A stretch of 39,224 nt of DNA from an uncultured Erysipelotrichaceae bacterium (lineage in GTDB: Bacteria > Bacillota_I > Bacilli_A > RF39 > UBA660), in assembly GCA_948444795.1 (NCBI GenBank), contig CAOJUX010000010.1, positions 1-39,224 of the forward strand, written 5' to 3'. The notes beneath the pieces were generated by a model. That model was not told the origin of the DNA. It worked only from the letters and a program-made list of their open reading frames with translations, and searched no databases. This document shows, one piece after another, positions 1 through 39,224 of this stretch. A program made the position numbers and the translations under genes. Position 1 is the stretch's first letter. Each line of letters opens with the position of its first letter.

Positions 1-2
1 TT

Positions 3-46
3 CAGCCTTATAGGCTGTGTGAAAACCACGTCTTTTAGGCGTGGTT
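3..46 (-). terminator. Two hairpins downstream of the PBP gene
   Basis: The arms AACCACG (24-30) and CGTGGTT (40-46) pair perfectly over 7 bp, just past the stop codon of the minus-strand PBP gene. In that direction a short T run follows (TTTTC). A second 6-bp hairpin, CAGCCT/AGGCTG, lies at 3-17. The first is a plausible intrinsic terminator with a weak T tract. What lies to the left is outside the window. Confidence 0.55.
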
Positions 47-48
47 AT

Positions 49-2598
49 TTATTGTAGTGGAGTATGAATTACAGGCAAATTATTATTGTTATCATTATTA
101 TCAGAATTATCTGTTATATTACCTGAATTAGAGTTTCCATCTGTGATATTTACTGTAATTGTAAGACCACTGCTCATATTTCCTTTATATATACTATAAG
201 CAGATTTTATTATAAATTTATAACTTCCACTTCCAGAAATAACATAATTATAACTTGAAAGGTTTGTATATCCTAAACTTATTTCTGTTCCATCACTATT
301 TTCTAGATATATTTGATAGCCAATATCTCCCATATTAGAAGCGTTATATCCAAGTCTTTCATTTAAATATTTGTCAGCAAATTGTCCATATCCTGTATTA
401 AAGTAATTTTTTAATTCATCATTATTAGCAGCTGCTGGAGTTTCTATTGGATCCCATGTTAGAACAATAGAGGAACCATTTACTTGAGCTTGCCCATTTG
501 TTGGATTTTCTAAATTTTCAAAACGATTAGATATTTCAGTTGGCTCAGTACCTTGTTTAAAAAGTTCGGTTCTTTTTAAGTTATCAGGAGTACCAGCGCT
601 TGGAAGTAGTGGAGGAATAGTTCCATATTCTATAGTAACTGAGACTACTCCACTAGGACGAGTAAATTTAGAATTTGGTTTTAAAATTCTGTTAGCAACA
701 GCTGCCATTATTTTTCTTCTTGCTACGCTACCAGTTGAACTAGTAATATAGTGATTATTTGATAAAATATCATATCCATACCATAATGAGATAGAATAAT
801 CGGGAGTATATACATTATTCCAATGATCAGGAGTAGTATAATTTGGAACACCTCTTGCTTTAGCACCGTCTTCATCTATGGTTGTTGTTCCACCTTTTGC
901 CGCCACTTCAGTTCCGTTAACCTTTATGGAACCACCAACTCCAGTAGAACCACCAGTTACTAACATATCTGTAATCATATAAGCTGTTTCTTCACTCATA
1001 ACACGAGTTTTAGTATATTTGTAATTATATTCTTTTTCATTTTCTAAATAAACTATTTTAGTAAATGAATAAGGTTCGATAAAGTATCCGCCACGACCGA
1101 AAGCAGCATAGGCAGCACTCATTTGTAATGGAGTAACTCCATCAAATCCTCCAATAGAAGCAGACTCATATAATTCTTCTCCATAATCAATTCCTAAATT
1201 ATGAGCAAATTCGGCTATTTTTTCTTTATCTACTTGTTGAAAAGCTTGGAGTGCAGGAATATTTCTACTATCTACTAAAGCATCTCGCATATTTATCATG
1301 CCCTTATATTTATTATCATAGTTTTTGACAGATCCGCCATTTGTATAAGTATAAGGGACATCGAAAAATAAACTGCCAGTATAACCATTATTATATTCTA
1401 TAAATGGTCCATAATCAAATATTGGTTTTGCTGTAGAACCTGGTTGCCTTTTGGCATGTATAGCACGATTAGTTCCTGTTTTTATGTAATTTCGGCCACC
1501 TCCTAAGGCAACAATAGAACCGTCAACTGTAGAAGTAATAGCCATACCATTTTGAACTGTGTCATCTACAAAAGTGTATAATTCACCATTTTCTAGTTTG
1601 GTTATTACATCTTGGATATTTGAGTCTAATGTTGTATAAATTGCCATTGGCGTTACCCTAGGGTCACTACCAGTTTTTTCTTCAACATCTTGAAGTACAT
1701 ATTCTATGAATGGTTGAACACCTTGATCTATAGTACTATTTGTTGTTTTTGTTTCTTTAATTAAAGATTCAATTGGAATATCTCCTGCATATTTAGCTTC
1801 TTCTTCAGTAATATATCCATGTTTAACCATTAATCCTAAAACAGTTTTTTGGCGATTTTTAGCATTTTCTGGATATTTTATAGGATTAAAATAAGAAGGG
1901 TTATTAAACATTCCGACAAGTAAAGAAGCTTCTGGTAAAGATAAATCTTTTACTGATTTTCCAAAGTAAGTTTGACTTGCTTGTTCAACGCCATTAATAC
2001 TATCATAATTAGCTCCACCATATCCAAGCCATAATGAATTTACATAAAATTCAATAATTTCTTCTTTAGTATAATTTTTTTCGATTTTGAATACAGACAT
2101 ATATATATCTGTAAATTTACGTGTAATGCTAACTTTATTGCTAGTATATGTATTTTTTACAACTTGCATTGTTAAAGTAGAAGCTCCACCGGCATCTCTA
2201 CCTCTTAATTGATTAAGACTAGCTTTTAAAAATCTGGCAGCATCAAATCCATTATGTTGAAAAAATCTTGAATCTTCTGTAGCAATTAAGGCATCTACAA
2301 ATACTTGTGGTAAGTCATCATAAGTAGCTAAAACTCTATTTTCACTCCCAACTCTTGCTATTTCATTACCATCTTTATCATAAATTACTGAGGCTTCTTT
2401 ACTGTAAAGTTTTGTAGTATTAAAGTCTGGAGCAGTAAATATAATGAAAAGGCCAAATACTAAAGTTAAACTTGCTATAATAATACCTAAGGCAACTATA
2501 AATATTAAAAATTTATTTTTATGCTTGGTTTTCTTCTCTTTAGATTTTTTCTCAATTTTTTTCTTTGCGCTATTTACTTTATCTTTAAATTTTGTCAT
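49..2598 (-). CDS. ponA: Class A penicillin-binding protein (PBP1a type), transglycosylase/transpeptidase
   Basis: Bifunctional peptidoglycan synthase that polymerises lipid II and cross-links stem peptides outside the membrane. A Lys-rich cytoplasmic start is followed by one membrane segment (about residues 30-55). The GT51 domain has the catalytic Glu in EDSRFF (E108) and the GGAST...QVVKN block near 137-149. The transpeptidase domain has SXXK as STAK (nucleophile S388) and SRN at 444-446. The third motif reads KGGT at 568-571 instead of the usual KTGT. After about residue 690 comes a fibronectin/Ig-like beta domain and an Asn/Asp-rich tail. ATG 2596-2598 follows AAGGAGTGATC. It lies 11 nt after recU, the same recU-PBP pairing as in Bacillus. 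Length 849 aa is normal. Family is certain; naming as ponA is by homology and context. Confidence 0.93.
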   Translation of the reverse strand: MTKFKDKVNSAKKKIEKKSKEKKTKHKNKFLIFIVALGIIIASLTLVFGLFIIFTAPDFNTTKLYSKEASVIYDKDGNEIARVGSENRVLATYDDLPQVFVDALIATEDSRFFQHNGFDAARFLKASLNQLRGRDAGGASTLTMQVVKNTYTSNKVSITRKFTDIYMSVFKIEKNYTKEEIIEFYVNSLWLGYGGANYDSINGVEQASQTYFGKSVKDLSLPEASLLVGMFNNPSYFNPIKYPENAKNRQKTVLGLMVKHGYITEEEAKYAGDIPIESLIKETKTTNSTIDQGVQPFIEYVLQDVEEKTGSDPRVTPMAIYTTLDSNIQDVITKLENGELYTFVDDTVQNGMAITSTVDGSIVALGGGRNYIKTGTNRAIHAKRQPGSTAKPIFDYGPFIEYNNGYTGSLFFDVPYTYTNGGSVKNYDNKYKGMINMRDALVDSRNIPALQAFQQVDKEKIAEFAHNLGIDYGEELYESASIGGFDGVTPLQMSAAYAAFGRGGYFIEPYSFTKIVYLENEKEYNYKYTKTRVMSEETAYMITDMLVTGGSTGVGGSIKVNGTEVAAKGGTTTIDEDGAKARGVPNYTTPDHWNNVYTPDYSISLWYGYDILSNNHYITSSTGSVARRKIMAAVANRILKPNSKFTRPSGVVSVTIEYGTIPPLLPSAGTPDNLKRTELFKQGTEPTEISNRFENLENPTNGQAQVNGSSIVLTWDPIETPAAANNDELKNYFNTGYGQFADKYLNERLGYNASNMGDIGYQIYLENSDGTEISLGYTNLSSYNYVISGSGSYKFIIKSAYSIYKGNMSSGLTITVNITDGNSNSGNITDNSDNNDNNNNLPVIHTPLQ

Positions 2599-2609
2599 AT
2601 GATCACTCC

Positions 2610-3161
2610 TTAAAAATATATTTTATCTATGATTTTTAAATAATCAAGTGGTGGATTATAACTATAGTTGATTAAATATCCATTATTTTTAATAAATTCA
2701 TATTTTATACTTTTTCTTTGATTGGAATCTATATAATTTATAAAATCTTCACCTTTTAATATATAAATTAAATTGTTTATTTTAATTACTAAAAATACAA
2801 TTCCTTGGTGTTCTAAAACTTTTCTTATATGATTAATTTGATGAAGATGAATATTATTTAAAGGAAATGAAGTTTTATTTTTAGTGACTTTTGCTTCATA
2901 TTCAATATATTTTCCTCGATATAATCCATTATAATCTAGGGTGGATTGTTCTTTGAAGTAGGCTTTATTAATAATTTTTCCATGTGTATTATAAGATACG
3001 TCAGCTACTCCTATTGGAGTAGGTTTTTTATATATTAAAGCTTGGTTATTTAAAATATAATATTCGTTACTTAAATTTAAATCGTCTTCTAAATCCATTC
3101 CACGATTAGCATAGATGGTAGAATTTTTATATGTTTTTTTTATATTACTTGGATAATTCAT
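2610..3161 (-). CDS. recU: Holliday junction resolvase RecU
   Basis: RecU cuts four-way recombination intermediates in Bacillota. The 183-residue protein has the family hallmarks in order: the N-terminal NRGMDLE block (about 19-25), the DYNGLYRGKYIEYEAK active-site strand (about 76-91) with conserved Asp, Glu and Lys of a PD-(D/E)XK fold, and the SFPLNNIHLHQ segment (about 98-108). ATG follows AAGGTGG at a good distance. It is the first gene of a two-gene minus-strand unit with the PBP; this linkage is typical of Bacillota and couples chromosome segregation and wall growth genes. The length matches the family (about 170-205 aa). No odd features. Confidence 0.93.
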   Translation of the reverse strand: MNYPSNIKKTYKNSTIYANRGMDLEDDLNLSNEYYILNNQALIYKKPTPIGVADVSYNTHGKIINKAYFKEQSTLDYNGLYRGKYIEYEAKVTKNKTSFPLNNIHLHQINHIRKVLEHQGIVFLVIKINNLIYILKGEDFINYIDSNQRKSIKYEFIKNNGYLINYSYNPPLDYLKIIDKIYF

Positions 3162-3237
3162 ATTACCACCTTTTTAAATTATACTATAAAATATATAATT
3201 TTACTATAATAAAGAAAAAGAATTTTACAAACTTTTT

Positions 3238-3265
3238 TTGATATTTTTTGTCGAATCTATATAAT
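3238..3265 (+). promoter_or_regulatory. Promoter, sigma-A type
   Basis: TTGATA (3238-3243), a 16-bp spacer and TATAAT (3260-3265). It reads rightward, away from recU, toward the small ORF at 3307. Confidence 0.55.
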
Positions 3266-3306
3266 TTTATTTTGGTTTATTTTAAAATTTTTAACAGGTG
3301 ATTAAC

Positions 3307-3402
3307 ATGTTTAATATTGAAGTGTTTTATGATGAAATGATTGACAAGATAAAAAATGCTAATATTTTATTAGATATAAATCGTTTAAATAAGAATAAAT
3401 AA
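3307..3402 (+). CDS. Possible small ORF, 31 residues
   Basis: ATG at 3307 follows AGGTGAT with a 5-nt gap and lies 41 nt after a good TTGATA/TATAAT promoter, so both transcription and translation signals are present. The product starts MFNIEVFYDEMIDKIKNAN and is charged, with no signal peptide or membrane segment. I recognise no family. It sits between the divergent recU unit and the HExxH gene, which has its own promoter. It may instead be leader sequence without a functional peptide. Low confidence. Confidence 0.35.
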   Translation: MFNIEVFYDEMIDKIKNANILLDINRLNKNK

Positions 3403-3449
3403 TACATATAATATAAGGGGAAATAAATTCACATAAAAATTATGCTGGC

Positions 3450-3477
3450 TTAACAATTTTTTATATTATGTTATTAT
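3450..3477 (+). promoter_or_regulatory. Promoter for the HExxH protein
   Basis: TTAACA (3450-3455), 16-bp spacer, TATTAT (3472-3477). The in-frame ATG at 3468 lies inside this promoter, which supports the start at 3504. Confidence 0.5.
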
Positions 3478-3503
3478 ATTTTGCATCAAAAAGGGGTGTT
3501 TTT

Positions 3504-4370
3504 ATGGAGAATGAAATTTTAAAAATTGTATATGATTGTTCTAAAAAAAGAAAATTAATAGGTGAGAAAGAAATTAGGACAATTGTTGCTCTGGTATTAG
3601 AAGAAAAAGAGATTTCTGACTATGTTCAAAAAATAAAAATGTCAAAAAAATCACCAAAAAATGGTGATAAAATACTTGGGGGTTCGTGGGTAAACTCAAA
3701 AAAAAGATTAAAAATATATATTAAAAATTTATATTATTATACAAAATATGAAAAAAGATTTAAATTATTAAGAAATCCATTAGAACAATTAATAGCCAAA
3801 AATCTATTTATAGTTCAAATTATTTTTCATGAATTAGAACATGCGCATCAACAAAAGCAATATGATGAAGGTATTAATTCTATAGAAGAAAAATTAATTG
3901 AAGCTAATATATTGCTGACTCAATTTCCAGCACGCTTTGAAAAGGTTTGGAATGGGTTGATTTCATCAGAACTTTTTGAATTATATGAAGCTAATGATAA
4001 AATATTATATTATCATTATTATAATTCTAATCCCGTAGAAAGATTAGCTGATACTAATTCGTTTAGTACTATTGTATCTATTGTAGAACAAGAAAAGGAA
4101 AAAATGCCTTATTTATTTGAATATTATAATTATTTACTAAATATAAGACAAATAAAAAATTATAAAGAATCATGGCAAATGAGGCATTCTTGTCCAACAG
4201 AAAACTACCTTCATGGTATTATGCGTCCAGAACTGTGGGATGAAATTGAAAAATCATATAAAGAAAATGAATACGATTTAACTCGAAGATTAAAGCTAGG
4301 TCTTAATATTAATAAAGATGAATATTTCTTGATTGAATCTTTAACAGAACATTCAAAATTTAATATTTAA
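3504..4370 (+). CDS. Putative zinc metallopeptidase-like protein (HExxH), unknown family
   Basis: A 288-residue soluble protein with no signal peptide. It carries HELEH at residues 109-113, the HExxH zinc motif of gluzincin-type peptidases, inside a hydrophobic helix (FIVQIIFHELEHAHQQ). A second acidic residue in NPVERLAD (E179) is a plausible third zinc ligand, about 66 residues later. I cannot assign it to a named family. It could be an ImmA/IrrE-like or phage-derived peptidase, but the long spacing differs. Start: ATG 3504 follows AAGGGGTG, while the upstream in-frame ATG at 3468 has no ribosome site and overlaps the promoter. It stands alone with its own promoter, and gpsB also has its own. 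Substrate unknown. Confidence 0.6.
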   Translation: MENEILKIVYDCSKKRKLIGEKEIRTIVALVLEEKEISDYVQKIKMSKKSPKNGDKILGGSWVNSKKRLKIYIKNLYYYTKYEKRFKLLRNPLEQLIAKNLFIVQIIFHELEHAHQQKQYDEGINSIEEKLIEANILLTQFPARFEKVWNGLISSELFELYEANDKILYYHYYNSNPVERLADTNSFSTIVSIVEQEKEKMPYLFEYYNYLLNIRQIKNYKESWQMRHSCPTENYLHGIMRPELWDEIEKSYKENEYDLTRRLKLGLNINKDEYFLIESLTEHSKFNI

Positions 4371-4454
4371 TTTAAGTGAAAAATAGTTTATAAAATTGAT
4401 AAAAGAATTTATAGATGATATTAAAAAAAAGATTTAACATATAATTGAAGAAAC

Positions 4455-4484
4455 TTGACAAGGTTTACATATTTTTATTATAAT
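4455..4484 (+). promoter_or_regulatory. gpsB-rnpB promoter
   Basis: Consensus TTGACA (4455-4460), 18-bp spacer, consensus TATAAT (4479-4484). The strength suits the RNase P RNA immediately downstream of gpsB. Confidence 0.75.
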
Positions 4485-4507
4485 TAGGTTGTAAGAAGGT
4501 GGTTAAT

Positions 4508-4837
4508 TTGTATAATGGAAAAATTAATTTATCAGAACAAGATATTTTAAATAAAGATTTTAAAATTGATACAAGGGGATATAGGCCTCAAGAGGTAGAT
4601 AAATTTTTAGATATGATTATAGCTGATTATACAGAGTTTAATGCCACTATTAAAAGACAGAGAGAAGAAATTCAAGCTTTGACTGAAGATAATATTAAAT
4701 TAAAGCAAGAATATCATAAACTTCTTAGTAGATTAGAAGCTGCTGGAAATAGTGATATAGGCTCATCTGTTAATAATGTTGATTTATTAAAAAGAATAAG
4801 TCAACTTGAAAAAATTGTTTTTGGAAGAAATGAATAA
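4508..4837 (+). CDS. gpsB: Cell-division adaptor GpsB (DivIVA family)
   Basis: GpsB shuttles PBPs between septum and side wall at the inner membrane face. The 109-residue product has the N-terminal DivIVA/GpsB membrane-binding domain: L-x-x-DI (LSEQDILNKDF), then RGY-x-x-x-EVDKFLD (about 23-35). A coiled coil follows (about 36-80), and a short C-terminal helix (about 94-109) ends in LEKIVFGR, typical of GpsB. Start: TTG at 4508 is preceded by AAGGTGG with 5 nt between. The in-frame GTG at 4499 overlaps that ribosome site and is rejected. rnpB begins directly at the stop codon, as in the Bacillus gpsB-rnpB order. Function confident by motif and synteny. Confidence 0.88.
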   Translation: MYNGKINLSEQDILNKDFKIDTRGYRPQEVDKFLDMIIADYTEFNATIKRQREEIQALTEDNIKLKQEYHKLLSRLEAAGNSDIGSSVNNVDLLKRISQLEKIVFGRNE

Positions 4838-5174
4838 AACTTAGGCAAGTGCTGCATTATTTTAATGTAGAGGAAAGTCCATGCTCACACAGTCTGTGAT
4901 TGATTGTAGTGTTCGTGCTTAGGGAAAAAATAACCTAAGGTAGCTTTTGCTAACGGCGAAGAAATTACCTTAAATGGTAAGATTATTCATAAAGTGCCAA
5001 AGAGACGAGTTCCTTTGGAAACGAAGGAAGTGGAACGTGGTAAACCCCGCGAGTGAGAAACCCAAAATTTGGTAGGGGAGTTCTTGTTGATAATAAGAAT
5101 GATACAAGAAAGATATAAAATCTAGATAAATACTTGCCACCCTTATAGGGGACAGAACATGGCTTATTAGTTTT
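4838..5174 (+). ncRNA. rnpB: RNase P RNA, Bacillus (B) type
   Basis: Catalytic RNA that trims the 5' leaders of pre-tRNAs. Conserved blocks are visible: GAGGAAAGTCCATGCTC near 4870-4886, TAGTGTTCGTGC at 4906-4918, AAAGTGCCA near 4991, GGTAAACCCC near 5040, GAGAAACCCAAA near 5055, GGTAGGGG near 5072, and the 3' ACAGAACATGGCTTA at 5152-5166. The ends pair (AAAACT near 4836 with AGTTTT at 5169-5174) to form P1. P1 may therefore reach into the gpsB stop codon, so the exact 5' end is uncertain by a few bases. A T-rich stretch follows. Length about 335 nt is slightly short for the class but fits AT-rich genomes. Confidence 0.93.
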
Positions 5175-5211
5175 ATTTTTAATTTTTTTCTTAAAAAAGG
5201 AGTGAAAAATC

Positions 5212-5679
5212 TTGAACGAAATTGGTGAGCTCTTTAGAGTGACCAGGGAGGGTGCAGGAGTTTCTATAATTGAAGCTTCTAAAGATTTGGATATAAAAGA
5301 GGTTATTTTAGAAAATATTGAAGAAGGAAATATTGGATGTTTTAAAGATATTTTTATTCTGAAAGATAATATTTATAATTATGCTAAATATTTAGGAATT
5401 GATCCTGATAAAATAGTTGACAGTTTTAATGAGTATATGTTTGAATATACTTCTAAAATTCCAGTAAAAGAGATAGAAAAGCAAATAAATGAACAAAATG
5501 TGAAGCAAAAAGAAGAAATAGTATCTCCATATACTAAAGAAGAAAAGAAAACTAATAAAGGAATATATGTACTTATATATTCTTGTATAATTTTTTTGGT
5601 TATTTTTGCAGTTTTTTGGAGTGTTAAACAAATAACTAGAGGGAAAGTAGTTGCAACAACTATAAGTTATGTTAGATAG
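5212..5679 (+). CDS. RodZ/YmfM-like membrane protein with N-terminal helix-turn-helix
   Basis: A 155-residue protein. Residues about 1-75 form the HTH of the RodZ/YmfM family: IGELFRVTREGAGVSIIEAS, then ...I..IEEGN...F.D.....NIYNYAKYLGID, which matches the pattern of this family closely. A charged Lys/Glu linker follows (about 85-118), then one membrane helix (about 120-143, IYVLIYSCIIFLVIFAVFWS) and a very short outside tail. In RodZ the HTH contacts MreB; whether this one does cannot be seen. The start is TTG at 5212 after AAGGAG. pgsA follows within 9 nt, the same ymfM-pgsA order as Bacillus. The extracellular domain is almost absent, so this is a reduced form. Confidence 0.8.
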   Translation: MNEIGELFRVTREGAGVSIIEASKDLDIKEVILENIEEGNIGCFKDIFILKDNIYNYAKYLGIDPDKIVDSFNEYMFEYTSKIPVKEIEKQINEQNVKQKEEIVSPYTKEEKKTNKGIYVLIYSCIIFLVIFAVFWSVKQITRGKVVATTISYVR

Positions 5680-5688
5680 GAGTTATTT

Positions 5689-6291
5689 ATGAATTTACCT
5701 AATAAAATTACTATTTCAAGAATTGTTTTATCAATTATAATATTAGTATTTTTGGTTATGCCTTGGAGTGAAGTTGGTATTAAATTTAAGGAAATTTTAC
5801 TTGTTGGGAAAATAGTTGTTAATATTAAATATATTATTGCAGGAGTTTTGTTTATTATAGCGGCTTTTACGGATTTTATCGATGGATATTTAGCAAGAAG
5901 TAAAAATATGGTAACAGATTTTGGTAAAGCAATAGATGCGATAGCAGATAAAATATTAGTTAATGGAGTTTTAATTATTTTAGCTAACCAAGGTTTTATT
6001 AGTGTTCTTGTTCCTGTAATAATTATTATGAGAGATATTTTTGTTGATTCTTTAAAAATGGTAAGTGCATCAAAAGGTAAAGTTATAGGGGCTAGTATTT
6101 TAGGAAAAATAAAAACAATTTGTATGTTGATAGGTATTTCTTTAATGCTATTTTATAATTTACCTTTTGAGATTATTGGTATACCTTTAGCAGATATATT
6201 AATAATAGGTGCTTGTATTTTATCAGTTATATCTGGATGTCAATATTATTTTAGTATAAAACCGCTACTTTTAGAAAATGAAAAAGAGTAG
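5689..6291 (+). CDS. pgsA: CDP-diacylglycerol-glycerol-3-phosphate 3-phosphatidyltransferase
   Basis: Makes phosphatidylglycerol phosphate from CDP-diacylglycerol and glycerol-3-phosphate, the committed step to phosphatidylglycerol, in the membrane. The 200-residue protein opens with NLPNKITISRI, the typical PgsA start. It carries the CDP-alcohol phosphotransferase signature DG(x2)AR(x8)G(x3)D(x3)D at about 65-87 (DGYLAR...FGKAIDAIAD), with the metal-binding aspartates intact. About five hydrophobic helices surround it. SD AGGAG precedes the ATG. It closes the operon with the RodZ-like gene. In Bacillus the next genes are cinA and recA; here cinA is missing and an accessory stretch intervenes. 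Confidence 0.92.
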   Translation: MNLPNKITISRIVLSIIILVFLVMPWSEVGIKFKEILLVGKIVVNIKYIIAGVLFIIAAFTDFIDGYLARSKNMVTDFGKAIDAIADKILVNGVLIILANQGFISVLVPVIIIMRDIFVDSLKMVSASKGKVIGASILGKIKTICMLIGISLMLFYNLPFEIIGIPLADILIIGACILSVISGCQYYFSIKPLLLENEKE

Positions 6292-6302
6292 AGTATTTAC
6301 TT

Positions 6303-6375
6303 TTTGGAATAGATGCTTGTTAAACAAGATAATACATGATATCCTGGAATAGAAGGAAACTTCATAAGATAAAAT
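6303..6375 (+). other. Possibly structured RNA in the pgsA 3' region
   Basis: The 390-nt gap after pgsA has no convincing ORF but shows folding potential. Seen are CTTGT/ACAAG around 6318-6330 inside a longer bulged stem, and a GNRA-type hairpin GAAG-GAAA-CTTC near 6349-6363. The phrase TGGAATAGA occurs twice (near 6306 and 6344). It is probably part of the 3' UTR upstream of the terminator at 6451. It could also be a small RNA, but I see no clear promoter. Confidence 0.3.
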
Positions 6376-6396
6376 GTGTTAGAGAAATTTTAGATT

Positions 6397-6523
6397 AATA
6401 CTTTGCTTTTATATCAAAACGTTAAGCTCATATATAGGTCAAATGTATAGAAAAGCTAGCGCTTTTTTTATGTCCATAATTAGTAAAATAAGTAAGATAA
6501 TGATTAGATAAAAGCAAAGTATT
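6397..6523. repeat. 16-bp perfect inverted repeat around a 95-bp segment
   Basis: AATACTTTGCTTTTAT at 6397-6412 is the exact reverse complement of 6508-6523. The 95-bp interior holds a rho-independent terminator (6451-6469). The repeat lies 160 bp upstream of the phase-variable-looking surface gene. It could be an invertible segment, the termini of a small MITE, or a long-range RNA stem. The sequence alone does not decide. Confidence 0.6.
6451..6469 (+). terminator. Terminator of the rodZ-like/pgsA unit
   Basis: AAAAGC (6451-6456), 4-nt loop, GCTTTT (6461-6466), then a T run to 6469. Lies inside the inverted repeat. Confidence 0.7.
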
Positions 6524-6626
6524 TCAAAATTTTTAATAATATAAGAGACTATATTAAAGCTATAATAAGATAAATTAAGAAAATAATTTGTCATATTTTG
6601 AAAGGTGTAAACTCTATTATTACTAA

Positions 6627-6655
6627 TTGAATTATGAATAATAGTAGGTTATAAT
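6627..6655 (+). promoter_or_regulatory. Promoter of the interrupted surface gene
   Basis: TTGAAT (6627-6632), 17-bp spacer, TATAAT (6650-6655). Followed by an AGGAGG ribosome site at 6669-6674 and ATG at 6682. The signals are intact although the gene is frameshifted. Confidence 0.7.
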
Positions 6656-6681
6656 AGGTATAGAAAATAGGAGGAAGAAAA

Positions 6682-7675
6682 ATGAAAAAATATGAAAAGA
6701 ATAAAAAACTAAAATACACCCTCCTAAGCGTAATAGCCCTAGTCCTAGTACTGGGGGGGGGGTATTTTAGTATATAGAAGTTTTGCATTATTTGAAACAA
6801 GTAAAACATTTAATATACTAGAAGGAAGAGTGCCAAACTTTACCAAAGGAGATATAACTTTAGCAGTACTTGTAGATGGAGAGAAGAAAGAAGAGTTTCC
6901 TGCAAAAGATAGTGGATATCATTTTGTAGGATCAGAATGCACAAATGGTGCAAATGCTTCGTGGAATTCATTGATTTGGAGTGTTAATATTACAAATTTA
7001 AAAAATACAGGTACAACATGTACTTTAAAATTTGAAAAAGGAGAATTAGAGCTTAATTATGGAGATGGATCTTTAAATGAAGTAGAAAATGGTTATAATG
7101 ATAAAATCGCTTTTTATGATATGACAACTAACAATGATATTTCTTTTAATAGTGCAGCATCGAATTATAATGAAGGAAATTATAATAACAATTTTTATTT
7201 GAAAAGTGTTAATGATGGTATACATAGAACATTAGGAACTAAATTGGAAGGACGCTCTAAAATAATAAAAGGAAATAATGAAATTATAATAAATAGAATA
7301 AATAGCTCAACTTCATTAATTTTTATAGAGTTTAGAGGTGGTGGTTCAGGATTTAACTCTATAAGTTCTCTACAATTATATTTAAATAATAATTATGTAT
7401 CTTTAAAACAAGCAGTTGCTAATAAAATGATAAAACCATTAGTATTAATAACAGGAAATAGTTATAATGCAAATACTTCAAAAATAAATGTTTTATCTTT
7501 ATATGATACAGGAAAAGTAACTATTAATACTTTTGGTGATGTGCATATATATTTTATGTTAGAAAACAATGTTACTTTTAATAGAGTTAAATTTATAGCT
7601 GATAATGATTTTGATGAAAATTATGATGGTATAGATGTAAAAGAATATAAAAATACCATAATGTATCTTAAATAG
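6682..7675 (+). pseudogene. Surface-anchored protein gene, frameshifted at a G10 tract (candidate phase-variable, OFF)
   Basis: ATG 6682 has a perfect AGGAGG site and a good promoter. The frame encodes a Lys-rich start and a hydrophobic helix (about residues 11-32), then runs into ten G at 6753-6762. As read, it stops at TAG 6775-6777 after 31 codons. With one G fewer, the helix continues as GGGILVYRSFALFE and joins the downstream frame to TAA at 7675, giving 330 residues. The outer part has a beta-like domain with two Cys (in FVGSECTNG and TGTTCTLKF), then an Asn/Tyr-rich beta region. I recognise no named family. Codons just before the tract (CTC, CTA, GTC, CTG) are unlike the TTA-dominated neighbours, hinting at an imported or conserved signal cassette. 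A permanent mutation or an assembly error are alternatives. Confidence 0.75.
6753..6762 (+). repeat. Homopolymer G10 inside the surface-protein gene
   Basis: Ten consecutive G in a strongly AT-rich genome, exactly at the frame break. G9 would restore the 330-residue reading frame; G10 gives a 31-codon peptide. This is the classic form of a slipped-strand contingency tract. Confidence 0.85.
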
Positions 7676-7731
7676 TTCATTTATTTTTAATCTCCAAGAA
7701 AGATTATTAAATATAAACACGTTATAAATAG

Positions 7732-7766
7732 AACGAGTGGCATTTTGGAAATGTGACTCGTTATTT
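7732..7766 (+). terminator. Terminator after the surface gene
   Basis: AACGAGT (7732-7738) pairs with ACTCGTT (7756-7762), with a further inner stem CATTT/AAATG. A short T-rich tail follows. The remaining gap to recA (7767-7900) is AT-rich and featureless. Confidence 0.6.
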
Positions 7767-7901
7767 AATGTTATAAGAAAATTTAAAAATAATATTAAAT
7801 ATTAATTAATTTATTTTTTGAAAAATTTTATTAAAAAAGGAAATATCAAATTCATGGTGTATATATAACAATAGAGGGGCTGTAAAATTATAAACAGAAC
7901 A

Positions 7902-7915
7902 CAAACAAATGTTTA
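7902..7915. promoter_or_regulatory. Candidate LexA (SOS) operator upstream of recA
   Basis: CAAACAAATGTTTA matches the Bacillota SOS box CGAACRNRYGTTYC at 12 of 14 positions, with a dyad AAAC-N4-GTTT. It lies 9 bp upstream of the recA -35, the position expected of such an operator. No lexA gene is in the window. Confidence 0.45.
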
Positions 7916-7924
7916 CAAAAAATA

Positions 7925-7953
7925 TTGACAAAGTAAAAGTAATATAATAAAAT
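7925..7953 (+). promoter_or_regulatory. recA promoter
   Basis: TTGACA (7925-7930), 17-bp spacer, TAAAAT (7948-7953). A TATAAT at 12-bp spacing is also present, but the spacing is too short. Confidence 0.6.
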
Positions 7954-7982
7954 TAAAATGTGTTAAGAAAATGGAGGACATA

Positions 7983-9029
7983 ATGAAATTAACAAAAGAA
8001 GTTAAAGATAAAGATAAAGCTTTAGAACAAGTTTTAGCTGATATAGAAAAACAATTTGGTAAAGGAGCAATAATGAAGCTTGGAGGCCAAGAGCATATGG
8101 AAATCGATGTTACATCAACTGGTAGTTTAACACTTGATATTGCCCTTGGCGTAGGAGGATTTCCTAAAGGTAGAATTATAGAAATATATGGTCCAGAGTC
8201 TTCTGGAAAAACTACATTTGCACTGCAAGCCATTGCAGAAGTGCAAAAGGAAGGGGGGCGAGCAGCTTTTATTGATGCAGAGCATGCACTTGATCCAGTT
8301 TATGCTAAAAATTTGGGAGTAAATATTAATGAACTTTTACTATCTCAACCAGATACAGGAGAACAAGCGTTAGAAATATGTGAAGCTTTAGTTAGAAGCG
8401 AAGCTGTGAATATTGTAGTAATAGATTCGGTTGCAGCACTTGTACCTCAAGCAGAAATTGATGGTGAAATGGGAGATTCTCATGTAGGATTGCAAGCAAG
8501 ACTTATGAGTCAAGCATTAAGAAAATTATCGGGAACTATTAATAAAACTAAAACAACAGCAATTTTTATTAATCAATTAAGAGAAAAAGTAGGAATAATG
8601 TTTGGAAATCCCGAAACAACTCCTGGAGGACGTGCTTTAAAATTTTATTCAACTATACGTTTAGATGTTCGACGTGGTGAACAAATAAAATTAAATGATC
8701 AAATTATTGGAAATAAAACTAATATTAAGGTAGTTAAAAATAAGGTGGCTCCACCGTTTAAAACTGCTTCGGTTGATATAATGTATGGAGAAGGAGTTAG
8801 TAGAGAAGGAGAACTTGTTGATATAGCAAGTGAGCTAAATATTATTGATAAAAGCGGCGCTTGGTATTCTTATAAAGGTGAAAAAATTGGTCAAGGAAGA
8901 GAAAATGTTAAAGCTCTGCTTAAAGATAATAAAAAACTTTATGAAGAAATAAATACTAAAGTTCGTGAAAATTTTGGATTTGTAAAAAATAGTAGTGAGC
9001 TTAAAGAAAATGCTAAAAAATCAGAATAA
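7983..9029 (+). CDS. recA: Recombinase RecA
   Basis: ATP-dependent strand-exchange protein for homologous recombination and SOS signalling, forming filaments on ssDNA. At 348 residues it has the normal size. Walker A is GPESSGKTT (70-78). The VVIDSVAAL Walker B strand follows, then the loop-1 region [11 protein letters not shown] and the loop-2 region [27 protein letters not shown]. The start is ATG 7983, because GGAGG at 7973-7977 sits 5 nt before it; an in-frame ATG at 7971 contains part of that ribosome site. rny follows with its own promoter, the Bacillus recA-rny order. A G6 run at 8253-8258 encodes EGGR and is unremarkable. Confidence 0.97.
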
Positions 9030-9095
9030 TTTATTGATAAATTAACCAGATAATGATGAATATTAAATTTATATATAATTTTTCTAAAAATATTG

Positions 9096-9124
9096 TTGCT
9101 AATTTTTTAATTAAATTTTATAAT
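9096..9124 (+). promoter_or_regulatory. rny promoter
   Basis: TTGCTA (9096-9101), 17-bp spacer, TATAAT (9119-9124), upstream of the GGAGG site of rny. Confidence 0.55.
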
Positions 9125-9182
9125 TAAGATGTAGATAGATTTAATTATGTATTTGCTATAAATAGTTATTGGAGGGAAAATT

Positions 9183-10739
9183 ATGAATATTAATTTAATA
9201 TTCATCGTTTTAACTTTGATTATTGGAATTTTTATTGGAGCTATTATAATTTATTTGCTTGATTTTATAAAAGTAAATAATGCTAGAGCTCAAGCTGAAA
9301 AATTATTAAGTGATGCCAAAAATGAGGCAGATAAATATAAAAGAGATATTATGTTAGAGACTAAAGAAGAGTCTTTTAAAATAAAACAAGAAATTGAACA
9401 AGCAAACAAAATAAAAAAACAAAAATTAAAAGAAAATGAAGATAGATTATTGCAAAGAGAAAAAACTCAAGATAAGCGTGATGAGATGCTTCAAAAACGT
9501 GATGCTTTATTAGATGATCGTGATAATAATTTATTAGCTAAACAAAAAGAATTGCAAGAAAAAGAAGTTAAAATAGATGAAATTTTAAAAAATGAAATAG
9601 ATAAATTAGAAAAAATAGGTAAGATTAGTTGTGATGAAGCGCACAAAATGATTATGGATAAAGTCGAAAGAGATATGTCCACAGAAATTGCAAACTTTAT
9701 AAAAGAAAAGGAAAGTGAAGCAAAATTAATTGCTAAAGAGAAAGCTAAAGACTTGATTATTTCTAGTATGCAAAGATATTCAGAAGATGTTACTAGTGAG
9801 CAAACTGTTAGTACTATTAATTTACCTAGTGATGAAATGAAAGGCAGGTTAATTGGTAGAGAGGGTAGAAATATAAGAGCAATAGAATCAGTTACAGGAG
9901 TGGATTTAATAATTGATGATACACCAGAGGCAATAGTTATTTCTTCTTTTGATCCTTTGAGAAGAGAACTTGCAAAAATTACTATTGAAACTTTAATTAA
10001 AGATGGTAGAATACATCCATCAAGAATTGAGGAAATATACAATAAAGTTGAAAATGATATGAATAGTAAAATTACTGAAATTGGTAATGAAACTTTATTT
10101 AATTTAGGTATTAATAATATTGATCCTGAATTAGTTTATTTAATTGGAAAATTGCATTTTAGAACAAGCTATGGTCAAAATGCTTTACAACATTCAATAG
10201 AAGTTGCTAATTTGACTGGTTTAATGGCAGGTGAAGTTGGAGAAAATGTATTACTTGCAAAAAGAGCAGGTCTTTTACATGATATAGGCAAAGCAATCGA
10301 TTATGATGTTGAAGGCTCACATGTAGAAATAGGTGTTGATATTGCTAAAAAATATCATGAAGATGAAATTGTAATTAATACTATTGCATCTCATCATCAT
10401 GATGATGAGCAAAATTCAGTAATAGCGGTTTTAGTAGAGATTGCAGATACATTATCAGCGGCAAGACCAGGCGCTAGAAATGACACATTAGAAAATTATA
10501 TTAAAAGACTTGAACAATTGGAAGATATTGCAAGTTCTTTTGATGGAGTTGAAAAGACATTTGCGATGCAAGCCGGAAGAGAAGTAAGAGTTATGGTGAA
10601 ACCTGAGGAAGTGAATGATGCTAACAGTTATAAAATAGCAAGAGATATAAAAAAGAGAATTGAAGAAGAAATGCAATATCCGGGTACAATTAAAATAACT
10701 GTTATAAGGGAAACTAGAGTTCAAGAAGAAGCAAGATAA
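9183..10739 (+). CDS. rny: Ribonuclease Y
   Basis: Membrane-tethered endoribonuclease that starts mRNA decay in Bacillota. The order of domains in the 518 residues is: N-terminal membrane helix (about 1-28, LIFIVLTLIIGIFIGAIIIY); long Lys/Glu-rich coiled coil (about 35-200); KH domain with GRLIGREGRNIRAIE (about 221-235); and HD domain with HSIEVANL and the metal-binding pair in LLHDIGKA. Nothing is missing and the length is standard. SD TTGGAGGG precedes ATG 9183. Convergent with rnjA, so two major RNases meet tail to tail across a shared terminator. Confidence 0.96.
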   Translation: MNINLIFIVLTLIIGIFIGAIIIYLLDFIKVNNARAQAEKLLSDAKNEADKYKRDIMLETKEESFKIKQEIEQANKIKKQKLKENEDRLLQREKTQDKRDEMLQKRDALLDDRDNNLLAKQKELQEKEVKIDEILKNEIDKLEKIGKISCDEAHKMIMDKVERDMSTEIANFIKEKESEAKLIAKEKAKDLIISSMQRYSEDVTSEQTVSTINLPSDEMKGRLIGREGRNIRAIESVTGVDLIIDDTPEAIVISSFDPLRRELAKITIETLIKDGRIHPSRIEEIYNKVENDMNSKITEIGNETLFNLGINNIDPELVYLIGKLHFRTSYGQNALQHSIEVANLTGLMAGEVGENVLLAKRAGLLHDIGKAIDYDVEGSHVEIGVDIAKKYHEDEIVINTIASHHHDDEQNSVIAVLVEIADTLSAARPGARNDTLENYIKRLEQLEDIASSFDGVEKTFAMQAGREVRVMVKPEEVNDANSYKIARDIKKRIEEEMQYPGTIKITVIRETRVQEEAR

Positions 10740-10770
10740 TTCTTGTTTTTTTATTTAGTTTCTAATATAA

Positions 10771-10800
10771 AAAAATTACAAGTGATGATTTGTAATTTTT
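10771..10800. terminator. Bidirectional terminator between rny and rnjA
   Basis: AAAAATTACAA (10771-10781) pairs with TTGTAATTTTT (10790-10800) over 11 bp around an 8-nt loop, with A and T runs on both sides. The right arm overlaps the rnjA stop codon. Confidence 0.75.
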
Positions 10801-12469
10801 ATTGCTTAACTTCCATTATGACAGGAAGGACTATTGGACGTCTTCCTGTTAATTCGTTAATATAAGGGTGTAGTTCTAAAATAATTTGATTTTTTAAATC
10901 AGTATAATTATAATTATTTTTCTCTAGGCTTAAGTTAACTATATGAGAAACTTTTCTTTCTATTTTATTAATTAGTTCTCCATTTTCGTTTACCATTACA
11001 AATCCTCTAGTAGTCACATTTGGCTTGATTAATAATTTTTTAGATAAGGGATTAATATTTAGGATAACTAATAATATGCCATCATTACTCATAAGCTTAC
11101 GATCTTTAATAACTATAGAGCCAATATCTCCAATACGAGAACCATCAACATATACATCACCCGCTTGAATGGTATTTCCTTTATGAATTCCATTTTTATC
11201 CATGACTAAAGTATCGCCATTTTTACATATAAATATATTCTTTTTGGGTATTCCACATGCGACACCAAGTTCGGCATGTTTTTTCAACATTCTATATTCA
11301 CCATGACATGGCATAAAATATTCTGGTTTAATTAAACGTAACATGAGTTTTTGTTCTTCTTGTTTACCATGTCCAGAGGCATGAATGTCGGAAAATTCAC
11401 TATTAGTAAAGACATTAACTCCTTTTAAATATAATTTGTTGATAACTTTATTAACACTATTAGCGTTGCCAGGAATTGGATTTGATGAAAAAACTACTAA
11501 GTCATCTGGCATTAAAGTTATTTGTTTATGAACACCATTAGCTATTCTAGATAGGGCAGCAAGAGGTTCACCTTGAGAACCAGTACATAAAATACAAATT
11601 TCATTTTTCTTTAAGCTTTTAGCATGATTATAATCTATTATAATAGATTTATCTTCTATTAATCCATTATTTCCAGCTAGTTCAATAGCTGTTTCCATAG
11701 AACGGCCAAATACTACAATTTTACGATTATGTTTTTTGCAGGTTTCAACAATATGTTTAATACGATAAATATTTGAGGCAAATGTTGCAATTATAATCCT
11801 TGCAGGATGCTTAGAAACTATTTTTTCTAAAGCTTCATCTACAGTGCTTTCACTTGTAGAAAAACCAGGCGATAAAGCATTAGTGCTATCACTTAAAAGT
11901 ATTTTTACTCCTTTTTTACTAATATCTACCATTTTATGTAAATCAGCTATTGGACCGATAGGAGTTAGATCAAATTTAAAATCTCCAGTTTCAAATATAA
12001 TTCCATTTGGGGTATGAATCGCCATGGCATAAGAATCAGGAATGGAGTGCGTAGTATTGACAAATTCTACTTCAAAATATTTAGATTTGATTTTTGATTC
12101 AGAATTAATTATTTCTATATCCTGATATTTAATGTTTTGATCTAATAATTTTTTATTAATCAAATCAGCTGCGATTTTAGGTGCATAAATTTTAGGTATT
12201 TTTATGCTTTGCAAAAGATATGGAATTCCACCTATATGGTCTTCATGACCATGAGTTATGAAAAGTCCAATTATTTTATTTTCATTTTCTTTTAAATAAG
12301 TAACATCTTGAATAACTGCATCTACTCCAAGTAAATCTTCAGTTGGAAACATTACTCCAGCATCAACAATTAAAATTTCATTTTTGTGGCTAACCACATA
12401 CATATTTTTACCAACTTCGCCTAATCCACCTAGAGCAACAATAGACGTACTTGTGCTATCATTTTTCAT
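10799..12469 (-). CDS. rnjA: Ribonuclease J
   Basis: Metallo-beta-lactamase/beta-CASP RNase with 5'-3' exo- and endonuclease activity, used in mRNA decay and rRNA maturation. The metal-binding motif HGHEDH is at 73-78. Other metal ligands lie in the NTTHSIPDSY and ETGDFKFD segments, and the beta-CASP part includes SDSTNA, STSEST and the HASGHG segment near 365. A C-terminal domain completes 556 residues, the normal length. ATG follows AAAGGAAAA. The upstream region carries its promoter back to back with that of the prepilin-like gene. J1 versus J2 cannot be told from sequence alone; only one copy is in the window. Confidence 0.93.
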   Translation of the reverse strand: MKNDSTSTSIVALGGLGEVGKNMYVVSHKNEILIVDAGVMFPTEDLLGVDAVIQDVTYLKENENKIIGLFITHGHEDHIGGIPYLLQSIKIPKIYAPKIAADLINKKLLDQNIKYQDIEIINSESKIKSKYFEVEFVNTTHSIPDSYAMAIHTPNGIIFETGDFKFDLTPIGPIADLHKMVDISKKGVKILLSDSTNALSPGFSTSESTVDEALEKIVSKHPARIIIATFASNIYRIKHIVETCKKHNRKIVVFGRSMETAIELAGNNGLIEDKSIIIDYNHAKSLKKNEICILCTGSQGEPLAALSRIANGVHKQITLMPDDLVVFSSNPIPGNANSVNKVINKLYLKGVNVFTNSEFSDIHASGHGKQEEQKLMLRLIKPEYFMPCHGEYRMLKKHAELGVACGIPKKNIFICKNGDTLVMDKNGIHKGNTIQAGDVYVDGSRIGDIGSIVIKDRKLMSNDGILLVILNINPLSKKLLIKPNVTTRGFVMVNENGELINKIERKVSHIVNLSLEKNNYNYTDLKNQIILELHPYINELTGRRPIVLPVIMEVKQ

Positions 12470-12534
12470 ATAAATTTTCCTTTCAAAATAAAAAAATAAA
12501 GTTTTTTCTTGAAATAATTATAACAGAATTTTGC

Positions 12535-12563
12535 TTGTTTGTCTACAAGTTTATTGTTATAAT
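12535..12563 (+). promoter_or_regulatory. Promoter of the prepilin-like gene
   Basis: TTGTTT (12535-12540), 17-bp spacer, TATAAT (12558-12563). On the opposite strand TAGACA and TATAAT with 17 bp between form a likely rnjA promoter, so two divergent promoters overlap here. Confidence 0.55.
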
Positions 12564-12582
12564 CTATATTAGTGGTGAGAAT

Positions 12583-13005
12583 ATGAAAAGTAATAGAGCA
12601 TTTACATTAGTAGAGCTTTTGGGAGTTATTGCAGTTTTAGCTGTAGTAATGTTGATAGCTGGGACAAATGTATTTGGTATAAGTGGTAAATCTAAAGAAA
12701 AAATGGCTGAAGAAAATAGAGCAAATTTTAAAGAAGCAGCACTTACTCATGTTATAGGTAAAATTACTCTTGCAAAATGTAGTGTAGAAGTCTCAAGTGG
12801 TCTTAAAAATGGTAATGCTTCTTTTATAGATGATAATAATAAATGTATGAAGAAAATCACAGCTAAAGAGCTTCGAGATATAGGAGTATTTGAAGATAAT
12901 AAGAAAAGCTGTGCTGATAGTGATTATGTAGTGGTATATCGCTATAATGATGGGGCTAATAGCGAATATAAGGCATATATAAGTAAAGATTTTTGTAAAC
13001 GTTAA
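12583..13005 (+). CDS. Prepilin-like protein with type IV N-methylation motif
   Basis: A 140-residue protein with a short positive leader (MKSNRA) and the class III prepilin signature FTLVELLGVIAVLAVV at about 7-22. It includes the conserved Glu five residues after the cleavage site, which is A|F here rather than the usual G|F. A hydrophobic helix is followed by a small globular domain with four Cys (C-terminal half), likely disulfide-bonded. Start: ATG 12583 after GGTGAG; the longer upstream frame lies in the promoter region. Prepilin peptidase and assembly ATPase are not in this window. It could be a competence-type pseudopilin or a surface protein that borrows the signal. ftsY starts 14 nt later, so the two may be cotranscribed. 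Confidence 0.8.
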   Translation: MKSNRAFTLVELLGVIAVLAVVMLIAGTNVFGISGKSKEKMAEENRANFKEAALTHVIGKITLAKCSVEVSSGLKNGNASFIDDNNKCMKKITAKELRDIGVFEDNKKSCADSDYVVVYRYNDGANSEYKAYISKDFCKR

Positions 13006-13019
13006 GGGAGGATTTATAA

Positions 13020-14000
13020 ATGGGATTATTTGATAAATTTAAAAAGATAATAGTTAAAAAAGAGGAAGCAAAAGAAGAGGTTAGTCAAAAATACGATAAA
13101 GGGCTTTCTAAAACTCGTGATGAATTTGTTTCTAAACTTAGTCTACTAGGTATTAAATATACTAAAATAAATGAAGAGTATTTTGAAGAACTTGAAAATT
13201 TACTGATTAGCGCAGATATTGGAGTTAATACAGTCTTTAAATTTATGGATAGAATTAGATCAAGAGTGTCAAAAGAAAAAATAGAAGATACTAATAGTTT
13301 AACTGAAGTAATTGTTGATGAACTTTTTATTACATATGTTAATAATGAGAATATTACAACTAAAATAAATATTCAAAAGGAAGGTCCTACAGTAATTTTG
13401 ATGGTTGGTGTAAATGGAGTGGGTAAGACTACTACAATAGCTAAACTTGCTAATAAATATAAAAAAGAAAATAAAAAGATATTTTTAATTGCTGGAGATA
13501 CATTTAGAGCTGGAGCAGTAGAACAATTAAAAATTTGGGCAGATAAAACAAGCTCTTCCTTTTATGGAAAAGAAAATATTGATCCAGCTGGAGTTATTTA
13601 TGATGGACTTAACCATGCTCTTGAAGATAAAGCTGATATAATTTTTATTGATACAGCTGGAAGACTACAAAATAAAGTTAATTTAATGAAAGAGCTTGAA
13701 AAGATTAATAGGGTTATTGACAAAGTTATTCCATCCTCACCTCATGAAGTTTTATTAGTAATAGATGCTTCTACTGGTCAAAATGGTATTATGCAAGCTA
13801 AAGCTTTTAAAGAAATAACTAATATTACAGGTATTGTTCTTACTAAACTTGATGGTACTGCTAAAGGTGGTATTGTTCTTGCTATTAAAGAAGAGGTGGG
13901 TATTCCCGTTAAATTTATAGGCCTTGGTGAGGCTATGGATGACTTAGAAACATTTGATATTGAAGATTATATATATGGATTATTTAAGGATATGATATAA
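13020..14000 (+). CDS. ftsY: Signal recognition particle receptor FtsY
   Basis: SRP receptor GTPase that docks ribosome-nascent-chain-SRP complexes at the membrane. The 326 residues comprise a short basic N terminus (compact A domain), the N domain (about 25-110), and the G domain with [10 protein letters not shown] (about 129-139), the [11 protein letters not shown] block, [15 protein letters not shown] and a C-terminal helix. GGAGG precedes the ATG. The next gene ylxM begins at the base after the stop codon, giving ftsY-ylxM-ffh as in Bacillus-like SRP operons. All GTPase motifs are intact. Confidence 0.96.
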
Positions 14001-14303
14001 ATGGAACGAGAAGAAAAATTAATTTATTACAATAATTTATATGATATATATGGTGCTTTGTTAAATGAAAGAGAAAAAGAAATATTCTTATTATTTTATG
14101 AAGAAGATTTATCACTTGGAGAGATAGCAGCAGAAAGAGGCGTTAGTAAGAGTGCTATAGGAAATGCTATTAAAACTATTAATCAAAAATTAGATGATTA
14201 TGAGGATAAATTACATTTTTTTGAAAAAATAAAATTATTAAATTCACTTGATATAAAAAATGAAAAGTTAAGAGAAGAAATTAAAAATATTACTTTAAAA
14301 TAA
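14001..14303 (+). CDS. ylxM: UPF0122 protein YlxM, SRP-associated helix-turn-helix protein
   Basis: A 100-residue sigma-4-like HTH protein. LLNEREKEIFLLFYEEDLSLGEIAAERGVSKSAIGNAIK (about 17-55) is the typical YlxM/p13 pattern: a region-4-like helix pair followed by a recognition helix. YlxM modulates SRP GTPase activity in streptococci; that is family knowledge and is not shown here. It starts right after the ftsY stop and lies upstream of ffh, the canonical place. A terminator follows, so ffh has its own promoter. Confidence 0.88.
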   Translation: MEREEKLIYYNNLYDIYGALLNEREKEIFLLFYEEDLSLGEIAAERGVSKSAIGNAIKTINQKLDDYEDKLHFFEKIKLLNSLDIKNEKLREEIKNITLK

Positions 14304-14324
14304 TATTGTTTAATCAATTTTTCA

Positions 14325-14354
14325 GAACATAATCAAATTTGATTATGTTCTTTT
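14325..14354 (+). terminator. Terminator after ylxM, overlapping the ffh -35
   Basis: A 26-bp palindrome at 14325-14350 (GAACATAATC arms) followed by TTTT. Its right arm contains the TTGATT -35 of the next promoter. Confidence 0.75.
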
Positions 14355-14368
14355 ATGTATGTTATAAT
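14339..14368 (+). promoter_or_regulatory. ffh promoter
   Basis: TTGATT (14339-14344), 18-bp spacer, TATAAT (14363-14368), with TG two bases before the -10 (TGTTATAAT). It is built into the ylxM terminator. Confidence 0.6.
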
Positions 14369-14384
14369 AAAAATGGTGATTTAA

Positions 14385-15692
14385 ATGTTTGAATACTTAG
14401 GAGATAGATTATCTAATGCTATTAAAAATATTAAAGGAATGGGATCTATTACAGAGGAAAATATTAGTGATGCCTTAAGAGAGATTAGGATGGCACTTTT
14501 AGAAGCCGATGTAAATTATACTGTAGTTAAAGAATTTATTAATAAAGTAAAAGAAGATGCTCTTGGTGAAGATGTTAGTAAAAGTTTGAAACCAGATGAA
14601 TTATTTATTAAGATATGTAAAGATGAGCTGGTTAGCTTATTAGGTGGAGATTATGTTTCTTTAGAAGTAAATAAAAAACCAACTATTATTATGTTAGTTG
14701 GACTTCAAGGTAGTGGAAAAACTACAACAGTTGGGAAACTTGCTAATTTTTTAAGAAAAAAGCACAGTAAAAAACCTTTACTTGTTGCTTGCGATATTTA
14801 TAGACCAGCTGCTATTGATCAATTAAAAACTATTGGAAAAGAACTTTCTATTGATGTATATAGTGAAGATAACAAAGATGTTATCAAAATTATTAAGAAT
14901 GCCAAAGAATTTGCAAATACTAATAAAAATGATTATATAATTATAGATACTGCAGGTAGATTACAAATTGATGAGGAACTTATGCAAGAACTTGAAAATA
15001 TTAGTAAAGAAATTAATTTAGATGAGACGCTTCTTGTTGTTGATGTCATGATGGGTCAAGATGCAATTAATGTGATAAATGGGTTTAATTCTAGGCTTAA
15101 GTTAACAGGAGCAATTTTAACTAAACTTGATGGAAATACTAAAGGTGGAGTTGCTCTATCAATTAGACATTTAACCAATATTCCAATAAAATTTGTAGGA
15201 AATAGTGAAAAAATGGATGGTATTTCAGAATTTTATCCCGAAAGAATGGCAAATAGAATACTTGATATGGGTGATATTTTATCTATAGCAGAAAAAGCTG
15301 CTGATGCTATTAGTGAAGAGGAAGCCAAAGATACAGCAAGAAAAATGAAAAAAGGTACTTTTGATTTAGAAGATTTTTTAAATACTTTTAAACAAATTAA
15401 GAAATTAGGCCCTTTAGAGAATATTTTGAAAATGCTTCCTGGTGCTAGAAAAATGGGTATTAATAATATCAATATTGATCCTAAAGATATGGCTCATGTT
15501 GAAGCAATTATTTTATCAATGACACCATATGAAAGACGCCATCCAGAAGTTTTAAAAGCTAGTAGAAAACAGAGGATAGCTAAAGGAAGTGCAAGAAGTG
15601 TAGAAGAAGTAAATAGACTTTTAAAACAGTTTGAAGAAATGAAAAAAATGATGAAAATGGTAAGTAATGGTAATATGAAGATGCCTTTTTGA
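14385..15692 (+). CDS. ffh: Signal recognition particle protein Ffh
   Basis: GTPase that binds signal sequences and SRP RNA in the cytoplasm. The 435 residues hold an N domain (1-85), a G domain with GLQGSGKTT (106-114), DTAGR and TKLDGNTKGG (about 240-255), and a Met-rich M domain. The M domain includes MTPYERRHPEVLKASRKQRIAKGS, its RNA-binding helix-turn-helix. It ends in a Met/Lys-rich tail. The stop is TGA, evidence that TGA is not read as Trp here. Start ATG follows GGTGAT. Cooperates with FtsY encoded just upstream. SRP RNA itself was not found in this window. Confidence 0.97.
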   Translation: MFEYLGDRLSNAIKNIKGMGSITEENISDALREIRMALLEADVNYTVVKEFINKVKEDALGEDVSKSLKPDELFIKICKDELVSLLGGDYVSLEVNKKPTIIMLVGLQGSGKTTTVGKLANFLRKKHSKKPLLVACDIYRPAAIDQLKTIGKELSIDVYSEDNKDVIKIIKNAKEFANTNKNDYIIIDTAGRLQIDEELMQELENISKEINLDETLLVVDVMMGQDAINVINGFNSRLKLTGAILTKLDGNTKGGVALSIRHLTNIPIKFVGNSEKMDGISEFYPERMANRILDMGDILSIAEKAADAISEEEAKDTARKMKKGTFDLEDFLNTFKQIKKLGPLENILKMLPGARKMGINNINIDPKDMAHVEAIILSMTPYERRHPEVLKASRKQRIAKGSARSVEEVNRLLKQFEEMKKMMKMVSNGNMKMPF

Positions 15693-15706
15693 TATAATAT
15701 GATGAG

Positions 15707-17242
15707 GTGATTATAATAAAGACTTTAAAAGAAATAATTGAAAATAATGATTTGAATTTAGAAGATTTTATATTTTATGGCAATAATATAGCTAAGATAA
15801 ATAACTATTTAGATAAAGAAAAACGAGGAAAATTAGTTCTTGTAACTAGTACTTCTCCAACAAAATATGGAGAAGGTAAAACTACTCTTGCTATAAGTTT
15901 GAATGATAGTCTTAATTCTTTAAATTACAAAAGTATTGTTGCTTTAAGAGAACCTTCTTTAGGTCCAGTATTTGGAACTAAAGGAGGAGCTAATGGTGGA
16001 GGATGTGCTAAAATAGTTCCAGAGATGCCTATAAATTTGCATTTTACGGGTGATATACATGCTATTACAACTGCTAATAATTTACTTTCTGCGATAATAG
16101 ATAATCATATATTTCAGGGCAATAGTCTTCTTATAAAAGATATTAAACATGAAAGATGTATTGATTTAAACGACCGAAGTTTAAGAAATGTTTCTATTAA
16201 TGGAACTTTAACTAAATTTAATATAAGTACTGCATCAGAGATGATGGCAATTTTATGTCTTTCTAGAGATCGTGAAGATTTAAGAGAAAAGCTTGGTAAT
16301 ATATTAGTTGGATATAATAATGATAAAAAAGAAATATTTGTGCGTGATTTAAATTGTGTAAATGCTTTAATGCTCCTTTTAGAGGATGCTATAAAGCCAA
16401 ATGTGGTAAAAACTTTAGAGGATAATTTAGCCCTTGTTCATGGTGGACCTTTTGCTAATATTGCTCATGGAACGAGTAGTATAGTATCAACAAGATATGC
16501 ACTTAATCATTTTGATTATACCGTTGTTGAGGCAGGCTTTGGAAGTGATATGGGAGCTTTAAAATATTTTGATATAGTTGCTCGTCAAAATAAAGATTTG
16601 ATTCCAGATGTAACAGTACTCAATACAACAATTCAAAGTTTAAAATATAATGGTAATAATGATTTAAAAAAAGGCATTAGTAATTTAGAATATCATATTG
16701 ATAATATGCTAAGATTTACTAATAATCTAATAGTTGTTTTAAACAAACATGAAAGTGATAAAGATGAAGATATTAAATATATAGAAGATTATGTAATTAG
16801 AAGGGGACTAGCTTTTAGTTTAAGTACTGGGTATCTAAATGGTAGTAGTGGTTCACTTGATGCCGCTAAAAAGATAGTAGAACTTGCTAAAACTAAAGAT
16901 AAAGAATTAAATTTATCTTATGAACTTTATGATGATTTAAAATTAAAAATATCTAAGTTTTGTAAAAAGAACTTTGGCGTACATAATATAGTTTATAGCG
17001 ATGATGCTTTAAAAAGTTTAGAATTAATAAATAAAGGGAAATTTAAAGATTTACCGATTTGTATTGCCAAAACTCAGTATTCGATAACACCTCATAAAGA
17101 TGTTTTAGGTTATCCTAAAGATTTTGATATAACTATAAAAGATATTAAATTATTTAGTGGAGCTGGTTTTATTACTATTTATTTAGGTAATATTTTAACT
17201 ATGCCTGGACTTTCTTCAGATGCTAATTATCTTCATATGTAA
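15707..17242 (+). CDS. fhs: Formate-tetrahydrofolate ligase
   Basis: Makes 10-formyl-THF from formate, THF and ATP for one-carbon supply in the cytoplasm. The 511 residues show the ATP-binding block TSTSPTKYGEGKTT (about 48-61), the REPSLGPVFGTKGGANGGG block (about 82-100), the DIHAITTANNLL block, VEAGFGSDMGALKYFD, and a C terminus with MPGLSS. It is slightly shorter than typical (about 555). The start is unclear: GTG 15707 opens the frame but is part of GAGGTGATT, an excellent ribosome site. That would favour a non-standard ATA at 15713 or 15716. Alternatively, a TATAAT at 15693-15698 would give a nearly leaderless GTG mRNA. Family assignment is firm. Confidence 0.93.
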   Translation: MIIIKTLKEIIENNDLNLEDFIFYGNNIAKINNYLDKEKRGKLVLVTSTSPTKYGEGKTTLAISLNDSLNSLNYKSIVALREPSLGPVFGTKGGANGGGCAKIVPEMPINLHFTGDIHAITTANNLLSAIIDNHIFQGNSLLIKDIKHERCIDLNDRSLRNVSINGTLTKFNISTASEMMAILCLSRDREDLREKLGNILVGYNNDKKEIFVRDLNCVNALMLLLEDAIKPNVVKTLEDNLALVHGGPFANIAHGTSSIVSTRYALNHFDYTVVEAGFGSDMGALKYFDIVARQNKDLIPDVTVLNTTIQSLKYNGNNDLKKGISNLEYHIDNMLRFTNNLIVVLNKHESDKDEDIKYIEDYVIRRGLAFSLSTGYLNGSSGSLDAAKKIVELAKTKDKELNLSYELYDDLKLKISKFCKKNFGVHNIVYSDDALKSLELINKGKFKDLPICIAKTQYSITPHKDVLGYPKDFDITIKDIKLFSGAGFITIYLGNILTMPGLSSDANYLHM

Positions 17243-17255
17243 ATTTTATTATTTT

Positions 17256-17285
17256 GGTGTTTATCATAAACACCATTTTTTTTAT
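17256..17285 (+). terminator. fhs terminator
   Basis: GGTGTTTA (17256-17263), loop TCA, TAAACACC (17267-17274), then a T run. Confidence 0.85.
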
Positions 17286-17287
17286 TG

Positions 17288-17296
17288 CATAAAATA
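17288..17296 (+). promoter_or_regulatory. Candidate sporulation-type -10 upstream of the CotD-like gene
   Basis: CATAAAATA fits CATANNNTA, the -10 of mother-cell sigma factors in Bacillus. AC at 17270-17271 lies 16 bp upstream, as sigma-K promoters require, but this short -35 falls in the fhs terminator. A match this short may be chance. Confidence 0.3.
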
Positions 17297-17317
17297 GACT
17301 AGAAAGGAAATGGTATT

Positions 17318-17629
17318 ATGAATTTTAATCGTTGTGGAGAAAATCCTGCTATGTATGATGGTGCAAATATGCCAGCTAGAGAACCAATGGGGTGTTGTCC
17401 TCAATCAAATGCTTGTGGTTGTCCTGGGGTTATGATGTGTCAACCAATATATGAGTGTCCTCAAGTTCAATGTTGTCATAGAGTAATCAATTATGAAGTG
17501 CCTCATATTATCCCATGTCATACTAAAATGATAAATCATCATGTATATAAACATACTTATCAACCTTGTTATAGTTATTCTGAAGAAGATGAAACTTCTG
17601 AAGTATATGAACCAAGATGCTGTAAATAA
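17318..17629 (+). CDS. CotD-like spore coat protein, Cys/His-rich
   Basis: A 103-residue protein without signal peptide. It has about 15 Cys and several His, in an N-terminal Cys-rich part (GCCPQSNACGCPG...) and a central VPHIIPCHTKMINHHVYKH stretch. The latter closely follows the CotD pattern (VPHIHP-T-NVNHQ-F-H) of Bacillus inner spore coat proteins. An acidic Tyr-rich tail ends in CCK. CotD proteins are structural coat components cross-linked in the mother cell. AAAGGAAATGG precedes the ATG. Upstream CATAAAATA resembles the CATANNNTA -10 of sigma-E/K promoters. Terminators on both sides make it a single-gene unit. No other sporulation gene is in the window, so a spore role is inferred. Confidence 0.75.
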   Translation: MNFNRCGENPAMYDGANMPAREPMGCCPQSNACGCPGVMMCQPIYECPQVQCCHRVINYEVPHIIPCHTKMINHHVYKHTYQPCYSYSEEDETSEVYEPRCCK

Positions 17630-17652
17630 TCTCGATATTTCGAGATTTTTTT
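17629..17652 (+). terminator. Terminator of the CotD-like gene
   Basis: ATCTCGA (17629-17635), loop TATT, TCGAGAT (17640-17646), then a T run to 17652. It overlaps the last base of the stop codon. An extended -10 (TGTTATACT) for the next gene follows directly. Confidence 0.85.
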
Positions 17653-17689
17653 CTTATTTTATGTTATACTTTATTTGAGGATGATAAAT

Positions 17690-18034
17690 ATGTTAGATAT
17701 GAATAAAAAAGGCTATACTTTTCCTGATATTATTATAGTAGCAGTTTTAGTAGGACTTGTTACACTATTTGTTTTTAATAGAGCTAGTTATGCATTTTCT
17801 GATGTTAGTGAAATTGAGAGAGTTGCAGCAGAGACTTTAATAACTAAAGGAGCTACGGAATACGGAAAAAGTATTATAGAAACTTTAAAAAATGAACAAA
17901 ATATATATTTAACTGGTAAAGATTTAAAAGATGCAGGATATTTAGTAGATGATGAAAATAAAATGAGTAATATGAAGGTTGAAATTACTTATAGTGTTAA
18001 TAATAATGAAGTTACTGCTAAATTAGTAAAATAG
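17690..18034 (+). CDS. Second prepilin-like (pseudopilin-like) protein
   Basis: A 114-residue protein: a short leader ending in KKGYTFPDIIIVAVLVGLVT. The G|Y-T-F context and a hydrophobic helix (about 10-30) resemble a class III prepilin start, but Asp replaces the conserved Glu5. A small soluble domain contains LTGKDLKDAGYLVDDENK, a phrase typical of type II/IV pseudopilins (strand-turn with K/D-L-x-D-A-G-Y). Start ATG 17690 follows GAGG with a 9-nt gap. The first prepilin-like gene (12583) has the analogous ITAKELRDIGVF phrase, so the two are paralogous in layout. No pilus assembly genes are near. It has its own promoter and stands alone. Confidence 0.7.
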   Translation: MLDMNKKGYTFPDIIIVAVLVGLVTLFVFNRASYAFSDVSEIERVAAETLITKGATEYGKSIIETLKNEQNIYLTGKDLKDAGYLVDDENKMSNMKVEITYSVNNNEVTAKLVK

Positions 18035-18069
18035 AAAATGTAAATAATTGTCAAAAATAGTCGAATTAC

Positions 18070-18098
18070 TTGTATAGTTTACATTTAATTAGTATTAT
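18070..18098 (+). promoter_or_regulatory. rpoZ promoter within an inverted repeat
   Basis: TTGTAT (18070-18075), 17-bp spacer, TATTAT (18093-18098). A 9-bp inverted repeat AAATGTAAA (18036-18044)/TTTACATTT (18078-18086) ends inside the promoter spacer and may be an operator or the terminator of the upstream gene. Confidence 0.5.
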
Positions 18099-18122
18099 AT
18101 TATTGTAAGGATGTGATTATTT

Positions 18123-18326
18123 ATGTTATACCCATCAATTGATAAATTGCTTAATATTGTTTATTCTAAGTACAAGTTAGTTCATGTTGTCTCTATTAGA
18201 AGTAAGCAAATGGAAAGTAAAAAACATTATCAAATGTTAGAGAATGAATATAAAAATAAAAAAGAACTTGGAAGAGCACTAGAAGAAGTAGAAAAAGGTT
18301 TAATAACAATTAAAGATAGTAAATAA
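18123..18326 (+). CDS. rpoZ: RNA polymerase omega subunit
   Basis: Small subunit that helps assemble RNA polymerase. At 67 residues it matches the Bacillota length. It starts MLYPSIDKLLNIVYSKYKLVHVVSIRSKQM, the family's P-S-I-D-x-L and S-K-Y-x-L-V blocks. It ends with NEYKNKKELGRALEEVEKG, which matches the conserved K-x-(V/L)-G-(K/R)-A-L-E-E-(I/V) core. SD AAGGATGTGATT precedes the ATG. Normally it sits by gmk and coaBC; here it stands alone between a prepilin-like gene and tRNA-Ala. Confidence 0.88.
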   Translation: MLYPSIDKLLNIVYSKYKLVHVVSIRSKQMESKKHYQMLENEYKNKKELGRALEEVEKGLITIKDSK

Positions 18327-18335
18327 TATTTTAGA

Positions 18336-18382
18336 AAACACAATAATTACATTTTTTATAAAAATACTTGATTATTGTGTTT
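18336..18382 (+). terminator. rpoZ terminator
   Basis: AAACACAATAAT (18336-18347) and ATTATTGTGTTT (18371-18382) form a 12-bp stem with a smaller AT hairpin inside. The T run after it is short. Confidence 0.6.
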
Positions 18383-18410
18383 CTATATGATATTATTAAT
18401 TTGTTCTTTT

Positions 18411-18487
18411 GGGGAATTAGCTCAGCTGGCTAGAGCACCACGCTTGCACCGTGGGGGTCAAGGGTTCGAATCCCTTATTCTCCACCA
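18411..18487 (+). tRNA. tRNA-Ala (anticodon TGC)
   Basis: A 77-nt cloverleaf: acceptor GGGGAAT/ATTCTCC with the G3-U70 wobble that marks alanine tRNAs, D arm GCTC/GAGC, anticodon stem CCACG/CGTGG with loop CTTGCAC, T arm AAGGG/CCCTT, and encoded CCA. The GCA codon it reads is common here. Terminator follows. Confidence 0.96.
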
Positions 18488-18498
18488 ATTAGAATTTT

Positions 18499-18523
18499 AC
18501 TCCTGTTTTTAAGGGAGTTTTTT
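18499..18523 (+). terminator. tRNA-Ala terminator
   Basis: ACTCC (18499-18503) pairs with GGAGT (18514-18518), followed by a T run. Confidence 0.7.
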
Positions 18524-18562
18524 ATTTGGTTAAAAAAGGATTAACAAAATGTTATCAAATTG

Positions 18563-18591
18563 TTGCTAGGAAGTTATATTTATGATATTAT
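18563..18591 (+). promoter_or_regulatory. Promoter of the SGNH/acyltransferase operon
   Basis: TTGCTA (18563-18568), 17-bp spacer, TATTAT (18586-18591). The surrounding TATGATATTATGA and the following TCAAG recur at 39079-39099, ahead of a second leader. Confidence 0.65.
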
Positions 18592-18597
18592 GATTAT

Positions 18598-18699
18598 ATC
18601 AAGAATAAAATGAAGAGTGGTACTTAGCATAAATAAAGTTAAGTATTTTCCATAATAGGGTTGCGCTTAATCTTGTTTTTTAGATTTAGTGCATTTTTT
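18598..18699 (+). promoter_or_regulatory. Structured 5' leader with attenuator terminator (riboswitch-like)
   Basis: The leader between the promoter and the SGNH gene folds into hairpin 1: GG (18619) plus TACTTA (18621-18626), pairing with TAAGTA (18640-18645) and CC (18650). A strong terminator follows: GCGCTTAATCT (18663-18673) with AGATTTAGTGC (18682-18692), then a T run. GCTTAA of the terminator can instead pair with TTAAGT of hairpin 1, so the two forms exclude each other. The coding ATG lies 20 nt past the T run. It matches no riboswitch consensus I know; it is not a T-box since the stem I layout is missing. The ligand is unknown. Confidence 0.55.
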
Positions 18700-18718
18700 A
18701 TAGTAAAGAGGTAATATT

Positions 18719-19348
18719 ATGCTAAAAAAAGTATTAATATATGGAGATTCTAATACTTGGGGAGATAATTTTCTAACGGGAAAAAGAATTCCAGATGATA
18801 AGCAATGGGTAAATATTTTAAGAAAAAAATATGATAAAAAAATTTTATTTTTGCAAGAAGGATTGCCTGGAAGATTGGCGGGTAATGAAGAAATTGCAAA
18901 AAAATATAAAAATGGTCAAGACACTTTTATTTCAACATTTAGAACAAATGCTCCAGTGGATATGGTTATTATTTCTTTAGGAACAAATGATCTGCAATTA
19001 AAGTATAATAAAACAAGTGAAGAAGTAATTAATAGTTTGTTATGGTATAAAGAACAATTGGAAGAAAGTTTTAAAGATACAGAAGATAAAGAAAAATATT
19101 TTAATGGGAAAATGCCTAAAATTTTATATATATTACCTATTAATTTTGATTATCAAGTAAATGCCAAAGAAATATTTGACAGAACTTCCGAAAAAAAACG
19201 CCAAGAAATTATTAATTATTTTAAAAAACAAAATATAAATATTATAGCAGATAATCACATGGAATTGTTTGAAGATGGTATTCACTTAAATTATAAAGGG
19301 CATGAGAAAATGGCTAAACTGGTAGAATCGGAGTTAAATTATGAGTAA
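18719..19348 (+). CDS. SGNH/GDSL-family hydrolase
   Basis: A 209-residue esterase/acyl-hydrolase-type protein of the SGNH fold. Block I is GDSNTWG (9-15) with nucleophile S11. The oxyanion Gly lies in GLPGR (about 48-52). Block III is GTND (88-91) with N90, and block V is DGIHLN (186-191) with catalytic D186 and H189. No signal peptide, so it probably acts in the cytoplasm, perhaps on small acyl esters. It is preceded by an attenuated leader and overlaps the acyltransferase gene by 8 nt, suggesting translational coupling. A link to lipid acyl turnover is inferred from this neighbour. Exact substrate unknown. Confidence 0.85.
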   Translation: MLKKVLIYGDSNTWGDNFLTGKRIPDDKQWVNILRKKYDKKILFLQEGLPGRLAGNEEIAKKYKNGQDTFISTFRTNAPVDMVIISLGTNDLQLKYNKTSEEVINSLLWYKEQLEESFKDTEDKEKYFNGKMPKILYILPINFDYQVNAKEIFDRTSEKKRQEIINYFKKQNINIIADNHMELFEDGIHLNYKGHEKMAKLVESELNYE

Positions 19349-20219
19349 ATTAGAAGAACTAGAAAAATTAAGAAAACAATTTAATCTAATAGTTAATGGT
19401 CTAAATAATTATCCAAAAGGCGAAATTAATGTTTTGGTATCAAACCATAATTGTTTAATGGATATTTTTTATTTACCTATGGCAATACCAGAAGAACTAG
19501 TAAGTTTAATTAGTGCTCGTTTAGTGTATAAGAATGAAGATGATCGAAAATATATAGTTAATAAATATTTAAATGCTTTTCCTATAGAAGCTCATGGTGG
19601 CAGGAAGTATACTAAAATGTGTTTAGAACATGCAAGTGAAATTTTACAAAGCGGAAGAAGTGTTAATATATTTCCCGAAGGAGCTTATGTATTAGAAAAT
19701 AATATTTATAAAGGTCATACTGGTGCTAGCAGAATAATATATGATGCTAGAAAAAATATTAGTCAAATTAATTTGGTTCCGGTAAGTATTTCCATTTCAA
19801 AAAAAGAAGATTTGGAGAATTATAAAAACCTTGGGGGGGGGGTAATAGAAATTACAATTTTACCTTCCATTGATTATAAGGAAGCATACTATAACTACAA
19901 TTATGCAAAAAACTATGAAGAAGCAAACGAATTTTTACATATTCCAATTGATATTGCAATGAAAAATATTGCTAATAATTTAAAAATGGCTTATGTGGAT
20001 AATTACATAGAATTAAAACCAAAGGGAAATGTTATGTTTGCAGATGGCTCAGTAGTTGATGTTAATCTTGCTCAACAAAATGAATTTGCTCAAAAATATA
20101 ATTGTGAACTTATGAAAAGAACTAGAGATTATCTAAGCAAAATATTTTGTATTTTAAATAAATTATGTTATATTATACCTATAAGGAGAAATTTATATGA
20201 AATTTGTTATAAAATCTAA
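19341..20219 (+). CDS. PlsC-type acyltransferase with an in-frame G10 tract
   Basis: Glycerolipid acyltransferase family, of which 1-acyl-glycerol-3-phosphate acyltransferase is the best-known member. HX4D is NHNCLMD (H36, D41), FPEG is 111-114, and the VPVSI strand follows near 147. The protein has 292 residues. Ten G at 19833-19842 encode Gly165-167 and the first base of Val168. The frame is open in this copy, but a one-base slip would truncate the last 40% of the protein. After residue 200 there is no clear family match. It overlaps SGNH at its start (8 nt) and the 84-residue gene at its end (23 nt). It has no membrane helix, so it is probably peripheral. The acyl acceptor is not certain. 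Confidence 0.8.
   Translation: MSKLEELEKLRKQFNLIVNGLNNYPKGEINVLVSNHNCLMDIFYLPMAIPEELVSLISARLVYKNEDDRKYIVNKYLNAFPIEAHGGRKYTKMCLEHASEILQSGRSVNIFPEGAYVLENNIYKGHTGASRIIYDARKNISQINLVPVSISISKKEDLENYKNLGGGVIEITILPSIDYKEAYYNYNYAKNYEEANEFLHIPIDIAMKNIANNLKMAYVDNYIELKPKGNVMFADGSVVDVNLAQQNEFAQKYNCELMKRTRDYLSKIFCILNKLCYIIPIRRNLYEICYKI
19833..19842 (+). repeat. Homopolymer G10 inside the acyltransferase gene
   Basis: Ten consecutive G, the same length as the tract at 6753-6762, here in frame. G9 or G11 would shift the frame after residue 165-168. Confidence 0.85.
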
Positions 20220-20451
20220 AAGAAAATTAAAATTTATATCATCATCTTCTAACATATTAAAGCAAAAATATTCTCCTCTTGCCTATGATTTAGGTCCTCG
20301 TGAAGAAGAAGCTACAGAATATCAAAGAGGTGACTATAGTGTTTTAGCATATGACTTTGGCTCCAATATAGCTACTCCTTCAGATTTTAATGATGATGAA
20401 ATGAGTAAAATGTTAGATGAGTATGAAGATAATATAAAACATAAGAGATAA
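20197..20451 (+). CDS. Unknown 84-residue protein with an internal repeat
   Basis: ATG 20197 follows AAGGAG with a good gap, inside the end of the acyltransferase gene. The basic N terminus (KFVIKSKRKLKF) leads to two near-identical phrases, YSPLAYDLG (about 26-34) and YSVLAYDFG (about 48-56), separated by an acidic/polar spacer, and then an acidic helical tail. No family recognised. The repeated phrase looks like a short linear binding motif. A TATATTATA box just upstream may add a promoter. It may be coupled to the acyltransferase above. Confidence 0.6.
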   Translation: MKFVIKSKRKLKFISSSSNILKQKYSPLAYDLGPREEEATEYQRGDYSVLAYDFGSNIATPSDFNDDEMSKMLDEYEDNIKHKR

Positions 20452-20512
20452 TTTGAAATATATACCATTTATATTTCTTTTTTTATTTGATAAAATAATT
20501 TTGGTGGTTTTA

Positions 20513-21397
20513 GTGATTTTAAATGTAAGTGGAAGATGTGATATTGTAGCTTTTTATACCAAATGGTTTATGAATGCTTGGAATAGGGGATATGTTGATG
20601 TTAGAAATCCATTTAATAAAAGATTAGTTAGTAGAATTTATTTTTCTGATGTTGATTTAATAGTGTTTTGTACGAAAAATCCAAGACCAATTATAAAATA
20701 TTTAGATCAAATAGATAAACCTAAGTTATTTCATATAACTTTAACTCCCTATAAAGAAGATATTGAAGTTAATGTAATAAAAAAAACTATTATAGAAGAT
20801 ATTAAAAAAGTATCTAGAATAGTTGGAATAGATAATTTATATATTAGGTATGATCCAATTTTTATAAGTGAACGCTATAATATAGATTACCACAAAAAAG
20901 CTTTTGATAAGCTATGTACTTTACTTGATGGCTATGTAAAACATTTTATTATTTCTTTTTTAGATGATTATAAAAATGTAAGATTTCATAAAGATATCTT
21001 AAAATATAAAAAATTAAGTGCCAAAGATTATGAAATAATTGGTTCGAGTTTTGCTTCGTCTGCTCACCGAATTAATGCAAAAGTTCAAACTTGTTTTGAG
21101 GAGATAACTCTAGAAGAATATGGTTTTATTAAAAATGATTGTATTTCTAAGGAACTTGCTTTTAAATTAACAGGAAAAATTTATCCTAAATGGAAAGCCA
21201 GAAAAGAAGGTAAGTGTAAATGTGCGTGTATGGTAGATATAGGAGCTTATAATACTTGCAAGCATTTATGTGTTTATTGTTATGCAAATTATAATGAAAA
21301 ATTAATAGACAGAAATATAAAAAATCATAATGATAAATCTTCACTTTTAATTGGAAAGATAGAAAGTGATGATATAATAAAGATAAGAAGAAAGTAA
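20513..21397 (+). CDS. DUF1848 family protein with Fe-S-type cysteine cluster
   Basis: At 294 residues it follows the DUF1848 pattern closely. The start MILNVSGRCDIVAFY is followed by WF-x-N-x-x-x-x-G-Y-x-x-VRNPFN, the IVF-x-TKNP block, RYDPI, FISFLD-like IISFLDDY, and a C-terminal DIGAYNTCKHLCVYCYANYN. The CxxxCxxC arrangement of the last block, with further Cys in GKCKCAC, suggests an iron-sulfur site like those of radical-SAM-related proteins. Biochemical function is unknown. Start: GTG 20513 is preceded by TTGGTGG, and the first residue then coincides with the usual family start; the 60-nt upstream extension is rejected. One oddity: the typical SRRTDIP reads SGRCDIV. addB follows after 8 nt. 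Confidence 0.82.
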   Translation: MILNVSGRCDIVAFYTKWFMNAWNRGYVDVRNPFNKRLVSRIYFSDVDLIVFCTKNPRPIIKYLDQIDKPKLFHITLTPYKEDIEVNVIKKTIIEDIKKVSRIVGIDNLYIRYDPIFISERYNIDYHKKAFDKLCTLLDGYVKHFIISFLDDYKNVRFHKDILKYKKLSAKDYEIIGSSFASSAHRINAKVQTCFEEITLEEYGFIKNDCISKELAFKLTGKIYPKWKARKEGKCKCACMVDIGAYNTCKHLCVYCYANYNEKLIDRNIKNHNDKSSLLIGKIESDDIIKIRRK

Positions 21398-21405
21398 GTG
21401 ATTTA

Positions 21406-23736
21406 ATGTTTTTAAATAATTGCATAGTTTTAACTAGTGAAAATATAAAAAAACAAATTTTATTAAATAGGGATGAACTAGTTAATGTTAAGATTTATAG
21501 TATAAATGAATTTAAAAATCTATATTATAAAAGTACTACTAAAACTCTCAGTTATATAAAAAACAAATATAGTGTAACACTTGAAATTGCTAAAATTTAT
21601 TTAGATAATTTATTTTATATTGTTGATAAAAAATATAATAATGAAAAACTTGATTTTTTAGTAAAGTTAAAAAAAGATTTAATAAAAAATAATTATTTAA
21701 AACTTAATCAAAATTTTATAAATTTTTTAACAGGTAAAAAAATTTATTTTTATAATTTGAAATATGAAAAAGATATAGAAAAATTAAAAAACTTACTTAA
21801 TAAAATAAGTAGTGTATCTATTTTGAATGATAATATTAATAATTTTAATCATAAAATTTATAGTTTTGATGAGGTAAATATTGAAGTTGCATATGTTGCG
21901 GAAGAAATTTGTAAACTTGTAAAAAGAAAGATAAATTTAAATAATATTTATTTAGTCAATTTAGATGATGATTATAGAGAAGTTATTAAAAATATATTTC
22001 CTATGTTTAATTTACCATTTTCTTTAAATGATAAAGATACTCTTTATAATACTAACTTAGCTATTGAGTTTTTAAATCATTTTGATTTAGGAGTAGAAAA
22101 AGCTTTGGAATATATAAGCAACTTAGTTAAGAGTAAAGAAGATGAAGCAATATATAATTTAATAGTTGATATTATTAATAAATATATTGATTTAGATGAA
22201 GATTTATATGATATGATTAAATATACTTTTAAAAAGACAAAAATTAAAGGTATTTCTTATAAAGAGTGTATTAAAGAAACTTCGGTTTTTAATAAATTTT
22301 TAGAAGAAGATTATGTTTTTATGTTAAATTTTAGTAATAATACTCCAAGAATATATAAAGATGAGGATTATTTATCAAATATAGAATTAAAAATACTTGG
22401 ACTAAATACAACTGATATTTTAAATAAACAGGAAAAGCTTAAATATATTGATGCTATAAAAAATATTTATAATTTGATTTTGACAAACAGCATTTTAGAT
22501 GAAACAAATAAAATTTCTATATTAAATGATACTTTAGATTATGAGGTTATTAAAAAAGAAGAATTTATTTCTTTATATTCTGATTTATATAATAAAATGG
22601 AACTTGCTAAAGAACTTGATTTATTTTATAAATTTAAAACAATATATAAAAATTTAATAGCTTTATATAATCATTATCAAGATGCTGATTATAAAAATTA
22701 TGATCATAGTTTTAAAGGGATTAATAAAGATGATTTAAAACAATATTTGAATAATTCATTAACTTTATCTTATAGTAGTTTAGATAAATATTATCGTTGT
22801 CCTTTTTCTTTTTATATTAATAATATTTTAAAACTTGATAAATATGAAGATACTTTCTATCAAGTAGTTGGTAGAATATTTCATTATTGTTTAGAAAAAT
22901 ATGATTTACCTTTTTTGGAAGTTTTTGAAAAAGCTAAGAATAGAGAAAGTTACGATTTTAATAAAAGAGAGGAATTTTTTTTAGAACTTTTAAAAGAAGA
23001 GTTAAGATTTGTTATAAATTCTATAAAAAGTCAAAATACTTATTCTACTTTAGATAAAGAATTACATGAACAGAAGATTTGTGTTGTTTTAAATAAAGAA
23101 ATTAAAGTTAATTTTGTAGGAATTATTGATAAGATTAAATTTAAAGAAGAAGATAATAAAACTTATGTTGCAATAATTGATTATAAAACTGGATTGCCCA
23201 ATATTAGTTTATCTTTAATAAAATATGGACTTGGAATGCAATTACCTATTTATCTTTATTTAATAAAAAATTATGAAAAATTAAAAAATTCTTGTATAGT
23301 AGGGTTATATTTGCAAAAAGTAGTTAATGAGAAAGTTGCTCCAGGAATTAATGATTATTGTGAGGAAAAACGTAAAAATTTATTATTACAAGGATATTCT
23401 AATAGTGATATAAAAGTGTTGGAAAAGTTTGATAATACTTTTATAAATAGTAAACTAATTAAAGGAATGAAATTAAAAAAAGATAATAATTTTTATAGTT
23501 ATAGTAAAGTTTTAAGTGATGAGCATTTTGATTATATATATAATATTACTCTTGATAATATAAATAAAGGAATTGATAATATATTAAATGGAGAATTTAA
23601 AATTGAGCCTAAAAGAATTAATAAAGAAAATTATGGATGTAGTTTTTGTAAATTTCGAGATATATGTTTTTGCAAAGAAAGTGATATTAAAGATTTAAAA
23701 GAATTAAAATTAGAAGATATATTGGAGGGTTTATAA
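21406..23736 (+). CDS. addB: AddB/RexB helicase-nuclease subunit, short form
   Basis: Partner of AddA in double-strand-break end resection. At 776 residues it is well below the usual 1100-1160. The N-terminal part has no Walker A GxxGxGKT, so like lactobacillar RexB it is not expected to hydrolyse ATP. The C-terminal nuclease domain has G-I-I-D-K-I-K and VAIIDYKTG (about 570-600) with catalytic Asp/Asp/Lys. The four-cysteine iron-sulfur staple is complete: one Cys in YYRCPFSFY (about 465) and CSFCKFRDIC near the C terminus. Overlaps addA by one base (TAATG), hence coupled. Identity rests on the nuclease, Cys staple and neighbour; the N-terminal half is poorly conserved. Confidence 0.87.
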   Translation: MFLNNCIVLTSENIKKQILLNRDELVNVKIYSINEFKNLYYKSTTKTLSYIKNKYSVTLEIAKIYLDNLFYIVDKKYNNEKLDFLVKLKKDLIKNNYLKLNQNFINFLTGKKIYFYNLKYEKDIEKLKNLLNKISSVSILNDNINNFNHKIYSFDEVNIEVAYVAEEICKLVKRKINLNNIYLVNLDDDYREVIKNIFPMFNLPFSLNDKDTLYNTNLAIEFLNHFDLGVEKALEYISNLVKSKEDEAIYNLIVDIINKYIDLDEDLYDMIKYTFKKTKIKGISYKECIKETSVFNKFLEEDYVFMLNFSNNTPRIYKDEDYLSNIELKILGLNTTDILNKQEKLKYIDAIKNIYNLILTNSILDETNKISILNDTLDYEVIKKEEFISLYSDLYNKMELAKELDLFYKFKTIYKNLIALYNHYQDADYKNYDHSFKGINKDDLKQYLNNSLTLSYSSLDKYYRCPFSFYINNILKLDKYEDTFYQVVGRIFHYCLEKYDLPFLEVFEKAKNRESYDFNKREEFFLELLKEELRFVINSIKSQNTYSTLDKELHEQKICVVLNKEIKVNFVGIIDKIKFKEEDNKTYVAIIDYKTGLPNISLSLIKYGLGMQLPIYLYLIKNYEKLKNSCIVGLYLQKVVNEKVAPGINDYCEEKRKNLLLQGYSNSDIKVLEKFDNTFINSKLIKGMKLKKDNNFYSYSKVLSDEHFDYIYNITLDNINKGIDNILNGEFKIEPKRINKENYGCSFCKFRDICFCKESDIKDLKELKLEDILEGL

Positions 23737-26700
23737 TGGCATTTACTAAAGAACAGCTTGAAGCAATAACTAAGAGGGGAAGAAATATAATTGTATCAGC
23801 AGGAGCTGGTTCTGGGAAAACTGCAGTATTAACTGAACGAGTTTTAACTTATTTAAAAAATGGTACATTTATAAATGAATTATTGATACTTACATTTACT
23901 AATGCTGCAGCAAAAGAAATGAAAGAAAGAATCAGGAACAAAATTCAAAAAGAATCTTTAAATGATAAAAATATAGCTAAAAATTTAGATTTACTTGATG
24001 AGGCATATATAACAACTTTTGATTCTTTTTCATTATCTATTGTTAAGAAATATCATTATTTATTAAATATTAATAAAGATATAAAAATAACTAACGCTTC
24101 AATTATTGATACTTTAAAAAGACAATTTATGGATGAGATTTTTTTGGATTTATATGATAATAAAAATGAAGATTTTTTAAACTTTATTAAAGATTTTTGC
24201 ATTAAAGATGATAAAAGTATTTTAGAATGTCTTTTGAAAATTGCTGATGCTATTAGTATTATACCTAATACAGAAGATTATCTTAATAATTATATTAGTA
24301 ATTATTTTAATGAAAGTTTTATTAATATGATTTTAGAAGATTATTTAAATATATTATTAAAAAAACAAGAAGAAATAAATCAAATCAGTTATTTACTTAG
24401 CAAAGATAATGAAGATATTAGCAATAGTTTAAATGAAATTTTAGGAATTTTTTTCTCAGCAAAAAGTATAAATGAAATTACGGATACAATTAAATTAGTA
24501 AAATTACCAGTTTTTAAAGATTTAACAGAAGAAGAAAAAGAACTTAAAAGTGATTTAGATGTAAAAATTAAAAAACTTAAAGAAACTACTTTATTATATG
24601 GTAAAAGTGATGAAATAATAAAAAATATAAAAGAGACTAAAAAATATGTTTTAGTTATTATAGAAATTATTAAAAGATATTTTAAAAAATTAGAGAAATA
24701 TAAACTTGAAAATTCAATATATGATTTTAGTTCTATTGCTAAACTTGCTATTAAGGTTTTAAAAGAAAATGAAAATATAAGAGAGAATATTAGAAATTCT
24801 TTAAAAGAAATTATGATTGATGAATATCAAGATACTAGTGATTTACAAGAAGAATTTATTAATTTGATAAGTAATAATAATGTTTATATGGTAGGAGATA
24901 TTAAGCAAAGTATATATCGTTTTCGTAATGCTAACCCTTTAATCTTTAAGAATAAATATGAAAATTTTGGTATATGTAATAATGGTTATAAAATTGATTT
25001 AGTTAAAAATTTTAGATCTAGAAAAGAAGTATTAAATAATATTAATGAAATATTTAATTTAGTTATGGATGATTATTTAGGAGGAGCAGATTATAAAAAT
25101 GCTCATCAAATGGTATTTGGGAATACTACTTACATTAATGAAGGACTAACTAATAATAATTATAACATGAATATTTTAGAATATGATTCTTGTGATAATT
25201 ATACTAATTCTGAGTTAGAAGCGTTTATTATAGCCAAAGATATAAAGAAAAAAATAGAAAGTAAATATAAAGTATTTGATAAAGATAGTAAAGTATTAAG
25301 AGATATAACTTATAGTGATTTTGTTATTTTAATGGATAGGACTGGTGATTTTTCTTTATATAAGAAAATATTTGAATATCTGAAAATTCCTTTAGAATTA
25401 TATCAAGATGAAAAATTAAATAATAATGATAATATTTTTATAATTAAAAATATTATAGATTTTATTATTTGTATTTACAATAAGGATTATGATATTTCTT
25501 TTAAATATGATTATGTAAGTATTGCACGTAGTTATTTGTTTAATTTAAGTGATCAAGAAATATTTAATGTTATTAGTAATAATGTTATATGTGATACTGA
25601 TATATATAAATTATTTGAAAATATTGCAAATAACATAAATAATAAAAGTATTAAAAGTATAATAGAAGAAATTATAAAAGCTACTAAGATGAAAGAAAAG
25701 TTAATAACTATTGGTAATCTAGATGAAAATTTAATTAATATAAATAAAATATTAGAAATTGCAGATAGTTATAATTCTATTGGATATAATATCTTTTCTT
25801 TTAATAACTTTTTAAAAAATTTAATAGATAATGAATTTGATATAAGATATAGTATTAAAAATAAAGATATTAATGCAGTTAAAATAATGACTATTCACAA
25901 ATCTAAAGGTCTTGAGTATCATATTTGTTATTATGCTGGTCTTTATAAACATTTTAATATTAATGATTTGAAATCAAGATTTTTAATAGATAATAAATAT
26001 GGAATTATTACCCCAGTATTTAATGATGGAATAAAAGATACAGTTTTAAAATATTTAATGAAAAATAAGTATAATGAAGAAGAGATATCGGAGAAAATAA
26101 GACTTTTTTATGTTGCGCTAACTAGATGTAAGGAGCAAATGATTATAATTGTTCCTAATAGTGATAAATGTAATATAGAAAGAATTAAATATAAGTCTTT
26201 TGCAGATATCTTAAATTCAATAAAAAAATATCTTATTAAATATTATAAAAAGATTGATTTATCTACTATTTCTTTATCTAAAGATTATGTATATATGGAT
26301 AAATCTTCTATATTAAATTCTGATGATTCTAAACTATTTAAGGTTGAAGAAATTAATTGTTTAAAAGAAGAAATAAAAGAGCCAGTTTTGTCTAAAAATA
26401 GTCATAAATTGATTGATAAAAATATTCGTTCTAAAATGGATTTTGGTACTAAAATTCACGAATATTTAGAGTATTTAGATTTTGAAAATCCTGATTTTAA
26501 TGATATTCCAGATAATTTTATAAGAGAAAAATTAAAAAATTTTATGAATTTGGATATTATTAAAAATAATAGAAAAGCTAAAATCTATCATGAGTATGAA
26601 TTTATTTATAGTAATGAAAATGAAATTGTTCATGGTATAATAGATTTATTGATTGAAAATGATAAAGATATATTTATAATTGATTATAAACTAAAAGATA

Positions 26701-26828
26701 CAAGCGATTTAGAGTATAAAAGACAACTTAATGGATATAGAAAATATATTAAAAGTATAAGTGATAAAAAAATATTTGTTTATCTTTATTCTATTTTAAA
26801 TGAATCGTTAGAAGAAATAGGTGAGTAA
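23736..26828 (+). CDS. addA: AddA ATP-dependent helicase/nuclease
   Basis: UvrD-like superfamily 1A helicase fused to a RecB-type nuclease; with AddB it resects double-strand ends for RecA loading. Motif Q/I: FTKEQLEAI then SAGAGSGKT (21-29). Motif Ia: LTFTNAAAKEM. Walker B: IDEYQDT (about 361). Motif III/IV: VGDIKQSIYRFR. Motif V: TIHKSKGLEY. Motif VI: FYVALTRCKEQ. The C-terminal nuclease has HGIIDLL and IIDYKLK. At 1030 residues it is compact against about 1230 in Bacillus. All motifs are intact, so function is expected. GH25 lysozyme starts 1 base after its stop. Confidence 0.95.
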   Translation: MAFTKEQLEAITKRGRNIIVSAGAGSGKTAVLTERVLTYLKNGTFINELLILTFTNAAAKEMKERIRNKIQKESLNDKNIAKNLDLLDEAYITTFDSFSLSIVKKYHYLLNINKDIKITNASIIDTLKRQFMDEIFLDLYDNKNEDFLNFIKDFCIKDDKSILECLLKIADAISIIPNTEDYLNNYISNYFNESFINMILEDYLNILLKKQEEINQISYLLSKDNEDISNSLNEILGIFFSAKSINEITDTIKLVKLPVFKDLTEEEKELKSDLDVKIKKLKETTLLYGKSDEIIKNIKETKKYVLVIIEIIKRYFKKLEKYKLENSIYDFSSIAKLAIKVLKENENIRENIRNSLKEIMIDEYQDTSDLQEEFINLISNNNVYMVGDIKQSIYRFRNANPLIFKNKYENFGICNNGYKIDLVKNFRSRKEVLNNINEIFNLVMDDYLGGADYKNAHQMVFGNTTYINEGLTNNNYNMNILEYDSCDNYTNSELEAFIIAKDIKKKIESKYKVFDKDSKVLRDITYSDFVILMDRTGDFSLYKKIFEYLKIPLELYQDEKLNNNDNIFIIKNIIDFIICIYNKDYDISFKYDYVSIARSYLFNLSDQEIFNVISNNVICDTDIYKLFENIANNINNKSIKSIIEEIIKATKMKEKLITIGNLDENLININKILEIADSYNSIGYNIFSFNNFLKNLIDNEFDIRYSIKNKDINAVKIMTIHKSKGLEYHICYYAGLYKHFNINDLKSRFLIDNKYGIITPVFNDGIKDTVLKYLMKNKYNEEEISEKIRLFYVALTRCKEQMIIIVPNSDKCNIERIKYKSFADILNSIKKYLIKYYKKIDLSTISLSKDYVYMDKSSILNSDDSKLFKVEEINCLKEEIKEPVLSKNSHKLIDKNIRSKMDFGTKIHEYLEYLDFENPDFNDIPDNFIREKLKNFMNLDIIKNNRKAKIYHEYEFIYSNENEIVHGIIDLLIENDKDIFIIDYKLKDTSDLEYKRQLNGYRKYIKSISDKKIFVYLYSILNESLEEIGE

Positions 26829-26829
26829 T

Positions 26830-28026
26830 ATGAACAATAAAAAAATTTTTATAGGTGGAAGTATTATTTTAATAGTTATCTTTGTTATAATCTTAATTGG
26901 TTATTTGCGTATTAAATTTGCTAAAATAGAAGTGGTTTTAAAAGATAATTTAAATGTAGAGTTTTTAAGTAATGCTAAAGTGTCTGATTTTATTACAAGT
27001 ATTAATGGGGAAATTTTAAATGATTATAAAATTGATACTAAAAGTTTAGGTGAAAAAAATATTAAGTTTGATTTTATTAATGATGATAAAATCAAAGCAA
27101 ATTATGAATATAAAGTAAAAGTAGTTGATAATGTGGCACCTGTGGTATGGCTTAATAATTCTTATACGATATATAAAGGTAATGATGGGGATATAGTTGA
27201 AAACATTTTGTGTGGAGATAATGAAGATAGTAATGTTAAATGTAAGTTAGAAGGAGATTACGATTATAACATAGTAGGGGACTATCCTTTAACTTTTGTG
27301 GCTGAGGATAGAAGTGGCAATGAGACAAGAAAGGATTTTATTCTTCATGTTATTGAACCATCTAAAAATAACAATAATAAAATAACACCATCAGTTACAT
27401 ATTTTAGTGATGTTTTAGTATCTTATAAAAATGAAAAAACAAAAGTTGGTATTGATGTTTCAAGATGGCAAGGAGATATTGATTTTGAGAAGCTAAAAAA
27501 TGCTGGAGTAGATTTTATAATTATTAAACTTGGTGGAACTAAAGGAACAAATGAAGAATTTTATATTGATTCTAAATTTGAAAGTAATATAAAGCAAGCT
27601 AATTCATATGGAATTCCTGTAGGTATTTATTTTTATAGTTATGCTAATAGTATAGATCATGCAAGACGTGATGCGAAGTGGCTTCTTGAGCAAATTAAAC
27701 CGTATAAGATAGATTTACCCATAGCATTTGATTGGGAAGACTGGAAAAATTTTAATGATTATAATTTAAGTTTTTTTGGCCTTACAAGTATGGCAGAGGA
27801 ATTTTTAAATACAGTGACAAATGCTGGATATGAGGGAATGCTTTATTCTTCTAAATCTTATTTAGAACAAATATGGCTTGATACTTCATATGAAAAATGG
27901 CTTGCACATTATACTTCAAAAACTAATTATGAAGGTGAATATAAATTTTGGCAGCTTTGTGATGATGGAAAAGTTGAGGGAATTGATGCTCCTGTGGATA
28001 TTGATATTATGTATTTAAATAAATAA
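26830..28026 (+). CDS. Membrane-anchored GH25 muramidase (lysozyme) with Ig-like domain
   Basis: Wall hydrolase cleaving MurNAc-GlcNAc bonds. The 398 residues are: an N-terminal membrane helix (about 6-27), an Ig-like/DUF5011-type domain (about 90-175, DNVAPVVW ... GDYPLTFVAEDRSGNET) and a GH25 catalytic domain (about 204-398). The latter has VGIDVSRWQG (D209) and the acidic FDWEDW (D301, E303). The ATG at 26830 follows AGGTGAG, so the in-frame GTG at 26821 within addA is rejected. Likely roles are wall remodelling or growth. It belongs to the addBA transcript by spacing. No lysis partner such as a holin is nearby, so it is unlikely to be a phage endolysin. Confidence 0.9.
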   Translation: MNNKKIFIGGSIILIVIFVIILIGYLRIKFAKIEVVLKDNLNVEFLSNAKVSDFITSINGEILNDYKIDTKSLGEKNIKFDFINDDKIKANYEYKVKVVDNVAPVVWLNNSYTIYKGNDGDIVENILCGDNEDSNVKCKLEGDYDYNIVGDYPLTFVAEDRSGNETRKDFILHVIEPSKNNNNKITPSVTYFSDVLVSYKNEKTKVGIDVSRWQGDIDFEKLKNAGVDFIIIKLGGTKGTNEEFYIDSKFESNIKQANSYGIPVGIYFYSYANSIDHARRDAKWLLEQIKPYKIDLPIAFDWEDWKNFNDYNLSFFGLTSMAEEFLNTVTNAGYEGMLYSSKSYLEQIWLDTSYEKWLAHYTSKTNYEGEYKFWQLCDDGKVEGIDAPVDIDIMYLNK

Positions 28027-28030
28027 AAAA

Positions 28031-28056
28031 TAACCATTAATTGGTTAATTTTTTTT
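28031..28056 (+). terminator. Terminator after the GH25 gene
   Basis: TAACCA (28031-28036), loop TTAAT, TGGTTA (28042-28047), then a run of eight T. Confidence 0.8.
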
Positions 28057-28093
28057 GCTAATTTATTCCATATTATAATTAGGTGATTTTACT

Positions 28094-28432
28094 ATGAAAA
28101 AAATAATTATAATAGGAATATTTTTAATTTGCATATCTATTAATACTTATAATGCTTTAAATAATAGAAATTGTGAAGAGGTAATTATCCCCACTTCTCT
28201 TAATTCTAAAAATTTATTAAATTATATTAAAACAAATAATTTAACTGATACTATAAGTAGAGTATGTACTATAGATTTATGTAAAACTATAAACCCAACT
28301 AATATAGATAGGGAAGTAGCTGATTTTATAGATTCTTATTATAATTATTTAAAAAATAAAAGAGAAGATATATATAACGAAGCTACTTTAAAAGGATTTA
28401 GAATAGATAAAATTATAATTACGAGATGTTAA
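28094..28432 (+). CDS. Small exported protein, unknown
   Basis: 112 residues. KKIIIIGIFLICISINTYNA at the start is a signal peptide or membrane anchor. The outside part is polar with four Cys (in NRNCEE, SRVCTIDLC and the C-terminal TRC), so disulfides are likely outside the cell. No family recognised. It follows the GH25 terminator, with a TATAAT near 28073, so it has its own promoter. Its stop codon overlaps that of the convergent radical-SAM gene by 2 bases. GGTGAT is the ribosome site. Confidence 0.65.
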   Translation: MKKIIIIGIFLICISINTYNALNNRNCEEVIIPTSLNSKNLLNYIKTNNLTDTISRVCTIDLCKTINPTNIDREVADFIDSYYNYLKNKREDIYNEATLKGFRIDKIIITRC

Positions 28433-29343
28433 ACTTTATCTCCTTGATAAATGTTTCTTTTTTTCATTTCTTTATCTATGTCATTTAAAACACAAAATTT
28501 TTTTATGAGCCATTTTGGCTCTATAAGATCATTTATATTAGGGTCTCCAGTAATTCTATGAATAACTATATTTTCATTTAAATAACGAAGCTGCTCACAA
28601 ACAATATCAATATATTCTTCTTTCGACAAAATATGAAATTTTTGTTTTTGATATATTTTTTCCAAAAGGGTTCCTTTTAAAACATATAACATATGAATTT
28701 TAATTCCATTAATTCCTAGATCATTTAAAAATTTAACAGTGTTTAGCATATCTTCTTTAGACTCATAAGGCAAGCCATTGATAATATGAACAACTATATT
28801 TATTTTTCTTTTTTTTAATTCTTCGACACAATTTATAAAATTTTTTAAAGTATGTCCTCTGTTAATAAATTTTAATGTTTCTTCTTTGCTTGATTGAAGA
28901 CCGAGTTCAATAGTTAAAAAAGTTTTTTTATTTAAATTTTCTAAATAATCATAGCATTCTTCTTTTATGGCATCACTGCGAGTTGCAATTGATAATCCTA
29001 TAACTTTATCAAGTGCTAGAATGCTTTCATATTTTTCCTTTAAATTGTTTATGCTATCAAAAGTATTAGTATTTGCTTGAAAATATCCTATATATAAGCT
29101 ATTTTTCCATTTTTTTTCTAAGATATTTTTAACTTCGTAGAACTGACTTACTAAATTGTTATTTTTATTAATATCATAATCATTACTGCCATGAAGACAA
29201 AAAATACAACCATTATTATTTTTGAAATTAGGACAACTAAAATTAGCATTTAAACTTACTTTAAATACTTTTTGTCCAAATTTAGTTCTATAAAAATCGT
29301 TAAGAGTATAATATCTTTTATTATTAATATAATTTTTTTTCAT
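28429..29343 (-). CDS. Radical SAM protein, TIGR01212/YtqA (YhcC-like) family
   Basis: A 304-residue radical-SAM enzyme. The cluster-binding motif is in ANFSCPNFKNNNGCIFC (about 33-49), a CxxxxxxxxCxxC-type spacing characteristic of the YtqA/YhcC group rather than plain CxxxCxxC. Other blocks follow the family: FQANTNTFD, IATRSDAI, ELGLQSSKEETLKFINRGHT, and HIINGLPYE. The start KRYYTLNDFYRTKFGQKVFKVSL is also typical. The substrate of this family is not established; it is related to Elp3-like folds. Monocistronic on the minus strand, facing the upstream cluster, with a promoter in the gap to GH31. Radical-SAM activity is confident; the reaction is unknown. Confidence 0.88.
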   Translation of the reverse strand: MKKNYINNKRYYTLNDFYRTKFGQKVFKVSLNANFSCPNFKNNNGCIFCLHGSNDYDINKNNNLVSQFYEVKNILEKKWKNSLYIGYFQANTNTFDSINNLKEKYESILALDKVIGLSIATRSDAIKEECYDYLENLNKKTFLTIELGLQSSKEETLKFINRGHTLKNFINCVEELKKRKINIVVHIINGLPYESKEDMLNTVKFLNDLGINGIKIHMLYVLKGTLLEKIYQKQKFHILSKEEYIDIVCEQLRYLNENIVIHRITGDPNINDLIEPKWLIKKFCVLNDIDKEMKKRNIYQGDKV

Positions 29344-29383
29344 AATTTATCACTTTTTAATTATATCAAAATGTTTTATTGTT

Positions 29384-29413
29384 TTGTTATTTTCTTTGTG
29401 ATAAAATTATTAT
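29384..29413 (+). promoter_or_regulatory. Promoter of the GH31 gene
   Basis: TTGTTA (29384-29389), 18-bp spacer, TATTAT (29408-29413). Confidence 0.5.
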
Positions 29414-29433
29414 AGTAAAAGGGCGTGAAAAAA

Positions 29434-31827
29434 GTGAATGATAAAATAGAGGATCATTTTAAACAAAAAAATGAAAATGGTATGGCTTTATCTAGTACTA
29501 TTTTTCAGGGTGAAAATTATCGTATTACAATATTAAGTGAAAGACTTATAAGGCTTGAGTATAGTGATACTAAAGAATTTTATGATGGCTTAACTGAAAG
29601 AGTTATTAATAGAAAGTTTAAAGAGCCAGTTTTTAGTGTACAAGAAGACAACAAATTTTTAGAAATTACTACAAAATATTTTAAATTATCTTATTTAAAA
29701 AATAAACCTTTTATTAGAAGTAAAGTTGCACCCGATGCTAACTTAAAGGTCACTTTAGAAGGAACTGATAAAATTTGGTATTTTAATCATCCAGAGGCTA
29801 GGAATTTTAAAGGCTCTAAAATTAGTATTGAAGAAAAGCAAGGTGAAAAAGGTCTTTATTCAACTGATGGATTTGTTTCAATAGATGATTCACGTTCTCT
29901 TTTAATAACTGAAGATGGTGCCCTTTTAAAACCTTCTTCTAAAAGAATAGATACTTATTTATTTATGTATAAAAGAGATTTTGGATTATGTTTAAAAGAT
30001 TACTTTATTCTTACTGGCAATCCAGCTTTAATACCACGCTATGCTTTAGGTATTTGGTGGAATAAGGATGAAATATATACTTTTGATGATACTAAAAAAG
30101 TTTTATCTAATTTTGCAAAAAATAAAATCCCTATGTCAGTATTTTTACTTGGTAATAATTGGCACGAAAAAACGGAACTTCCGAAAACTGGATTTTCTTT
30201 TAATGAATCTTTATTTTCAAATCCTAAGGATTTTACTAATTACATGCATGAGAGAGGTGTAAGGATAGGAATTTCTATAGATCCGATAAATGGTATAAGT
30301 AAAAATGAAAAAAATTATTTAAATTTTAAAAATGAACTTGGAATGGCTGAAGATAAAAATATTCCCTTTAATGCTTTTAATTCTAATTTTATTAATGCTT
30401 ATTTTCATAATTTTATAAATCCTTTAACTAATTATGGCGTTGATTTTTTTTGGATTGATTATTATCAAAAAAATGATTTGTATACTTTACAAGCATTAAA
30501 TTATTATCATTTTAATGATTATAAAAAATATTCAATGCAAAGAGGAATGATTTTATCAAGATCTGGTTTAGTAGCTCCTCATAGATATCCTGTTCATTAT
30601 TCAGGAAGAACAGTAGTATCATGGGATACTTTAAGAGAACTTCCTTCATTTAATTCCTCAGCCTCTAACATTGGCATTTCTTGGTGGAGTCATGATGTTG
30701 GTGGATATAAAGATGGGATTGAAGATAAGGAACTTTATGTAAGAAGTGTGGAACTTGCAACATTTTCACCAATTTTTAGATTTAGTGCAAAGCATGGTCA
30801 TTATTATAAAAGAGAACCTTGGAGATGGGATATTGAAACATTAAGTATTGTTAGAGACTACTGTAATTTGAGGCACCGTTTAATACCATATCTTTATGCA
30901 GAAGCATATAATTACTATAAAACAGGTCTTCCTATTGTTCAACCTTTATATTATCAAAATCCGGAAATATATGATGAGCCAATGTTTAAAAACGAATATT
31001 ATTTTGGCAAAGAATTATTTATAGCACCTATAACAGTAAAAAAAGATTTAATTATGAATCGGGCAATAGAAAAAATTTTTTTGCCGAATGGCATTTGGTA
31101 TGATTTTAAAACTGGTAAAAAGTTTATTGGAAATAAAAGATATGTAACTTTTTATAAAGATGAAGATTTTCCTGTATTTGCTAGAGCTGGTTCAATAATT
31201 CCTTTAGCTGATTTAGAAGAAAATATAAATGTCACAAATTCTCCTAAAAGTATGGAAATACATGTTTTTCCAGGAAAAAGTAATAGCTTTAAATTATATG
31301 AAGATGATGGATATTCCTCACTTTTTGAAGCTGGTTATTATTTAATGTCTAATATTGATTATAATTATTTAGAAAATAATTATACTTTGATTATTCGGGC
31401 AGTAGAAGGTAAAACTGGTATTGTTCCTGATATGAGAAATTATAAAATAAGATTTAGAAATACAAGAGCAAGCGAAGATGTAATTACTTATATTAATAAA
31501 GATGTAGTTGTTACTAATAACTATGTAGATGAAAATGATTTTATTGTAGAAGTAAAAAATGTTCCAACAACAAGTCAACTTACAATAAATTGTAAGGGTA
31601 AAGATATTGAAATTGATGCCGTACGTATTATAAATGAAGATATTGATTCTATTATAAGTGATTTACAAATAGAGACTAAATTAAAAGAAAAGATTTCTAA
31701 TGTGTTATTTAGTAATTTACCAATTAAAAAGAAACGTATAGAAGTTAGAAAACTTAAAAGAGATGGTTTAAAAAGTATATTTGTTAGAATGTTTTTAAGA
31801 TTGCTGGAATATATAGAAGATTTTTAA
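29434..31827 (+). CDS. Glycoside hydrolase family 31 (alpha-glucosidase-like)
   Basis: A 797-residue cytoplasmic GH31 enzyme: an N-terminal beta domain (about 1-190), the catalytic barrel from about 200, and C-terminal beta domains. The nucleophile region is GVDFFWIDYY, with Asp where family members have WxDMNE; the loss of that last Glu is worth noting. The acid/base Asp is in SGRTVVSWDTL. GGISWWSHDVGGY-like WWSHDVGGY and FSPIFRFSAKHG also mark the family. Substrates in GH31 range over alpha-glucosides, xylosides and galactosides and cannot be told here. A Lys-rich C-terminal helix (about last 60) is extra. Start: GTG 29434; GTG 29425 overlaps the ribosome site AAGGGCGTGA. A single-gene unit without transport genes. 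Confidence 0.85.
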   Translation: MNDKIEDHFKQKNENGMALSSTIFQGENYRITILSERLIRLEYSDTKEFYDGLTERVINRKFKEPVFSVQEDNKFLEITTKYFKLSYLKNKPFIRSKVAPDANLKVTLEGTDKIWYFNHPEARNFKGSKISIEEKQGEKGLYSTDGFVSIDDSRSLLITEDGALLKPSSKRIDTYLFMYKRDFGLCLKDYFILTGNPALIPRYALGIWWNKDEIYTFDDTKKVLSNFAKNKIPMSVFLLGNNWHEKTELPKTGFSFNESLFSNPKDFTNYMHERGVRIGISIDPINGISKNEKNYLNFKNELGMAEDKNIPFNAFNSNFINAYFHNFINPLTNYGVDFFWIDYYQKNDLYTLQALNYYHFNDYKKYSMQRGMILSRSGLVAPHRYPVHYSGRTVVSWDTLRELPSFNSSASNIGISWWSHDVGGYKDGIEDKELYVRSVELATFSPIFRFSAKHGHYYKREPWRWDIETLSIVRDYCNLRHRLIPYLYAEAYNYYKTGLPIVQPLYYQNPEIYDEPMFKNEYYFGKELFIAPITVKKDLIMNRAIEKIFLPNGIWYDFKTGKKFIGNKRYVTFYKDEDFPVFARAGSIIPLADLEENINVTNSPKSMEIHVFPGKSNSFKLYEDDGYSSLFEAGYYLMSNIDYNYLENNYTLIIRAVEGKTGIVPDMRNYKIRFRNTRASEDVITYINKDVVVTNNYVDENDFIVEVKNVPTTSQLTINCKGKDIEIDAVRIINEDIDSIISDLQIETKLKEKISNVLFSNLPIKKKRIEVRKLKRDGLKSIFVRMFLRLLEYIEDF

Positions 31828-31873
31828 TAACAAACTAAGACAAATATAAAAGTAAAGAAAATGAAGATTTAGA

Positions 31874-31907
31874 AAGAAAAGTACCTTTATAAGGGTTGCT
31901 TTTTGTT
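31874..31907 (+). terminator. Probable terminator after the GH31 gene
   Basis: An imperfect stem AAAAG...CC / GG...CTTTT near 31874-31903, followed by a T-rich tail. The sufC ribosome site follows about 25 nt later. Confidence 0.4.
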
Positions 31908-31940
31908 TTTATAAATTATAAAATAATTTTGGTGATTATT

Positions 31941-32696
31941 ATGCTTAAAATTAATAATTTAAAAGTTAAGGTTGATAATAAAATTATTTTAGATAATTTT
32001 AATATGGAAATAGAGACTGGTAAAGTATATGCTTTAATGGGGAAAAACGGTGCTGGTAAATCTACAATATCAAAAATAATAATGAGAGATAAAAAATATA
32101 ATATTGTAAGGGGCTCTATTACATATGGAGATATCGATTTGTTAAAACTTAATACAACAGATGTTGCTAGACTTGGCTTTTTTATGATTAGCCAAAATCC
32201 TATTGAAATAGCTGGTGTTAGTAATGCTGAAGTTCTAAGAGCTAGTCTTACAGATTTAGGACGACCTGTGAAAAATATTTTAAAATTTAATCAAGAACTT
32301 GTAGAGTTATGCAATAAATTAAATATACCTAAAGAATTTATTCACAGGGATATAAATTTTAATATGAGTGGAGGAGAAAAAAAGAAAAATGAGCTTTTAC
32401 ATTTATTAGTTATAAAACCAAAATTTATTATTTTAGATGAAATAGATTCAGGATTAGATGTTGATAGTTTAAAATTAGTAGCTGGTATAATAAAAGAATA
32501 TTATGAAGAGTATAAACCTACTATTTTAATTATTACTCATCAAGAAAACCTTTTAAAAATATTAAAACCTGATATTGTTAATATACTTGAAAATGGTGTT
32601 ATTACTTTAAGTGGAGATTATGCTTTAGCAGAAAATATATTTAAAAATGGTTTTCAAGGGGCACATATTATAACAGGAAGTGATAAAAGTGAATAA
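31941..32696 (+). CDS. sufC: SUF Fe-S assembly ATPase SufC
   Basis: ABC-type ATPase energising the SufBCD scaffold that builds iron-sulfur clusters in the cytoplasm. 251 residues: Walker A GKNGAGKST (34-42), Q-loop MISQNP, signature MSGGEKKKNE, Walker B FIILDEIDSGLD and the H-loop TH. It has the SufC-specific DEIDSGLD rather than general transporter phrases. Start: ATG 31941 after GGTGAT; the longer frame from 31896 lies in the terminator region. First of a tightly overlapped sufC-sufD-sufS-sufU operon (overlaps of 8, 8 and 1 nt). Confidence 0.94.
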   Translation: MLKINNLKVKVDNKIILDNFNMEIETGKVYALMGKNGAGKSTISKIIMRDKKYNIVRGSITYGDIDLLKLNTTDVARLGFFMISQNPIEIAGVSNAEVLRASLTDLGRPVKNILKFNQELVELCNKLNIPKEFIHRDINFNMSGGEKKKNELLHLLVIKPKFIILDEIDSGLDVDSLKLVAGIIKEYYEEYKPTILIITHQENLLKILKPDIVNILENGVITLSGDYALAENIFKNGFQGAHIITGSDKSE

Positions 32697-33321
32697 TATA
32701 CTATTAAATAATAGTAATAGTTCTTATGATTTTAATAGTAAAAGTGTTACTATTAATGTTTTGGGAAATTCTAAAGCAATAGTTAAAAGTATACCAAAAG
32801 ATTTTTCTTTAGAAATAAATGCTAATAAGAGTTCTAATATAGTGATTGAATTAAATTTAACTCTTGATAATAATAATTTAAATATAATAATAAATGATTT
32901 AGATAATGTTCATTTAGATTTAAATATGGCAGTTAAATATAAAAATAATAATATAGTTAATTTAATTAGTAATATAAAAGGTAATAATAATAGTATAAAT
33001 ATAAAAGTAAGATGTGTGGAGGATAATGGGGCTTTAAATATTTTAGCTGAAGGAAGGGTAAATAAAAACACATCAAATAATTATTATAATGAAGATATTA
33101 AAGCTATAGTAGAAAATAATAATAGTATAGTAATAAAGCCTAATTTATGTGTTTCATCTTTTGTATCTGCTTTTCATAATGCAACTATCAGTAATATTAA
33201 TAAAGATGAGTTATTTTATTTAGAAAGTTTAGGGATGAACAAGGATACAGGAATTAATTTAATTAAAGAGGGATTTTTAAAAGGAATACTTACAGTAAGA
33301 GAGGGGGATTTTAATGCATAG
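32689..33321 (+). CDS. Short SufD/SufB-like scaffold protein
   Basis: At 210 residues it is half the length of SufD (about 430). The Asn/Ile-rich beta-helix core (about 20-150) and the C-terminal signature are recognisable: VSAFHNATISNINKDELFYLESLGM (about 158-182) matches the SufD/SufB end phrase (SHGATVG...E-x-LFYLxSRGL). The conserved His there is kept, while the Cys used by SufB is not apparent. The N-terminal helical half is absent. Start: GTG 32689 after AGGAAGTG. It overlaps sufC and sufS by 8 nt. With no sufB nearby, this is probably the only scaffold beta-helix in the operon. Confidence 0.8.
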   Translation: MNNILLNNSNSSYDFNSKSVTINVLGNSKAIVKSIPKDFSLEINANKSSNIVIELNLTLDNNNLNIIINDLDNVHLDLNMAVKYKNNNIVNLISNIKGNNNSINIKVRCVEDNGALNILAEGRVNKNTSNNYYNEDIKAIVENNNSIVIKPNLCVSSFVSAFHNATISNINKDELFYLESLGMNKDTGINLIKEGFLKGILTVREGDFNA

Positions 33322-34510
33322 AGAAGATTTTCCTATGTTAAAGGAGAATTTAGTATATTTTGATAATGGTGCAACGACTTTAAAACCATATTCTGTTATT
33401 AAAAAAATGTGTGAATATTATGAAAAGTATGGTGCTAATGCTCATAGAGGAGATTATGATATTTCTTTTAAAGTAGATCAAGAATATGAAAATACAAGAA
33501 GTCTTGTGAAAGATTTTATTAATGCTAAAAGTTTAGAAGAAGTAATATTTACTTCTGGATCTACTGAAGGTATAAATATGGTAGCTAAAGGCTTTTTTGA
33601 AAATTTTTTAGAAGCTGGTGATGAAGTTTTAATATCTAAATCAGAGCATGCATCTAATGTACTTCCTTGGTTTTATTTAGCTAATAAAATTGGAATAAAA
33701 ATTAATTATATTGAACTTGATGATAACCATTATATTACCTTAGAAAATGTAAAAAGAGCTATTACTCCAAATACTAAAGTAATAAGTTTAGCATATATTA
33801 CTAATGTTATCGGAGATATTAGACCAATAAAAGAAATATGTCAACTAGCTCATGAGAATAATATATTTGTAGTTTGTGATGCAGCACAAAGTATAGGGCA
33901 TAGAAAGACTGATGTTCAAGATTTGGATGTAGATTTTTTAACTTTCTCAGCTCATAAAATGTGTGGGCCAACTGGAGTTGGAATTTTATATGGCAAAAAA
34001 GAATTACTTGAAGAAATGGAGCCAATTATACTTGGAGGAGGTATGAATGAGTCTTTTGATAATGAAAAAGAAGTTTATTATAAGGGACTTCCAACTAGAT
34101 TAGAAGCAGGAACTCCAAATATTGCAGGAGTTATTGGATTTTCAGAAGCAATTAAATATCTTAATGATATTGGACTTGATAAAATAAGTGAATATGAAAA
34201 AAATTTAAGAGATTATTTGATAGATAAATTGCTAGATATACCATATATAGATATAATAAATTTAGAAAGTGATAGTGGAATTGTTTCTTTTAATGTAAAT
34301 GAAATATTTAGTCAAGATGTGGCTTATTATTTAAATAAATATAATATATGTGTAAGAGCAGGAAGCCATTGTGCTAAAATATTAAAAAGTGAGGTAGGTG
34401 TTACAAATACTTTAAGAATTAGTTTATATTTTTATAATACTTATGAAGAAATAGATGATTTAATAGATTTATTAAAAGATAAAGATAAAATACTTAAGGA
34501 GATGTTATAA
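33314..34510 (+). CDS. sufS: Cysteine desulfurase SufS
   Basis: PLP enzyme removing sulfur from cysteine and passing it to SufU. 398 residues. N-terminal YFDNGATTLKP and the NAHRGDYD block; the PLP-binding Lys is in SAHKMCGPTGVGILYG, and the persulfide Cys is in CVRAGSHCAK (near 353). All type-II desulfurase features are present, with the short active-site Cys loop. ATG follows GAGGGGG. It overlaps the SufD-like gene by 8 nt and sufU by 1 nt (TAATG). Confidence 0.95.
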   Translation: MHREDFPMLKENLVYFDNGATTLKPYSVIKKMCEYYEKYGANAHRGDYDISFKVDQEYENTRSLVKDFINAKSLEEVIFTSGSTEGINMVAKGFFENFLEAGDEVLISKSEHASNVLPWFYLANKIGIKINYIELDDNHYITLENVKRAITPNTKVISLAYITNVIGDIRPIKEICQLAHENNIFVVCDAAQSIGHRKTDVQDLDVDFLTFSAHKMCGPTGVGILYGKKELLEEMEPIILGGGMNESFDNEKEVYYKGLPTRLEAGTPNIAGVIGFSEAIKYLNDIGLDKISEYEKNLRDYLIDKLLDIPYIDIINLESDSGIVSFNVNEIFSQDVAYYLNKYNICVRAGSHCAKILKSEVGVTNTLRISLYFYNTYEEIDDLIDLLKDKDKILKEML

Positions 34511-34950
34511 TGGATGAGAATTTAAGAAGAGAAATTATATTAGAAAATTATCAAAATCCTTGTAATAAAGAAACGGTTAATTCAGAAAAATATATTAAAG
34601 TAAATAGTAATAATGAATCTTGTATTGATAATATTAATATTTATTTGTGGATAGAAGATAATATTGTAAAAGATATTAAATTTGATGGGGAGGCTTGTGC
34701 AATTTCTACTTCTTCTACATCTATTATGATTAGTAATCTAATTGGAAAAAGTATAGAAGAAGTAAAATTTTTTGTTAATAATTTTGATAATATGTTGAAT
34801 GAAAATAACTATGATGAAGAATTATTAGGAGATGCTATTGTTTATAATGAGATTTATAAACAAAGTAATAGAAAGAATTGTGCTTTTTTGCCATATAAAG
34901 GCATTATAAAAGCAATTAAGGAATATGAGTATAAAAAACTTGACAATTAA
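34510..34950 (+). CDS. sufU: Sulfur transfer protein SufU
   Basis: Zinc-dependent partner of SufS that accepts persulfide sulfur. 146 residues, with the IscU/SufU fold. The three Cys and one Asp that bind zinc are conserved: the ESCID segment (Cys and Asp, about 37-40), GEACAISTSST (Cys), and RKNCAFLPYKG (Cys). The Gly between the first Cys and Asp in other SufU proteins reads Ile. The 18-21 residue insertion typical of SufU versus IscU is present. Last gene of the operon. The promoter of infC overlaps its stop codon. Confidence 0.92.
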   Translation: MDENLRREIILENYQNPCNKETVNSEKYIKVNSNNESCIDNINIYLWIEDNIVKDIKFDGEACAISTSSTSIMISNLIGKSIEEVKFFVNNFDNMLNENNYDEELLGDAIVYNEIYKQSNRKNCAFLPYKGIIKAIKEYEYKKLDN

Positions 34951-34969
34951 ATATAATTTATTATATAAT
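34940..34969 (+). promoter_or_regulatory. infC-rpmI-rplT promoter
   Basis: Consensus TTGACA (34940-34945), 18-bp spacer, consensus TATAAT (34964-34969). The -35 lies inside the last codons of sufU. Confidence 0.75.
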
Positions 34970-34976
34970 CAATTTG

Positions 34977-35080
34977 TTATTTAAAAAGGAAAGAGATTTA
35001 TATCCACCTGATTACAAGAGTAATAGGTAAAAGAGCTTTTAATTTAATGCTTTTAGGTGGATATTATGTATCTACCTTTT
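34977..35080 (+). promoter_or_regulatory. L20 leader: autoregulatory attenuator of the infC operon
   Basis: ATCCACCT (35002-35009) pairs with AGGTGGAT (35055-35062) to close a 61-nt element with inner hairpins. The overlapping AGGTGGATA (35055-35063) can instead pair with TATCTACCT (35069-35077), giving a terminator followed by TTT. This mutually exclusive pair is how the Bacillota L20 leader works: L20 binds the leader and favours termination. Position upstream of infC-rpmI-rplT supports it. The promoter is 34940-34969. Confidence 0.8.
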
Positions 35081-35102
35081 ATAATGTATGGAGGTGCTTA
35101 TC

Positions 35103-35630
35103 ATAGCAAATAATAAAAACGAGTTACCAGTTAATGAACAAATTAAAGTTGATGAGTTAATGGTAATAGGACCTAATGGGGAGCAAATGGGTTTAAAAAA
35201 ACTTAATGATGCTTTAACACTTGCAAATTATGCAGGGCTTGATTTAGTTCTAATGAATGGAAATTCGGCTCCAGCTGTTGCTAAAATAATGGATTATAAT
35301 AAGTACAAATATGAAAGGCAAAAGAAACTCAAAGAAGCTCAAAAGAAACAAAGAGAAACTAATAAAGAAATTAAAGAGTATCGTTTATCTGTTGTAATTG
35401 ATATTCACGATTTTGAAACAAGAGTTAAAAATGCCAAGGATTATTTATTAAAAGGACATAAAATTAAAGGATTTATTCGTTTTAAAGGTAGACAACTTGC
35501 TCATCCAGAATTAGGACGTGACGTTTTAAATAAATTTGCTATGAGTTTAAGCGAATGTGCTGAAATTGAGGTAGAACCAAAAATGGATGGTAAAACAATG
35601 TATATTATTTTAGCACCTAGTAAAAAGTAG
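35103..35630 (+). CDS. infC: Translation initiation factor IF-3, non-standard start
   Basis: Prevents 70S reassociation and checks the start codon on the 30S subunit. Both domains are present: N domain with PVNEQIKVDELMVIGPNGEQMGLK (about 8-31), Lys-rich linker (about 75-95), and C domain with EYRLSVVIDIHDFETRVKNAKDYLLKGHKIKGFIRFKGR. About 175 residues. Start: the open frame begins at ATG 35088, but GGAGGTG (35090-35096) lies on top of it. With a 6-nt gap the start falls at ATA 35103 (or ATC 35100). Rare start codons at infC are a known IF-3 autoregulatory device (ATT in Bacillus and E. coli). Heads the infC-rpmI-rplT operon. Confidence 0.93.
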   Translation: MANNKNELPVNEQIKVDELMVIGPNGEQMGLKKLNDALTLANYAGLDLVLMNGNSAPAVAKIMDYNKYKYERQKKLKEAQKKQRETNKEIKEYRLSVVIDIHDFETRVKNAKDYLLKGHKIKGFIRFKGRQLAHPELGRDVLNKFAMSLSECAEIEVEPKMDGKTMYIILAPSKK

Positions 35631-35645
35631 AAAGAAGGATGTATT

Positions 35646-35843
35646 ATGGCTAAGGGACCAAAACAAAAAACACATAAAGCTAGTAGTAAAGTTTTTAGAA
35701 AAAGAGCAAATGGTACACTTGCTTATAAAAAAAGTGGTGGTAATCATATGACTAATAAAGATTCTGCTAAGGCTATTAGAAAAAGAAGAAAACAAGGAAC
35801 ATTATCAAAAGGAGATACTGACAGAATTAAGTCAGTAATCTAA
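35646..35843 (+). CDS. rpmI: 50S ribosomal protein bL35
   Basis: 65 residues, standard length. The start MAKGPKQKTHKASSKVFRKRANG has the conserved K-T-H-(K/R)-x-x-x-K-R-F pattern, and the C-terminal part is Lys/Arg-rich with RKRRKQGTLSKGDTDRIK. SD GAAGGATG precedes the ATG. Middle gene of the infC operon, 15 nt both before and after it. Confidence 0.96.
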   Translation: MAKGPKQKTHKASSKVFRKRANGTLAYKKSGGNHMTNKDSAKAIRKRRKQGTLSKGDTDRIKSVI

Positions 35844-35858
35844 GGGAGGTAAGTATTT

Positions 35859-36392
35859 ATGACAAGAGTTAAAGGCGGAAATGTTGCTAAAAATCGTAGA
35901 AGAAAAGTTTTAAAACGCGCTAAAGGATATTTTGGAAGTAAACATAGATTATTTAAAACTGCACAAGAACAATTATTTCATAGTGGTGCTTATGCATATC
36001 GTGATAGAAAACAAAATAAAAGAAATTTTAGAAAATTATGGATTACAAGAATTAATGCCGGATGTAGAAGTAATGGTATTAGTTATTCTAAGTTTATTAA
36101 TGGTTTAAATATAGCAGGTATTGAAGTCAATCGTAAAATGCTATCATCTCTTGCAATTGATGATCCAAAATCATTTACAGAACTTGTTAGTATAGCTAAA
36201 GAAGCTTTAAAAAGTGGAAAAAAGCCAGAAATAAAAGAAGAAAATAAAAAAGATGTTGCTCCTAAAAAGGAATTAAGTAGCAAAGACTATAGTAAAATGA
36301 CTTTAACTGAGTTAAAAGCTATTGCTAAAGAACAAGGTGTTAAAGGTTATTCTACTATGAAAAAAGACGAAATTATTTCAAATTTAAAATAA
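35859..36392 (+). CDS. rplT: 50S ribosomal protein bL20 with a C-terminal Rho_N/SAP-like extension
   Basis: Assembly protein of the large subunit and autoregulator of this operon. Residues 1-115 are a standard bL20: [37 protein letters not shown], the [23 protein letters not shown] block and the C-terminal [17 protein letters not shown]. The family usually ends near 118; here a Lys/Glu/Pro linker (about 120-143) leads to a helical module (about 145-177). That module reads [30 protein letters not shown], the pattern of Rho_N/SAP nucleic-acid-binding domains. The last codons form the left arm of the terminator. The added domain may contact rRNA; this is an inference. Confidence 0.93.
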
Positions 36393-36415
36393 TACCTAGA
36401 AAGTATTATTTTTTT
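36388..36415 (+). terminator. infC operon terminator
   Basis: AATAATAC (36388-36395), which overlaps the rplT stop codon, pairs with GTATTATT (36403-36410) and is followed by T. An extended -10 (TGTTATAAT, -10 at 36420-36425) for the next gene follows immediately. Confidence 0.75.
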
Positions 36416-36437
36416 ATGTTATAATACAAACTTAATT

Positions 36438-36444
36438 GGGGGGG
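36438..36444 (+). repeat. G7 run acting as ribosome binding site
   Basis: Seven G, 7 nt upstream of ATG 36452, are the only purine-rich site available. A run of G as Shine-Dalgarno is unusual beside the AGGAGG/GGTGAT sites elsewhere in the window. Confidence 0.6.
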
Positions 36445-36451
36445 ATTTAAT

Positions 36452-37450
36452 ATGAAATATGATAACAAAATAATCTATAATGGAAAAAAGGATAATGCAC
36501 TAACTGTTTTAAAAAACTTAGAGATAAGTGATTCTGGTTATTATAAAAGAAGATTAATGGGAATGAGTGCTCAAGAAGCTTTTGATAGATCTATTAATTT
36601 TTTAAAAAAGCCTAAAAGAAATATAACTGACTTTTCAAAGACTAATCAGATATCTTTAAAAAAAATTTATAATGAAATGGATCAAGGTAAAAGTTTAGAA
36701 GAGATTAAAGATGAAAAAATAGAAGTCTTACATGAAGAAGCTTTATTATTGAATAAATTATATGATGAAGGAATGCCTAAAGAATATAATGATTTATGTA
36801 GTTTTTGCCGTGAGAATAAGTTGAATTATTCAGCTATTCTTTATAGGATGTTAAATAAAGGCCTTACTTTAAGAGAAGCTATAAGTGATATGAAGAAAAA
36901 TTATGTTATAAGATCTACTAAATATTTTATAGAAAATATTCCACTTAGAAGTTTTTGTCAAAAATATCAACTTGATTATACAGAGTTAATAAAATATTAT
37001 AAATCTTCTAATAATCTGGAAGAAGCAATAGAAAGAAGAGTATTTAATCAATCTTTTAGCTATAATTTAGGAAGAAGAGCAAAATGTTTGTGGGATAAAT
37101 TTTTGGATTTTAAAAGTACTTATTCTATTGATGGATTAAGTGAAGAAGAAAAAAATTCATTTGTACTTGCTCTTAATAGAATTAATATTATAAACAGAGA
37201 TATATCATATTATAAATTTTTAAATCGGGAGATGGGTCTGAGTACTAATGAAATTACTATAAGTAATGTTGATGATATTATTTTAAAATTGCTAAGTAGA
37301 GGAAATATACCATTTTCTTTATCTGAATTATATTATATATTTGATTTAAAGAGTGGTCTTATGAGTGATTTTACTTATGATTGTGATAATAATATTTGGG
37401 TTTATAAAAATCCAGAAGTATTATTAACTAAAAAAAATAATCAAGCTTAA
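36452..37450 (+). CDS. Unknown protein with four helical (HTH-like) repeats
   Basis: 332 residues, soluble, highly charged. Four segments share a pattern: a helix with N/D-Y or similar, xx-I/L-Y-x-R-M/L, then a G(L/M/K)(S/T)(L/A)xEA-type turn-helix. They lie near residues 16-48 (YYKRRLMGMSAQEAFDRS), 60-88 (IYNEMDQGKSLEEIKDE), 117-150 (ILYRMLNKGLTLREAISD) and 168-197 (LIKYYKSSNNLEEAIERR). Such units resemble short DNA-recognition helix-turn-helix repeats. No family is recognised. Two Cys in LCSFCRE and one in RSFCQK are in like positions. It is transcribed from a terminator-linked promoter with a G7 ribosome site. Its stop overlaps that of the convergent VanY gene. Confidence 0.6.
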   Translation: MKYDNKIIYNGKKDNALTVLKNLEISDSGYYKRRLMGMSAQEAFDRSINFLKKPKRNITDFSKTNQISLKKIYNEMDQGKSLEEIKDEKIEVLHEEALLLNKLYDEGMPKEYNDLCSFCRENKLNYSAILYRMLNKGLTLREAISDMKKNYVIRSTKYFIENIPLRSFCQKYQLDYTELIKYYKSSNNLEEAIERRVFNQSFSYNLGRRAKCLWDKFLDFKSTYSIDGLSEEEKNSFVLALNRINIINRDISYYKFLNREMGLSTNEITISNVDDIILKLLSRGNIPFSLSELYYIFDLKSGLMSDFTYDCDNNIWVYKNPEVLLTKKNNQA

Positions 37451-37464
37451 TTATTAGCTTGATT
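37439..37464. terminator. Bidirectional terminator within both convergent stop regions
   Basis: AATCAAGCT (37439-37447) pairs with AGCTTGATT (37456-37464) over 9 bp. It covers the overlapping stop codons of the helical-repeat gene and of vanY, so it terminates both and codes for both tails. Confidence 0.7.
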
Positions 37465-38415
37465 TTCTATATAGTAAGCATAATATTCATCATAAGTTAT
37501 ATCTTCGTCGTGTATTATTTTGGCAACTTCTATTCCAACATATCTATAATGCCAAGATTCAAATGCGTAGCCAGTAATATTTTCTTTATCTTCGGGATAT
37601 CTTTCAATAAATCCATAAAGATAAGCATTATTTTTTAACCAAGTATATGCTTCAGAGTCTTTAAAAGTGCTAGTTAATTGATTGTTAATTTCAAATACAT
37701 CGATAGCAAGACCAGTTTGATGCTCTGAATATCCTGGTCTGGCAGCTTGCTTATCTGCATTTTTTTCTCCTTTAGAAGCTTTTAAATTATTATAAACATC
37801 ATCTTGACTTTTATAGCTCCTATAACTTGAATTAATAATTAATTTATAACCATTTTCATTTGCAGCGTTCCACATGGATACAAAGGCATCATTAACAATA
37901 CTAATAACTTGGTTATTTTGGTAAGCATATTTATTACTTATATTAACTAGATTAATTGGTTCAAAATCTTCTTTTAATTTATAATATTTATTAACAAGCA
38001 ATAATTCATTTTTTGATATATCACTATCTATATCATGTTTATAATAATCAAAATCTCTATTAACATTTACAATAGCAACTATATCTTTAGTACTAGTATC
38101 TTTATTCTTATCTTGATAATTTAAATATCTTTCTAAATTATTTGTGATATAATATTTTTCTTTTAAAAAAGTAATTATATTTTCATTTCTACTTAATTTT
38201 AAAATTTGGTTTAAATCTTTTTCTTTACTATTTTTTTCTAGTTCTTTTGCTTGTTCTAAAGTGTATCCGTGTTCTATTAGTTTGTATTCATAACTTTGTT
38301 TATATTTATAATTATTATATATTTTTAAACTTAAAAATATAGCTATAAATATAATTCCAATAAATATTAATCCACTATATAAAACTTTTTTCTTTATTTT
38401 ATACTTTTTTTTCAT
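37447..38415 (-). CDS. D-alanyl-D-alanine carboxypeptidase, VanY/M15B family
   Basis: Zinc peptidase that trims the terminal D-Ala from wall stem peptides. 322 residues: N-terminal membrane helix (about 10-30), a helical linker with GYTLEQAKELE (about 50-60), then the M15B domain. Zinc ligands are in SEHQTGLAID (His and Asp, about 228-237) and WHYRY (His, about 291); NSSYRSYKSQ is the LAS-family front motif. ATG follows AAGGAG. It should act on the outer face, modulating cross-linking with the PBP encoded at the left end. Divergent to the next gene across a small dyad at 38447-38459. Confidence 0.9.
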   Translation of the reverse strand: MKKKYKIKKKVLYSGLIFIGIIFIAIFLSLKIYNNYKYKQSYEYKLIEHGYTLEQAKELEKNSKEKDLNQILKLSRNENIITFLKEKYYITNNLERYLNYQDKNKDTSTKDIVAIVNVNRDFDYYKHDIDSDISKNELLLVNKYYKLKEDFEPINLVNISNKYAYQNNQVISIVNDAFVSMWNAANENGYKLIINSSYRSYKSQDDVYNNLKASKGEKNADKQAARPGYSEHQTGLAIDVFEINNQLTSTFKDSEAYTWLKNNAYLYGFIERYPEDKENITGYAFESWHYRYVGIEVAKIIHDEDITYDEYYAYYIENQANN

Positions 38416-38446
38416 ACTACTTCTCCTTTATATTCTTAATTATAAC

Positions 38447-38459
38447 ATGGTATAACCAT
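38447..38459. promoter_or_regulatory. Dyad between divergent promoters (possible operator)
   Basis: ATGGTATAACCAT has ATGGT/ACCAT arms. On its left is the minus-strand extended -10 (TGTTATAAT) of vanY; on its right is the TTTACA -35 of the 119-residue gene. A regulator bound here could affect both. Confidence 0.35.
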
Positions 38460-38487
38460 TTACAAAATAAAAAATATGTAGTATTAT
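38459..38487 (+). promoter_or_regulatory. Promoter of the 119-residue gene
   Basis: TTTACA (38459-38464), 17-bp spacer, TATTAT (38482-38487). Confidence 0.6.
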
Positions 38488-38517
38488 GTTTATAAGATAG
38501 ATAGAAGGTAGCAGTAA

Positions 38518-38877
38518 ATGAATAGAAATAAATTAATAATTGAAAATTGTCCTAATTTTTATCGAATAGTTAATTTTGAATATTTTGACGATGATTATAT
38601 AACTGAAAAATTAATTAATATATATGAAAAATTTATTTTTAACATTGATATTAGTAATCAAGAAGACTTAAGAATGGTTAAAAATATTGATTATGTGCTT
38701 GGAAAATATATAGATGATTACATGTTTAGAAGAAGAATGCAAAAAGATATATTAACAGTTAAAATTAAAAAAAGTTGTAATAATATTATAAAAACTATTG
38801 TTGAAAGTATTATAAGTATTTTTAATAAATATGAAGAAGATACTATTAGAAATATTTATATATCAAGATGGATTTAA
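38518..38877 (+). CDS. Unknown 119-residue protein
   Basis: ATG 38518 follows AGAAGG with a longish gap. The product is soluble, acidic at the N terminus and basic in the middle (FRRRMQKDI), with predicted helices throughout and no signal peptide. Residues 90-106 (IIKTIVESIISIFNKYE) are an amphipathic helix. Codon use matches the neighbours. No family recognised. It stands alone with its own promoter between vanY and tRNA-Met. Confidence 0.55.
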   Translation: MNRNKLIIENCPNFYRIVNFEYFDDDYITEKLINIYEKFIFNIDISNQEDLRMVKNIDYVLGKYIDDYMFRRRMQKDILTVKIKKSCNNIIKTIVESIISIFNKYEEDTIRNIYISRWI

Positions 38878-38898
38878 TCCATTTTTTTAATTTAAAAC

Positions 38899-38927
38899 TT
38901 GCCAAAGTTTATTAATTTTGTTATAAT
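38899..38927 (+). promoter_or_regulatory. tRNA-Met promoter
   Basis: TTGCCA (38899-38904), 17-bp spacer, TATAAT (38922-38927), 12 nt before the tRNA 5' end. Confidence 0.7.
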
Positions 38928-38939
38928 CTATTTGTCTAT

Positions 38940-39016
38940 AGCGGGATAGCTCAGTTGGCTAGAGCATTCGGTTCATACCCGAAGGGTCGAGGGTTCGAAT
39001 CCCCCTTCCGCTACCA
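38940..39016 (+). tRNA. tRNA-Met (anticodon CAT), elongator type
   Basis: 77 nt: acceptor AGCGGGA/TTCCGCT, D arm GCTC/GAGC, anticodon stem TTCGG/CCGAA with loop TTCATAC, T arm GAGGG/CCCCC with one A-C mismatch, and encoded CCA. A1 pairs with U72, and the three GC pairs of initiator tRNA are absent, so it is not tRNA-fMet. A lysidine-type tRNA-Ile2 cannot be fully excluded, but the TTCATAC loop matches elongator Met in Bacillus. Confidence 0.9.
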
Positions 39017-39054
39017 TTGGGAAATCTGTTCGAACTATTCGAGCTTTAGATAAG

Positions 39055-39077
39055 AGACTTGTCAAAAGTCTTTTTTT
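39055..39077 (+). terminator. tRNA-Met terminator overlapping the next -35
   Basis: AGACTT (39055-39060) and AAGTCT (39066-39071) form the stem, followed by a T run to 39077. The loop holds TTGTCA (39059-39064), which is the -35 of the next promoter. Confidence 0.75.
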
Positions 39078-39087
39078 ATGATATTAT
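39059..39087 (+). promoter_or_regulatory. Promoter of the right-end leader
   Basis: TTGTCA (39059-39064), 17-bp spacer, TATTAT (39082-39087). The TATGATATTATGA context is nearly identical to the promoter at 18563-18591. Confidence 0.65.
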
Positions 39088-39093
39088 GAATAT

Positions 39094-39204
39094 GTCAAGG
39101 AAACTTGCATAAAATAAAAAGGGAACATTCAGTTTCGCTAAGTTGAGTGTCTACCCAATTTAAATTAGTTAGGCACTTATTCTAAGAATGAGTGTCATTT
39201 TTTT
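39094..39204 (+). promoter_or_regulatory. Second structured leader with attenuator (gene beyond the window)
   Basis: A GNRA-type hairpin CAAG-GAAA-CTTG (39096-39107) comes first. Hairpin 2 is GGG...ACATTCA (39121-39131) with TGAGTGT (39144-39150) and CCC (39154-39156). The terminator is GGCACTTATTC (39172-39182) with GAATGAGTGTC (39186-39196) and a T run. TGAGTGTC occurs in both hairpin 2 (39144-39151) and the terminator (39189-39196), so the terminator's left arm can choose between them. Same layout as 18598-18699. The regulated gene lies to the right. Confidence 0.55.
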
Positions 39205-39224
39205 ATTGCTAACACCAATAAGGT

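Follow-up and report, generated by a model that had tools for sequence, protein, structure and literature searches.

Why does an acyltransferase gene in an uncultured gut Erysipelotrichaceae bacterium contain ten consecutive guanines? The stretch of DNA analysed here (the window, 39,224 nucleotides) has a GC content of 25% and holds exactly two G runs of at least eight bases, each a G10, at 6753-6762 and 19833-19842 on the + strand. The second begins with codon 165 of an open reading frame at 19341-20219 (+) and extends to the first base of codon 168, so that, with the preceding Leu, GGG GGG GGG GTA reads Leu-Gly-Gly-Gly-Val and encodes Gly165-167 of a 292-residue protein. This protein matches PF01553 (E 4e-12). 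A sequence-only reading had proposed that an in-frame G10 lies in the ON frame of a PlsC-type acyltransferase gene, and that an equal tract lies in a surface gene; the plsC tract, its frame and the equal tract are confirmed. Matches to G8 numbered six in the window, against a mean of 0.06 in dinucleotide shuffles of it, and the plsC tract, inside a gene and longer than the 8-9 G or C that we took as the minimum for a gene or promoter, is far beyond chance expectation. The tract is not a chance run. Neither is it a product of ordinary codon usage: GGG makes up 5.5% of the glycine codons in the 23 other ORFs of the window, three in a row have a probability of about 2e-4 through codon choice, and 0/10 of the remaining plsC glycines use it.

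The protein itself has the hallmarks of a PlsC-type acyltransferase. The catalytic motifs H36-X4-D41 and F111-P-E-G114 are present, with H36/D41 and F111-G114 unchanged across 13 sequences, and a structure model (pLDDT 83.6) has the known PlsC fold, its best match being Thermotoga PlsC 5kym (E 5.5e-8, TM 0.61 on target). The score against TIGR00530 (1-acyl-sn-glycerol-3-phosphate acyltransferase) was 36.9 bits, under the curated cut-off of 102.95, and hence we assign no substrate. In the model, the tri-glycine falls within a coil (residues 153-168, pLDDT about 66) just ahead of strand 169-173, a place between strands where an insert would be tolerable.

We computed the reading frames for a one-base change in the tract. 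The product has 292 residues at G10, 167 at G9 and 177 at G11, so a single slip turns a full-length protein into a truncated one, close to the break after residue 165 or so that had been anticipated. A slip replaces or removes strand 169-173, the last PlsC core strand, together with the conserved C-terminal part and the invariant residues H200, D204, Y218, K228 and N230. As the HX4D and FPEG motifs survive the slip, the truncated protein would probably, rather than certainly, lose activity. Since the Pfam domain (residues 17-151) ends 5' of the tract, it might keep some activity. The genome encodes a second PF01553 protein, and hence an OFF state of plsC need not be lethal.

We then asked where the tract came from. 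Our homologue set comprised 13 PlsC sequences, 42-64% identical, from metagenome-assembled genomes (MAGs) labelled Bacilli, Tenericutes, Erysipelotrichaceae or Clostridia. Neither the tract nor Gly-Gly-Gly was present at this site in any of the 13: the residues there are Gly-Asp/Asn-Asp/Asn-Val (GDNV, GDDV) or unrelated, which rules out a conserved tri-glycine, one half of the refuting outcome that the sequence-only reading had named (the other half being a tract invariant across isolates). The host protein is one residue longer than its homologues at the tract. With 13 homologues lacking both the run and the motif, the tri-glycine is evidently an acquired insert, and the tract a gain of the host lineage rather than a drifted Gly-Gly-Gly motif. 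Conservation of the tract among orthologues was likewise rejected; one homologue (L043) carries a run of its own elsewhere, near the 3' end of the gene: a G9 at L043:3806-3814, giving 274, 298 or 276 residues for G8, G9 or G10 (the first and last read by hand from the sequence), where slips would alter only the C-terminus. These data bear on a first alternative, that Gly-Gly-Gly is just a loop, neutral or structural, and its codons are GGG by happenstance. The reading frame and the modelled coil would suit such a loop; yet homologues lack Gly-Gly-Gly, GGG is rare among glycine codons and unused by the other ten glycines of plsC, and the same tract occurs at 32 places in the genome, promoters included, which coding cannot explain. 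We regard this alternative as highly improbable.

The 32 places come from the whole host assembly, a MAG of 1.46 Mb in 74 contigs (81% complete, 5.8% contaminated), in which we counted 32 runs of G≥8, 26 of them exactly G10 in the consensus calls of this draft assembly, versus a single G7. This set is not random, because chance would make G7 far commoner than longer runs. The suspicion, raised from two equal tracts, of a genome-wide switching system thus gained strong backing. The only G7 of the genome lies in the window at 36438-36444, at the ribosome-binding-site position of an ORF starting at 36452. Runs were present in 22/22 genomes of the genus (2 to 75 each), and in eight further species of that genus 111/150 listed tracts have a length of exactly ten, again as consensus calls. 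Across the sampled genomes of the wider family, 112/154 have at least one run; in other families of the class (63 genomes), G≥9 is rare, with a median of zero and at most 9. Loss of mismatch repair was ruled out as the cause: MutS and MutL are present in the host and in nearly all sampled genomes of the family, and hence slippage is not boosted by such a loss. The host genome has two full MutL genes (G000:C27:15055 and G000:C38:11048), one of which could be a paralogue or reflect the MAG's contamination. A phase-variable mutL next to mutS was also considered and discarded, the tract in question (G000:C42:5657; L050:2660) being a promoter-spacer G10 directly 3' of mutS, in the arrangement TTGACT-17-TATAAT, that belongs to an unrelated gene of about 220 residues.

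Three placements of the tracts recur: leaders of surface-protein families, promoter spacers and gene interiors. Leader tracts come after about 13-25 codons, in two leader types (KLKYTLL.. and ..NLPT..), and it is from the leader that we infer surface proteins as the products of these genes, whose families matched no Pfam family. The other G10 of the window belongs to this class: it interrupts a gene (6682-7675, +, start at 6682) paralogous to other leader-tract genes; the G10 frame of this gene meets a stop at 6775-6777, so that it is OFF at G10 and would encode 330 residues at G9. In promoter spacers, the arrangement is TTGACA-G9/10-TATAAT, with flanking boxes that share 11-12 of 12 positions with TTGACA/TATAAT and lie mostly 16-20 bp apart (L001, L004, L050, L099, L195). 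Besides plsC, interior tracts were found in genes for Fic proteins (L006, L144), an SLT transglycosylase-like protein (L014), Acyl_transf_3 (L186, L187), Glyco_transf_8 (L186, L204) and NTP-transferase/aminotransferase (L148) proteins, as well as, in a different species of this genus, a CDP-alcohol phosphatidyltransferase (CDP-OH_P_transf, L073; G10). Acyl_transf_3, Glyco_transf_8, Fic and CDP-OH_P_transf proteins are enzymes typical of phase-variable sets.

Some individual tracts deserve mention. A G10 lies in the promoter region of a gene for a prepilin-like protein with the N-methylation motif PF07963 (L026, G000:C23:15610), where the spacing is 15 at G10. In another genus of the family (G193; L112, L114-L117), a promoter TTGCAA-(19 bp with G10)-TATAAT is repeated, and its G8 copy (L116) has 17 bp. 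At L028 (G000:C28:11662), surface-family sequence 3' of the tract meets an unrelated 5' sequence precisely at the G10, through recombination between tracts or as an assembly chimera. Long alternating C and G runs beside a leader tract at a contig end (L101, G018:C87) are probably an assembly artefact.

Tract length differs among near-identical paralogue leaders (G9 in L012 versus G10 in L002-L020; likewise L198 versus L197/L199). These differences, and the promoter tracts, weigh on a second alternative that requires no change in DNA: RNA polymerase or ribosomes could slip on G10 and yield full-length and truncated proteins in constant proportion, as in programmed frameshifting. The sharp G10 length would suit it, and so would the fact that most surface leaders are OFF at G10, a defect that slippage during transcription could overcome; but promoter-spacer tracts cannot operate in this way, paralogous tracts do differ in length, and enzymes at G9 would need rescue too. 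We consider programmed frameshifting unlikely.

A third alternative is that the tract simply marks a mutation-prone accessory gene heading for loss. plsC was found in 0/21 same-genus genomes and in only 3/39 other genomes of the family, and is therefore accessory. This sporadic distribution speaks for decay, as do a broken copy with two stops in a relative (L033) and the loss of the usual stop codon in the host gene, whose C-terminus runs on. Against it, the ORF is intact and keeps all catalytic motifs and invariant alignment columns, and many intact genes of the genus contain tracts of this type, so that decay seems very unlikely to us. The 5' neighbour of plsC is conserved in homologous loci. 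An SGNH/GDSL hydrolase of 209 residues (18719-19348, +) overlaps the 5' end of plsC, and such a hydrolase lies directly 5' of the plsC homologue in 15/16 homologous loci, usually overlapping or a few bases apart; the remaining locus (L033) has broken copies of both. In one of the 15 (L048:2353-3804, from a MAG labelled Clostridia) the two are fused in a single 483-residue ORF. Conservation and fusion of the pair are good evidence that SGNH hydrolase and PlsC act jointly. Pairing with a hydrolase, together with the G10 in the CDP-alcohol phosphatidyltransferase of another species, makes lipid or surface composition, which had been suggested as the target, a plausible one. The other neighbour is an 84-residue ORF (20197-20451, +; family not known) that overlaps the 3' end of plsC by 23 bases. 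The overlap had led the sequence-only reading to propose that a slip could affect this gene as well; the overlap stands, but a direct effect is doubtful because the ORF comes with a strong ribosome-binding site of its own, taaggagaaatttatATG. No tblastn match to it adjoined plsC in relatives, and it probably lies outside the switch.

From the sequence evidence as a whole, we think it very likely that the plsC tract is a contingency (phase-variation) switch operating through slipped-strand mispairing. During replication, the G10 run would gain or lose a base: G10 (and also G7 or G13) would give the full-length acyltransferase, ON, and G9 or G11 a protein that ends at 167 or 177 residues, short of or inside the final strand of the PlsC core, OFF. 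The tract would be one of a genus-wide set with a modal length of 10, spread over surface leaders, promoter spacers and enzyme genes, and each population would contain cells that differ in surface and lipid make-up. PlsC and its overlapping SGNH hydrolase would most likely carry out deacylation and reacylation of a phospholipid or surface glycoconjugate. The tract, its frame, the effect of a slip on that frame, the gain in this lineage, the genome-wide set and the differing lengths among paralogues come directly from the sequences; that cells of a population do switch, that truncation abolishes activity and what the substrate is are the inferred parts of this scheme.

We also looked at the frame in which genes read through the tracts. 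In the first genome set, n = 0 mod 3 (G9) gives the full-length product for 31/32 leader genes, which makes G10 OFF, and n = 1 mod 3 does so for 15/19 other coding tracts, which makes G10 ON (15/16 by hand count in the written prediction, 15/19 by script). This rule was written down as a prediction before ten further genomes were scored, in which 34/40 leaders and 12/15 other tracts fitted it (binomial p 3e-4 for the others; the division into leaders and others was coded with the output for the second set already visible, and reassigning the ambiguous L151 gives 12/16). Leader genes are paralogues, and agreement among them does not represent many independent events. Only 11/72 leader genes are at an ON length, versus 17/34 of the others. 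A tentative reading, which we would put somewhat short of even chances, is that G10 is a set point for tract length around which selection has placed the reading frames, so that the default state is written in frame phase without a dedicated regulator. If so, surface genes would be OFF by default and one deletion short of ON, with few of them expressed in each cell, and enzymes such as PlsC would be ON at G10 and one slip from OFF. With this tract set, one can ask whether frame phase, measured against the preferred tract length, determines default expression.

In the open-licence literature that we searched, we found no report of phase variation in this lineage; within it, the scale of the phenomenon in this family and the frame rule seem unreported. 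Poly-G tracts, up to about 75 per genome, would be a main genetic switch for a large uncultured family of gut Bacilli, and would place a phospholipid-type acyltransferase and its partner hydrolase under their control. Consensus MAGs of these bacteria list as broken many surface genes that are probably just switched off.

The mechanism is well known: textbooks describe slipped-strand phase variation at poly-G tracts in Campylobacter, Helicobacter and Neisseria. In Neisseria porA, a poly-G spacer between the -35 and -10 boxes sets their spacing, a likeness to other loci of the host, while the plsC tract itself is coding. Campylobacter strains have 5-81 phase-variable genes by PhasomeIt, with tract modes of G9 (53%) and G10 (26%) (PMC6321876). 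The host resembles them in its AT-rich genome with tens of poly-G tracts, mostly in ORFs, but belongs to a different phylum, with a mode of G10 (26/32 in the host, 111/150 in other species of the genus), large families of leader-tract paralogues OFF at the modal length, many promoter-spacer tracts, and both MutS and MutL. The ON share in Campylobacter draft genomes is reported to be closer to the neutral expectation (PMC6321876), and the ON/OFF bias of the tracts scored here may differ from it, judged against a published share that was scored separately. The nearest organismal precedent is Ca. Mycoplasma girerdii, an uncultured Mollicutes-type organism whose surface-protein and R-M genes contain simple repeats. 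Its wild type is often OFF, one of its tracts is a G(8), and metagenomic read data showed length variation (PMC5476646); unlike in the host, its repeats are mostly dinucleotides at about 20 loci, with two length-variable homopolymers only. The nearest functional precedent is Helicobacter pylori pldA, where a homopolymer at residues 226-228 separates a full-length ON from a truncated OFF product, ON in 97.5% of isolates (PMC3490997). Both are mid-gene homopolymers in phospholipid acyl-modifying enzymes, although pldA encodes an outer-membrane phospholipase A of a Gram-negative host, unrelated to the PlsC acyltransferase.
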